Shown here: positions 1 through 47,314 of the stretch, piece by piece
Layout: the number at the start of each line of letters is the position of its first letter
How positions within the stretch are numbered: position 1 is the first letter of the stretch
Source of the DNA: an uncultured Clostridia bacterium
GTDB taxonomy: Bacteria; Bacillota; Clostridia; Oscillospirales; JAAYOS01
Reading direction: 5' to 3'
Assembly (NCBI GenBank): GCA_947630675.1
Contig: CANRIN010000009.1
Span: 1 to 47,314 of the forward strand
Length of the DNA stretch: 47,314 nt
Made by a program: the position numbers and the translations under genes
The notes under the pieces: model-generated
The model's database searches: none
The model's input: the letters and a program-made list of their open reading frames with translations, nothing else
What the model was told of the DNA's origin: nothing

Positions 1-567
1 CATTATATCCGAGTGGTGGTGCTGGAGCAGCTTGTACTCCAAAACCTCCAGCGGGTGGTAGCATACGCCCAGGAGGATGAGGCTGAGTTTGTCCGGCAGG
101 TGATGGAGAACAAGTTATCTGTGCAACGGGCAGAACGGGAAAAGGCCAAGCGCAAGCTGGAGAAGCAGGAGCGCCGGATCAACGAATTAGATACCATCAT
201 CCAGAGGCTTTATGAAGATCACGTCATAGGTAAATTGAGCGCGGAACGGTTTGCCAAACTGTCTGCGGGTTATGAGCGGGAACAGGCGGAATTAAAAGCG
301 TCCGTTGACGACCTCCGGCCCGTCATCCAAGCGGCAGAAACGGAAACCGTCAACATCCAGAGCTTTTTGAAAATCGTGAAGAAATATACCGCGCCGGTGG
401 AATTGACGCCCGCCCTGCTCCGGGAATTTGTCAATAAAATCATTGTCCATGCCCCGGATAAGTCCAGCGGCCACCGTGTCCAGCGCATCGACGTGTACTA
501 CAACTTCATCGGGGAGATTGAATTTTCCCCTGAGTTCAGTAGATACACAAAAAAGACAACCGCATGA
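1..567 (+). CDS. Large serine recombinase, C-terminal part (cut by window start)
   Basis: The frame is open from base 1, so the gene begins outside the window; 188 residues are visible. They form the long charged coiled-coil stretch (roughly visible residues 25-95, rich in E, K, R and Q) followed by a DUF4368-type C terminus (PALLREFVNKIIVHAP ... RIDVYYNFIGEIEF). This is the usual end of TnpX/Tn4451-type large serine recombinases, which excise and integrate conjugative or mobilisable elements. The resolvase catalytic domain and zinc ribbon would lie upstream, outside the window. The stop codon lies inside the left arm of a hairpin (555-591). Recombinases of this class commonly sit at one end of their element, so the element boundary is probably just downstream. 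Family assignment is firm; activity cannot be judged. Confidence 0.85.
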   Translation, partial: HYIRVVVLEQLVLQNLQRVVAYAQEDEAEFVRQVMENKLSVQRAEREKAKRKLEKQERRINELDTIIQRLYEDHVIGKLSAERFAKLSAGYEREQAELKASVDDLRPVIQAAETETVNIQSFLKIVKKYTAPVELTPALLREFVNKIIVHAPDKSSGHRVQRIDVYYNFIGEIEFSPEFSRYTKKTTA

Positions 568-591
568 CACCAAAGGCATCATGCGGCTGTC
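555..591 (+). terminator. Hairpin at the recombinase stop codon
   Basis: Arms 555-567 (GACAACCGCATGA) and 579-591 pair over 13 bases with one G-T position and an 11-base loop. No clear T run follows, so it is either a weak terminator or an element-end structure. The right arm contains the ATG at 581 of the following frame. Confidence 0.5.
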
Positions 592-997
592 AGCCCTAAA
601 TAAAAACTTCTTTACGAACCCCGACCCGAGGGCCGTGGGACATAAGTTCCCGGAGGAGCTGAAGGCTTTGCTCCGGGAGATGAACGGCGACAGGTGGTGC
701 CTTATGTCCGCGGAAGAGATCGTTGAAAATGTCAGGGCGAACCGAGAAACGCTTCTCCCGTTTTTCGAGGAAGAGTTCGGCACGGAAGAATACCTGGATC
801 GGGTGGACAGGTTCATATTCTTTGCAACAAACGGGTGCGGCGATCATTACGGTTACCGCGTCGGCCCGAACGGAACCGTAGAAGGGACCACCGTCTATAT
901 CTGGGAGCACGAGGAGATAGGGGAGAAGTGCTGCTGGAAAGAGGTGGCTGCAAATTTGTGCGAGTTTATAACAAAATATTATAACGACGAGATATAG
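581..997 (+). CDS. SMI1/KNR4 (SUKH) family protein, possibly 5'-truncated
   Basis: 138 residues from the ATG at 581. The core matches the SUKH superfamily: FPEELKALLREMNGD near the start, then LMSAEEIVENV, and the diagnostic ATNGCGDHYGYRVGPNG followed by VYIWEHEE. SUKH proteins are mostly immunity proteins against contact-dependent or polymorphic toxins; no toxin gene is seen here. The usual leading helix before the FPEELK motif is short or replaced, and the ATG lies in a hairpin arm with only AAAGG four bases upstream. The 5' end may therefore have been lost to the recombinase-bearing element upstream, making this a remnant. The frame is also open upstream of 581 across the recombinase end, but that part is antisense-like in composition and not convincing. 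Confidence 0.65.
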   Translation: MRLSALNKNFFTNPDPRAVGHKFPEELKALLREMNGDRWCLMSAEEIVENVRANRETLLPFFEEEFGTEEYLDRVDRFIFFATNGCGDHYGYRVGPNGTVEGTTVYIWEHEEIGEKCCWKEVAANLCEFITKYYNDEI

Positions 998-1059
998 CCG
1001 CGGCGCCGAATCGGAAGAAAGAGGAAAATCAAAGTAAAAACCTGCAAAACGCGCGGCTC

Positions 1060-1095
1060 AACCGACGGTTTAGCGATTTTGCAACCGACAGTTTA
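1060..1095. repeat. Direct repeat pair upstream of the HTH gene
   Basis: AACCGACGGTTTA (1060-1072) and AACCGACAGTTTA (1083-1095) are 13-base near-identical direct repeats with a 23-base period. They lie inside a longer imperfect inverted repeat whose outer arms (AAAACGCGCGGCT near 1047 and AGCCGCGTTTT near 1102) enclose them. Position just before a promoter-like sequence suggests operator sites, possibly for the HTH protein itself. Confidence 0.4.
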
Positions 1096-1126
1096 CCGAA
1101 AAGCCGCGTTTTCAACCTTTCGTCGG

Positions 1127-1155
1127 TGGACTCACAGCCGCTTCGATGAGATAAT
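1127..1155 (+). promoter_or_regulatory. Candidate promoter of the HTH gene
   Basis: TGGACT (1127-1132) and GATAAT (1150-1155) with a 17-base spacer, 53 bases before the start codon. Both boxes are one or two bases off consensus. Confidence 0.4.
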
Positions 1156-1208
1156 AACGCCGTAACGGAAGCGCTTTCAGAAAAACTTTTGCGAAAGGCG
1201 GTAATACT

Positions 1209-1718
1209 ATGGCATACAGTCTCGGAAAAAAGATAAACGAGCTCCGGCGCGAAAAGGGCATGACGCAGGAGACACTGGCGGAGCGGATGGGCGTCACGCC
1301 GCAGGCGGTCTCCAAGTGGGAAAACGATCTCAGTGCGCCGGACATACAATCGCTGCCGCTCATGGCGGAGCTGTTCGGGGTCACGACCGACGAGCTGCTC
1401 GGCGTCCGGCACGAGCCGGAGGTGCGTCTGCTGCCGAAGGAGGAGCGCGACACGTCGAAGATGCTGCTGCGCATTGTCGTGGACTCGGTGGACGGGGACA
1501 AGGTGCGCGTGAACCTTCCGCTCGCGCTTGTGAAGACTGCGCTGAACGTCGGACTCTCCATCCCGACCGTTACGGCGCATCTCGGCAGATCCGCGGCGGA
1601 TGCGCTCGGCGAGGTCGACCTGGAGCAGGTCTTCCGGCTCGTCGAGGAGGGAGCCGTCGGACGGCTCGTCGAAGTCGAGAGCGCCGACGGAGACAGCGTC
1701 AGCATAGTGGTGGAGTGA
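1209..1718 (+). CDS. XRE-family HTH regulator with C-terminal SHOCT-like domain
   Basis: 169 residues. Residues 6-65 form a classic XRE helix-turn-helix (INELRREKGMTQETLAERMG, then VTPQAVSKWEND and LFGVTTDELLG). The C-terminal half (about 85-169) carries a small domain of the type seen in YvlB-associated SHOCT-like proteins (KVRVNLPLALVKTALNVG ... LVEVESADGDSVSIVVE). The start is preceded by GAAAGGCGG. The following gene begins one base after its stop codon and encodes a protein with a similar domain, so both are surely co-transcribed. Such proteins are usually tied to envelope-stress or DUF4097-type loci; the ligand is unknown. HTH call is firm, role inferred. Confidence 0.85.
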   Translation: MAYSLGKKINELRREKGMTQETLAERMGVTPQAVSKWENDLSAPDIQSLPLMAELFGVTTDELLGVRHEPEVRLLPKEERDTSKMLLRIVVDSVDGDKVRVNLPLALVKTALNVGLSIPTVTAHLGRSAADALGEVDLEQVFRLVEEGAVGRLVEVESADGDSVSIVVE

Positions 1719-1719
1719 G

Positions 1720-1971
1720 ATGCGGATATATGTGGAGGAGCGGGATAAGAAGCGGACTATCCGGTTCCCGACGCGGCTCGCGGTAAACCGGCTCACGGCG
1801 GCGATAGCCGGCGCGGCCGTGCGGAAACGCACCGACACGGAGCTGAGTACCGCCGCGCTCGTCCGGTTCGCGCGGGAGATAAACCGCGCGAAGGCGAGCC
1901 TCCGGCGGATGCGTCTGCCGCTTGTCGAAGTAGAGTCGTCCGGCGGGGAGTGTGTGCGGATATCGCTCTAG
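1720..1971 (+). CDS. Small SHOCT-like/YvlB-associated domain protein
   Basis: 83 residues, starting one base after the upstream HTH gene's TGA. It repeats the layout of the HTH protein's C-terminal domain: a beta-strand opening (MRIYVEERDKKRTIRFPTRLAVN), a central helical part, and an ending LVEVESSGGECVRISL that parallels LVEVESADGDSVSIVVE upstream. It probably acts together with the HTH protein, for example as a partner or antagonist. No catalytic motif is visible. Confidence 0.7.
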   Translation: MRIYVEERDKKRTIRFPTRLAVNRLTAAIAGAAVRKRTDTELSTAALVRFAREINRAKASLRRMRLPLVEVESSGGECVRISL

Positions 1972-1999
1972 CGCGCGTCATCATCGAAAATAAATTTCG

Positions 2000-2032
2000 T
2001 ATCCCGCTTTGAGGAACGGTTTTTGCGGGATA
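2000..2032. other. Inverted repeat between operon and lipoprotein gene
   Basis: TATCCCGC (2000-2007) and GCGGGATA (2025-2032) are perfect 8-base arms 17 bases apart. There is no T run after it, so a terminator is doubtful; it may be a leader structure of the following lipoprotein mRNA. Confidence 0.3.
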
Positions 2033-2102
2033 TTACTCATAGCCGCGGGAAAGACTAGCGTCGGGTGAACTTCCCGAATGTACAACGAAAGGATTGGTGG
2101 CT

Positions 2103-2453
2103 ATGAAGAAGATAGCACTGCTTTTGACCTGCGTGACGCTGTGCGGAATGCTCGCCGGCTGCTCGATGAGCGGCAATGTCAGCACGTCGCCCACGGTGAG
2201 CCCGAAGCCCTCGGCCGGTACGAACGCCGGGACCGGCAGCGGCGGAGCGAACTCCGGAACGGGCACGAACGGCGGCTCCGGTACCGCAAATAACGGCGGT
2301 TCCGACAACGGCTCCGGCGCGGGCAGCGGCGGACTCGTCGGCAGCCTCACACCGTCCGCAAGCCCGGACGGCGGCACGAGCGCGAAGCCGAGCACCGCTC
2401 CGAGCACGACGCCGAGCGCGAGCCCGTCTCCGAGCACATCTCCGAAGCACTGA
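2103..2453 (+). CDS. Small low-complexity lipoprotein
   Basis: 116 residues. The start is ATG 2103 with GAAAGGA nine bases upstream. A lysine-led hydrophobic signal ends in the lipobox LAGC (Cys20). The mature part is almost entirely Ser, Thr, Gly, Pro, Ala and Asn (SPTVSPKPS, GTGSGGANSG, PSASPSPSTS), a flexible surface-exposed linker without any recognisable domain. Many clostridia have such linkers between a lipid anchor and a functional domain, but here the protein stops after the linker. It may be a spacer-only lipoprotein or a remnant of a longer one. A strong hairpin terminator follows directly. Confidence 0.7.
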   Translation: MKKIALLLTCVTLCGMLAGCSMSGNVSTSPTVSPKPSAGTNAGTGSGGANSGTGTNGGSGTANNGGSDNGSGAGSGGLVGSLTPSASPDGGTSAKPSTAPSTTPSASPSPSTSPKH

Positions 2454-2465
2454 CAGGAACGAATA

Positions 2466-2495
2466 GGGGACGGCGCGAGCCGTCCCCTTCGGTTT
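2466..2495 (+). terminator. Rho-independent terminator of the lipoprotein gene
   Basis: GGGGACGGC (2466-2474), loop GCGA, GCCGTCCCC (2479-2487), then TTCGGTTT. Confidence 0.75.
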
Positions 2496-2546
2496 CCGGA
2501 AACCCCGGGACCTTCCGCAGACCGCCGAGGCAGATCGTGCTTGCGC

Positions 2547-2575
2547 TTGACATTTATACCGGCGCAGGCTATAAT
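2547..2575 (+). promoter_or_regulatory. Consensus sigma-A promoter of rubrerythrin
   Basis: Perfect TTGACA (2547-2552) and TATAAT (2570-2575) with a 17-base spacer, in front of the rubrerythrin gene. Confidence 0.9.
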
Positions 2576-2580
2576 GAAAG

Positions 2581-2594
2581 TGCCAAATGTGGCA
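2581..2594. promoter_or_regulatory. Possible operator overlapping the transcription start
   Basis: TGCCA (2581-2585) and TGGCA (2590-2594) form a perfect 5-4-5 inverted repeat just after the -10 box, where a repressor would block initiation. The regulator is unknown and the arms are short. Confidence 0.35.
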
Positions 2595-2652
2595 TACTTA
2601 TTTTAACGACTTTGCGGGAATTTTCCGCGCGGTCGGATGACAGGAGGATACT

Positions 2653-3189
2653 ATGCCGGAACTCAAGGGAAGCAAGACCGAACAGAACCTCCGCGACGCG
2701 TTCGCGGGCGAGACTCAGGCGCGCAGCAAGTACGACTACTTCGCCTCCGCCGCGAAGAAGGCCGGTTATGAGCAGATAGCCGCGATTTTCACAGAGACCG
2801 CAAACAACGAGAAGGAGCACGCAAAGATATGGTTCAAGCTCCTTCAGGGCATAGGCGACACCGTCACGAACCTCAAGAGCGCCGCCGAGGGTGAGAACTG
2901 GGAATGGACCGTCATGTACAAGAACTTCGCCGAGACCGCGCGCGAGGAGGGCTTTGACGACATCGCAGTGCTCTTCGAGAAGGTCGCGGGCATCGAGGCG
3001 GAGCACGAGAAGCGCTATCTGAAGCTCCTCTCAAACATCCAGGAGGACATCGTATTCAAGCGCGACGGCAAGAAGTTCTGGATATGCCGCAACTGCGGAT
3101 ACATCCACGAGGGCGACGCCGCGCCGGAGGTCTGCCCGGTCTGCGCGCATCCGCAGGCGTACTTCATGCTCCGCGAGGAAAACTACTAA
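2653..3189 (+). CDS. rbr: Rubrerythrin
   Basis: 178 residues, the common rubrerythrin length. The N-terminal ferritin-like four-helix domain (1-130) binds a diiron centre: Glu20, the ExxH pairs E53-H56 and E115-H118, and Glu94. The C-terminal rubredoxin-like Fe(SCys)4 domain has Cys145, Cys148, Cys161 and Cys164 in CxxCG ... CPVC. The protein reduces hydrogen peroxide with electrons from rubredoxin or flavoproteins in the cytoplasm of anaerobes. AGGAGG lies just before the ATG, and a perfect sigma-A promoter drives it as a single gene. Its partners rubredoxin and reverse rubrerythrin are encoded elsewhere in the window. Confidence 0.97.
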   Translation: MPELKGSKTEQNLRDAFAGETQARSKYDYFASAAKKAGYEQIAAIFTETANNEKEHAKIWFKLLQGIGDTVTNLKSAAEGENWEWTVMYKNFAETAREEGFDDIAVLFEKVAGIEAEHEKRYLKLLSNIQEDIVFKRDGKKFWICRNCGYIHEGDAAPEVCPVCAHPQAYFMLREENY

Positions 3190-3191
3190 TA

Positions 3192-3458
3192 GTCGGCGCG
3201 AAATGTGCTCGGGCAATGAATTGCCCTGCGCACCCTTTCGCGCCGAGACTTTCACTTGAAATTGCGCAAGCGCAATTTCAAGTGAAACTGTCGGATAGGG
3301 CGAAGCCCTACCGACAGTAAGCGCTGCGCTTCGCTCCTCGCGGGCTTTGCCCGCTTCGAAGCGCGCTCCGCGCAAAGTATTTTTCCCGACGTACACGCCA
3401 TCGGGAAAAATAGATTAGACTCTATTTCGCCGCTGAAGCGGCGAAACTCTGCGAGGCT
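3192..3458. repeat. Structured intergenic repeat, locus 1
   Basis: This gene-free stretch (3190-3569) is a chain of hairpins. The first is nested: outer arms GGCGCGAAA/TTTCGCGCC (around 3195 and 3236) enclose GGGCAAT-GA-ATTGCCC (3211-3226). The second is a perfect 18-base-arm hairpin with a two-base loop (3250-3267 and 3270-3287). The third is CTGTCGG-A-TAGGGC/GCCCTA-CCGACAG (3288-3317). Then come a CGGGCTTTGCCCG hairpin and a block (about 3340-3458) that is the reverse complement of the repeat at 37271-37390, sharing a 21-base (3438-3458) and a 14-base (3386-3399) exact run. No coding frame is convincing here. Confidence 0.75.
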
Positions 3459-3519
3459 ATTGGCCGTCGGACAGAGCTTCGCGCTGCCGGCGGCAAGCGT
3501 TGCAAGACTTTGACAAACT

Positions 3520-3547
3520 GAGACCGCCGCTCGGAAGGGCGGCGGTC
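3520..3547 (+). other. Hairpin directly upstream of uridine phosphorylase
   Basis: AGACCGCCGC (3520-3529) pairs with GCGGCGGTCT (3538-3547). It sits eight bases before the ribosome site, without a T run, so it may be an mRNA leader hairpin or a weak terminator closing the repeat region. Confidence 0.45.
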
Positions 3548-3569
3548 TGCTTATTCGGAGGTGAAACGG

Positions 3570-4340
3570 ATGCCGGATCTCAACTATCACATAGCATGTC
3601 CGCCCGGTTCGGTGGGCGGGTACTGCATCCTTCCCGGCGACCCGGGGCGCGTGGAGCACATCGCGCGTTTCCTTGACGGGGCGGAGAAGGTCGCGTCCAA
3701 CCGCGAATACATATCCTACACGGGTTCGCTCCTCGGCGAGCGGGTGACGGTCTGCTCCACCGGAATAGGAGGTCCTTCCACAGCTATCGCCGTGGAGGAG
3801 CTGCACAGCCTCGGCGCGCACACCTTCATCCGGATAGGCACGTCCGGGGGGATAAACATGAAGGTTCGCGCGGGCGACCTTGTCATAGCGGCCGCCGCCG
3901 TCCGTCAGGAGGGGACGGCGCTGCACTACGCGCCGATAGAGTACCCCGCGAGCGCATCCTTTGACGTGACGCGGGCGCTTGCGGACGCGGCGGCGTCGCT
4001 CGGCGCGGAGTACCACGTCGGCGTCGTGCAGGCGAAGGACTCGTTTTACGGACAGCACTCGCCGGAAAAGTCGCCGGTGAGCTATGAGCTGCTTGCGAAG
4101 TGGGAGTCGTGGAAGCGGCTCGGCGTCCTCGCAAGCGAGATGGAGTCCGCGACGCTGTTTGTGGCGGCGGACGCGCTCGGCGTCCGCGCCGGGTCGGTCT
4201 TTGGCGTGATATGGAATCAGGAACGGAAGGCCGCGGGCATCACCGACGAGCCGGACTGCATGGACACCACGCCCGCGATACGCTGCGCCGTCGAGGCGGT
4301 GAAGCTCCTCATCACGCGGGACAGGGAAGCGCGCGGGTAA
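3570..4340 (+). CDS. udp: Uridine phosphorylase-like nucleoside phosphorylase
   Basis: 256 residues from ATG 3570; GGAGGTG lies nine bases upstream, so the in-frame GTG at 3561 is within the ribosome site and rejected. It belongs to the PNP/UDP (NP-I) family: phosphate-binding PGDPGRVE (22-29), [16 protein letters not shown] (63-78), RIGTSGG (88-94) and the ribose-binding EMESA (190-194). FYGQHSPE near 159-166 occupies the pyrimidine-pocket loop region of uridine phosphorylases. The reaction is uridine plus phosphate to uracil and ribose-1-phosphate in nucleoside salvage. It is a single gene ending at a strong terminator shared with the convergent serpin gene. The substrate could also be another nucleoside. 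Confidence 0.88.
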
Positions 4341-4362
4341 GCTCCCGGAGCGAAGGAACATT

Positions 4363-4400
4363 CGCCCCTGCCGGACTTCCGTCCGGCAGGGGCGATTTTT
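4363..4400 (+). terminator. Terminator after uridine phosphorylase
   Basis: CGCCCCTGCCGGAC (4363-4376), loop TTCC, GTCCGGCAGGGGCG (4381-4394), then ATTTTTAT. Perfect 14-base arms. It may also serve the convergent serpin gene. Confidence 0.9.
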
Positions 4401-4446
4401 ATATGGGAGGGAAATGTAAGGGACGTTTTAGCAGATTGGGCTTATC

Positions 4447-6198
4447 TCAGTCTACGATGGTAGTTACCTCGAGAAGCCGAACGCTTCCGAGTATCCCGAG
4501 GACCTCGTCCTCGTACTCGCCGTACCAGTCCGCGCCGAGCCGCTCCGCGACTACGCTCGCGTTTGGCGTGCTTTCGTCCGGCACGGGAATGTCGAGGGCC
4601 ATATAGCTCCAATTCTCCGAGCCGTCGTAGTACCCGGCGGAGGCGGTGAGGCCGCCGGGAAGCCATGTCTCCGTTACCTCGAGGCCGGTGCCGCAGACGC
4701 CGAACAGGTCATAATACATGACCGAGATCGTACCGTCGTGCCCCTCCGGGCGGAACTCTATGCCGAAGGACTCTCCCTCGTCGGTGCTGAGTACGGGGTC
4801 GTATACCCACCCCTCCGGAAGCTCGAGCGAGAGGCTGCGCCCCTTCCACGAGTTTTCCACCGTCTCGCCGGTGGAGACGCTGCGGACGAGCGGCGCGACG
4901 CTCTCTCCCGTGGGTTCGCCTATGTCCTCCGTCGAGCCGATAAAGAACGGGGTATTGCTTTTGCAGTCGATAAGCATATACACGAAGGGACGGTCGAGAA
5001 TGACTGTCTTTACCTCCTCCGGCTCCATAATGGCGCTCTCGGCGGCCATAATGACGGCCGTGACCGCGCCGGCCCTGGTGCCGCGTTCGCCCACCGAGAT
5101 GAAGGTTTTGTGGAGCACGTCGCCGACGTACAGGTTCCCGTCGGCACAGGAGCCCATGCGGGAGAAGTCCGCCGTGTCCGGGTCGAATGCGTCCTCCATG
5201 CCGAGAGCCGCCAGCGGTTCCGCGAGCGATACGGAGTATTCGGCCTCGAATTTGGGTATCGCGGCAGTCACCTTTACATCCTCCACGCCGTCAAGGAGCG
5301 ACTTTATCCGCTCGCCCGTGAGAGTGTCGAGGTATTCGGTGACACTCACGCCTTCATTCGGCAGCAGAGCCGCGAAGGCGCAGTCCCTGCCGGCGTAGTA
5401 TTTGACAAAGCCGGAGGCGAGGTCGTCCGAAAGATAGTCGTGCTCGGACGAGTGCATCAGCTCGACGGCGCTCTGCGCGCCGTCCTCGCGGGTGAAGATG
5501 CCGTCGCTCACGTCGTACTCGTTGTAGATATGCTCCCACTCGGCCTCGAACGCGAGGGCGTTTATGAGGTACATCATCGTGTCCTCGTCTATGTCGTCGA
5601 TTATCCTGTCTATCATGCCGTCGGTGTGCTCGCTGCACCAGGAGTTTATTGCGTCCACGGTGGAACCGTCGAACGGAGCGGACGTGACAGACGCGCCGTA
5701 GCCGTCGCGGCAGGCGGCGAGAAAGTCCGGGTCGACCGCAAGCCCGTCATAGTCGCGGAGCCAGACCGAGTTTGCGAGGCTCAGCCGGTTCCCGTCCTCG
5801 TCCGGGAGGGATGCGATGATGCTTTGCAGAAGCTCGCGGAGCCCGTCAACAGAGCCGCCGAGGACTGCTTCCATCCCGCGGAGCGTTTCGCCGTCCGCGC
5901 CCTCCGCCGCCATGGCGAGCGCGGAGAGTATTGAGAGCGGCGAGACGAGCGTGTTCTCACCCTCGTGGCGGCACAGCCGGAGCAGAGCCGCGCCGAGGTC
6001 GCCCGCAGCCTCGTCCGGCACGCCGGAGGGCGTGTAGTCTATCGCCCGCAGCGGGACGGCGGACGGGCTGCCGCTCGGCTCGGGTGTGCCGGCAGGGGAG
6101 GAGCTTGTACTCACTGCGGGCTCCTCCGGGGCCGCGCCGCAGCCGAAGCAGCAGAGAAGCATCGTAAGCGCCAGAAAGGCGGAGAGAATACGTTTCAT
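4447..6198 (-). CDS. Serpin (serine/cysteine protease inhibitor) lipoprotein with C-terminal extension
   Basis: 583 residues; AAGGAGGT precedes the ATG. Residues 1-20 are a signal peptide with lipobox-like CFGC (Cys20), then a Pro/Ser linker (24-50). The serpin fold follows (about 60-430): LVSPLSILSALAMAAEGADGET, LANSVW, YLINALAFEAEWEH, HKTFISVGERGT and the closing ILDRPFVYMLIDCKSNTPFFIG. The reactive-centre hinge reads ERGTRAGAVTAV, compatible with insertion of small residues; counting 15 residues from Gly places P1 within AAESAIM. About 145 further residues (440-583) follow, unlike a serpin and with a plausible beta fold. Bacterial serpins inhibit host or competitor proteases; here it would act outside the membrane. 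The protease target is not predictable from sequence. Confidence 0.9.
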   Translation of the reverse strand: MKRILSAFLALTMLLCCFGCGAAPEEPAVSTSSSPAGTPEPSGSPSAVPLRAIDYTPSGVPDEAAGDLGAALLRLCRHEGENTLVSPLSILSALAMAAEGADGETLRGMEAVLGGSVDGLRELLQSIIASLPDEDGNRLSLANSVWLRDYDGLAVDPDFLAACRDGYGASVTSAPFDGSTVDAINSWCSEHTDGMIDRIIDDIDEDTMMYLINALAFEAEWEHIYNEYDVSDGIFTREDGAQSAVELMHSSEHDYLSDDLASGFVKYYAGRDCAFAALLPNEGVSVTEYLDTLTGERIKSLLDGVEDVKVTAAIPKFEAEYSVSLAEPLAALGMEDAFDPDTADFSRMGSCADGNLYVGDVLHKTFISVGERGTRAGAVTAVIMAAESAIMEPEEVKTVILDRPFVYMLIDCKSNTPFFIGSTEDIGEPTGESVAPLVRSVSTGETVENSWKGRSLSLELPEGWVYDPVLSTDEGESFGIEFRPEGHDGTISVMYYDLFGVCGTGLEVTETWLPGGLTASAGYYDGSENWSYMALDIPVPDESTPNASVVAERLGADWYGEYEDEVLGILGSVRLLEVTTIVD

Positions 6199-6261
6199 AG
6201 CGGGACCTCCTTGATGCGTTTACAGGTTAGACGCGGGGGAAATAGAAAAGTTCCGCCGCGC

Positions 6262-6290
6262 TTGCGTTTTGCGCCGCCGCGTGGTATATT
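6262..6290 (+). promoter_or_regulatory. Promoter of the flavodoxin gene
   Basis: TTGCGT (6262-6267) and TATATT (6285-6290), 17-base spacer, 50 bases before the start codon. Confidence 0.65.
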
Positions 6291-6340
6291 TGTTCTGTCG
6301 GGGTATCCGGCAAATACTACTGCGAAAAGAGGTCGGTTTT

Positions 6341-6838
6341 ATGAAAACAGCTGTCATATATCACTCGGTCACGGGCAACACAAAGAACATGGGCGAGCTT
6401 ATCGTGAAGGGTATGAGTTCTGTGGAGGGCGTCGAGGCGAAGGCGTTCCCGATAGAGAACGTGGATGCGGACTTTGCAAAGGAGGCGAAGTGCATCGTCT
6501 TCGGCTCGCCTATATACGCGGCACACATCACGGGTCAGATGATGAACTACATGCTCGCGGAGGCGGGAAAGCTCGGGCTCGCGGGCAAGCTCGTCGGCGC
6601 GTACACGACGGCGCAGTACGTCCACGGCGGCGCGGAGCTCGGCATCCGCGAGCTGCTCGACCACTGCATGGTGATGGGCGCGCTCGTCTATTCGGGCGGC
6701 GGCTCGTTCGGCAAGCCGGTCATCCACCTCGGCCCGGTGGGCATAGACAACACTCTCGACATAAACCAGTTTGCGGAAAACTTTGAGGTCTACGGAAAGA
6801 GAATGGCACGGAAGGCCATAGAGCTCTTCGGAAAGTAA
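6341..6838 (+). CDS. Flavodoxin
   Basis: 165 residues from ATG 6341, preceded by AAGAGGT. The flavodoxin fold is clear: MKTAVIYHSVTGNTKNMGELI holds the FMN-phosphate loop (HSVTGNTKN, 8-16), CIVFGSPIY (51-59) and YTTAQYVHGGAE (88-99) are the isoalloxazine loops, and the chain ends with the usual terminal helix. It carries one or two electrons at low potential in the cytoplasm, often replacing ferredoxin, and may feed rubrerythrins. It is transcribed alone and shares a hairpin terminator with convergent nadE. A quinone/NADPH-oxidoreductase-type flavodoxin-like protein is the alternative. Confidence 0.88.
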   Translation: MKTAVIYHSVTGNTKNMGELIVKGMSSVEGVEAKAFPIENVDADFAKEAKCIVFGSPIYAAHITGQMMNYMLAEAGKLGLAGKLVGAYTTAQYVHGGAELGIRELLDHCMVMGALVYSGGGSFGKPVIHLGPVGIDNTLDINQFAENFEVYGKRMARKAIELFGK

Positions 6839-6857
6839 GAATGATACTGCATGAAAA

Positions 6858-6893
6858 GGCGCGGCGCTCCGAAAGGAACGCCGCGCACTTTAT
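6858..6893. terminator. Bidirectional terminator between flavodoxin and nadE
   Basis: GCGCGGCG (6859-6866) pairs with CGCCGCGC (6879-6886); inner bases close on a GAAA tetraloop. AAAAG precedes and ACTTTAT follows, so it can work for both converging genes. Confidence 0.7.
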
Positions 6894-6912
6894 ATGTCTG
6901 GATCGTCCCGCT

Positions 6913-8820
6913 TTACAGCTCCTCCAGCTCTTTCAGCCAGAGCGCGGCGGAGGCGTCGGACGGCATCCGCCAGTCGCCGCGCGGCGAGAGGGATACCGAG
7001 CCGACCTTCGGCCCGTCCGGCAGGCAGGAGCGCTTGAACTGCTGTGAAAAGAATCGGCGGCAGAACACGCGGAGCCACGCAAGTATGACCTCGCGGGAGT
7101 ACGTCCCGCGCCACGCGTACTGCGCGAGGCGGAGCACCTTGGCGGGGCCGAACCCGCGCCGTATCATGTGGTAGAGGAAGAAGTCGTGCAGCTCATATGG
7201 GCCAACAAGGTCCTCCGTCTTCTGCGAGATGTTCCCGCCCTCCGGGGGCAGTAGCTCCGGGCTCACCGGCGTCGCAAGTACGTCGCGGAGCACGAGCGCC
7301 AGCTCCTCCGAGCCGCAGGTGTCGGCGTAGTAGTCGATGATGTGGCGTATGAGCGTCTTCGGAACGCCGGCGTTCACGCCGTACATCGACATGTGGTCGC
7401 CGTTGTATGTAGCCCAGCCCAGCGCGAGCTCGGAGAGGTCGCCGGTGCCGACGACGATGCCGCCGGTGCGGTTCGCGTAGTCCATCAGGACCTGGGTGCG
7501 CTCGCGCGCCTGTGAGTTCTCGTAGGTGACGTCGTGCGTGCCCTCGTCCTGCCCGATGTCGAGAAAGTGGCGGCGGACGGCGGGCGCGATGTCTACCTCG
7601 CGGAGCGTCACGCCGAGCAGCTCCGCAAGGCGCGTGGCGTTCGACTTCGTGCGCCCGGTCGTGCCGAAGCCGGGCATGGTTATCGCGACGATCTCCTCAC
7701 GCGGCCTCGCGAGCAGGTCGAACGCGCGCGCCGCGACGATAAGCGCAAGCGTGCTGTCGAGCCCGCCGCTCACGCCGATGACGGCGGTGCGGGCGTTCGT
7801 GTGCTCGAGCCGCCTGCGAAGACCCTCCGACTGTATCGAGAGTATCGTCTCGCAGCGGCCGCGCCGCTCCGCGCCGGACGCGGGGACGAACGGCATCGGC
7901 TCCACCGTGCGCGTGAGCGCGGTCTCGGCGGGTTCCATGTCAAACCACACCGTTTCGTACCCATCGGGCGCAGCGGTGAAGGTGTTCATCCTGCGGCGCT
8001 CGCCCGCGAGCATGTCGACGTCTATCTCGCTCACCGTGAGGCCGACGGTGAAAAGCAAGCTTTCCGCGAGCAGGACGCCGTTCTCCGCCACCATGTCGTG
8101 GCCGGAGAAGACAAGGTCGGTCGTGCTCTCACCCTCGCCGGCGTCCGCAAAGACGTAACCGCAGACGCAGCGCCCGGACACGCTCTTTATGAGCAGGCGG
8201 CGGTAATCCGCCTTGCCGACCGTCTCGTTCGAGGCGGAGAGGTTCGCTACTATCGTCGCCCCGGCCGAGGTGAGTCCGGCGGAGGGCGGCGAGGCGACCC
8301 ACACGTCTTCGCATATCTCGACGCCGAGGCAGAAGTCGGGCATATTTTCGCAGCGGAAGAGCAGCTTCGTGCCGAACGGCACGTCCTCGCCGAAGACGCG
8401 CACCGAGGAAGTCTCCTGCGGCGCGGGGGCGAAGTTCCGGAGCTCGTAGAACTCGTTGTAGTTCGGGATATTCGTCTTGGGAACGAGGCCGAGAAGCCGT
8501 CCCCTGTGCAGGACGGCGGCGCAGTTGTAGAGACATCCGTCCTTGGGGAAGGGAAGTCCCGCCACGATGAGCATGTCGAGCGGTGCCGTCTCCTCCATGA
8601 GGCGGCGAAGGGCGTCCCGGGCGGCGCCGAGCAGGGTGCTCCCTCCGAAGAGGTCGCCGCAGGTGTAGCCGGTGATGCAGAGCTCGGGGAAGACGACAAG
8701 GCGCGCGCCGCGCGCGTCCGCCTCGCGAATGAGAGAAAGCATAGACCCGAGGTTGTATTCGCAGTCCGCAACGCGCACGCGCGGCGTCGCGGCGGCGCAT
8801 TTCACAAATCCGTGTTTCAC
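6913..8820 (-). CDS. nadE: Glutamine-dependent NAD+ synthetase
   Basis: 635 residues with a GTG start at 8820 (CGGAGGAT upstream). The longer in-frame start at 8907 lies upstream of the -10 and -35 boxes and is rejected. The N-terminal nitrilase-like glutaminase (1-300) has the Glu46 (FPELCITGY), Lys115 (KTNIPNYNEFYE) and Cys170 (GVEICEDVW) triad. The C-terminal ATP-pyrophosphatase domain has the P-loop SGGLDS (351-356). It converts nicotinic acid adenine dinucleotide, ATP and glutamine to NAD+. The length equals the bacterial two-domain type. It is transcribed alone from a good promoter divergent from reverse rubrerythrin. Confidence 0.97.
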   Translation of the reverse strand: MKHGFVKCAAATPRVRVADCEYNLGSMLSLIREADARGARLVVFPELCITGYTCGDLFGGSTLLGAARDALRRLMEETAPLDMLIVAGLPFPKDGCLYNCAAVLHRGRLLGLVPKTNIPNYNEFYELRNFAPAPQETSSVRVFGEDVPFGTKLLFRCENMPDFCLGVEICEDVWVASPPSAGLTSAGATIVANLSASNETVGKADYRRLLIKSVSGRCVCGYVFADAGEGESTTDLVFSGHDMVAENGVLLAESLLFTVGLTVSEIDVDMLAGERRRMNTFTAAPDGYETVWFDMEPAETALTRTVEPMPFVPASGAERRGRCETILSIQSEGLRRRLEHTNARTAVIGVSGGLDSTLALIVAARAFDLLARPREEIVAITMPGFGTTGRTKSNATRLAELLGVTLREVDIAPAVRRHFLDIGQDEGTHDVTYENSQARERTQVLMDYANRTGGIVVGTGDLSELALGWATYNGDHMSMYGVNAGVPKTLIRHIIDYYADTCGSEELALVLRDVLATPVSPELLPPEGGNISQKTEDLVGPYELHDFFLYHMIRRGFGPAKVLRLAQYAWRGTYSREVILAWLRVFCRRFFSQQFKRSCLPDGPKVGSVSLSPRGDWRMPSDASAALWLKELEEL

Positions 8821-8866
8821 GGGAATATCCTCCGAATAGTAAGCGTTTGGGCGTCCGCCCGGAAAA

Positions 8867-8895
8867 ATTATAACACGCGGCGGGGGGTTTGTAAA
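8867..8895 (-). promoter_or_regulatory. Promoter of nadE
   Basis: On the minus strand TTTACA (8895-8890) and TATAAT (8872-8867) with a 17-base spacer. Confidence 0.85.
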
Positions 8896-8978
8896 TCGGG
8901 TTTTCATGCGGAAAATGCCGGCGCAGGCGGGGCGGCTCGCTTCCGGATCGGGAGCGAGAAATTTTTAGGAAAAACCGC

Positions 8979-9007
8979 TTTACAAAGGAATATTTATGTG
9001 GTATAGT
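8979..9007 (+). promoter_or_regulatory. Promoter of reverse rubrerythrin
   Basis: TTTACA (8979-8984) and TATAGT (9002-9007), 17-base spacer, about 75 bases before the start codon. Confidence 0.8.
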
Positions 9008-9023
9008 ATAGACAGAGTCAAAA

Positions 9024-9038
9024 CAGTAATAATTACTG
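9024..9038. promoter_or_regulatory. PerR/Fur-type operator box
   Basis: CAGTAATAATTACTG is a perfect 7-1-7 inverted repeat. Its central nine bases TAATAATTA match the PerR box TTATAATNATTATAA at every fixed position. It lies just downstream of the -10 box of reverse rubrerythrin, where binding would block transcription. PerR control of reverse rubrerythrin is established in Clostridium acetobutylicum; here it is inferred. Confidence 0.65.
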
Positions 9039-9080
9039 ATTTGAGTGAAAGCAGTTTAATCTATTATGGAGGTATTTGTT

Positions 9081-9671
9081 ATGGCAAAGAAGTGGGTATG
9101 CCCCGTCTGCGGTTACGTCCATGAGGGCGACACGCCCCCCGAGTTCTGCCCGACCTGCAAGTGTCCCGGCAGCAAGTTCACCGAGATGAAGGCCGACGCG
9201 AAGCTCGCCGCCGAGCACGAGTACGGCATATACGCAAAGACCGTCAAGAACAACCCCGACGTGAGCGAAGAGGACAAGAAGTACATCTTCGAGCAGCTCA
9301 TGGCCAACTTCAACGGCGAGTGCGCCGAGGTCGGCATGTATCTCTGCATGGCGCGTATCGCGCACCGCGAGGGCTATCCGGAGATCGGCCTGTACTGGGA
9401 GAAGGCCGCGCATGAGGAAGCGGAGCACGCCGCAAAGTTTGCGGAGCTGCTCGGCGAGGACCTCGAGAAGAACATGAAGGCCGACACCAAGGCGAACCTC
9501 GCATGGCGTGTCGACTGTGAGTTCGGCGCGACCCAGGGCAAGTTCGACCTCGCGCTCTGCGCGAAGAAGAACGGCCTTGACGCCATCCATGACACCGTCC
9601 ACGAGATGGCCCGCGACGAAGCCCGACATGGCAAGGCGCTCAAGGGCCTGCTCGAGAGGTATTTCAAGTAA
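9081..9671 (+). CDS. Reverse rubrerythrin (NADH peroxidase component)
   Basis: 196 residues from ATG 9081; TATGGAGG lies just upstream, which rules out the in-frame ATG at 9066. Domain order is inverted against rubrerythrin: the rubredoxin centre comes first (Cys7, Cys10, Cys23, Cys26 in CPVCG ... CPTC), then the diiron four-helix bundle (about 65-196) with ExxH pairs E113-H116 and E180-H183. Such proteins take electrons from rubredoxin and reduce peroxide and oxygen in clostridia. A PerR-like operator covers the start region and a strong terminator follows, so it is an independently regulated stress gene. It shares only fold-level similarity with the rubrerythrin at 2653. Confidence 0.95.
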
Positions 9672-9688
9672 GCGATACAGCAGTTTAG

Positions 9689-9719
9689 GTGGGCGAGGCA
9701 AAAAGCCTCGCCCACTTTT
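9689..9719 (+). terminator. Terminator of reverse rubrerythrin
   Basis: GTGGGCGAGGC (9689-9699), loop AAAAA, GCCTCGCCCAC (9705-9715), then TTTTG. Confidence 0.9.
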
Positions 9720-9727
9720 GCAAAAGA

Positions 9728-9755
9728 AAGGAGCGGGGCACAAGCCCCGTTCCTT
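9728..9755 (-). terminator. Terminator of the SHOCT membrane protein gene
   Basis: AAGGAGCGGGGC (9728-9739), loop ACAA, GCCCCGTTCCTT (9744-9755), one mismatch. On the minus strand it follows the stop codon by three bases and runs into TTTCTTTTG. Confidence 0.8.
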
Positions 9756-9758
9756 AAC

Positions 9759-10334
9759 TTATAAATCTAATAGTTGTTTTTTCTTTGCGTCAAATTCTTC
9801 CTGCGTAATGATACCGGCATCAAGCAGTTCTTTATATTTCTTTATTTCATCAGCGCTGCTCTGCGGGATTTCCTGTTTGACCGTAGTTGCAACGTTTTTT
9901 TCTTTTTCCTGCCTTTCGAGAAGCAGTTTGCTGATTTCAGCATGAATTTCATCTCGGTTTTTAATAAGCGAAAATTTGATTGCACTGGAAGCTGTATTAA
10001 CAGAAATACTCTTCAAAATGCCAGTACCGACAGCAGAAATTGAATCCAATGGCAAGTCTACCCGCTTTCCAAATGCTGCTTTCCCATAAACTCGTTTATT
10101 TGTTACAACAAGTTGGCATCCGGCAAGCCACCAACAGAAAAACAGAGGAAAGATAATAATAGCAATAGACAAAAGACTTCCGTAGAAAGGATCGAAAAAA
10201 GCCTGAAAACGGATATTTCCCTCAAAGAATTGCATAAAAATTAGCAGCACTCCAAAAGCAATCAATGCCACAATACAATAAACCAGCCAATAATTTTTGA
10301 CTCCTTCATTTTGTATTATTTCTTTTTCTTCCAT
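9759..10334 (-). CDS. Membrane protein with PH-like segment and C-terminal SHOCT domain
   Basis: 191 residues from ATG 10334; GGAGGAG upstream overlaps the in-frame GTG at 10349, which is therefore not the start. Two membrane helices (about 15-36 and 50-70) are followed by a bacterial-PH-like stretch (CQLVVTNKRVYGKAAFGKRVDLPLDSI), a charged helix, and a typical SHOCT domain (160-189: DEIKKYKELLDAGIITQEEF). SHOCT tails are oligomerisation modules. The gene is visibly richer in A and T than its neighbours and uses AAA, ATT and TTT freely, which suggests recent acquisition. A short inverted repeat (AATCTTCG 10368-10375, CGAAGATT 10385-10392) lies in its leader. Function is unknown. Confidence 0.8.
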   Translation of the reverse strand: MEEKEIIQNEGVKNYWLVYCIVALIAFGVLLIFMQFFEGNIRFQAFFDPFYGSLLSIAIIIFPLFFCWWLAGCQLVVTNKRVYGKAAFGKRVDLPLDSISAVGTGILKSISVNTASSAIKFSLIKNRDEIHAEISKLLLERQEKEKNVATTVKQEIPQSSADEIKKYKELLDAGIITQEEFDAKKKQLLDL

Positions 10335-10481
10335 AATACACTCCTCCACGTTTTAGGGCTTTCGGTAAATCTTCGTTGACAATCCGAAGATTCTGCTAAT
10401 AGGATTTTTGAATGTCCGACAGGTAATAGCAACTGTGACATTTCCGGCCGCAGAATTAAAATCCCGATGCAAGTCAATTAT

Positions 10482-10525
10482 ATATCTTGAAATTATATAT
10501 GTCAAGAAAAACATATCTTCAAATT
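10482..10525. promoter_or_regulatory. Candidate operator repeats upstream of the XRE regulator
   Basis: ATATCTTGAAATT (10482-10494) and ATATCTTCAAATT (10513-10525) are 13-base direct repeats with one mismatch and a 31-base period, three helical turns. TCTTGA and TCAAGA also make an inverted pair across 10485-10507. A -10-like TATACT follows at 10551-10556. Autoregulation by the downstream protein is a reasonable inference. Confidence 0.5.
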
Positions 10526-10583
10526 CCCTGTTTTTCGCCCGACGCCGCTTTATACTATAACCACACAGCGGCAGGAGGAAACC

Positions 10584-10895
10584 ATGGATTACTTGAGTTT
10601 TGTGTCAAAGCGCATATCGCAGCTCAGAGTGCAGAAAGGCATATCCGCGAGGGATATGAGCCTGTCGCTCGGACAGAGCGAGAGCTATATAAATAAAATA
10701 GAAAACAGGCATGCAATGCCGTCTATGGCCGGCTTTTTCTATATCTGTGAGTTTTTCGGCATAACTCCGGAAGAATTTTTCAAAAGTGAGGTTGACGCAC
10801 CGCAGAAGACAAGAGAGCTGATGCACGAAATCGACAGGCTTTCGCCGTCGCAGACAGAACATATCCTTTCAATCATTAAAGATATCACAGAATAA
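10584..10895 (+). CDS. Small XRE-family transcriptional regulator
   Basis: 103 residues; GCAGGAGGAAACC before the ATG. The first 65 residues form an XRE helix-turn-helix (RISQLRVQKGISARDMSLSL, then GQSESYINKIENRHAMPSM and FFGITPEEFF). The rest (70-103) is a helical tail ending in LSPSQTEHILSIIKDI, common in short XRE regulators of Firmicutes, with no ligand domain. Base composition is lower in GC than the surroundings, as for the divergent SHOCT membrane gene, so both may have arrived together. Confidence 0.88.
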   Translation: MDYLSFVSKRISQLRVQKGISARDMSLSLGQSESYINKIENRHAMPSMAGFFYICEFFGITPEEFFKSEVDAPQKTRELMHEIDRLSPSQTEHILSIIKDITE

Positions 10896-10926
10896 AAGCG
10901 GCGATTGGTTTTACGGAGCGTACTTA

Positions 10927-10956
10927 TTGACACGCGGCAGGCGCAGACTGTATAAT
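10927..10956 (+). promoter_or_regulatory. Promoter of the GNAT acetyltransferase gene
   Basis: TTGACA (10927-10932) and TATAAT (10951-10956), both perfect, with an 18-base spacer. Confidence 0.85.
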
Positions 10957-11046
10957 GACAGAGCACTACTTACAGTCAAGATCCGCTTTTATGTGACGAC
11001 AATTCCGCGAGATGTATCCTGTGGAGCGTAGAACGGAGGAATACGA

Positions 11047-11892
11047 ATGGAAATCACCGTGAGGAGGCTCCGCCCGGATGAGCTTGAAGAGGCCGTCCGG
11101 GTGGAGGAGAGCGCGATAAAGGGCTTCGGCTATCTGCGAGACACGGCGGAGCTGTTCTTTTCGGACAGCGTCGGCGCAATGCTCGGCGCGTTCAAGGGGG
11201 ACGAGCTCGTCGGTATAGCGAAGTACACCGTCCTGCCGGACAGGACGGCGTGGCTCGAGACTCTGCGCGTCGCTCCGGAGCACCAGCGGCAGGGCGTCGG
11301 CACTCGGCTCTACGAGGAGTTCGTGTCGCTCTCGCGCTCGCTCGGAATAGAGACCGCCGCGATGTACACCGGGCTCCGGAACGTCCCGAGCGCGTCGCTT
11401 GCGCGGAAGTTCGGCCTCGACACGGCGGGGAAGTACCGCGAGTTCCAGCTCTCTCTCGACGGTGTGACGCCCCCGGAGGCCGAGCCGTTCGAGCCGGTGG
11501 GCGAGGAGGAGGCGTGCGCGCTCCTCGCGCCGCTTGTTGAGCGGTACAAGGGATATGCCGTGCTGAACCGCACGTTCATGCGGATGAATGACGACGTGTT
11601 CCGTGCTTTTGCGCGCGAGGGAAAGGTCCTCGTGAGCCGCGGGAGCGGCAGCGTGATGGTGTTCGGCAACCGCTTTCTCGAGCGGCGATCGGTGCAGATA
11701 GCCGTCATGTCGGGCGACCTCCGCGCATGCATGGACTACGCCGTGAAAACGGGGCTGGAACGCGGGGTGCCGCAGGTCGTCGCGACCGCGCCGCTCGATG
11801 ACGAAGCGATGCAAGGCGAGCTTGAGAGTTATGGCTTCCGCGCGGCGGGCGACCTTCAGGTGATGAGCGGAAGGATAGAGCGCATCGGATGA
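11047..11892 (+). CDS. GNAT-family N-acetyltransferase
   Basis: 281 residues. The N-terminal GNAT domain (about 1-140) shows the acetyl-CoA signature: WLETLRVAPEHQRQGVGTRLYEEF (beta4 and the Q/RxxGxG/A loop), then AAMYTGLRNVPSASLARKFGL. The remaining 140 residues look like a second, degenerate GNAT-like half, as in two-domain acetyltransferases; no second acetyl-CoA loop is visible. The substrate cannot be predicted. Transcribed from its own consensus promoter. The start ATG follows ACGGAGGAATACGA. Confidence 0.85.
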   Translation: MEITVRRLRPDELEEAVRVEESAIKGFGYLRDTAELFFSDSVGAMLGAFKGDELVGIAKYTVLPDRTAWLETLRVAPEHQRQGVGTRLYEEFVSLSRSLGIETAAMYTGLRNVPSASLARKFGLDTAGKYREFQLSLDGVTPPEAEPFEPVGEEEACALLAPLVERYKGYAVLNRTFMRMNDDVFRAFAREGKVLVSRGSGSVMVFGNRFLERRSVQIAVMSGDLRACMDYAVKTGLERGVPQVVATAPLDDEAMQGELESYGFRAAGDLQVMSGRIERIG

Positions 11893-11905
11893 GTGCAAAT
11901 GCCGC

Positions 11906-11934
11906 TTGCAATATCGCGCGCGGGCGTATATAAT
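11906..11934 (+). promoter_or_regulatory. Promoter of the rubredoxin gene
   Basis: TTGCAA (11906-11911) and TATAAT (11929-11934), 17-base spacer, immediately after the acetyltransferase stop codon. Confidence 0.75.
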
Positions 11935-12005
11935 GGACAATGTAACGAAACGGCGCGTCCGTGTTCCGGGCGGCGCCGTGGACCAATATCGGAGGAGGCA
12001 GTAAA

Positions 12006-12140
12006 ATGAAGTACATTTGCAAGGTCTGCGGCTGGATCTATGACGAGGAGGAGCAGGGCAAGAAGTGGGAAGACCTCTCGGACGACTTTGTCTGCGAGCT
12101 CTGCGGCGCCGGCAAGGACGACTTCGAGCCGGTCGAGTAA
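12006..12140 (+). CDS. Short rubredoxin
   Basis: Only 44 residues, with GGAGGAGG before ATG 12006. Cys5, Cys8, Cys30 and Cys33 (CKVCG ... CELCG) bind one iron, and the aromatic KYIC, GWIYD and DDF contacts of rubredoxins are present. Typical rubredoxins have 52-54 residues; here the stretch between the two CxxC knuckles is about eight residues shorter, and the second knuckle reads CELCG rather than CPxCG. It passes single electrons to rubrerythrins and reductases. Own promoter and a perfect terminator make it a stand-alone gene. Confidence 0.93.
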
Positions 12141-12156
12141 TTCAAATACGAACGTG

Positions 12157-12194
12157 AAAAAGCGGGAGCCGCACTCGGCGGCTCCCGCTTTTTT
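12157..12194 (+). terminator. Terminator of rubredoxin
   Basis: AAAAAGCGGGAGCCGC (12157-12172), short loop, GCGGCTCCCGCTTTTT (12178-12193). Very strong and bidirectional, so it may also serve the convergent hydrolase gene. Confidence 0.92.
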
Positions 12195-12221
12195 GCTGTC
12201 CTGCTATCGCATATCTTTTGC

Positions 12222-13268
12222 TCAGCCCTTCTTGCTGAACACGTCCTCGAGGAACGCGTCCGCGAGCGGCAGCCAGAGCTCGAAGTTGGGGTGGCGGACT
12301 CCCTGCGCTATCTTGAAGCCGGCGCCGCCGTGCGGGCAGCCCGCGAAGGTGTGCACCTCGACCGGGACGCCGTGGCGCAGCAGGTCGGGGTAGACATAGT
12401 GCAGGTTGTCCATGGCGGTATCCTCTCTGCCCACGGCAAAGAAGGTGGGCGGATAGACCACGTTCTCCCAGTTGAACGGAGCGCCGTTGAAGCGCGGGCC
12501 GTAGACGCAGAGAAATGCGTCCGGCGTGGCGTCGACCTCGTCAAGTGCGTCGGGAACGTAGGCGGGGAAGACGTCGCTCACCCTGCGGTTTCCCGAGAAG
12601 TGCTCTATGAGCCCTTCTCCCGTGAGGCCGCCGTTCGAGAAGCCCGCGAACACGACACGGTCCGGAGAAATGCGGTATTTTTCCGCGTTCGCGCGCACCA
12701 TGCGCACGGCGCGCGCCGCATCGACGCCGGCCTCGCGCGCCGTCCACGGGCTGTGGTTCGTGCGGTTAAGAAGGATGAAGCTCTGGTAGCCCATCGCGTT
12801 GAAGTCTACGGCGTTCTGATAGCCTTCGGCGGGAGTGCCGACGCCGTGGTCGCCGCCGGCGCAGAAGATGACCGCGCCTTTAGGCGTGACGTCCTCGGGC
12901 AGCAGAAGCTCGTACATATACGGCCTGTAGTCCGGGTCGTGGTTGAAGCGGTAGTCGCTGTTGTCGGTGTACTCGGTCTCGGCGGGCATTTTGCCCTCCG
13001 GCCAGAGGTAAATACGGGGCTTCTGGGTTTCGAGCGGCTTTATACCGTCGAGCATGGCGGCAAACTGCGCTATCTTTGCCTCGACCTCCGGGCCGTACTC
13101 GCTCATCTCTATCTCGCTGCAGAGCTCCATCATCGGCGCTACCTTGTCGATGGGGTAGTTCACGCAGTCCTCGAAGACCGGGATGGCGCGGTGGCGCACC
13201 GGTCCGAACGCCTTACGCGTGGGCTCCAGCTTCTTCATCATTTCCTCAAGATCGCTCCATTCGGGCAT
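12222..13268 (-). CDS. Alpha/beta hydrolase, esterase-like
   Basis: 348 residues from ATG 13268 (AGGAGGTC upstream); a longer in-frame start at 13319 overlaps the promoter and is rejected. An all-helical N-terminal part (1-85) precedes an alpha/beta-hydrolase fold: oxyanion strand AVIFCAGGDHGVG (132-144), nucleophile elbow GFSNGG with Ser211, acid Asp283 (VGREDTAMDN) and His313 (CPHGG). No signal peptide, so cytoplasmic. The arrangement resembles carbohydrate or acetyl-xylan esterase-like proteins of gut clostridia; the true substrate is unknown. It is distinct from the esterase at 14764, which lies on the other strand beyond the aldo/keto reductase. Confidence 0.8.
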   Translation of the reverse strand: MPEWSDLEEMMKKLEPTRKAFGPVRHRAIPVFEDCVNYPIDKVAPMMELCSEIEMSEYGPEVEAKIAQFAAMLDGIKPLETQKPRIYLWPEGKMPAETEYTDNSDYRFNHDPDYRPYMYELLLPEDVTPKGAVIFCAGGDHGVGTPAEGYQNAVDFNAMGYQSFILLNRTNHSPWTAREAGVDAARAVRMVRANAEKYRISPDRVVFAGFSNGGLTGEGLIEHFSGNRRVSDVFPAYVPDALDEVDATPDAFLCVYGPRFNGAPFNWENVVYPPTFFAVGREDTAMDNLHYVYPDLLRHGVPVEVHTFAGCPHGGAGFKIAQGVRHPNFELWLPLADAFLEDVFSKKG

Positions 13269-13309
13269 GGTAAGACCTCCTCGTTGAATTTGTATTTGCT
13301 TTTGTAACA

Positions 13310-13338
13310 ATAGTATCATATAATTGACGTATAATCAA
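13310..13338 (-). promoter_or_regulatory. Promoter of the alpha/beta hydrolase gene
   Basis: On the minus strand TTGATT (13338-13333) and TACTAT (13315-13310), 17-base spacer, about 40 bases before the start codon. Confidence 0.6.
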
Positions 13339-13359
13339 GCGGCGGCGGTGCGAAAACGC

Positions 13360-13390
13360 TTGACATGGAGTCCGCTCCAGGCGCTATAAT
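13360..13390 (+). promoter_or_regulatory. Promoter with 19-base spacer containing a dyad
   Basis: TTGACA (13360-13365) and TATAAT (13385-13390) are perfect but 19 bases apart. The spacer holds TGGAG-TCCG-CTCCA (13366-13379). Overlong spacers with a central dyad are the hallmark of promoters activated by MerR-family regulators. No MerR gene is in the window. Confidence 0.65.
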
Positions 13391-13432
13391 CATCTCAGGA
13401 TCACGCCGCTCGGCGGCAGAAGGAGGAGCACG

Positions 13433-14551
13433 ATGATATACAAAGATTTTCAGGGTGAGAAGATATCCCGCCTCGGCATGGGCAACATGCGCCTGCCGAC
13501 CGTGGGAGGCGAGCCGGGCAGTCCGATAGACTACGAGCAGGCAAAGTCGATGATAGACGAGCTCGTGCGCTCGGGCGTCAACTACTTCGATACGGCGTAC
13601 ATCTATCACGGGGGCAAATCGGAGGAGTTTGTCGGAAAGGCGCTCTCCGACTACCCGCGGGAGAGCTACCACGTCGCGACCAAGTTCAACCTCGGCGCGA
13701 ACCCGGACTACCGCGCGCAGTTCGCGGAGCAGCTTTCGCGCCTCGGCATGGACTACATAGACTTCTATCTTCTCCATGGCGTGGGGGACGACTCGTTTGA
13801 GGGCTACACCGGCTGCGGATGCATCGAATACTTTGAGGAGCAGAAGAAGGCGGGAAGGATACGCTGGCTCGGCTTCTCATTCCACGGCTCGCCGGACACG
13901 CTGCGCAGGATGCTTGCCATACGGAAGTGGGATTTCGTGCAGATACAGCTCAACTACTACGACTGGGTGTTCGGCACCGCTAAGGAGCAGTACGAGATAC
14001 TCGCCGAGGCGGGCATTCCGGTGGTCGTCATGGAGCCGGCGCACGGCGGCATGCTCGCGCGTCTCAATGAAAAGACCGCGGCAAAGCTGAAGGCCATGGA
14101 CCCGGAGCGGAGCGTGGCGTCCTGGGCGATGCGCTGGGCCATGGGGCTTGAGGGCGTGCAGGTCGTCCTCAGCGGAATGAGCGATATGGAGCAGGCGCGG
14201 GATAACATCGCTACCTTCGCAGAGGGGAAGCCGCTCACCGCGGAGGAGCGCGCCGCCGTAGAGCAGGTAGCCGCGGACTACAGGACCGACGTCTCCGTGC
14301 CCTGCACCGCCTGCCGCTACTGCACGGACGGATGCCCGATGGGCCTCGAGATACCGAAGATACTCGCGGCCTACAACGCGAGCAAGGTCGAGGGGCCGTG
14401 GGCGCTGATGGACCTCGCTAAACTCCCCGAGGACAAGCGTCCCTCCGCGTGCATCGCCTGCGGAGCCTGCACCGCAGCCTGTCCGCAATCCATCGAGGTG
14501 CCGAAGTACATGGCCGAGATGGCGGAGGCGGAGAAGCGGTTCAGACGCTGA
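13433..14551 (+). CDS. Aldo/keto reductase with C-terminal 2x[4Fe-4S] ferredoxin domain
   Basis: 372 residues; GAAGGAGGAGCACG before the ATG. The TIM-barrel AKR part (1-280) has the tetrad Asp53, Tyr58, Lys84 and His115 and the NAD(P) phosphate loop near LSGMSDMEQ. The C-terminal part carries two CxxCxxCxxxCP clusters: Cys291/294/297/301 and Cys340/343/346/350. This fusion is common in anaerobes and lets ferredoxin-level electrons or NADPH drive carbonyl reduction, though physiological substrates are mostly unknown. It is a single gene between its own unusual promoter and a strong terminator. Confidence 0.92.
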   Translation: MIYKDFQGEKISRLGMGNMRLPTVGGEPGSPIDYEQAKSMIDELVRSGVNYFDTAYIYHGGKSEEFVGKALSDYPRESYHVATKFNLGANPDYRAQFAEQLSRLGMDYIDFYLLHGVGDDSFEGYTGCGCIEYFEEQKKAGRIRWLGFSFHGSPDTLRRMLAIRKWDFVQIQLNYYDWVFGTAKEQYEILAEAGIPVVVMEPAHGGMLARLNEKTAAKLKAMDPERSVASWAMRWAMGLEGVQVVLSGMSDMEQARDNIATFAEGKPLTAEERAAVEQVAADYRTDVSVPCTACRYCTDGCPMGLEIPKILAAYNASKVEGPWALMDLAKLPEDKRPSACIACGACTAACPQSIEVPKYMAEMAEAEKRFRR

Positions 14552-14586
14552 CCGCACGGACTTCCCGCAAGATAGACGTTAAAGAC

Positions 14587-14619
14587 AGGACCTCCGGCGG
14601 AGCCGGAGGTCCTGCTTTT
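14587..14619 (+). terminator. Terminator of the aldo/keto reductase gene
   Basis: AGGACCTCCGGC (14587-14598), loop GGA, GCCGGAGGTCCT (14602-14613), then GCTTTT. Confidence 0.88.
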
Positions 14620-14668
14620 GCACCGTTTCGCCCGAGAGCCCGGAAGGACGCAAAACACGCCGGCATAC

Positions 14669-14697
14669 TTCCATTTTGTTCCGTTATATGATATAAT
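14669..14697 (+). promoter_or_regulatory. Candidate promoter of the BD-FAE-like esterase gene
   Basis: A perfect TATAAT (14692-14697) with a poor -35 (TTCCAT, 14669-14674) 17 bases upstream. Confidence 0.45.
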
Positions 14698-14763
14698 AAA
14701 TCATTAGCTGTGAGCCGGACGGCGCCGTCCGGCAGAAAACAAAATTTTCAAGGAGGAATCGTC

Positions 14764-15705
14764 ATGGAAGTGAAAGCCTGGACCTATGAAGAGCTGCCCG
14801 AGTTCGAGGGATGCCCCGAGGGTGCGCACATCATCGTGACTACCGGCGACGAGGCCGGCGTCATGTATCTTCACGACGTGGAGTATGCGAAGCCGGACGG
14901 CCACGCGCTGCATCTTCAGATACTTATCCCGGAGTGCCGGAACAAGAGGGTAGCGGCCGAGAAGAAGCAGCCCTCGGCGCCGCTGCCGTGCTACGTCTTT
15001 GTTCAGGGCTCCGCGTGGATGCCCCAGTACGTCTACGGCAACGTGGCGTCGCTGGCAAAGCTCGCCCTGCGCGGATACGTCTGCGCCATCGTGGAGTACC
15101 GCCACTCCGGACTCGCCGCGTTCCCGGCGCAGATAAAGGATGCGCGCAACGCCATCCGCTTCCTCCGCAGCAACGCCGACAAGTTCGGCATAGACCCGGC
15201 AAAGGTCGTTCTCGCGGGCGATTCCTCCGGCGGACACACCGCGATGTGGGGCGGCATGCTCCATGACGACGACACGGAGGACAACCTGTTCCCCGGCGTC
15301 AGTGCGGAGCCCTGCGGCGTTGTGAGCTGCTACGGCTCGTCTTCGGTAATGGCGCCGGACTCCAACCCTATCCAGGTCCTGCACTGCCTGCCGGACAGCC
15401 CGGAGGGACGCGTCATGGGCGGAAAGAACCTGCTCGAGCACCCTGAGCTCGCGCGGGCGCTCTCGGTCGAGTGCAACATCGACGAGAATACAGTGATGCC
15501 GCCGGTGCTGATGTTCCACGGCACGAAGGACCGTGTCGTCAACTGCACCTGCAGCGCCGTCATCTACGAGCAGCTGAAAAAGACCGGCCATCCCGCCGAC
15601 CTCTATCTGCTCAAGGGCGCGGACCACGGCGGCCCGGAATTCTGGACCGACGGCGTGCTCGACATCGTGGACGCGTTCTGCAAAAAGTGCTTCGGCGCCG
15701 AATAA
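14764..15705 (+). CDS. BD-FAE-type carbohydrate esterase (alpha/beta hydrolase)
   Basis: 313 residues from ATG 14764 (AAGGAGGAATCGTC upstream). It has the features of the bifunctional feruloyl/acetyl-xylan esterase and related BD-FAE domain: YVFVQGSAW (77-85) in place of the usual HGGG oxyanion motif, GDSSGG with Ser154, Asp256 in GTKDRVV and His288 in ADHGG. No signal peptide, so it would act on imported oligosaccharides or small esters. Members remove acetyl or feruloyl groups from xylan fragments; many gut clostridial homologues are uncharacterised. It stands alone with its own terminator. Confidence 0.85.
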   Translation: MEVKAWTYEELPEFEGCPEGAHIIVTTGDEAGVMYLHDVEYAKPDGHALHLQILIPECRNKRVAAEKKQPSAPLPCYVFVQGSAWMPQYVYGNVASLAKLALRGYVCAIVEYRHSGLAAFPAQIKDARNAIRFLRSNADKFGIDPAKVVLAGDSSGGHTAMWGGMLHDDDTEDNLFPGVSAEPCGVVSCYGSSSVMAPDSNPIQVLHCLPDSPEGRVMGGKNLLEHPELARALSVECNIDENTVMPPVLMFHGTKDRVVNCTCSAVIYEQLKKTGHPADLYLLKGADHGGPEFWTDGVLDIVDAFCKKCFGAE

Positions 15706-15728
15706 AGTTTTTGCGGAAAAAAGATGAG

Positions 15729-15759
15729 AAAACGGCAGGGCTTTACGCCCTGCCGTTTT
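15729..15759 (+). terminator. Terminator of the esterase gene
   Basis: AAAACGGCAGGGC ... GCCCTGCCGTTTT with a TTTAC loop (arms 15731-15741 and 15747-15757). Being symmetric, it overlaps the end of the minus-strand SLH remnant. Confidence 0.88.
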
Positions 15760-16111
15760 GCCTTATTTGCTGCGCCCGACACGCCTGAACGAAATGCCTG
15801 ACCGCAGATTGGAAGCTGTCCGCGGCTCGCGTGGATATCGAAACCATGTCCGGGAAGGATGGCTTTCCGGTAGTGGGCGGCTTGCCCGCCGCTGCCGCGA
15901 TGCGGCTGAGTATCGTCGCGGCCTGCTCGCGGGTGAGGGTCCCGTCCGGGTCAAAGTGGTTGGCATCTATGCAGTTGACCACGCCGAGACCGGCCGTTTT
16001 CTCGACGTTTGCGGCATATTTGCCGGACTTGCGCTCGGGTATCTTGCTGCCGGTATAGGTCTCATAGAGCCGCGTCAGTACGCTATCATCGGTATCGACA
16101 GAGGCCTGCGC
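15743..16111 (-). pseudogene. Remnant of an S-layer homology (SLH) domain protein
   Basis: The minus-strand frame is open for 122 codons after a TGA at 16114-16112. It contains LTRLYETYTGSKIPE, KYAANVEKTAGLGVVN, HFDPDGTLTREQAATILSRIA and PSFPDMVSISTRAADSF, which are SLH-domain hallmarks (FxPxxxLTREQAATxLxR and F-D-x-x-W-A-like). It breaks down where the second SLH repeat should be and has no start codon or ribosome site. It overlaps the last 12 codons of the glycoside hydrolase gene in another frame. Either a frameshift cut an SLH tail from that enzyme, or a deletion fused two unrelated genes. Confidence 0.6.
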
Positions 16112-18075
16112 TCAGTGGGCGGCGTCGACCCGTCCGCCACGGAATATATCCCGCGGGAACACTCGAGAACGGCCTTCATCATCTCGGGGTAGGCGCGCGA
16201 ACAGATGTCAAATAGGCCGATGTTGTAGTTCTCACCGTCAAAGCGCCCGAGCACGAACTGGTCGTAGCACTGGAAGTAGTGACAGCCGACTCCGTTCGGA
16301 TGCGCCGCGACGCGCTCGCAGTAGTACCTGTATGCCGCGCCTCGCTCGCTCTGGCTCGTGACGCCCTCGAGGCCGGTCGCGGGAAGACCCGCGTCGAGCG
16401 CGCCGAAGTGGAACTCTCCTATCATCACGGGCAGGTCGACCCCGAGGTCCGCGACCTGTCGGATGTTTGCGGTCGGGTCGACAGAGTAGCAGTTTATCGA
16501 GAACACGTCGAAGTTCTCCCAGCCGGTTACGATGTCCGGGTCGGATATCCAAGCCCAGCGCATTCCGAGTATCATGTGGTTCGGGTCGACCGCGCGGCAG
16601 GCGTGGGACGGTATCTCGACGTAGGCGCGGAGCATCACTCGGGAGAACTCGTGCATATCGCGCGCGGCGGCGGGGGAGAGCCGGGATGCGTCGCGAACGG
16701 GCGTGTAAAGGGACTCAAAGGACTCAAACTTCGTGCCCCATGCGGCGTTGAGCTCGCCGATCCCGCCGTATCTCTCTTCGAGGAAGGCGACGAGCCGTTC
16801 CTTGGTCACCGTCCGCTCGGGGCAGTAGAGCGCCTCGTCCGCGACGACAAGGCCGTCCACGAAGGCCCATTCTGGCTCGTTTCGCAGGAAGTAGCCTATC
16901 ATCAGCGGGTCGTCCTTCCGCGCCTCGAGCGCGCTGGCGCAGACCTCTGCGTTCTCCGCAAACTCCGGGCTGAGGACATCCGGGAAATCGCGGAATATCT
17001 TCTTTTCGGTGGACGGGAAGCTCGGAAGCGACGTGACGTAGGGGATGCCGGTCGTGCCGAGCAGGTCGGCGTCGCTCCAGTTTCCGAGGGTGTTCATGCC
17101 GCAGCGCTTTATCTCGCCCGTCAGCATTTTCTTCCACTTGCCGTACCAGTCCGGGCCGAGTGCGCGGCGCAGGTTTGCCCGGAAGAAGGAGAACGCCTTG
17201 TACTCCCTTCGGCCGCCCCTCCGGGCGCGGTCGGAATACATCTCTCCGAGCTCGGGGTCGTCCTCCGGCGGCAGAAAATCGAGCCACTTCTCGACGCCGT
17301 CTATGCGGCAGTCGCCGCCGAGGCCGACGCAGTCCGGCCCCATGCTGAAGAATGCGTATCCGAGCGGGTCGACAAGATGCCAGCGCCCGTTCTCCTTGCG
17401 GCTGGTAAAGAAGCCGGTGCCGGGGGTGAGCCGGTGAGCGAGTGAGCCGCCGTACTCCGAAAACCTCTCCGGATAGCCGCTCTCCGCATCCCGAAGCTGA
17501 CCTTCGAGCGCGCGGCGGAGCTCGTCCAGGTCATGTGTCTTGCCCGGCCAGTCCTTACGTTTGTTCTGACCGAACTCGTCCACGAGTTTGAGGTCGGGCA
17601 GGGACGCCGGCGACGGCTCCGAATCGGTGAGGCGGATGTCGCAGAGCGTCAGCGTCACCTCATGATGGGACGGCAGCGACGTAAGCAGTATCTTCTCTAT
17701 TCTGTCGCGGCGGACCCTCCGACCGTGGCAGACCATCTTCAGAGTGCCCGGCAGCGCCTCGGGGAAGAGTTCGCTCCCGTCCATCAGCGAGAGGTCGAGA
17801 AGGACTGCCGCCTCGGCGGAGGGCAGCAGTCCGAACCGCAGTGTGAATACAGGCTCGGGCTCTCCCGACTCGAAGACGATGAGCTGCATCGGCAGGCTGT
17901 GCTCCTCCTCGACTTCCGCGCGGAAGGAGAGAAACCGTCCGAGCTCGGGCGTATTGCCCGGCAGCTCGAAGCCGCCGCCGGCCTCGGGAAGCGTGAGGCG
18001 GAACCGCCCGCCGCCGAGGTCATTAAGCGACGTTCCGGGGGTCAGATGTTCGGGCGTTATCGGTATTGTTTTCAT
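16075..18075 (-). CDS. Clan-A glycoside hydrolase, beta-agarase/GH50- or GH42-like
   Basis: 666 residues; GGGAGGAATATAT before the ATG. A beta-rich N-terminal domain (1-165) precedes a TIM barrel (about 210-640). The region GTGFFTSRKENGRWHLVDPLGYAFFSMGPD is typical of beta-agarase-like proteins. GYFLRNEPEW places the acid/base at Glu400 and MIGEFHFG the nucleophile at Glu554, as in clan GH-A. No signal peptide, so it would be cytoplasmic unless an SLH tail was lost (see the remnant overlapping its 3' end). The last 15 residues (PPTERRPLSIPMIAY) look like out-of-frame sequence. The substrate is probably a beta-galactoside or a related oligosaccharide, but this is not certain. Confidence 0.8.
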   Translation of the reverse strand: MKTIPITPEHLTPGTSLNDLGGGRFRLTLPEAGGGFELPGNTPELGRFLSFRAEVEEEHSLPMQLIVFESGEPEPVFTLRFGLLPSAEAAVLLDLSLMDGSELFPEALPGTLKMVCHGRRVRRDRIEKILLTSLPSHHEVTLTLCDIRLTDSEPSPASLPDLKLVDEFGQNKRKDWPGKTHDLDELRRALEGQLRDAESGYPERFSEYGGSLAHRLTPGTGFFTSRKENGRWHLVDPLGYAFFSMGPDCVGLGGDCRIDGVEKWLDFLPPEDDPELGEMYSDRARRGGRREYKAFSFFRANLRRALGPDWYGKWKKMLTGEIKRCGMNTLGNWSDADLLGTTGIPYVTSLPSFPSTEKKIFRDFPDVLSPEFAENAEVCASALEARKDDPLMIGYFLRNEPEWAFVDGLVVADEALYCPERTVTKERLVAFLEERYGGIGELNAAWGTKFESFESLYTPVRDASRLSPAAARDMHEFSRVMLRAYVEIPSHACRAVDPNHMILGMRWAWISDPDIVTGWENFDVFSINCYSVDPTANIRQVADLGVDLPVMIGEFHFGALDAGLPATGLEGVTSQSERGAAYRYYCERVAAHPNGVGCHYFQCYDQFVLGRFDGENYNIGLFDICSRAYPEMMKAVLECSRGIYSVADGSTPPTERRPLSIPMIAY

Positions 18076-18137
18076 ATATATTCCTCCCGTGGCGCAGGAC
18101 GGCGACGGCCGCCGCGCGGTATTTGTATATCAACACA

Positions 18138-18167
18138 ATTATAAAGCTCGGAAGCGATCGCTGTCAA
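18138..18167 (-). promoter_or_regulatory. Promoter of the glycoside hydrolase gene
   Basis: On the minus strand perfect TTGACA (18167-18162) and TATAAT (18143-18138), 18-base spacer. Confidence 0.85.
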
Positions 18168-18216
18168 CATCTGCACACCGGCGACCCCGAATTGTCGGCC
18201 CGCCCGAAACAAACTC

Positions 18217-18245
18217 TTGCCAGTGGGGGCGGGATATGATAAAAT
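18217..18245 (+). promoter_or_regulatory. Promoter of the aminotransferase-trpS-wecB operon
   Basis: TTGCCA (18217-18222) and TAAAAT (18240-18245), 17-base spacer, about 75 bases before the first gene. Confidence 0.7.
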
Positions 18246-18321
18246 ACCAATAAGTATAGGCAAAAATCGCGGCGGCGGAAACGTCCGCGCCGCGCGGCTC
18301 ATACTGTTTGGAGGCATAGCG

Positions 18322-19515
18322 ATGAAATTCAGATTTTCCGAGCGTATCGATACGCTGAAACCGTCCGCGATACGCGAGATACTAAAGGCCGATCCCGACC
18401 CGGAGGCGATAAGCTTCGCCGCGGGCAACCCCTCGCCGGACACCTTCCCGACCGAGGAGATGGCGTCCGCCGCCGCCGAGATATTCAGAGACGCGTCCGG
18501 CGCGGCGTTCCAATACGGCATAACCGAGGGCTACACGCCGCTCCGCCGCGCCACGGCGGAGCGCGTGAAGCTGCTCCACGACGTAGGGCGAGACTTTGAC
18601 GACTGCATAATCGTCTCCGGCGGACAGCAGGGGATAGAGCTCGCGACAAAGGTGCTCCTCAACGAGGGAGACGCGATAGCCTGCGAGGCGCCGAGCTTCG
18701 TCGGTGCGCTCAACTGCTTCCGCGCGCAGCGCCTCCGCCTCGTCGGCATCCCGTGCGACGGAGAGGGGATGTGCGTAGATAAGCTAGAGGAGCGGCTCAA
18801 GGCCGACCCGGGGATACGCGCGGTGTACACCATTCCGACATTCCAGAACCCCGGCGGGTCCACGATGTCGCTTCGCCGCCGCGAAAAGCTCATGGAGCTT
18901 GCTCGCCGCTACGACATCTGCATCATAGAGGACAGCCCCTACTTCGAGCTCCGCTACTCGGGCGAGACCGTCCCCACCATCAAGAGCATGGACGAGGAGG
19001 GGCGCGTCATATTCTGCGGCTCCTACTCGAAGGTGATAGCGCCCGGGATACGCATCGGATACGTCGTCGCGCACCGGGACGTCACGGCGAAGATGGCCGT
19101 CGCAAAGCAGGTGAGCGACGTACACACCAATCTGTTCTTCCAGATGATAGTCGAGCGCCTTGTCACGGGCGGCGGCTTCGAGCGGCACATCGAAGAGTGC
19201 CGGAAGGTCTACCGCCGCCGCCGCGACATCATGCTCGACGCGCTCGCGAAGTACGTCCCCGAGGGCAAGGCGGAGTGGACCGTCCCGGACGGCGGACTGT
19301 TTATCTGGCTCACGCTCCCGGAGGGGTACGACGGCGCGGAGCTCTGCCGCCGCGCAAAGACCCACAAGCTCGCGTGCGTCCCCGGCTCCGCCTTCAATGT
19401 GGACGAGCACGAGACGAGCCCCTCGATACGTCTCAACTTCTCACTGCCGACGGACGACCAGCTCGTGCGCGGCTGCGAGATACTCGGCCGCGAGATAGAC
19501 GACTACGTCAAGTGA
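18322..19515 (+). CDS. PLP-dependent class I/II aminotransferase
   Basis: 397 residues from ATG 18322 (TTTGGAGGCATAGCG upstream). Fold-type I aminotransferase of the 2-aminoadipate/MocR-catalytic type: ISFAAGNPSPDTFP, QYGITEGYTPLR, SGGQQGIEL, TIPTFQNPGGSTMS, IIEDSPY and the PLP lysine Lys237 in GSYSKVIAPGIRIGY; substrate-binding arginine in SPSIRLNFS. No DNA-binding domain is attached. It transfers amino groups between 2-oxo acids and amino acids, possibly aromatic, branched or 2-aminoadipate. It opens a five-gene run with trpS 31 bases downstream. Confidence 0.92.
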   Translation: MKFRFSERIDTLKPSAIREILKADPDPEAISFAAGNPSPDTFPTEEMASAAAEIFRDASGAAFQYGITEGYTPLRRATAERVKLLHDVGRDFDDCIIVSGGQQGIELATKVLLNEGDAIACEAPSFVGALNCFRAQRLRLVGIPCDGEGMCVDKLEERLKADPGIRAVYTIPTFQNPGGSTMSLRRREKLMELARRYDICIIEDSPYFELRYSGETVPTIKSMDEEGRVIFCGSYSKVIAPGIRIGYVVAHRDVTAKMAVAKQVSDVHTNLFFQMIVERLVTGGGFERHIEECRKVYRRRRDIMLDALAKYVPEGKAEWTVPDGGLFIWLTLPEGYDGAELCRRAKTHKLACVPGSAFNVDEHETSPSIRLNFSLPTDDQLVRGCEILGREIDDYVK

Positions 19516-19546
19516 AGACGAAATAATTCCGAAAGGTGTAATATAT

Positions 19547-20551
19547 ATGGAAAACGCAAAGAAAAGGATATTCAGCGGCATCAAGCCGACGGGCGACCTC
19601 ACGCTCGGCAGCTACCTCGGCGCGATAAAGAACTGGGTCGGGTTCCAGGACGAGTACGAGTGCCTCTACTGCATCGTCGACCTGCACGCCATAACCATAC
19701 GCAACGACCCGGAGACGCTTCGCCGCCGCGCCCGCGAGCAGCTCGCGCAGTACATCACGGCGGGGCTCGACCCGAAGAAGAGCGTGATATATCTCCAGAG
19801 CCATGTCTCCGCCCACGCGGAGCTCGGGTGGATCCTCGGCTGCTACTCGATGATAGGCGAGCTCAACCGCATGACCCAGTACAAGGAGATGCAGAAGAAG
19901 CAGGCAAACAACCTCAACAGCGGCATCTTCACCTATCCCGTGCTGATGGCGGCGGATATCCTGCTCTTTGACACCGAGCTCGTCCCGGTGGGAGAGGACC
20001 AGAAGCAGCACGTCGAGCTCGCGCGGAACATCGCCGTCCGCTTCAACGGTGTGTACGGCGACGTGTTCAAGCTCCCCGAGCCGTTCGTGCCGAAGGTCGG
20101 CGCGCGGATAAAGAGCCTCACCGACCCCACGGCGAAGATGAGCAAGTCGGACGACGACCCGCAGGGCAGCGTCTACATCATGGACTGCCCGGACGCCATA
20201 ATGAAGAAGTTCAAGCGCGCCAAGACCGACAGCCTCGGCGTCGTGCACTTCGACCCGGAAAACCAGCCCGGCATAGCGAACCTCATGACGATATACTCCG
20301 CCGTCACCGGCAGGAGCTACGACGAGATAGAGCGGGAGTTTGACGGCAAGGGCTACGGTGTGTTCAAGCCCGCCGTCGCCGAGGTCGTCACAGACGTGCT
20401 GCGCCCGATACGCGAGGGCGCGGAGCACTACCTCTCGGACGGCGCGGACGAGCTCGAGCGGATATACCGCGAGGGCGCGGAGCGCGCGCGGGCACTGAGT
20501 GAGCCCGTACTCAACAGGGTGCGCCGCGTAATAGGCTTTGTCGAGCGCTGA
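19547..20551 (+). CDS. trpS: Tryptophanyl-tRNA synthetase
   Basis: 334 residues, the usual bacterial length. Class I synthetase motifs: KPTGDLTLGSYLGAIKNW (14-30) is the HIGH-type motif and KMSKS (197-201) the ATP loop. It charges tRNA-Trp. It lies 31 bases after the aminotransferase; the short gap leaves no room for a T-box. AAAGGTG precedes the start. Co-transcription with wall-precursor genes downstream (15 bases to the next gene) is a local arrangement. Confidence 0.97.
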   Translation: MENAKKRIFSGIKPTGDLTLGSYLGAIKNWVGFQDEYECLYCIVDLHAITIRNDPETLRRRAREQLAQYITAGLDPKKSVIYLQSHVSAHAELGWILGCYSMIGELNRMTQYKEMQKKQANNLNSGIFTYPVLMAADILLFDTELVPVGEDQKQHVELARNIAVRFNGVYGDVFKLPEPFVPKVGARIKSLTDPTAKMSKSDDDPQGSVYIMDCPDAIMKKFKRAKTDSLGVVHFDPENQPGIANLMTIYSAVTGRSYDEIEREFDGKGYGVFKPAVAEVVTDVLRPIREGAEHYLSDGADELERIYREGAERARALSEPVLNRVRRVIGFVER

Positions 20552-20565
20552 ACGGGGGGAGAGCC

Positions 20566-21771
20566 ATGCCGAGTGAGCTCATAATCTGGGTGATAGCCTC
20601 GCTTGTGACGGCGTTCATCGTCTCGTTTGTCTGTACCCCGGTGGTGCGGCAGTTTGCGAACCGCTCCGGCATCGGCGTAGACGTGCCGAAGGACAACCGC
20701 CGTATGCACAAGGTACCGATACCGCGCATAGGCGGCCTTGCGATATTCCTCGGGTTCATGATTTCGGTGCTTGTGTTCAGCGAGGTGGACAGCTGCCTCA
20801 GGGGAATACTCATCGGCCTTGTGCTGATAGTCGTCATAAGCCTTATAGACGACATCTCGCCGCTGCCGGCTCTGCTCCGCTTCGCGGTGCAGATAGCCGC
20901 CGCGATAATCGTCGTGGCGCACGGCGTCCGGATAGAGTTCCTGTCGAATATAAACATCTTCAGCGACCAGGCGTATCTTCACCTCGGCGAGTGGATATCC
21001 AACATCGTCACGGTGATATGGATAGTCGCGATAACCAACTCCGTCAACTTCATCGACGGGCTCGACGGGCTCGCCGTCGGCGTGAGCACCATATCCTCGC
21101 TCTGTATGCTGATAATCGCGCTGCTCGTGAGCGAACCGAACGTCGCCCTCGTCATGGCGGCGCTTGTCGGCGCCTGCGCGGGATTCATGCCCTACAACCT
21201 CAATCCGGCAAAGATATTCATGGGCGATGTCGGCGCGATGTCGATAGGCTTCATCCTCGCGACGATATCGATACAGGGACTTTTCAAGTTCTACGCGATA
21301 ATCAGCTTCGCCGTGCCCTTCCTCATACTCGCTCTGCCGATATTTGACGAGGTGTTCGCCGTCGTGCGGCGGCTGCTCAAGGGTCAGAACCCGATGAGTC
21401 CGGACAGGGGACACGTCCACCACCGCCTTATAGACATGGGCTTCAACCAGAAGCAGGCGGTCGCGATAATGTACACGATGAGCGGCATACTCGGCCTCAC
21501 GGCGGTGGTGCTCACCGCTTCCGGAGAGATACGCGCGATGTTCCTTCTGCTCGCGTTCCTGCTCGTAGGATTTGTCGCGTGGCGGCTGATAGGCTTCGGA
21601 AGAAAGAGCTCGCCGTCAGGCGAAGCGGAGAAAACAGACGGAGAAAGCGGCGGGAAAGAGCCCGCCGCGCAGAACACGCCGGACGGCGGTCCGTCCGACG
21701 GGGCCGGCGGGGCGGACGGAGACGCGCCCGCGAAAGAAGATAAGGGGGACAGCGAAAGTGGAAAAGATTAA
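20566..21771 (+). CDS. Undecaprenyl-phosphate GlcNAc-1-phosphate transferase (WecA/TagO family)
   Basis: 401 residues with about ten membrane helices. Family motifs: KDNRRMHKVPIPRIGG (44-59), DDISPLP, NSVNFIDGLDGLA and GDVGAMSIGF in the cytoplasmic loops, and HVHHRLI late in the chain, which separates WecA/TagO from MraY. It transfers GlcNAc-1-phosphate from UDP-GlcNAc to undecaprenyl phosphate, the first step of teichoic acid or other wall-glycan synthesis. After residue 350 there is a hydrophilic Gly/Asp/Glu/Lys tail of about 50 residues, uncommon in the family and likely disordered. Its 3' end overlaps the epimerase gene by 14 bases. Confidence 0.93.
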   Translation: MPSELIIWVIASLVTAFIVSFVCTPVVRQFANRSGIGVDVPKDNRRMHKVPIPRIGGLAIFLGFMISVLVFSEVDSCLRGILIGLVLIVVISLIDDISPLPALLRFAVQIAAAIIVVAHGVRIEFLSNINIFSDQAYLHLGEWISNIVTVIWIVAITNSVNFIDGLDGLAVGVSTISSLCMLIIALLVSEPNVALVMAALVGACAGFMPYNLNPAKIFMGDVGAMSIGFILATISIQGLFKFYAIISFAVPFLILALPIFDEVFAVVRRLLKGQNPMSPDRGHVHHRLIDMGFNQKQAVAIMYTMSGILGLTAVVLTASGEIRAMFLLLAFLLVGFVAWRLIGFGRKSSPSGEAEKTDGESGGKEPAAQNTPDGGPSDGAGGADGDAPAKEDKGDSESGKD

Positions 21772-22903
21772 GGTCATGACGGTGTTCGGCACCCGTCCGG
21801 AGGCGGTCAAGATGGCTCCTCTCGCGCTCGAGCTCGCCTCACGCGAGGAAATAGAGAGCATCGTCTGCGTGACGGCGCAGCACCGTGAGATGCTTGACCA
21901 GATACTTGAGATATTCGGCATAGTCCCGCGCTACGACCTCAACATCATGAAGCCGGGGCAGACCCTCTACGAGATAACCGGCAGGATACTCGAGGGAATG
22001 GACGGCGTACTGAAGGATGCCGCGCCGGACATCGTTCTCGTCCACGGCGACACGTCTACGACGTTTGCCGGGGCGCTCGCGGCGTTCTACCGCCAGATAC
22101 CGGTGGGTCATGTCGAGGCGGGACTGCGCACCTACAACATCTACTCTCCCTTCCCTGAGGAGATGAACCGCCGGCTCGTCGGCCAGATAGCGTCGCTGAA
22201 CTTTGCGCCGACGCGCCGCAACGCGGAAAATCTCGCGCTCGAGCACGTCCTCGGAGAGACGTTCATCACCGGCAACACCGTCATAGACGCGCTGAAGACC
22301 ACCGTGCGGAGCGATTACACCTTCCGCGACCCGGTCCTGCGCGAGCTGGACGGGCTCGGCCGCAAAATAGTTATCATAACGGCGCACCGCCGCGAGAACT
22401 ACGGGAGACCCTTTGACAACATACTTTCGGCGATACGGGAGACTGCCTCTCGGTACCCGGATGTCGAATTCGTGTACCCGGTCCACCTCTCCGAGTATGT
22501 CACGGAGAACGCGCACCGCGTGCTCGGCGGCGTGCGGAATATCCATCTTATAAAGCCGCTCGACCTCGACGAGATGCACAACCTCATGGCGCGCGCCTAC
22601 ATGGTCATGACCGACTCGGGCGGGATACAGGAGGAGGCTCCCGCGCTCGGGAAGCCGGTGCTCGTCATGCGCCACGAGACGGAGCGCCCGGAGGCCGTTG
22701 AGGCCGGAACGGTGAAGCTCTGCGGCATCGAGCGGGACGAGATAGTTTCGATGGCCTGCGAGCTTCTCGACGGCGGCGCGGCGTATGACGCCATGGCGAA
22801 CGCCGTCAACCCCTACGGAGACGGGGAGGCTTCGCGCAGGATAACCGACGCGATACTCTGGCACTTCGGGCGCGGCGAAAAGCCGGACTCCTTCGGAGGC
22901 TGA
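21758..22903 (+). CDS. wecB: UDP-N-acetylglucosamine 2-epimerase (non-hydrolysing)
   Basis: 381 residues, GTG start at 21758 with GGGGGAC upstream inside the previous gene. Family motifs are complete: FGTRPEAVKMAPL (7-19), CVTAQHREMLDQ, VLVHGDTSTTFAGALAAFY, HVEAGLRTY, SPFPEEMNRRL, TAHRRENYG and TDSGGIQEEAPALGKPVLVMR. It interconverts UDP-GlcNAc and UDP-ManNAc, providing ManNAc for wall teichoic acid linkage units, which matches the TagO-type gene it overlaps. Confidence 0.96.
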   Translation: MEKIKVMTVFGTRPEAVKMAPLALELASREEIESIVCVTAQHREMLDQILEIFGIVPRYDLNIMKPGQTLYEITGRILEGMDGVLKDAAPDIVLVHGDTSTTFAGALAAFYRQIPVGHVEAGLRTYNIYSPFPEEMNRRLVGQIASLNFAPTRRNAENLALEHVLGETFITGNTVIDALKTTVRSDYTFRDPVLRELDGLGRKIVIITAHRRENYGRPFDNILSAIRETASRYPDVEFVYPVHLSEYVTENAHRVLGGVRNIHLIKPLDLDEMHNLMARAYMVMTDSGGIQEEAPALGKPVLVMRHETERPEAVEAGTVKLCGIERDEIVSMACELLDGGAAYDAMANAVNPYGDGEASRRITDAILWHFGRGEKPDSFGG

Positions 22904-22907
22904 GAGA

Positions 22908-23663
22908 ATGAACAAGGGGCGGATAATGCTCTTTGCGATGCTCGCCGCGGCCACGATAGTCATAGCGGTGCTGATGAGCATATTCGCGACCGGCGCGACG
23001 AGCGAGCGGCCGGAGATAGTCCTGCCGCAGGAGCTCCCCGAAGGATTTCAGCCAGGTTGGAGCTTTGACGGCTCGGACCGTGCGCCGGACGCCGGAGACG
23101 TGAGCGCGGATACGCTTGCGGCGCTCGTGCTGTCGCTTGAGCGGCCGGAGGAGTATTACGCCACGATAAAGGTCGGACTGTACTGGGACGGCGGCTCGTC
23201 CGAGACGCGCCGCGAGGTGTGGTCGACCGGCGGCTATGAGCTTATCCGCAGCTACGATGAAACGGGCGCGGCCGAGCGGAACTGCATCGTCGCGGGCGAG
23301 GACACCTACATCTGGTACGAGAACGAGACGCAGTACTACGTCGGCGCGACGGCGGCGTTCAGCACGGACGACGAGGCGCAGATACCGACCTACGAGGATC
23401 TGGCGGCGGTGCCTCCTGAGAATGTGGTGCGCTGCCGGTACGAGGCGAGCGGGGATATCCCCTGCCTTTACGCCGAGACGGTGGACAGCATGGGGCAGAC
23501 GAACCGCTGGTGGGTGTCGCTTTCAAGCGGGCTTCTGTGGAAGTTCGAGACATGGGACGGCGGCGAGCTCGCCTACTCGATGCAGACGCTCTCGCTTTCC
23601 ACCGACGCGGTGGACAGGGGAGAGTTCGTCCTGCCGGACGGAAACAACGTTTTTGCGAGGTAG
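22908..23663 (+). CDS. Membrane-anchored secreted protein of unknown function
   Basis: 251 residues, four bases after wecB and thus in the same operon. One N-terminal membrane segment (7-28, LFAMLAAATIVIAVLMSIFA) is followed by an exported domain. The pattern YYATIKVGLYWDGGSSETRREVWSTGG, CIVAGEDTYIWYENETQYYVG, DIPCLYAETVDSMGQTNRWWVSLSSGLLWKFETWDGGELAYSMQTLSL resembles LolA/RseB-like half-barrels that bind lipids or envelope partners. A role linked to wall-polymer assembly is guessed from the operon. No enzymatic motif is seen. Confidence 0.7.
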   Translation: MNKGRIMLFAMLAAATIVIAVLMSIFATGATSERPEIVLPQELPEGFQPGWSFDGSDRAPDAGDVSADTLAALVLSLERPEEYYATIKVGLYWDGGSSETRREVWSTGGYELIRSYDETGAAERNCIVAGEDTYIWYENETQYYVGATAAFSTDDEAQIPTYEDLAAVPPENVVRCRYEASGDIPCLYAETVDSMGQTNRWWVSLSSGLLWKFETWDGGELAYSMQTLSLSTDAVDRGEFVLPDGNNVFAR

Positions 23664-23699
23664 AACCTCCGAAGGACGCGAAAAATGCGGGGCGGGCCC

Positions 23700-24562
23700 C
23701 GCGTCCAAGCGGGCAGAGCCCACACCCATCGAGCGGGGAAGACCCCGCAGGAATCTGCGGGGCGAGACCCCGCGTCCCTAAGTGAGGCTGAGCCTCACCG
23801 GTACTTTGTGGGGGCGGGGCCCCCACACCCCCTTGCGGGGCATACCGCCCCGCACCCTGCGCTACTTTTTGCTTGTGCAAAAAGTAGCCAAAAACACACA
23901 TAGGGGAGAAAACCAAGTTTTCTCCCCTATGTACCCCTCTTTCTACATATTGAGTCTCTACCACGCTACAAATAGCGGGAAAGCTGGTATCAGCTTCCCC
24001 GCTTATACTTTCTGCATAGAACCGAAAGTTTCGTTTTCTTAGGGTACGTTCTGCATTACGCCTATAGTCGGAGCGTTGAACCGGACTTTTTGACTCTACG
24101 ACGCAGGAATCGTTTGATGTTGTCGACTGTCTGGGGAGAGTCGGATAGAAACTCACCCGGTGGGATGATAGATTTGGTTGATGCAGAGTATGTCCTGTTA
24201 TGTGGGTTGCGGTTGTGTGTCTGTATTGGGAGAGGGTTTATTAAGGGAGAGGGCTGAGCCCTCTCCCTTAAGCGCGTTTTTGATTACTTTTTGCGCGAGC
24301 AAAAAGTAATGCAGGGGCGCGGGGCGGCACAGCCCCGCGAAGGTAGTGGTGAGGCTCTGCCTCACTCAGGGACGCGGGGGTCGCCCCGCAGATTCCTGCG
24401 GGGTCTTCCCCGCTAGATGGGGGTGGGGCAGCAGGCCCCGCATGGTGCCGGTGAGGCTCTGCCTCACTTCGGGATGCGGGGGGGCCTGCCCAGCAAATAC
24501 TTGCGGGGCTTCCCCGCTGGATGGGGGTGGGCTTTGCCCGCTTGCTTGCGGGGTCTTTCCCG
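23700..24562. repeat. Mirror-arranged hairpin region between convergent genes
   Basis: No gene is supported in 23664-24562. Left half: GC-rich block 23718-23799, a TGGGGGC/GCCCCCA hairpin near 23810, GCTACTTTTTGC/GCAAAAAGTAGC (23861-23888), and a perfect 16-base-arm hairpin (23898-23913 and 23917-23932). Right half, in opposite orientation: a perfect 15-base-arm hairpin (24241-24271), ATTACTTTTTGC/GCAAAAAGTAAT (24283-24310), and block 24348-24429, the near-exact reverse complement of 23718-23799. A further direct copy lies at 24450-24532 (period 102). The centre (23933-24240) is not symmetric. The outer hairpins can terminate the two converging operons. Confidence 0.7.
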
Positions 24563-26797
24563 CTATACATTTGAAAGTCTCACGATGTTGACGTTGTCGT
24601 GCTGCCCTGCGCACAGCTCCGCCTCGCGGCTGTGGCAGGTGAAGAGCAGTATCTGCCGCGTTTCTGCCTCGCGTTCGAGGAGGCGGAGCGCCGCCTCCGT
24701 GCGGCGGTCGTCGAAGGTGACAAACGCGTCGTCAAGAATCAGCGGGGTGTCGTCGGGGAGAACGGTGCGCGCTACGGCGAGCCGCAGCGCAAACCAGAGC
24801 TGGTCGGATGTACCACGGCTCAGCTCCGCGCCCGAGCGGAGGGGAGACGCCTCGCGCCCCGCCTCCGGCCGGAACTCACGGCTCACCGCAACGCGCTCGT
24901 ACTTTCCTCCGGTGAGCTCTCCGAGTATCCGCGCCGTCTCTGCGCTGAGAGCGGGGGAGAAACGGCTGCGAAGCTCGTCGCCCGCGCGCCGGAGCGCCTC
25001 GAGCGCCATGTCGATGGCGCGGTAACGGCGTTCGCGGTCGGCAAGGCGCTCTGAAAGCCGCCCGCGCTTTTCGTCAATGATAGCCGCATCGCGCCCGTTG
25101 AGCTGTCCTTCGGCGCGTGCGATGTCGCTTCTGAGCCCGCTTATCCTGAGCCGTAGGTCCTTTAGCTCCGTATCCGTCTCTTCACGCGCTGCTCCGGAGA
25201 AAACTTCGGCTTCCGAAGCGTTCTCCTCGCTCTCGTCCGTACATCCCGCGAGGACGGAGCTTTTCAGGGCGTCTATCTTGGCGCGCTCCCTGAGTGCGCT
25301 GCTCCGGAGTACGTCGCGCCGCTCGCTCCATGAGGCGAGCGTTCTCAGCGCGTCGAGCGGCTGACCGCGTTCGCCGGTGAGCGCTGTGAGCTCGTCCTCC
25401 GCCGGGGTCGGCTCGCTTTCTGCGAGCTTCCTCCGTTCGGCGCACTCGTCGCGGCGAGCCTCTGCCGAAGCCGTGTCCGCGATAAACTCACGGAGCGTAT
25501 CGGCGGAGGTCATATCCCAGCTTTTCAGCAGCTTTTCAAGCGATTCGCGCGCAAGCTTCGCTCTGCGCGCACTCTTTACCGCCAGGACCGCAAGCACAAG
25601 GCAGGAGACCGCCGCAGCGGCTCCGCAGAATACCGGTATGATGGAGCGGACGGGCAAAGCGAGCACGAAGCAGCAGACGGCGGCAAGCCCGAGGAGCGCC
25701 GCAAGGACGGTGAAGCGGCGCGGCGCCCTGTCCGACGCGGACTTCTCAAACTGCACAGCCTTGTCGAGGTCCTGCTGCGCGCCGGCCGCCGCGCGGCCCG
25801 CGAGAGTGTCCTTGTTCGGGAGCGCGCCGTGCGCGTGCTGTGCCCTGTTTACGGCGGCGAATATCTGCCTGTCGAGCGCGGAAAGCTCCGCGTCTATGTC
25901 TCTGAGGCGCGCGGCGGATGCGTCCCGCTCGGCCGTGACACGCCCCTCGAGGCTCCGCAGCTCGCCCGTGGACGGGCACTCTTCGGGCAGGACGTTTTCC
26001 TCGATGTTCCGGAGTTCGCGTTCGATATCCCCGAGGCGCTCCTTCGCGGCGGTAAGATCCCTCCGCGCGGCGGCGCTCTCGGCGGAGCCCATCCGTTTCA
26101 GAATATCTTCAAGCTCCTTCTCGCGGGCGGACGCCTCGCGGAGCTCCGCTTCAAGCGAGTCTATCAGGTCGGCGGTCCTGCGGCACTCGTCCGCCTCGCG
26201 CCGCAGGGCGTCTATTTCGTTTTCAAGGTCGGGGATCTCTCCGCGCCGGTTAAAGCGGAGGCGGCGCTGCCACTCGCGCAGGCGCGCTTCCGCCGCCGCG
26301 GCGTTCGCGCTCTCGTCCCCGGAGGAGACGGTCGCAAGTATCCTCGCTTCAAGCTCGGCGGAGCCGGAAGGCAGCGGCGGCGAGGAGACGAACGCGCTCC
26401 GCTCGAACACCTCGCGGCTCGCGCCGGTCAGCTTTTCACCGACGTCCTCGGCGGTGAGACCGGCGTCGCCTCCGCCGGAGGTGTAGGCGCGGAGACTGCG
26501 GAGCGGCGCTGAGTCGGTGCCGCTCCGTTCCAGCGTTATCTCGCGGCCATCCGCCTCAAGCTCGAGCCTGCCGCTTATCGGCGCGCCGGACCACGGCCGG
26601 TAGAGGTTCTTTTCGGCGGGACGCTCCTTTGTGTCGCGCTCCCGAGTGGGTATGCCGTAGAGCATCGCTCGGAGGAACGCGCACCATGTCGACTTCCCGC
26701 TCTCGTTTGCGCCCTCGATGATATTGAGTCCGGGCTTGAGCTCGAGCTTCGACTCGTTGAGCCCCGCAAACGTCGCAAACATCCGTCTTATCTTCAC
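24563..26797 (-). CDS. YhaN/SbcC-like AAA ATPase with two membrane segments
   Basis: 744 residues. ABC-type ATPase split by a coiled coil: Walker A GANESGKST (29-37), coiled coil 185-360 and 410-560, signature ELSRG (658-662) and Walker B LILDDAF (686-692). It pairs with the nuclease encoded just upstream, whose last four bases (ATGA) overlap its start. In B. subtilis YhaN/YhaO and in SbcCD/Rad50-Mre11 such pairs process DNA ends. In the middle of the coiled coil are two hydrophobic stretches (363-383 and 386-408, for example FTVLAALLGLAAVCCFVLAL) that would place the apex in the membrane, as reported for some Firmicutes YhaN proteins. This differs from SbcC zinc-hook proteins; no CxxC hook is present. 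Confidence 0.88.
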   Translation of the reverse strand: MKIRRMFATFAGLNESKLELKPGLNIIEGANESGKSTWCAFLRAMLYGIPTRERDTKERPAEKNLYRPWSGAPISGRLELEADGREITLERSGTDSAPLRSLRAYTSGGGDAGLTAEDVGEKLTGASREVFERSAFVSSPPLPSGSAELEARILATVSSGDESANAAAAEARLREWQRRLRFNRRGEIPDLENEIDALRREADECRRTADLIDSLEAELREASAREKELEDILKRMGSAESAAARRDLTAAKERLGDIERELRNIEENVLPEECPSTGELRSLEGRVTAERDASAARLRDIDAELSALDRQIFAAVNRAQHAHGALPNKDTLAGRAAAGAQQDLDKAVQFEKSASDRAPRRFTVLAALLGLAAVCCFVLALPVRSIIPVFCGAAAAVSCLVLAVLAVKSARRAKLARESLEKLLKSWDMTSADTLREFIADTASAEARRDECAERRKLAESEPTPAEDELTALTGERGQPLDALRTLASWSERRDVLRSSALRERAKIDALKSSVLAGCTDESEENASEAEVFSGAAREETDTELKDLRLRISGLRSDIARAEGQLNGRDAAIIDEKRGRLSERLADRERRYRAIDMALEALRRAGDELRSRFSPALSAETARILGELTGGKYERVAVSREFRPEAGREASPLRSGAELSRGTSDQLWFALRLAVARTVLPDDTPLILDDAFVTFDDRRTEAALRLLEREAETRQILLFTCHSREAELCAGQHDNVNIVRLSNV

Positions 26798-27855
26798 AGC
26801 GGCGCCTCCTCTCCGTCAAGCGCGGCGAGACCGTACCTCGCGGCAAGCTCCGAAAGAGCCCCGGTTTCTTCCGAGTCTCCGGCGCCGCCGGCCTCGGCGC
26901 GGACGGCGTCGAGCGCGCGGAGAAACGCCCCCGCAAGGGAATCCTCTCCGGCACGCTCGCGCACCCGCTTCGGAAGGCGCGTTCTGTCCACGACTTTGAC
27001 ATAGAACGCACGCGGCGCAAGCTCGCGCGCGAGCGCTTCGGTGTCGACCGGTTCGCTCTCGCCGGTGAGGACGAGCTTTACAAGGTCGCGCTCAAGGCCG
27101 TCCGGGACCGCGCGCTCGCCGCTCTCTATCGTCACGAATTTGCGCGCGCCGAGCGGAACGAATCTCGCCCGGGCGCGATCCTCGATCTCGACAATGTACA
27201 CTCCCTTCTCGCCGGTCTCGTCAAAGCCGCGCCCCATGGGGCAGCCCGGGTAGGCAAAGAGCGTGTCGCCCGCGCGGGCGGCCTCACTCCGCGCGTGTAT
27301 GTGCCCGAGTGCGAGGTAACTGAGCCCGCTCGCGGCGATGTCCCGCGGCGAGACCGCGTGATAGTACGCGGAGGAGACTTCGGTCTCGCCGTGCAGGACC
27401 ATGACCGAGGGACGGTCCGGGTCCGCACGGAAGCCATGCAGCAGCTCGTGCTCGACTCTCGGCGCGGCAAAGCCCGCGCCGTAGACGTCGAAGTCACCGC
27501 AGGGTATCTTCTCTATCCGCTCGTAGCGGAAGATGCGGACGTTCTCGGGCAGGTCCTGCCTGCGGTAGACCGAGTGGACCGACATGAAGTCGTGATTTCC
27601 GGGCGAGATGAACACCGGCATGCCGGCGCGGCCGAGTAGGGAGAAGGTCCTGTCCGCCACCGAGCGGGAGGGGGACGGTTCTTCAAAGAGATCGCCGGCG
27701 ATGAGTATGGCGTCCGCACGCTCGCTTTCCGCGAGCTCGCATATCTTTGCAAGCGTGGTGAAAAGCTCCTCGCGGAGCGCAGACGCCGTTTCCTCGGGAA
27801 GACCCGCTATCGGCGAGCCGAGGTGCAGGTCGGCGGTATGGATAAGCTTTATCAT
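26794..27855 (-). CDS. YhaO/SbcD-like DNA repair metallophosphoesterase
   Basis: 353 residues. Calcineurin-like phosphoesterase motifs in order: HTADLHLGSP (Asp9, His11), ILIAGDLFEEP, SPGNHDFM, LHGETEV and GHIHARSEA. This is the Mre11/SbcD/YhaO fold, an exonuclease working with the coiled-coil ATPase that follows with a 4-base overlap. The C-terminal third (240-353) is a capping region. GGAG precedes the ATG; the gene starts 36 bases after the serine hydrolase gene, so the three are probably one transcript. Confidence 0.92.
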   Translation of the reverse strand: MIKLIHTADLHLGSPIAGLPEETASALREELFTTLAKICELAESERADAILIAGDLFEEPSPSRSVADRTFSLLGRAGMPVFISPGNHDFMSVHSVYRRQDLPENVRIFRYERIEKIPCGDFDVYGAGFAAPRVEHELLHGFRADPDRPSVMVLHGETEVSSAYYHAVSPRDIAASGLSYLALGHIHARSEAARAGDTLFAYPGCPMGRGFDETGEKGVYIVEIEDRARARFVPLGARKFVTIESGERAVPDGLERDLVKLVLTGESEPVDTEALARELAPRAFYVKVVDRTRLPKRVRERAGEDSLAGAFLRALDAVRAEAGGAGDSEETGALSELAARYGLAALDGEEAPL

Positions 27856-27891
27856 AGTCGTACTCCGTTGTGAGAATCTCGGGCGGATATT

Positions 27892-29013
27892 TTACAGCCC
27901 CAGCGCCTCGTAGGCGAGATCCCTTATTCTGTGATGTATGATATTATATGCGTAGTTGCAGTTCATCACCTGCATCCCGATGTATATCGAGACCTTGTTT
28001 TCGGTGTCCGCCATGCAGTATGCGGCCGCCGCGCCGTTCCAACCGAATTCGCCCACCGGCGTCGGCGAGAGGGACAGGTCCTTATTCATGTGGACGCGGC
28101 CGCAGAGTCCCCAGCCGTAGCCGTAGAGCGGGGTCTGCCAGCGGCGGAAGTCGCAGAGCGGCTCGTCCTCGAGGAGGTTCTCCCGGCAGAGCGCGAGCGT
28201 CTCCTCCTTCAGGACGCGGACGCCGTTTTCACCGACGCCCCCGTTTGCTATCATATCCATAAACAGCGAGTAGTCGTGCACCGTGCTGTATATCCCGCCG
28301 CTGCCGAGCTCGACGCTGCCGCTGTCGATGGAGCCGCCGCCCTCCATGGGGGAGACCCTGTTCCTCTGATTGTCGTAGACCCACGCGGCGGCGAGGCGCT
28401 TCTGCTGCTCCGCATCGGGATGAAAGCCGGTGTCGGTCATGCCGAGCGGCGTGAAGAACACCTCATCGAGGTACGCGCCGAGGCTTTTGCCGGTTATCTT
28501 CTCGATTATCGCGCCGAGGACGTCCTGGCTCGTGCCGTACTCGTAGCGCGTGCCGGGGTCGAAGTGGAGCGGTACCTTTGCCATCTGCGCCGCCATGGTG
28601 ATGTTGTCCCGGACGGTCTCCGGCTCCGGGAACTCCGAAAACACCCCGTAGCTCCAGCCGCCCTCCATCAGGAAGCAGTGGCGGACGAGCAGCTCGGTCT
28701 TTGCCGGGCGGATGGCATCCTCGTCGCGCACCGTGAGCGATGCGAATTCGGGCAGGTACTTGGACACCGGATCGTCTATCGCGAGGCGCCCCTCCTCGAC
28801 AAGCTTCAGCGCGCCGAGGCAGAGCGCCACCTTCGAGCAGGAGAAGATGAGATAGACCTCGTTCCCTGTCATCGGAGCCTTGCGCTCCGCGTCCGGATGG
28901 CCGACGTAATTGCGGTAGACGACCTCATGGCCGCGCCGGACCTCGACGTCCGCCGCGGGTATGTCCGCCGCCTCGAGAGTATTCAGATAGCGGGTTAGTT
29001 TGCTGAAATCCAT
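27892..29013 (-). CDS. Serine hydrolase of the class C beta-lactamase/esterase family
   Basis: 373 residues from ATG 29013 (GGGAGGTTCGACT upstream). The SxxK motif is Ser58-Cys-Ser-Lys61 (YLIFSCSKVALCLG) and the second motif PGTRYEYGTSQDVLG provides Tyr159. The third motif is GWNG near the end instead of KTG or HxG. No signal peptide, so it is probably a cytoplasmic esterase or peptidase rather than a true beta-lactamase. It heads the transcript with the YhaO/YhaN pair although it has no obvious link to DNA repair. Confidence 0.88.
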   Translation of the reverse strand: MDFSKLTRYLNTLEAADIPAADVEVRRGHEVVYRNYVGHPDAERKAPMTGNEVYLIFSCSKVALCLGALKLVEEGRLAIDDPVSKYLPEFASLTVRDEDAIRPAKTELLVRHCFLMEGGWSYGVFSEFPEPETVRDNITMAAQMAKVPLHFDPGTRYEYGTSQDVLGAIIEKITGKSLGAYLDEVFFTPLGMTDTGFHPDAEQQKRLAAAWVYDNQRNRVSPMEGGGSIDSGSVELGSGGIYSTVHDYSLFMDMIANGGVGENGVRVLKEETLALCRENLLEDEPLCDFRRWQTPLYGYGWGLCGRVHMNKDLSLSPTPVGEFGWNGAAAAYCMADTENKVSIYIGMQVMNCNYAYNIIHHRIRDLAYEALGL

Positions 29014-29049
29014 AGTCGAACCTCCCTGTAATTTGAATAATTTGTACAA

Positions 29050-29078
29050 TTTCAATATACCACAACGCACAGTATAAT
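29050..29078 (+). promoter_or_regulatory. Candidate promoter of the sigma/anti-sigma operon
   Basis: A perfect TATAAT at 29073-29078 with TTTCAA (29050-29055) 17 bases upstream. The sigma factor may also read its own, unrecognised promoter. Confidence 0.4.
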
Positions 29079-29082
29079 GCAA
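29054..29082 (-). promoter_or_regulatory. Promoter of the serine hydrolase/repair operon
   Basis: On the minus strand TTGCAT (29082-29077) and TATATT (29059-29054), 17-base spacer. It overlaps the divergent promoter of the sigma-factor operon. Confidence 0.5.
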
Positions 29083-29167
29083 CACGAAATTTTTGCGGAA
29101 GGGGCGAGAGTTTTCGCCGCGACGCACGTCTAATAAGTGTAAAGGGACCGCGAAGGAGGCTGAACGC

Positions 29168-29716
29168 ATGGACAGGGGAGCAGAGTATTACCGCCGTTAC
29201 CTCGAGGGCGACGACGCCGGCATCGTCGCCCTCATCCGGGAGTATCGGGACGGGCTTGTTTTCTACCTTGCGGGCATACTTGGCGACGCGGGAGAGGCGG
29301 AGGACGCGGCGGAGGATACTTTCGTGAAGCTTGTGACGCGCCGCCCGCGCTTCTCCGGGCGCGCGAGCTTCCGGACGTGGCTCTACGCGATAGGAAGGAA
29401 CCTTGCCCTTGACCGTCTGCGCCGCCGCTCGCGCCTCGCGCCTCTGCCGGAGGAGGCGGAGAGCGGGACCTGGGAGGAGCTTGAGGAGCGCCTGATACGC
29501 TCGGAGCGGCGGGAAGCCGTCCGGCGGGCGCTTGGGCGGCTCCCAGGCGAGTACCGGCAGGCGCTCATCCTCTCTTACTTCGAGGGGTTCGGGAACGAAG
29601 AAACGGCAAAGGTCATGAAGAAGACGCGGCGGCAGGTGGAAAACCTTCTATATCGCGCAAAGCAGTCCCTGAAAGCTGAACTTTTGAAGGAGGGCATCTC
29701 TGATGAGGACATATGA
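29168..29716 (+). CDS. ECF-type RNA polymerase sigma factor
   Basis: 182 residues from ATG 29168 (GAAGGAGGCTGAACGC upstream). Region 2 (about 15-80) has DAGEAEDAAEDTFVKLV and RASFRTWLYAIGRNLALDRLRRR; region 4 (about 125-178) has LPGEYRQALILSYFEGFGNEETAKVMKKT followed by the recognition helix RRQVENLLYRAKQSLKAEL. Its 3' end overlaps by 14 bases the next gene, a one-helix membrane protein, which is the usual sigma/anti-sigma layout. It would be freed when the partner senses an envelope signal. Confidence 0.93.
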   Translation: MDRGAEYYRRYLEGDDAGIVALIREYRDGLVFYLAGILGDAGEAEDAAEDTFVKLVTRRPRFSGRASFRTWLYAIGRNLALDRLRRRSRLAPLPEEAESGTWEELEERLIRSERREAVRRALGRLPGEYRQALILSYFEGFGNEETAKVMKKTRRQVENLLYRAKQSLKAELLKEGISDEDI

Positions 29717-30701
29717 CGAGACGGCGGCGAGGGTGCTCGCGCGCCGGGACGAATATCTTGCGGCGAAGCGCGCCCGCGCAGCGACGGCACGGAGGGCGGC
29801 GGGGCCCGCCGTATGTGCCGCGCTTGTCGTCGCGGCGGGGCTCGGGATATGGAGCGCCGGCCGTACGGGCGGCGCGGAGAGCGGCCCCGCAGCTTCGACC
29901 GAGGTCAATATGCTGTATGTGCCGTCCTCCGGCGCGCCGACTCCCGCGCCGGATCGGTCCCGCGGTTCCGGCGACCCGGAGACGCCGATCGGGACGGCCG
30001 GCGCGGCGGGATCCGCGATACCAGAGCGCGGGGACCCGGAGACGTTCACCCCGGCCCGGCCTCCGGAACAAGGGGTCGCCGTGCCCGCCTCGCCGACGCC
30101 GAACCTGCCTGCCGCCGTATCCGCAGCGCCGACGGAGGACGTGCCCGCCGCAGACCCGTCGGAGCGTCCGGGACTGCCGACGGTGGGCGACGTCACCGGT
30201 GAAGCGGTCATGGGCGGCGTGAGCATTCCGGCGTTCGTGGCGTTTGACGGTGCGGTCTACGGACCCGGAGGCCGGGAGACGGGAGCGGAGCAGCCGATAA
30301 AATTCGCGGGCAGCGTGTACTTCAACGGCGACTGCTCCTACGACGCGTATATCCTGCTCGACTACACAGACACCGGCGTCAGAGCTGTGGAGGACACGGT
30401 CGGCATAGTGATAAACGGCGTTTTTCAGACCTACACGAAGCTGTTCGACCTGACGTTCGAGCTGGACGGCACGGAGTACGCTGTCGACTGGGAATATTTC
30501 CTCGGAAACGGCATACCGGAGAAGGTGCTGCTCGAGACGGAGGACTACACCGTCTATGAGACGGAGGACGGCGGCGTCGCGGTGAACGCCGCGCCGATGC
30601 TTCGGCGCATGATGCCCTCGCTTTTTGACGACGGGGACGGGCTGCACGCGGAGTTCTGGTGGAGCGCGAGCGCGCGGAACGCCGTCGAGACCGGAGCTTA
30701 A
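29703..30701 (+). CDS. Probable anti-sigma factor with exported sensor domain
   Basis: 332 residues, overlapping the sigma gene by 14 bases. The N terminus (1-32) is short, basic and cytoplasmic; a single membrane helix spans about 33-52; a Pro/Ala/Ser/Thr-rich linker (55-170) leads to an exported domain (about 175-332) with YFNGDCSYDAYILLDYTDTGVRAVEDTVGIVINGVFQTY and WEYFLGNGIPEKVLLE. The cytoplasmic part lacks a zinc-binding HxxxCxxC motif, so it is not a ZAS-type anti-sigma. Partner role is inferred from position and topology. The exported domain is not recognised. Confidence 0.65.
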   Translation: MRTYDETAARVLARRDEYLAAKRARAATARRAAGPAVCAALVVAAGLGIWSAGRTGGAESGPAASTEVNMLYVPSSGAPTPAPDRSRGSGDPETPIGTAGAAGSAIPERGDPETFTPARPPEQGVAVPASPTPNLPAAVSAAPTEDVPAADPSERPGLPTVGDVTGEAVMGGVSIPAFVAFDGAVYGPGGRETGAEQPIKFAGSVYFNGDCSYDAYILLDYTDTGVRAVEDTVGIVINGVFQTYTKLFDLTFELDGTEYAVDWEYFLGNGIPEKVLLETEDYTVYETEDGGVAVNAAPMLRRMMPSLFDDGDGLHAEFWWSASARNAVETGA

Positions 30702-30860
30702 GGTATCGGCAGTATATCTCGGTAAAACGGAGAACGGGAGCATTTTGCGTGAGCTTACCCGCAGGCCGCCGCCTGTGGCGTTCGGAGAGAGCGCGGCGCC
30801 GCGCAAATCTGCTTTGAGAAGCTCGGCAGACGGTTCAAATGTTTGTGAAAAGCGACAAAA

Positions 30861-30897
30861 ATCGGGCGGCAGGACTTCCTGCCGCCCGATTTCGTTT
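30861..30897 (+). terminator. Terminator after the sigma/anti-sigma operon
   Basis: ATCGGGCGGCAGGA (30861-30874), loop CT, TCCTGCCGCCCGAT (30877-30890), then TTCGTTT. Perfect 14-base arms. Confidence 0.85.
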
Positions 30898-30962
30898 GCG
30901 CGGGCGCGCGTAATATGATAGAATAACCGATGGCAAGACACAACGGATAGGGAGGCGGAAGA

Positions 30963-31715
30963 ATGAATGGCTGCGGCCTTGTATCGGTGTCCTTCCGCGC
31001 GCACACGCCGGAGGAGATAGTCGCGGCGGCGCGCGAGGCGGGGCTTGCCTGCATCGAATGGGGGAGCGACGTACATGTCCCGGAGGGGGATGTCCGCCGC
31101 GCGGAGGAGGTACGCCGCCTCTGTGATGAGGCAGATATAGCCGTGTCCTCCTACGGCTCGTACTACCGCCTCGGGAACGGGCAGGATATCGTGCCATACC
31201 TCGAGAGCGCCGCTGCGCTCAGCGCGCCGACAGTGCGGATATGGGCGGGAACGAAGGGCAGCGCAGAAGTCTCCGAAGCGGAGCGGCGCGCGCTCGTGCG
31301 CGAGGCGCGGGAGGTCTGCCGCGCGGCGGAGAAGTACCGCCTGAAGATAGACTTCGAGTACCACCCGAACACCCTCACCGATGACGCGGCGTCTGCCGCG
31401 CGGCTGGCGGGCGAGGTCGGCGCGGAAAACCTCGGCCTCTACTGGCAGCCGAACTACAGACTGACGCACGGGGAGAACATGTCGGCGCTGGAGCTCGTCC
31501 TGCCGAGCGTGGATGTGCTCCACCTCTTTTACTGGCTGCCGGATGGCGAGCGCCGTCCGCTGGCGGAGGGGAGAGAAAGACTTGCCGACTTCTTGCGCAC
31601 GGCAAAGAGCAGACCCGTTCTGAAGCTGCTCGAATTTGTGCCGGACGACGATATAGCGCTCCTTCCGCGAGAGGCTGCGGAGCTGAGAAGCATTGCGGCG
31701 GAGGCTGAGAGATGA
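30963..31715 (+). CDS. Sugar phosphate isomerase/epimerase-like TIM-barrel protein
   Basis: 250 residues; AGGGAGGCGGAAGA before the ATG. AP-endonuclease-2/xylose-isomerase-like barrel: LVSVSFRAHTPEEIVAAAREAG, CIEWGSD, LKIDFEYHPNTLTDD (Glu metal ligand), LHLFYW (His) and LKLLEFVPDDD (Glu). The usual Asp metal ligand of the D-P-x-H type is Gln here (NLGLYWQPNYRLTH), so activity may be altered. The next gene, a 2-hydroxyacid dehydrogenase, overlaps by four bases; together they could act on an unusual sugar or sugar acid. The substrate is unknown. Confidence 0.82.
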   Translation: MNGCGLVSVSFRAHTPEEIVAAAREAGLACIEWGSDVHVPEGDVRRAEEVRRLCDEADIAVSSYGSYYRLGNGQDIVPYLESAAALSAPTVRIWAGTKGSAEVSEAERRALVREAREVCRAAEKYRLKIDFEYHPNTLTDDAASAARLAGEVGAENLGLYWQPNYRLTHGENMSALELVLPSVDVLHLFYWLPDGERRPLAEGRERLADFLRTAKSRPVLKLLEFVPDDDIALLPREAAELRSIAAEAER

Positions 31716-32710
31716 AACCGAAGGCTGTATTCCTTACCGAACAGAAGTATCAGATACCGCGTGTGTACGATGAGAAGACCCGCGCGCGGCTCTTGGAGCT
31801 CTTTGACCTGCACGGAGACGTGCTCTCAGGGACGGATGCCGCAGAGGCGGCGGACGCCGAGTGTATTTTCTCGACATGGGGATTCCCGGAGCTGTCGGAG
31901 TCGGAAGTGCGGGAGCTGTTCCCGCGCCTGAAGGTCGTGTTCTACGGAGCAGGGTCGGTGCAGTACTTCGCGCGTCCGCTCCTCCGATGCGGAGTGAGGA
32001 TATCGAGTGCGTGGCGTGCCAACAGCGTACCGGTGATAGAGTACGCGGCGGCACAAATCGTCCTCGCGGCGAAGGGCTTCTTCCTCACGAGCCGCCTCAG
32101 CCGCAGCCGTGAAGGCCGCGGTCGCGCGGCGGAGCTCTTTCAGAAGTACCCCGGAGCGTACCGCACGCGCGTGGGGCTCATCGGACTCGGGGCTATAGGC
32201 TCGGGAGTAGCGGAGCGGCTGCAGCGGGACGACTTCGAGGTGCTAGCTTACGACCCATACGCCTCGGAGGAGAAGGCGGCGCGCCTCGGTGTCCGCCTAG
32301 CGCCGCTCGAGGAGATGTTCCGGACGTGCGAGGTCATATCGAACCACACTCCGAACATCCCCGCAACGCGCGGGATGCTCACCGGACGGCTCTTTGACAT
32401 GATGGGAGAGACCGCGACCTTCATCAACACCGGGCGCGGAGCGCAGGTCGTGGAGGATGACCTCATCGCGGCGCTGAAGGAGGTCCCGACCCGCTCGGCC
32501 GTGCTCGACGTCACCGACCCGGAGCCGCCGGAGGACGGGAGCCCGCTCTATACGATGGAAAACGTGTTCCTCACGCCACATATCGCGGGCAGCAGCGGCG
32601 GCGAATGCGCGAGGATGGGGGAGTACATGCTGCGCGAGGCGGAGCGCTTCCTTGCGGGGCGCCCGCTCGAGCACGAGGTAACGCTCGACATGCTTGAGAC
32701 CATGGCGTGA
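31712..32710 (+). CDS. D-isomer-specific 2-hydroxyacid dehydrogenase
   Basis: 332 residues, ATG overlapping the upstream TGA. NAD-binding GLIGLGAIG (155-163), and the catalytic set Arg242 (INTGRGAQ), Glu271 (DVTDPEPP) and His290 (LTPHIAGSSGG). It oxidises or reduces a D-2-hydroxy acid with NAD(H) in the cytoplasm. It is translationally coupled to the TIM-barrel isomerase, pointing to a joint sugar-acid pathway; a homologous pairing of these families is common in gut Firmicutes glycan loci. Confidence 0.92.
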   Translation: MKPKAVFLTEQKYQIPRVYDEKTRARLLELFDLHGDVLSGTDAAEAADAECIFSTWGFPELSESEVRELFPRLKVVFYGAGSVQYFARPLLRCGVRISSAWRANSVPVIEYAAAQIVLAAKGFFLTSRLSRSREGRGRAAELFQKYPGAYRTRVGLIGLGAIGSGVAERLQRDDFEVLAYDPYASEEKAARLGVRLAPLEEMFRTCEVISNHTPNIPATRGMLTGRLFDMMGETATFINTGRGAQVVEDDLIAALKEVPTRSAVLDVTDPEPPEDGSPLYTMENVFLTPHIAGSSGGECARMGEYMLREAERFLAGRPLEHEVTLDMLETMA

Positions 32711-32753
32711 AAACGCCGCAAATCATAGGAAACGGAGAATACACGGAGAAATC

Positions 32754-34484
32754 ATGCTTAAACGATTTGTCAGATACTACAGGCCGCACATGAAGCTCTT
32801 CACGCTGGATATGCTTGCGTCGCTTTTCATCTCGGTCATAGGGATGCTCTATCCCATAATGACGCGCACGATGCTCAACGACCTTATCCCGAACAGGAAC
32901 TACCGCCTTATCGTGATATTCGGCGTCGGACTGCTCGCGGTATACGTCATTCGGATGCTGCTCCGCTACTTCGTGCAGTACTGGGGCCACGTCGTAGGCG
33001 TGAGGATGCAGGCGGAGATGCGGACCGACATGTTCCAGAAGCTCGAGACCCTGCCCTACTCCTACTACGACAACAACGAGACCGGCAAGATAATGAGCCG
33101 CATGACAAACGACCTCATGGACATATCCGAGCTCGCGCACCACGGCCCGGAGAACTTCTTCATCTGCACGATAACGATAATCGGGTCGTTTGTGTACCTC
33201 TGCATGATAGACGTTGCGCTGACGCTTATAATATTCGCGTGCGTGCCGCTCCTTGTTGCGGTGTCGCTCGTACTGAACAAGAGAATGAACGCCGTCTTTA
33301 TGGAGAGCAGAAAGAGCATCGCCGTGGTCAACGCCGCGCTCGAAAGCTCTATATCCGGCATCCGCGTGACGAAGGCCTTCACGAACTCCGCCGTGGAGAG
33401 CGAGAAGTTTGAGCAGGGCAACGCGATGTATGTCGAGGCGCGCCGCAAGAGCTACAAGGTGATGGCGCAGTTCCACTCCTCCACGTCGTTCATAACCGAT
33501 GTCTTCAACGTCGTGGTGCTTATCGCGGGCGGACTGTTCCTCTACTCGGGCAGGATAAACTTCGCGGACTACTCGACCTTCATCGTCTCGATAAACCTCT
33601 TTATCAGCCCGGTGATGACGCTCATATCGTTTGTAGAGCAGTTCCAGAACGGCGTCACGGGCTTCCAGCGCTTCCTCGAGATAATGGACGAGGAGCCGGA
33701 GCAGGAGTCGCCGGACGCACGGGAGCTCCGTGACGTGAGCGGGGACATACGCTTCGACAACGTCTCCTTCTCCTATGACGGGAGCGGCGAGGTCGTCCAC
33801 AACATCACGCTCGACGTCAAGAAGGGGCAGAAGGTCGCGCTAGTGGGACCCAGCGGCGGAGGCAAGACGACGCTCTGCCACCTGATACCGCGCTTCTACC
33901 GCAGGGACGAAGGCAGCCTCACGATAGACGGCATCGATATCGACGATGTGACGCTCGACTCACTCCGCCGAAACATCGGCATAGTCCAGCAGGACGTGTT
34001 CCTCTTCGACGGCACGATAGCCGAAAACATCATGTACGGACGTCCGAGCGCCACGCGCGAGGAGATGCTGGAGGCCGCGCGGCGCGCGAACATCGACGAA
34101 TATGTCGCGACCCTGCCGGACGGGTACGAGACGCGGATAGGCGAGCGCGGCGTGAAGCTCTCCGGCGGACAGAAGCAGCGCCTCTCCATAGCGCGGGTGT
34201 TTCTCAAGAACCCGGCGATACTCATCCTCGACGAGGCGACGAGCGCGCTCGACAACACCACCGAGATACTTATCCAGCAGGCGCTCGACGAGCTGTGCGA
34301 GGGACGCACGACGCTCGTCGTCGCGCACCGTCTTTCGACCGTCAAGAACGCCGACCGCATAGTCGTCGTCGAGGGCGGACGGATAACCGAGGAGGGCACG
34401 CACACGGAGCTGATGGAGCGCGGCGGCACATACGCGAAGCTGTACAGCCTCCAGTTCCGCGCGGAGGACAGGGCGGTGCTCTGA
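32754..34484 (+). CDS. ABC transporter, fused membrane and ATPase domains (MsbA/MDR type)
   Basis: 576 residues from ATG 32754, with only GGAGAA as ribosome site. Six membrane helices (1-310) are fused to an ATPase: Walker A GPSGGGKTT (365-373), Q-loop GIVQQDVFLFDG, LSGGQ (469-473), Walker B ILILDEATSALD and switch VAHRLST. Half-size exporters of this kind work as dimers, exporting lipids, peptides or drugs. It follows the dehydrogenase by 43 bases and ends at a strong terminator. No accessory gene indicates the cargo. Confidence 0.94.
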   Translation: MLKRFVRYYRPHMKLFTLDMLASLFISVIGMLYPIMTRTMLNDLIPNRNYRLIVIFGVGLLAVYVIRMLLRYFVQYWGHVVGVRMQAEMRTDMFQKLETLPYSYYDNNETGKIMSRMTNDLMDISELAHHGPENFFICTITIIGSFVYLCMIDVALTLIIFACVPLLVAVSLVLNKRMNAVFMESRKSIAVVNAALESSISGIRVTKAFTNSAVESEKFEQGNAMYVEARRKSYKVMAQFHSSTSFITDVFNVVVLIAGGLFLYSGRINFADYSTFIVSINLFISPVMTLISFVEQFQNGVTGFQRFLEIMDEEPEQESPDARELRDVSGDIRFDNVSFSYDGSGEVVHNITLDVKKGQKVALVGPSGGGKTTLCHLIPRFYRRDEGSLTIDGIDIDDVTLDSLRRNIGIVQQDVFLFDGTIAENIMYGRPSATREEMLEAARRANIDEYVATLPDGYETRIGERGVKLSGGQKQRLSIARVFLKNPAILILDEATSALDNTTEILIQQALDELCEGRTTLVVAHRLSTVKNADRIVVVEGGRITEEGTHTELMERGGTYAKLYSLQFRAEDRAVL

Positions 34485-34503
34485 GCCACTCCGACAGAAA
34501 TAA

Positions 34504-34542
34504 AAAAGCAGGTTCCCGGTTTTCGGGAACCTGCTTTGATTT
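34504..34542 (+). terminator. Terminator of the ABC transporter gene
   Basis: AAAGCAGGTTCCCG, loop GTTTT, CGGGAACCTGCTTT, then GATTTG. The symmetric AAA/TTT flanks may also serve the convergent ECF gene. Confidence 0.88.
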
Positions 34543-34571
34543 GTCGATAAACCCAACTGAGATCCGTCGCT

Positions 34572-35129
34572 TCAGCGCCCGCGATTTGCCGCGACGCCTT
34601 CAAAGCGTACAAGCTTGGTCAAGTGGAGTCCGAGCATTATTGCGGGGACGAGTATGAGATGGAGTATTATGCCGGGGACTGCGTTCACGAACGCTCCCGC
34701 AAGGAACATCTGCCATGTGAACGAGCTGCCGCCGAGGCCGAGAAGTATGACCTGAGCGACACCCCAGACGCCGCGGCCGATAAGCATCGCGCTTACGAGC
34801 GCTATATACACCGCGAGCATTCCGCGGCGGTGCAGGAGGCGGTATATAAGGCCGCTCACAAGTCCGTAGGTGAGGAGCTCGAACGACATCGCGAGCGCCG
34901 TCGGATAGAGCGCCGGCATACCGAGCAGAAGCGAGCGGCTGAGCGGCAGGATGAAGCCAACGACCGCGCCGTAGGGCCACCCGCAGATAAGTCCGCAGAG
35001 AAAGACCGGAATGTGCATCGGAGAGAGCATCGCCCCTATCTGCGGGATATGACCCGTGAGGAAGGGGAGAACAAAGCCGATAGCGATAAACATGGCCGAA
35101 AGGGTCAGATTTTTGACATAGCTGCGCAT
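34572..35129 (-). CDS. ECF transporter S component (substrate-binding membrane subunit)
   Basis: 185 residues with about five or six membrane helices. The pattern AIGFVLPFLTGHIPQIGAMLSPMHIPVFLCGLICGWPYGAVVGFILPLSRSLLLGMPALYPTALAM is that of ECF S components of the pantothenate/vitamin group. The S protein binds a vitamin and associates with a shared EcfA-A'-T module encoded elsewhere. It is transcribed alone behind a leader of about 140 bases that holds small hairpins. No known vitamin riboswitch was recognised in the leader, so the vitamin stays open. Confidence 0.85.
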   Translation of the reverse strand: MRSYVKNLTLSAMFIAIGFVLPFLTGHIPQIGAMLSPMHIPVFLCGLICGWPYGAVVGFILPLSRSLLLGMPALYPTALAMSFELLTYGLVSGLIYRLLHRRGMLAVYIALVSAMLIGRGVWGVAQVILLGLGGSSFTWQMFLAGAFVNAVPGIILHLILVPAIMLGLHLTKLVRFEGVAANRGR

Positions 35130-35160
35130 TTTTGCACCTCAAATATGTGTAGTAGTTTGA

Positions 35161-35270
35161 CCGTCTTGGACGGCGCAGCAGTGTCTTGGACATCAGCTTG
35201 GATAAGTTGGAGCGAACTCTAAGTTTTTCACCTCTGGATCTCTGATTTTGCCCGCCTTGGGCAGGCAAAA
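35161..35270 (-). promoter_or_regulatory. Hairpin-rich 5' leader of the ECF gene
   Basis: The leader RNA contains three stem-loops with the same CAA triloop. In plus-strand terms they are TTTTGCCCGCC-TTG-GGCAGGCAAAA (35246-35270, one mismatch), TGTC-TTG-GACA (35182-35192) and CCGTC-TTG-GACGG (35161-35173). The first lies right at the predicted transcript 5' end. Confidence 0.45.
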
Positions 35271-35273
35271 GTT

Positions 35274-35302
35274 ATCATATCATACTTTTTGCGGGCTGTC
35301 AA
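35274..35302 (-). promoter_or_regulatory. Promoter of the ECF S-component gene
   Basis: On the minus strand TTGACA (35302-35297) and TATGAT (35279-35274), 17-base spacer. Confidence 0.8.
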
Positions 35303-35315
35303 CAATGCGCGATTG

Positions 35316-35700
35316 AATCCCAAACGGCACAGAGCGCCGTTTGGGAGCCCTTCCGATTGAAATGCTCGGGGCGAATGAATCGCCCCTGCGCGAAGTTAGC
35401 GGCTCCGCCGCTAACTTCAACCGCGCGAACCGGCGCGGAACGGCGTTTCACACCGCTTGGGGACCCTTCCGATTGAAATGCTCGCCCCGAATGAATCGGG
35501 GCTCCGCGAAGTTGTCGGCTTTGCCGCCAACTTCAACCGCGCGAACAGGCGCGGAACGGCGTTTCACACCGCTTGGGGACCCCTTTGATTGAAATGCTCG
35601 CTCGGAAACACGAGGGCGCCGACATATTCCTCATCGGAACATATTCAGCCCTCGTGAGCTTTACCCGCTTCGCGGGCAAAGCCAAACCTTGAATGTGATT
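35316..35700. repeat. Structured intergenic repeat, locus 2, with 116-base tandem units
   Basis: No gene lies between 35130 and 35832. After a CCCAAACGGC/GCCGTTTGGG hairpin, the block GATTGAAATGCTCG recurs at 35355, 35471 and 35587, an exact 116-base period. Units 1 and 2 are nearly identical except in their stems. In unit 1 the first stem is GGGGCGA/TCGCCCC, in unit 2 CCCCGA/TCGGGG, both around the same ATGAA loop. The second stem changes from AAGTTAGCGGC/GCCGCTAACTT to AAGTTG.CGGC/GCCG.CAACTT. The third unit switches to a different tail (AACACGAGGGCGCC) that is shared with locus 3. Sequence 35700-35832 shows only minor hairpins. Confidence 0.8.
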
Positions 35701-35832
35701 TTGCTCCGCGAATATTGCCCGAACTTGAGCTTTTCACTGCGCGGACGGCGCTCCGCGCCGACGTCCCGACACGGCATGAGCGGAAGGGCGCCCTTTGCCA
35801 TATACCACGCCGACTCTCTAGGCTACCCGACA

Positions 35833-36987
35833 CTACTTGCCGAAGTACAGCGGTATCGTGACGGTGTATCGTTCACCCGTGCCGTTCGGGTTCTCGGCAA
35901 AGTCCACTGAGAGGCGGAATTGGTCTGTCCCGTTCCAGCCGCGGAGGATGACCTCCGGCAGCGGAATGTAGGTATATTCGTCGTTCCAGAGGTCGACAAA
36001 AGCGCCGCCGGAGAAGCTGCCCCGTGAGAAGGAGTGTTCCACCGTCTCCGCGTACGGCCAGCGGTCGTCATAATGCACCGAGTATCCCGACAGATCCCAA
36101 TAGCTGCCTCGCCCTGTGGGAGGTCTGACCGTCACCCAGCTTTTGCGCTCGGTGTCATAGCGTTCAAACAGGAACGTTTCCGGCTGTATGTAGCGGATAT
36201 CACCGTTCGCGCGGAGGAAGGCGTTGAGTATTGCGTTCGGATCATTCTCAAAGTAAGGCGTATCCGACAGGTCGAGCCGTACCATTAAGATGTCAAGCGG
36301 CGCGCCGGTATACTCCGGCACGTCGTATTCAAAATAAAAGCTCAGCAGATTGCCCTCGCTTGAGCCACTGTGCGCCGGATTCTTTTTATCTACGAGCTTG
36401 CGGGCATAAATGGTCGTGCGGTAATGTCCGGGTTCATGGAAGGGAAGATCCAGCGCCGTTCGGTATATATCGTTTATAGAATAGAAATCGTTCTCGTCCG
36501 CTTCCACAGGAAGGACAGTGTTGAATACCTCGCCGCCGACCTGCCAAATCAGCCGGTGGTCGTCTACATAGGAGACCTGCTCCCAACCGCCAGCGGTCCG
36601 GCGCTCAACCATGCCTATCATATTCTCCGCGTTCGGGTCGTAAAGCCGCGGGTCTTGATTTTTCTGATACTTGTATGGCGGTACGGATGTGACCCGGCTG
36701 CCGTTTATCCAGACTGTCTTGCCGAGGGAGTAGAATTTCCCGTCGAGCGAACGGACGTTGAACATAATGTCCGGATACAGGGAGTCGATGTTGCTCCTAG
36801 AAAAGCCTATATATTCGACGCGGAACTTGTCCGCGTCCGGGCCGGACAGCTCGAGCGTCACGGGTTCCGTCCATGTATATGGGCCGCCGCTGAGGCTGAA
36901 TGCGGAGGGCGCGGGACGGAAAAAGCAGGCCGACACGAGCGCGACGAGAACGGCCGCCGCCGTCCACGCGAGCATTTTCTTTTTCAT
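35833..36987 (-). CDS. Lipoprotein of unknown function (paralogue of the one at 39793)
   Basis: 384 residues from ATG 36987 (AAAGGAGAGGTCTGT upstream); longer in-frame starts lack ribosome sites. Signal peptide with lipobox VSAC (Cys21), then an all-beta exported protein. An N-terminal Ig-like part opens with SGGPYTWTEPVTLELSGPDADKFRVEYIG. The C-terminal third ends LRGWNGTDQFRLSVDFAENPNGTGERYTVTIPLYF, closely parallel to YRLTLRFTENEDGSGEEYLLTLLLAF in the lipoprotein at 39793-40716; both also share PLDILMV/PYDILGV and an 'ERKSWV/GDEWV' strand. The gene is bracketed by direct copies of the structured repeats. Function unknown; surface-located. Confidence 0.7.
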   Translation of the reverse strand: MKKKMLAWTAAAVLVALVSACFFRPAPSAFSLSGGPYTWTEPVTLELSGPDADKFRVEYIGFSRSNIDSLYPDIMFNVRSLDGKFYSLGKTVWINGSRVTSVPPYKYQKNQDPRLYDPNAENMIGMVERRTAGGWEQVSYVDDHRLIWQVGGEVFNTVLPVEADENDFYSINDIYRTALDLPFHEPGHYRTTIYARKLVDKKNPAHSGSSEGNLLSFYFEYDVPEYTGAPLDILMVRLDLSDTPYFENDPNAILNAFLRANGDIRYIQPETFLFERYDTERKSWVTVRPPTGRGSYWDLSGYSVHYDDRWPYAETVEHSFSRGSFSGGAFVDLWNDEYTYIPLPEVILRGWNGTDQFRLSVDFAENPNGTGERYTVTIPLYFGK

Positions 36988-37051
36988 ACAGACCTCTCCT
37001 TTCGGGGTGTTCTGCTTCCATATGTCCGCACACGCCGCTTTGAGGACATCT

Positions 37052-37071
37052 TTTTTGAAAATTTTCAAAAA
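37052..37071. other. Perfect 20-base A/T-rich palindrome
   Basis: TTTTTGAAAATTTTCAAAAA is fully self-complementary and lies about 65 bases upstream of the lipoprotein start on the minus strand. It could be a regulator site or part of a weak promoter region. Confidence 0.4.
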
Positions 37072-37100
37072 TTTTTTCTGAAGGAAAAATCGCGGGAGCC

Positions 37101-37505
37101 CAGCGATCCCAAACGGCCTAAAGACCGTTTGGGAATCCCTCTGATTGGACTGCTTGCTCCCGAACACGAGGGCGCCAACATATTTCGCAAAGTGGCTTGC
37201 CTATGGCAAGCCACTTTAACCGCGTGACCCGGCGCGGACGGCGTTTCACGCCGTCTAGAACTTGTAGCCAAGCCTCGCAGAGTTTCGCCGCCTGTCACAG
37301 ACAGGCGGCGAAATAAGTTCTAATCTGTTTTTTCCCGGCGGCGTGTACGTCGGAAAAAACTCCTCTCGCGGAGCGTGCGTCGATTTTCCGCCGAAGGCGG
37401 AAAACTCGGCGCGTAGCGGAGCGTATGCCGCCGGCAGGGCGAAGCCCTGTCCGGCGGCTTCGCCGGGAATTGGTAAGCGAGCGCAGCGAGCGCGATTCCC
37501 GGCGA
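37101..37505. repeat. Structured intergenic repeat, locus 3
   Basis: The gene-free stretch 36988-37509 contains, in the same orientation as locus 2, CCCAAACGG/CCGTTTGGG, TGATTGGACTGCT, AACACGAGGGCGCC, an AAGTGGCTTGCC/GGCAAGCCACTT stem and ACCCGGCGCGGACGGCGTTTCAC. Then follows the block that is inverted at locus 1: 37271-37291 and 37340-37353 match locus 1 exactly, with a CGCCGCCTGTC/GACAGGCGGCG stem between them. It ends with GCCGCCGGCAGGGC/GCCCTGTCCGGCGGC and a nested CGCCGGGAAT ... ATTCCCGGCG hairpin. Confidence 0.8.
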
Positions 37506-37509
37506 AAGA

Positions 37510-39504
37510 CTATATGTTGCTCGCTACCTCGTACGCATCCCAGATGGCGTACATGATGTTCGCAACGCGGTTCGCGTCGCCTATCTGGTATATCTCTGCG
37601 ACCTTGTCCTGGAGCGGCTCATACAGCGAATTCTCGCTCCGGTAGCCGATGCAGAGTATCACCGAGTCCGCGTCGATGTGCGTCGTCTCGCCGTCCTTCG
37701 TGACGGAAGCGCCGTCCGCGTCGACGCCGGAGAGCGACGCGCCGCAGACCGTCTCTATCCCGCTGAAGGGTATCAGCGCCTCGAGCATCTCGCTGTTCGC
37801 GTGGCAGAGAGGGCCGTTGACCGCGAGGAGCTTCGGCAGCGCCTCGACTATCGTCACCTCGACGCCCTTCTTCTTCAGCCACAGCGCGGTCTCGCAGCCG
37901 ACAAGTCCGCCGCCGACGATGACCGTCTTCTTTCCCGGGTCGGCCTTGCCGAGCAGCACGTCCTCCGCCGTGAGGACGTGCCCGCCCTCGAGCGGCAGGG
38001 TCTTCGGACGCGAGCCGGTGGCGAGCACCAGCGCGTCGAACTTCTCCGCGAGGATGTCCTCCGCGCTCATGCGGGTGTTGAGGCGCACCTCGACGCCGCG
38101 CTCTGCGAGCTCGTGGCTGAACCACTTCGCGAGCGCACGGTCGTCCTCCTTGAAGTCGGGCGTGCCGCCGGGGATGAGGTTGCCGCCGAGGGTGCTGCCC
38201 GCCTCGCAGAGGACAGGCGTGTGACCGCGCTCCGCAAGCACCAGCGCCGCCTCGCAGCCGGCGGGACCTCCGCCGACGACGAGGACTTTCTTCGGCGTTG
38301 CCGCGGGGGTGAGGCGCGCAGTGCGCTCACGGCAGCAGGCCGGGTTGACGGCGCAGTTCAGCGCGGAGAATTCCTGTATGCGGCCCATGCAGCCCTCGTG
38401 GCAGGAGAGGCAGGGACGTATCGACTCCACGCGTCCCGCGCGGAGCTTGTTCACATAGTCCGGGTCGGCGAGGAGCGGACGCCCGAGCGACACTATGTCG
38501 CACGCGCCGTCCGCGACGGCCGCCGCAGCCATGTCCGGGTCGTCCATGCGTCCGGCGCATATCACCGGAACGGAGACGGCATCCTTTACGAGCTTGGCGT
38601 ACTCGATGTAGAGGCCCTTCTTCTGATACATCGGGGGATGACTCCACCACCACGCGTCATAGCTGCCGACGTCGACGTCGAGGCAGTCGTAGCCGTACTC
38701 CGTGAGGAGCTTTGCCGCTTCGACGCCCTCGGGAAGGTCGCGGCCCTTCTCCTCGAACTCCTCGCCCGGCAGCGCGCCCTTGCGCCAGTCCTTGATGAAG
38801 CTCTTCGGGCTGTAGCGGAGGGCAACCGGGAAGTCGCCGCCGCAGCGGCGCTTTATCTCCTCGACGACCTCGCGCGCGAAGCGGAGACGGTTTTCGAGGC
38901 TGCCGCCGTACTCGTCCTGGCGGTGGTTGAAGAAGGATATGGCGAACTGGTCAAGCAGATACCCCTCGTGGACGGCGTGTATCTCCACGCCATCAAAGCC
39001 GGCGCGCTTGGCGTTGAAAGCGCCGTCTCCGAAGCTCTTCACTATGGTATGTATCTCGTCCTGGGTGAGCTCGCGGCAGACCTTGTCGAGCCAGCGGTGC
39101 ATTATCGGAGACGGAGCGACCGGCGGGTATTCGCCGAGGTTCGTGGGTATTGTCACCCGTCCGAAGCCGGCGGACATCTGGAGCCACACCTTCGAGCCGT
39201 AGGCGTGTATCCGCTCGGTCATCTCGCGCGCGGTGCGTACAAACTGGATGGAGTTGTAGGTGGGGCTCGGGCAATTCGGCATACCGTGCTCCTCGACGAC
39301 GTTGTCGACAAACGTCACGCCGGTGATGATGAGCCCGGTGCCGCCCTTTGCACGCTCGGTGTAGTAGTCGATGCCGCGCTGGTTGAAGCCGCCGTCCGCG
39401 TCTCCGAGTCCGAGCGGACCCATCGGAGCCATCGCGAATCGGTTCTTCATCGTCATTTTTCCGACACTGGTTTCCTCAAACAGTATCCTGTGTTCGGCTT
39501 TCAT
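37510..39504 (-). CDS. Old-Yellow-Enzyme-type NADH:flavin oxidoreductase (FMN, [4Fe-4S], FAD)
   Basis: 664 residues; GGGAGAGGTGAAAGC before the ATG. The N-terminal OYE barrel (1-350) starts FEETSVGKMTMKNRFAMAPMGPLG and has the active-site segment HAVHEGYLLDQF. A Cys-rich linker (about 355-395: CLSCHEGCMG ... CAVNPACCRE) binds the [4Fe-4S] cluster, and the C-terminal part has two nucleotide folds (KVLVVGGGPAGCEAALVLAERG and KTVIVGGGLVGCETALWL). This matches 2,4-dienoyl-CoA reductase, BaiCD and enoate/flavonoid reductases, which reduce activated C=C bonds. In gut clostridia such enzymes reduce bile acids, cinnamates or isoflavones; the substrate here is open. Confidence 0.92.
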   Translation of the reverse strand: MKAEHRILFEETSVGKMTMKNRFAMAPMGPLGLGDADGGFNQRGIDYYTERAKGGTGLIITGVTFVDNVVEEHGMPNCPSPTYNSIQFVRTAREMTERIHAYGSKVWLQMSAGFGRVTIPTNLGEYPPVAPSPIMHRWLDKVCRELTQDEIHTIVKSFGDGAFNAKRAGFDGVEIHAVHEGYLLDQFAISFFNHRQDEYGGSLENRLRFAREVVEEIKRRCGGDFPVALRYSPKSFIKDWRKGALPGEEFEEKGRDLPEGVEAAKLLTEYGYDCLDVDVGSYDAWWWSHPPMYQKKGLYIEYAKLVKDAVSVPVICAGRMDDPDMAAAAVADGACDIVSLGRPLLADPDYVNKLRAGRVESIRPCLSCHEGCMGRIQEFSALNCAVNPACCRERTARLTPAATPKKVLVVGGGPAGCEAALVLAERGHTPVLCEAGSTLGGNLIPGGTPDFKEDDRALAKWFSHELAERGVEVRLNTRMSAEDILAEKFDALVLATGSRPKTLPLEGGHVLTAEDVLLGKADPGKKTVIVGGGLVGCETALWLKKKGVEVTIVEALPKLLAVNGPLCHANSEMLEALIPFSGIETVCGASLSGVDADGASVTKDGETTHIDADSVILCIGYRSENSLYEPLQDKVAEIYQIGDANRVANIMYAIWDAYEVASNI

Positions 39505-39566
39505 GCTTTCACCTCTCCCTGTTTTGTGGGGACTGCGGACGCGCCGCCCGTCCCGTATATTAACAC

Positions 39567-39595
39567 TATTGTACCAAATATATCCGGCGGACGCA
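39567..39595 (-). promoter_or_regulatory. Promoter of the OYE-type reductase gene
   Basis: On the minus strand TTGCGT (39595-39590) and TACAAT (39572-39567), 17-base spacer. Confidence 0.65.
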
Positions 39596-39700
39596 AGAGC
39601 AACCGCCGCAAAACAGACGGGCGGCGCTCGCGCCGGCGTCCTTCCCGTCGGACGCGCGGATACCGCATCGGCGCAGGTGGCGCTTTCTCAGATAAAGCAT

Positions 39701-39726
39701 AGCCGCCTGTCACGCGACAGGCGGCT
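39701..39726. terminator. Hairpin between lipoprotein and reductase genes
   Basis: AGCCGCCTGTC (39701-39711), loop ACGC, GACAGGCGGCT (39716-39726). No good T run on the minus strand. Its stem sequence is the same CCGCCTGTC stem found inside repeat locus 3 (37288-37312). Confidence 0.5.
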
Positions 39727-39792
39727 CGGAAAGTTTTGAGGAAAGGGGTCACGCGCGCTCCGCAAAGTAGTGTTGTTTGCGCCCTGTTTTCC

Positions 39793-40716
39793 TTATTCTT
39801 CGTGCGAGGAACTGGCGGAGTTATTAAAGGCAAGCAGGAGCGTAAGCAAATATTCCTCGCCCGAGCCGTCCTCGTTTTCGGTAAAGCGGAGCGTGAGGCG
39901 GTATTCCCTGTTATAGTCGGGGAAGCTGCAGCGAATACCCAGTTTCCCGTCATAATTCCGATATTCGGGAAAATCGCTGCTCGTCACGCCTCCGTCTTCT
40001 CCCGATATTTCCACCCATTCGTCTCCGTCCAGCATTTCCAGCTTTCCCATGAAGAACTCGTCAAAATAGATGGGCTTGCCGTTATTACAGCGATAGATAA
40101 CCTTGAAATATGCCGGACCAAAAGGATTGTCCAAACAGCCGACGCCCAGTATATCGTACGGGCTGCCGCTGTCCTCGACCACGGTATACGTATGCGAAAC
40201 GTGATACGCCTCGTCTCCCAGACGGTCGCCATCGATGTCGTTTGCGATATCCTCCTCGTCGATGAAAAAGTCGAGGAAGTAATAAGTGATACGATACTTT
40301 CCCGGGTCAACAAACGAAAAGGGAACATCGAGAATCCCTATGCCGTTCGTGATGAGATCATATGGCGGCATTAGGCGCCATCCGGGCTGCATGACACCTG
40401 TCTTACATTCGTAGCTTCCTACTTCGACCCACTCACCGTCCGTTTTACGCTCAACAAGCACGTTGGTGAACGCAAGCGGACGGGAGCAGTAGACGCGGGC
40501 GCCAAATGTGTAATATGTGATTCCCCAGCCTGCCGTCTCGATAGTCGCGACTTCCGTGTCACCCTCGCAGCCGCCGTTTACTTTCGGCTCATCAAAGAGT
40601 ATAAAGGTTTTATCAGCATATCCGAAGGCGGGTTTTTCGACGGAATCATCCGGGGCGCAGCCTGTCAGAACCGCCGCAAGCACAAGCAGCGCCAAAAGCT
40701 TTACAGCCTTGTTCAC
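39793..40716 (-). CDS. Lipoprotein of unknown function (paralogue of the one at 35833)
   Basis: 307 residues with GTG start at 40716 and GGAGGG ten bases upstream. Signal peptide with perfect lipobox LTGC (Cys20). The exported part is beta-rich: ITYYTFGARVYCSRPLAFTNVLVERKTDGEWVEVGSYE and KYRITYYFLDFFIDEEDI. The end YRLTLRFTENEDGSGEEYLLTLL mirrors the protein at 35833-36987, so the two are diverged paralogues. Transcribed alone after a leader of about 170 bases. Its composition is slightly lower in GC than the neighbours. No function can be named. Confidence 0.7.
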   Translation of the reverse strand: MNKAVKLLALLVLAAVLTGCAPDDSVEKPAFGYADKTFILFDEPKVNGGCEGDTEVATIETAGWGITYYTFGARVYCSRPLAFTNVLVERKTDGEWVEVGSYECKTGVMQPGWRLMPPYDLITNGIGILDVPFSFVDPGKYRITYYFLDFFIDEEDIANDIDGDRLGDEAYHVSHTYTVVEDSGSPYDILGVGCLDNPFGPAYFKVIYRCNNGKPIYFDEFFMGKLEMLDGDEWVEISGEDGGVTSSDFPEYRNYDGKLGIRCSFPDYNREYRLTLRFTENEDGSGEEYLLTLLLAFNNSASSSHEE

Positions 40717-40893
40717 GGGTTTTCCCTCCTGTCCATATCGCCGCAGTTCATACCTAAACTAACCTTTAGATGGATCAAAAGCAGGCGTATTACTTAAAAT
40801 GGGCTTCATCGTAGTCACATAAGAGGTTTTGTCTGAATCTTGTTCCGTTTGGGGGTCCCCTGTTACAATACCCAATAACGTTCAATTTATATA

Positions 40894-40922
40894 AAAGTAC
40901 CACAAAAACGCCGAATTGTCAA
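40894..40922 (-). promoter_or_regulatory. Candidate promoter of the lipoprotein gene at 39793
   Basis: On the minus strand perfect TTGACA (40922-40917) and TACTTT (40899-40894), 17-base spacer. The rest of the 40717-41100 intergenic stretch shows no gene. Confidence 0.55.
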
Positions 40923-40994
40923 GAGAAGTGAACAGTTCGGCAATTTATTTGCCACAGTCCTTCACCTCGTTTCCCGCGCAAATCGAAAAAGATA

Positions 40995-41022
40995 TGGACA
41001 TTTTAAATTCCGGTGCTATAAT
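40995..41022 (+). promoter_or_regulatory. Promoter of the trkA-trkH operon
   Basis: TGGACA (40995-41000) and TATAAT (41017-41022), 16-base spacer. A small GCCCGC/GCGGGC hairpin (41068-41083) precedes the ribosome site. The leader is too short for a c-di-AMP (ydaO-type) riboswitch. Confidence 0.7.
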
Positions 41023-41100
41023 AGAGCGTAGATTTTAAAATGGGTCATTGCAGAGACAGATATGAGGGCCCGCTCGTGCGGGCGGAAAGAGAAGGGGATT

Positions 41101-42459
41101 ATGCAGGTAATACTTGTCGGGTGCGGCAAGGTCGGCACCGCGCTCGCGGCGCAGCTTACCGATGAGGGGCACCGCGTGACCGTCATAGATACAAGCGCCG
41201 ATAAGGTAGAGCGGATAAGCGAGGAGCTCGACGTCATGGGCATCGTCGGCAACGGATGCTCGATAAACACGCTGATGGAGGCGGCGGTCGACCGCGCCGA
41301 CGTGTTTATAGCCGTCACCGGTTCGGACGAGCTGAATCTCCTCAGCTGTATGTTCGCGCGGAAGTCCGGGCGCTGCTACGCGATAGCGCGCGTGCGCGAC
41401 CCGCTTTACAGCCGTGAACTCGACTTCATAAAGCAGCAGCTCGGCATAGCGACGATAATTAACCCGGAGCTTGCGGCGGCGCAGGAAATATCACGTCTGC
41501 TTCGCTTCCCGGCGGCAAGCAAGATAGACAGCTTTGCGGACGACAAGGTGCGCCTTATCAAGTTCCGCGTCACGAGAAATCAGGGGCTCGAGGGACTGCG
41601 GCTGCGCGAGGTGTCGAAGAAGTTCGGCTCGGACGCGCTGTTCTGCGCCGTCGAGCGCGAAACCGGCGTCGTCATACCGGACGGTGAATTTCTGCTCAAG
41701 GAGGGCGACCTTGTCACCATCCTCTGCCAGAGCGGAAAGGCCGGCGGGTTCTTCGGAAAGCTCGGTATGCCGACCCACGCCGTCCGCAGCGCGCTCATAG
41801 TCGGCGGCGGCACGATAGGCTACTACCTCGCAAAGGAGCTCATAGACCACGACATCCGCGTGAGGATAGTCGAGAGCGACTTCCGCCGCTGCGAACGTCT
41901 CTCCGAGCTCCTGCCGAAGGCGACGATACTTCACGGCGACGGCACCGACAGGAAGTTCCTCATAGAGGCGGGGCTTCCGCAGACCGAGTCGTTCGTGTCG
42001 CTTACGAATATAGACGAGGAGAACATACTGCTCGCGTTCTTTGCGGGAAAGCTCGGCCTCACGAAGGTCGTCTCGAAGGTCAACAGGCTCGAATTCGACG
42101 ACCTTCTCGACGGTATGGATATAGACAGCGTCGTCTACCCCAAGTATCTGGTGTGCGACTACATCGTTCAGGCGGTCCGCGCCCAGCAGAACCGTGCCGG
42201 CAGCAATGTAAAGACGCTTTACCGGATACTCGACAACCGCGTGGAGGCGCTCGAATTCAGCGTGGACAGAGAGTCCGCCGTCACCGGCGTACCGCTCTCC
42301 GAGCTGAGGCTGAAGCCTAATCTCCGTATATGCAGCATCATCCGCGGCGGGAAGGTGATAATCCCGTTCGGCCGCGACGTCATAAAGGCGGGGGACACGG
42401 TCATAGTCGTCACGCTTGAGCAGGGAATGCAGGACATAAGCGGTATTCTTGCCAGATAA
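41101..42459 (+). CDS. trkA: Trk potassium uptake regulator TrkA
   Basis: 452 residues from ATG 41101 (GAAGGGGATT upstream). Two tandem RCK units: the first with MQVILVGCGKVGTALAAQL (NAD site 6-11) and a TrkA-C domain (about 140-215), the second with SALIVGGGTIGYYLAKELI (230-248) and a TrkA-C end (VEALEFSVDRESAVTGVPLSEL ... DTVIVVTLEQ). It is a cytoplasmic gating ring that binds NAD(H) and nucleotides and controls the TrkH channel, encoded 12 bases downstream. Confidence 0.95.
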   Translation: MQVILVGCGKVGTALAAQLTDEGHRVTVIDTSADKVERISEELDVMGIVGNGCSINTLMEAAVDRADVFIAVTGSDELNLLSCMFARKSGRCYAIARVRDPLYSRELDFIKQQLGIATIINPELAAAQEISRLLRFPAASKIDSFADDKVRLIKFRVTRNQGLEGLRLREVSKKFGSDALFCAVERETGVVIPDGEFLLKEGDLVTILCQSGKAGGFFGKLGMPTHAVRSALIVGGGTIGYYLAKELIDHDIRVRIVESDFRRCERLSELLPKATILHGDGTDRKFLIEAGLPQTESFVSLTNIDEENILLAFFAGKLGLTKVVSKVNRLEFDDLLDGMDIDSVVYPKYLVCDYIVQAVRAQQNRAGSNVKTLYRILDNRVEALEFSVDRESAVTGVPLSELRLKPNLRICSIIRGGKVIIPFGRDVIKAGDTVIVVTLEQGMQDISGILAR

Positions 42460-42471
42460 CAGAGGGGTCTC

Positions 42472-43911
42472 ATGAACTTTTCGATGATAATTTTCATACT
42501 GGGACGGCTGCTCCTGACCCTGGCTGTGCTGCTGCTCCTGCCGCTTCTCGTCGCGCTTATCTACCGTGAGGGGTGCGCCGTGGCTATAGGCGTCACGATA
42601 GGCATCTGCGCCGCCGCAGGCCTGCTCCTTTCCCGGCGCAGGCCGCGCAACCGCGTGCTCCAGCTCCGCGATGGATTTACCGCTACTGCGTTCGCGTGGA
42701 TAATGATAAGCGTGGTGGGGTCGCTCCCGTTCCTCATATCCGGGGAGATATCGAACCCGGTGGACGCGATATTCGAGACGGTGTCCGGTTTCACAACGAC
42801 CGGCGCGAGCATCCTGTACGACGTGGAGGCGATGAGCCACGGCCTGCTGTTCTGGCGGAGCTTCACGCACTGGATAGGCGGCATGGGCGTGCTCGTGTTC
42901 CTGCTGTCGATAACGTCGCTCTCCGGCGGCTCGCACGTCAACCTGATGAAGGCGGAGAGCCCCGGCCCGCAGGTGGAAAAGCTCGCGCCGACGGTGCAGT
43001 CCACGGCAAAGATCCTCTACGGGATATACATTTTCCTCACCGTCCTCGAGATGATCTTCCTGCTTGCGGGCGGTATGCCGCTGTTTGACGCGGCCACCAT
43101 CTCCTTCGGCACGGCGGGCACCGGCGGCTTCGGCGTGAGAAACGACAGCATAGCGAGCTATTCGCCGTACCTCCAGACGGTCATCACTGTCTTTATGATA
43201 ATGTTCGGCGTGAACTTCAACTTCTACTTCTTCCTGCTCATGCGGAAGTTCCGCAGGGCGGTGATGATGGAAGAGGTGAGGGTGTACGCCGCCATCATAC
43301 TCGCCGCGATAGCCGTCATCACGATAAACATACACGGGCTCTACGATCATATTTCGACGGCGCTGCTCCATGCGTCCTTCCAGGTGGGCTCGATAATCAC
43401 GACCACCGGCTTCACCACGACGAACTATGACGTCTGGCCGGAGGCGAGCAAGGCGATACTCGTGCTGCTGATGTTCATAGGCGCCTGCGCCGGAAGCACC
43501 GGCGGCGGCGTGAAGGTGTCGCGCTGCATCATCCTTTTCAAGACGATGCGAAAGGAACTCCGCCGCCTGCTGCACCCCATGAGCGTCAAGAAGATAGCGC
43601 TCGACGGCAAGTCGATAGCGCACGAGGTCGTGCGCTCGACGAACGTGTTCATGTTCTCGTATATACTGATATTTGTCGTGTCGGTGCTTGTGATATCCTT
43701 TGACGGGTTTGACTTCACCTCGAACTTCACCGCCGTCGCGGCGACGCTCAACAATATCGGCCCCGGTCTCGGCGCGGTCGGCCCCGCGCAGAACTTCGCG
43801 GGGTATTCGGCGCTCTCAAAGCTCGTGCTGATATTCGACATGCTCGCGGGGCGGCTCGAGCTCTTCCCGCTCCTGCTGCTCTTCACAAAAGCAAACTGGC
43901 AGAAATTCTGA
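42472..43911 (+). CDS. trkH: Trk potassium uptake channel TrkH
   Basis: 479 residues, highly hydrophobic. It shows the repeated pore loops of the Trk/Ktr/HKT family: TVSGFTTTGASIL (first), GTAGTGGFGVRND (second), SIITTTGFTTTNYD (third) and NNIGPGLGAVGPAQNF (fourth), each with the selectivity glycine, and SFTHWIGGMGVLVF. It imports K+ and partners TrkA upstream. The terminator follows seven bases after the stop. Confidence 0.95.
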   Translation: MNFSMIIFILGRLLLTLAVLLLLPLLVALIYREGCAVAIGVTIGICAAAGLLLSRRRPRNRVLQLRDGFTATAFAWIMISVVGSLPFLISGEISNPVDAIFETVSGFTTTGASILYDVEAMSHGLLFWRSFTHWIGGMGVLVFLLSITSLSGGSHVNLMKAESPGPQVEKLAPTVQSTAKILYGIYIFLTVLEMIFLLAGGMPLFDAATISFGTAGTGGFGVRNDSIASYSPYLQTVITVFMIMFGVNFNFYFFLLMRKFRRAVMMEEVRVYAAIILAAIAVITINIHGLYDHISTALLHASFQVGSIITTTGFTTTNYDVWPEASKAILVLLMFIGACAGSTGGGVKVSRCIILFKTMRKELRRLLHPMSVKKIALDGKSIAHEVVRSTNVFMFSYILIFVVSVLVISFDGFDFTSNFTAVAATLNNIGPGLGAVGPAQNFAGYSALSKLVLIFDMLAGRLELFPLLLLFTKANWQKF

Positions 43912-43916
43912 AAAGA

Positions 43917-43946
43917 TCCGGAAGCCGCGCGCTTCCGGATTTTTTG
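43917..43946 (+). terminator. Terminator of the trkAH operon
   Basis: TCCGGAAGC (43917-43925), loop CGCGC, GCTTCCGGA (43931-43939), then TTTTTTTG-like run. Confidence 0.9.
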
Positions 43947-43967
43947 CCGCAAGATGATTGCCACGAT

Positions 43968-43996
43968 TTGACATACAGTAAGCCGTAGGGTATAAT
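43968..43996 (+). promoter_or_regulatory. Consensus promoter of the C-deglycosidase-like operon
   Basis: Perfect TTGACA (43968-43973) and TATAAT (43991-43996), 17-base spacer, about 90 bases before the first gene. Confidence 0.92.
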
Positions 43997-44086
43997 ATTA
44001 CTATGTACCGCATACCGCAACTTGCGGAGGTACGCGGCTGCTGAGGCGGCGCTTCGCTGCCAAAAAAAGGAAAGGGAGGAATCTGC

Positions 44087-44959
44087 TTGTACCGCTATGA
44101 CCGAAAGGGTCCGAAGCGCGGCGTGGCGCTTTACAGCTACTCGGCCGAGTTCGGACTTACCAAGAACCTCGAAGACTGCTTTGAGGACGTGTGCGACATG
44201 GGCGCGCACGGCATCGAGATCCTCGCGAATACCCATATCGAGAACTACCCGTACCCGACCGACGAGTGGGTCGACAGGTGGTTCCGCCTCTGCGACAAGT
44301 ACGAGATAGTCCCGGTCGAGTACGGCCACTGGATAGACAGCCACGTCCTCGGCGGTCGCGAGCTCACGACGGAGGAGAGCGTGGAGATGCTCTGCCGCGA
44401 CCTCCGCCTTGCACACCGTCTCGGCTTTACCGTCATGCGCACGAAGATGCCTGTCATAAACGGAGCGCTCGAGCCGGTGGAGAACTGGCGCGAGATAATT
44501 TCCGCCGCGCTTCCGCTCGCGGAGGAGCTCGGCATAGTGATGTGCCCCGAGATACACACCCCCTCGAACCTCAAGGGAAAGATGGTGTCGGAGTACGTCG
44601 ACTTCATCAATAAGACCGGTACGAAGAACTTCGGCCTCAACATCGACTTCAGCGTCTTCCGCAGCCGCTTCGGCGAGGGCGAGTGGGTCGACCCGCAGTA
44701 TAAGGCTAACGAGCCGGAGGACATCATCCCGCTGCTGCCGTACATCTACTGCTGCCATGCGAAGTTCATACACATGTCGGACGACTTCGAGGAGACTACG
44801 ATACCCTACCCCGAGATAGTGAAGATACTTCAGGACCACGGCTGGGACGGGTACCTGCTCAGTGAGTACGAGGGCGCTGACAAGTACGACCCCGGCTACG
44901 AGGTCGGCGCGACCCTGAGAAAGCAGCACATCATGCTGAAGCGGCTCATCGGAGACTAG
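44087..44959 (+). CDS. TIM-barrel protein, C-glycoside deglycosidase alpha subunit-like
   Basis: 290 residues with a TTG start at 44087, six bases after AAAGGGAGGAATC; no nearer ATG fits. AP-endonuclease-2/sugar isomerase barrel with a complete metal site: Glu155 (CPEIHTP), Asp187 ([15 protein letters not shown]), His224 (CCHAKFIHM) and Glu260 (LLSEYEG). By itself it would be called a sugar phosphate isomerase/epimerase. The gene ten bases downstream encodes a DUF6379 protein, the known small subunit of C-glycoside deglycosidases (DgpBC, CarBC, CgdAB), whose large subunit is exactly this kind of barrel. Those complexes cleave the C-C bond of 3-oxo-C-glucosides. The assignment depends on this pairing; the barrel could act on other 3-keto sugars. 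Confidence 0.78.
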
Positions 44960-44968
44960 GAGGAGAGT

Positions 44969-45409
44969 ATGGAAAGAGAAGTTATTCAGTCGGTAGGCTT
45001 CCGCAACATAAAGGAGAACGGCGAGATAACCGGGTTCCGGTTCAAGGTGCGTCTTCCGTACTATCGGGGCGTGTACCTCAGCCAGCTCCGTCCGGGCACG
45101 CTCTTTGTGGACGGGGAGAAAATAGAGAAGGAGAACATAGTGTGGTGCCTCGGCGGTGAAGACTACACGAATGAGGAGATGGCCGTCGATTTCAGGACGC
45201 ACTGGACGCCCACCGACCTCGCCGTCCTCAAGGTGAAGAAGCCGGGCGGACTTTCACAGGGCTACCATCACCTCAAATACGGCTACTGCTTCACCTCGAG
45301 CTATATGCCGCCGATGATGCAGGAATCGCTCGACCCGGACAAGGAGAACTTCGTCATCCTGCCGGAGTTCGGCCACCATGTCAACGAGAGGACGCTTATC
45401 ATAGTGTAA
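44969..45409 (+). CDS. DUF6379 protein, C-glycoside deglycosidase beta subunit-like
   Basis: 146 residues; GGAGGAGAGT before the ATG, ten bases after the upstream stop. It has the family layout: VIQSVGFRNIKENGEITGFRFKVRLPYYRGVYLSQL, then FVDGEKIEKENIVW, and the aromatic/basic end YCFTSSYMPPMM ... LPEFGHHVNERTLIIV. DUF6379 proteins are beta-sandwich partners of the TIM-barrel subunit in C-deglycosidase complexes (DgpB/CarB/CgdB). Here the two genes form a closed transcription unit with their own promoter and terminator. Family recognition is from memory of the sequence pattern. Confidence 0.8.
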   Translation: MEREVIQSVGFRNIKENGEITGFRFKVRLPYYRGVYLSQLRPGTLFVDGEKIEKENIVWCLGGEDYTNEEMAVDFRTHWTPTDLAVLKVKKPGGLSQGYHHLKYGYCFTSSYMPPMMQESLDPDKENFVILPEFGHHVNERTLIIV

Positions 45410-45414
45410 AAGCG

Positions 45415-45450
45415 AAATGCGCGGGGAACGGCGTCCCCGCGCATTTTTGT
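45415..45450 (+). terminator. Terminator of the C-deglycosidase-like operon
   Basis: AAATGCGCGGGGA (45415-45427) pairs with TCCCCGCGCATTT (45434-45446), then TTGT. Confidence 0.9.
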
Positions 45451-45461
45451 ATATGCGGATA

Positions 45462-45490
45462 TTGAGCGCCCGCGTTTCCGGTGATATAAT
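45462..45490 (+). promoter_or_regulatory. Promoter of the esterase-GH127 operon
   Basis: TTGAGC (45462-45467) and TATAAT (45485-45490), 17-base spacer. Confidence 0.75.
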
Positions 45491-45564
45491 TAAGTCGAGC
45501 AAGAAACGGGCAGCGCCCGACAAATTTTCCGGCGGTATGTCCGCCGGCAGGGAGGTTGTTTTTG

Positions 45565-46833
45565 ATGAGCAGAGGTTACTACACTCTTACGCGCGTCACC
45601 GACTACGGACCGTATGTGACGAAGGTGATACTGCCGGTGCCCGGCAGCGTGAAGGCGGAGGAGGTGTCGCCGGAAAAGTTCTCGGTCTACGTTGAGCGGA
45701 TGGACGAGAAGGGCGACGCGCTCCTGCTGCCGAAAAGCTGGATGGCGCGGGACGACAGGGAACCGAGCCGGGGCTACATACCCGTCCTCGCGGCGTACCC
45801 GTCGGACATCGAAGGAAACAGGGCGGACACGGGAGAGTTCGTCGCGCTTGAGACGGCCTACGGCCCGATGACGCAGCTCTCGAGCCGCATATCCGCGCCG
45901 AACGGCCTCAACGTCTATGTGAAGATGCGCTATACCGTCACGCAGACGGCCAAGCTCGAGTCGGACGCCGGAGCTCTCGGCGGGCTCTGCTGGGACTATC
46001 CCCTCGGCGACTCCTGCCCGGATGCGGAGGGCTTCCTCAACGCAACGTCGTCCTACGAGCCCGAGCCGCTGAACTACGGCTACTTCGTACCGCAGACGCC
46101 GGGGGAGAAGCACCCGCTCATCGTCTGGCTCCACGGCGCGGGCGAGGGCGGCGTCGACGCGACGATAGCCTACACCGCAAACAAGGTGACGGCATTCGCC
46201 GGCGAGAAAATACAGAAGTTCTTCGGCGGCGCCTACATTCTCGTGCCCCAGACGAAGACCTTCTGGATGAACGACGGCTCCGGGCAGTACGGGCAGTCGG
46301 GAAAGAGCATGTATGTAGAGGCACTGAAGGCGTGCATAGACGAGTTCGTCGAAAAGAACCCGGCCGTAGACCGCGGCCGCATATACATCGGCGGCGACAG
46401 CAACGGCGGCTTTATGACCATGCGGATGATCCTCGACTATCCCGACTTCTTCGCCGCCGCCTTCCCGGTCTGCGAGGCGCTCTACGACGGAACGATAACC
46501 GACGAGGCGCTTGCAAATATCGTGCACTTGCCGATATGGTTCACCCATGCCAAGAACGACCCGGTCGTGAAGCCGGAGACGACCGTCGAGGCGACATATA
46601 AACGCCTCGTCGCCGCCGGCGCGAAGAACGTACACTTTACCTTCTGGCCGAAGATAGAGGACATCCACGAGGGCTTTAAGGGTTCGGACGGCAAGCCGTT
46701 CGAGTATCTCGGTCACTTCGCGTGGATACCTGTGTTCAACGACGACTGCCGTCTGGACTACGACGGTAAGCCGACAACGGCGGACGGAAAAGAAGTGAGC
46801 CTTCTCGAATGGCTCTCGATGCAGCACAGATAA
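45565..46833 (+). CDS. Esterase with N-terminal Ig-like domain and alpha/beta-hydrolase domain
   Basis: 422 residues from ATG 45565 (GGGAGGTTGTTTTTG upstream). The first 150 residues form a beta-rich Ig-like domain (VTKVILPVPGSVKAEEVSPEKFSVYVERM) as in Est1-type esterases. The hydrolase domain follows: oxyanion HGAGEGG (190-196), nucleophile IGGDSNGG with Ser279, Asp332 (HAKNDPVV) and His384 (YLGHFAW). No signal peptide is visible, so it is probably cytoplasmic. Similar PHB-depolymerase/feruloyl-esterase-like proteins accompany glycan operons, and the gene 25 bases downstream is an arabinofuranosidase, which suggests work on substituted arabinose-containing plant material. Exact substrate not known. 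Confidence 0.82.
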   Translation: MSRGYYTLTRVTDYGPYVTKVILPVPGSVKAEEVSPEKFSVYVERMDEKGDALLLPKSWMARDDREPSRGYIPVLAAYPSDIEGNRADTGEFVALETAYGPMTQLSSRISAPNGLNVYVKMRYTVTQTAKLESDAGALGGLCWDYPLGDSCPDAEGFLNATSSYEPEPLNYGYFVPQTPGEKHPLIVWLHGAGEGGVDATIAYTANKVTAFAGEKIQKFFGGAYILVPQTKTFWMNDGSGQYGQSGKSMYVEALKACIDEFVEKNPAVDRGRIYIGGDSNGGFMTMRMILDYPDFFAAAFPVCEALYDGTITDEALANIVHLPIWFTHAKNDPVVKPETTVEATYKRLVAAGAKNVHFTFWPKIEDIHEGFKGSDGKPFEYLGHFAWIPVFNDDCRLDYDGKPTTADGKEVSLLEWLSMQHR

Positions 46834-46857
46834 GCGCTTTCCGCGGAGGAGAAACGG

Positions 46858-47314
46858 ATGAGACAGACACATATTTCGGCGTACCGTCCGGCCGGGTTTG
46901 CGGAGAAATACCAGAGGCTCGTGGCGGACACCGTCATACCCTACCAGTACGACATACTCCGCGACGCCGTTCCCGGCGCGGAGGAGAGCCACGCGATACG
47001 GAACTTCATCAACGCCGGGAGGGCGCTGCGCGGAGAGGACACGGGCGACGGCTTCCGGGGCATGGTCTTTCAGGACAGCGACGCCGCGAAGTGGCTCGAG
47101 GCGGCGGCGTATTCGCTCGCGGTCTTTCCGTCGGACGAGCTTGAGCGCGAGGCGGACGCGTTTATCGACATCATAGCGGCGGCGCAGGACGGGGACGGGT
47201 ACCTCGACACGCGATTTGCGATAAAGGACCGCGAAAAGCGCTGGACCGACCTTCTCGAGGCGCACGAGCTCTACTGCATGGGGCACATGATGGAGGCCGC
47301 CGCCGCATACTTCG
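46858..47314 (+). CDS. GH127 (DUF1680) beta-L-arabinofuranosidase, N-terminal part
   Basis: 152 residues are visible before the window ends, with GCGGAGGAGAAACGG before the ATG. The start is typical of GH127: VIPYQYDILRD, SHAIRNFINAG, GMVFQDSDAAKWLEAAAYSLA, AQDGDGYLDTRF and RWTDLLEAHELYCMGHMMEAAAAYF. Full members have about 600-800 residues in an (alpha/alpha)6 barrel with a zinc-bound catalytic cysteine; those parts are outside the window. It removes terminal beta-L-arabinofuranose from plant hydroxyproline-linked glycans or related sugars. It shares a transcript with the esterase. Confidence 0.92.
   Translation, partial: MRQTHISAYRPAGFAEKYQRLVADTVIPYQYDILRDAVPGAEESHAIRNFINAGRALRGEDTGDGFRGMVFQDSDAAKWLEAAAYSLAVFPSDELEREADAFIDIIAAAQDGDGYLDTRFAIKDREKRWTDLLEAHELYCMGHMMEAAAAYF

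Follow-up and report, generated by a model that had tools for sequence, protein, structure and literature searches.

What is the dense array of hairpins that lies between two convergent genes in this stretch of clostridial DNA? The window (the whole analyzed stretch of 47,314 nucleotides from an uncultured Clostridia bacterium) contains 57 hairpins with a stem of at least 7 and a loop of 3–6 bases. Twelve of them fall into a single 899-bp gap; every other gap of the window has four at most. According to our own gene finder, the neighboring genes end at positions 23663 (plus strand) and 24563 (minus strand) and are therefore convergent. A preliminary description of the locus reported a mirror-symmetric array of about 860 bases and suggested either a non-autonomous inverted-repeat element or a fold that isolates the converging transcripts. 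Another gap of the window, 1.4 kb long (9672–11046) and free of genes according to the same gene finder, has two hairpins only. The right-hand neighbors of the array (24563–27855, minus strand) encode an AAA/SMC-like ATPase and a calcineurin-like phosphoesterase, a pair that we take to be SbcCD-like or YhaN/YhaM-like. Hairpins are a known cutting substrate of SbcCD. The adjacency of such a pair and a hairpin element may be a coincidence.

The gap holds a whole copy of an element with two arms and a core. The copy occupies positions 23686–24565 (no strand is assigned, and the outer ends are approximate) and was delimited by its repeat arms, homologous copies and orthologous empty sites. The left arm begins with a GC-rich hairpin array (23686–23857) built of tandem units of about 104 bp that are inverted relative to the right arm. 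It is followed by the left TACTTTTTGC hairpin (23861–23888), whose loop TTGT (23873–23876) can pair with CACA (23895–23898) in a potential pseudoknot, and by a long perfect hairpin (23898–23932). Next is the unique core of about 308 bp (23933–24240), which is non-coding and homogenized within each species. On the right side the long perfect hairpin (24241–24271) comes first, then the TACTTTTTGC hairpin (24283–24310), whose loop can pair with GCGCG at 24272–24276, and then a GC-rich hairpin array of more than two tandem units (24315–24565), which runs up to the stop codon of the right-hand gene. Each arm, read from the outside to the inside, consists of the array of ~104-bp units, the TACTTTTTGC hairpin, an A-run and the long perfect hairpin. 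In a standard scan both long hairpins are terminator-like and face outward from the core, the left one on the minus strand and the right one on the plus strand. Such hairpins would stop transcripts that exit the core, not those arriving from the neighboring genes. The scan of this region detected no sigma-70-like promoter.

The hairpin array between convergent genes is thus as first described, with both TACTTTTTGC hairpins and both long hairpins in place. The repeated arms are also real, but the symmetry is of the reverse-complement and not of the mirror type: segment 23719–23770 is 92% complementary to 24376–24427, 23768–23836 is 78% complementary to 24311–24379, and 23855–23940 is 73% complementary to 24231–24316. 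The third GC-rich block of the preliminary description is a true repeat, namely a tandem unit of the right arm (24330–24427 against 24432–24531, 73–78% identical at a spacing of 102–104 bp). The array was delimited too narrowly: its left boundary lies near 23686, and on the right its last hairpin shares bases with the stop codon of the neighboring gene. The layout of the hairpins was given correctly, but the core between the arms went unmentioned.

The element is not confined to this locus. In the window's own genome (G000; 2.06 Mb, 107 contigs) the region was matched 231 times and the core 51 times; the GC-rich block is multicopy, and the symmetry persists in relatives. Three of the four other genomes of the genus (G001, G003 and G004) carry the core; the search gave none in G002. 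Merging and removal of duplicates left 80 distinct cores: 24 in G000, 14 in G001, 24 in G003 and 18 in G004, the last three counts being incomplete because nearly all of these cores come from contigs with an exact 24-base core pattern. Within the order the core is present in four of 394 genomes, all from one of 168 genera. The search with the whole region gave matches in five of the 59 genomes scored, including the window's own; G002 was matched through arm-type hairpins only. A scan of GTDB contigs for the core pattern returned 56 stretches, all in three Clostridia MAGs (Lapin-022 bin13, Lapin-004 bin9 and Lapin-003-2 bin20), and from “Lapin” in these names we read a rabbit-gut source of the carriers. 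Viral contigs contained no match to the core pattern or the arm motif, and plasmid and phage collections no match to the element. The names and numbers of contigs indicate that the genomes are short-read MAGs. The element breaks such assemblies of uncultured gut genomes: many contigs stop inside its copies. Our copy numbers should therefore be read as minimum values, and misassembly may account for some of the flips or junctions.

The architecture is well preserved from copy to copy. The left arm has its TACTTTTTGC hairpin and its long hairpin in all 53 uncut copies, and of these copies 48 have the right long hairpin and 47 the right TACTTTTTGC hairpin; the number of recognized array units per arm ranges from 0 to 5. 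The stems of the array hairpins stay perfect despite sequence change (GTGAGGC..GCCTCAC, GTAGAGC..GCTCTAC, GTGGGC..GCCCAC). The loop of the TACTTTTTGC hairpin matches the bases after the A-run in all but one of the 110 fully parsed arms, arms with altered hairpins being excluded from this Fisher-tested count: TTGT or TTGC goes with CACAC in 50 arms and TCGC with CGCG in 59. The loop and the bases just inside it are a potential pseudoknot. The loop type mostly follows the side of the arm; four left arms bear both halves of the other type, which could alternatively come from a short conversion tract.

A coding origin of the core was rejected, since the lengths of the indels between core copies are not divisible by three, so that any frame is broken. 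A second, shorter core variant has the first ~193 bases in common with the core of the window and a different right end; among the copies looked at it occurs in G000 only (e.g., L045–L047, L050, L051 and L055). Several copies are irregular. A truncated copy (L063, G000:C49:14100-14928) has the AGAAACTCACCCGGT module of the core duplicated in tandem, and at L052/L059 (G000:C107:1700-2700) the right end of a copy continues into the right end of the other core variant in inverted orientation, which looks like nesting or rearrangement. In the left arm of L036 and the right arms of L058 and L074, GTGCGAGCTCGAACATCTTCCGC... and then TTGTCCGC hairpins replace a part of the GC array. The arms in G001 accompany cores or lie at contig ends, with the exception of one solo fragment, and no gene-bearing (autonomous) version was seen in that genome.

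Orthologous sites were compared using one genome per species, orthology being judged by the similarity of flanking genes from our own codon-based gene finder and not by curated annotation. The site of the window is filled in G004 and empty in G001 and G003, where about 80 bp with a small GC hairpin are found. The site of L041 is empty in G001 (71 bp) and filled in the opposite orientation in G003. The site of L047 is empty in G001 and G004 (about 45 bp) and filled in G003, with junctions nearly identical to those in G000. At the site of L056, both G003 and G004 have no core and retain about 50 bp of sequence similar to the arm modules seen elsewhere in the family. This remnant scores 46.8 bits against at most 26.8 bits in 60 shuffles and is, to judge from the match, a scar of element loss. 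We looked by eye for target-site duplications, a check proposed in the preliminary description, and saw no clear one at the window locus and six further filled/empty loci, where the ends are approximate.

Copies of one genome are alike. The mean within-genome identity of cores, computed over the part common to both core variants, is 0.900 in G000, 0.874 in G001, 0.899 in G003 and 0.854 in G004. Cores occupying the same site in G000 and G003 are identical at 0.699 (n = 9) versus 0.697 over all 380 G000/G003 pairs, and most of the matched flanking proteins at same sites are more than 90% identical. Judged by sequence, copies that are alike within the genome and not within the site are a case of concerted evolution. 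A tree of 53 cores, in which the bootstrap has not settled, groups them by species with five label changes (the minimum possible is three, the shuffled mean is 26.6). A copy of opposite orientation occurs in 11 of the 22 conserved site groups that were left after weak matches (below 85% identity or 80 aa) had been dropped. Among pairs matched on both flanks, three of 17 are inverted and 14 have the same orientation. In our reading, copies recombine with each other via their inverted arms, and both the flips and the homogenization result from this.

The copies prefer a particular gene context. Both neighbors are visible for 50 copies, of which 31 lie between convergent, 12 between tandem and seven between divergent genes. 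Of 135 other intergenic gaps longer than 60 bp at these loci, 18 are convergent (Fisher p = 1.9e-10, with orthologous copies not independent of each other). In G000 alone, 10 of 12 copies are situated between convergent genes. The bias is also compatible with insertions that are merely tolerated there. The suggestion that the array is a fold isolating the converging transcripts finds no support, given this second reading of the bias and the outward direction of the terminator-like hairpins.

Could the same anatomy have arisen with no concerted evolution? A recent burst in each species, re-using a limited number of preferred sites, would produce species-specific cores in random orientation. Flips in about half of the conserved site groups would also fit such independent insertion, as would the fact that copies from the same site resemble each other no more than random copies do. 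However, the near-identical L047 junctions in G000 and G003 and the L056 arm scars in G003 and G004 point to ancestral insertions and thereby weaken the re-insertion reading, and the orientation common to 14 of the 17 pairs matched on both flanks also speaks against it. We consider such bursts rather unlikely. It is also improbable, in our opinion, that the copies are kept by selection as a module that serves the host at 3' ends, where the GC hairpins, the pseudoknot and the long hairpin would stabilize converging mRNA ends or limit antisense read-through. The location of 31 of the 50 copies between convergent genes, the identical structure met by a transcript coming from either arm, and array stems that remain perfect while their sequence varies are what one would expect of such a module. 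Yet the same sites in congeners work with short native hairpins in place of the element, the terminator-like hairpins face outward, and seven of the 50 copies lie between divergent genes.

Two further explanations draw on known kinds of bacterial repeats and genes. The conserved core of 300 bp, which has an outward-facing terminator-like hairpin at either end, could be a multicopy structured RNA gene, whose core is transcribed and acts as RNA between two terminators, and the fold of the minus strand (z = -4.2) agrees with that. But the plus strand gives z = -2.0, and both-sided change is seen in only four of 52 predicted consensus pairs, a weak covariation that does not favor an RNA gene. Moreover, the best Rfam score is 26.4 bits, where the gathering score is 53, and only chance-level matches of the microRNA type were obtained, the promoter scan was negative, and G002 retains the arms around unrelated cores. 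An RNA gene is therefore very improbable. Inverted palindromic units in intergenic mosaic arrays also bring to mind REPIN or BIME arrays mobilized by a RAYT (Y1 HUH) transposase. The profile search for RAYT/IS200 (PF01797, Y1_Tnp) found none in any of the five genomes of the genus, while five control genomes, E. coli among them, were positive; besides, the copies are about 0.9 kb long with a long core and are not short REP pairs. We regard this origin as extremely improbable.

We conclude that the locus is probably one copy of a genus-restricted, non-autonomous, foldback-like element. As far as sequence comparison can tell, this is a family of dispersed copies with inverted arms of variable tandem hairpin units and a common core; its orthologous sites may be filled or empty, one emptied site keeps an arm scar, the cores are homogenized across each species, and conserved sites hold the element in opposite orientations. 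The dispersed copies, the filled and empty sites and the scar agree with the non-autonomous inverted-repeat element initially suggested. We use the terms foldback-like and MITE-type with respect to architecture, not descent. We suppose that a trans-acting enzyme recognizes the folded ends of the arms, probably as extruded or single-stranded hairpins, and inserts the element into intergenic DNA where genes end. The arms of different copies would then undergo gene conversion or homologous recombination by the host, which would flip the element and homogenize the cores. The same process would alter the number of arm units and sometimes delete the core, leaving a scar. Most surviving insertions would be those between convergent genes, where the damage is smallest, and the two outward terminator-like hairpins would keep any core transcript out of the neighboring genes.

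Similar layouts are found beyond the carriers of the core. In G002 the same layout encloses cores that have no detectable similarity (L013, L017, L029 and L223); one of these elements, L029, is flanked by convergent genes. The exact motif TACTTTTTGN{2,9}CAAAAAGTARCCAAAAA occurs in all five genomes of the genus and in one of 389 other genomes of the order (G374), and a second motif is present in the same six genomes. In G374 a GC-hairpin array is followed by the hairpin of the motif and then by a hairpin flanked by CTTAAG. The locus L222 (G374:C14:619-660) is a single arm built in the same way; its genome belongs to another family of the order and has no core match. In a class-level scan, 16 of 391 genomes, the window's own among them, had matches with E values no higher than 0.01. 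We inspected six class-level loci: L274 is a strong case, L273 and L282 are partial ones, and L275 (oriented by guess), L279 and L281 do not have the architecture. Other families of the class thus provide one strong and two partial cases (G427, G549 and G466). Pairing of the loop with downstream bases in seven arms outside the four core carriers exceeds that in shuffled sequences (p = 0.00015), as it does in the four most independent of them (p = 0.015); in both tests the arms were picked after inspection. Tentatively, these may be members of a new class of bacterial mobile elements in several families of Clostridia, defined by shape rather than by sequence, although we hold this broader reading for possible rather than probable. 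Such a class would have inverted arms of hairpin arrays, a pseudoknot-capped T/A-rich hairpin and then a long hairpin around freely replaceable cores, and the enzyme would recognize the fold of the arm instead of a sequence motif.

The compact family studied here has no RAYT and combines homogenization, a loss scar and flips. It thus offers bacterial material in which to test both hairpin-based mobility and the concerted evolution of dispersed repeats.

In the broad sense the element is MITE-like: it is non-coding, has inverted-repeat ends and many dispersed copies, and is present or absent at orthologous sites. It shares with the bacterial MITEs Correia/NEMIS, RUP and ERIC, as presented in the available part of PMC2229807, a non-coding, dispersed, inverted-repeat and mostly intergenic nature. 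Unlike it, the classical MITEs described there are about 100–200 bp long and A+T-rich, with terminal TA and target duplications. REPINs and BIMEs, according to the sections available of PMC3116915, are likewise inverted palindromic units in intergenic regions, sometimes in tandem clusters; however, our genus has no RAYT, and the element is far longer, with a conserved 300-bp core that is homogenized species-wide. The BrickBuilt and MITE464/PgRS elements of Porphyromonas gingivalis are similar in having about 20 intergenic copies per genome, internal tandem repeats, a narrow host range and no autonomy (PMC4596501, in its accessible part). Their tandem repeats of 23 or 41 bp form the middle of the element, whereas ours form the inverted arms, and their short ends match elements of the IS5 family, whereas the element described here has no known parent IS.

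Long inverted arms of tandem sub-repeats that flank a middle domain are characteristic of foldback (FB) elements. In the available text of PMC3169594, the eukaryotic ones (FB of Drosophila, Galileo and the nematode Tm1) have long composite inverted arms with several domains and variable tandem repeats around a middle part, and some members have no transposase. Their arms are described there as hotspots of ectopic recombination, and a target duplication of 9 bp is given for FB and Tm1. In contrast to the elements of that account, ours is bacterial, its arms consist of GC-rich hairpins with a potential pseudoknot, no transposase-bearing member was found in G001, where it was looked for, and no clear 9-bp target duplication was seen at the loci read by eye. 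The word “foldback” is absent from the available part of a review of prokaryotic MITEs, and the “foldback” literature that we found is, judged by its titles, eukaryotic except for one unrelated Helicobacter paper; a foldback architecture thus seems to be undescribed in bacteria. In its overall design the element is closer to the foldback elements of animals and plants than to the repeats usually met in bacteria.
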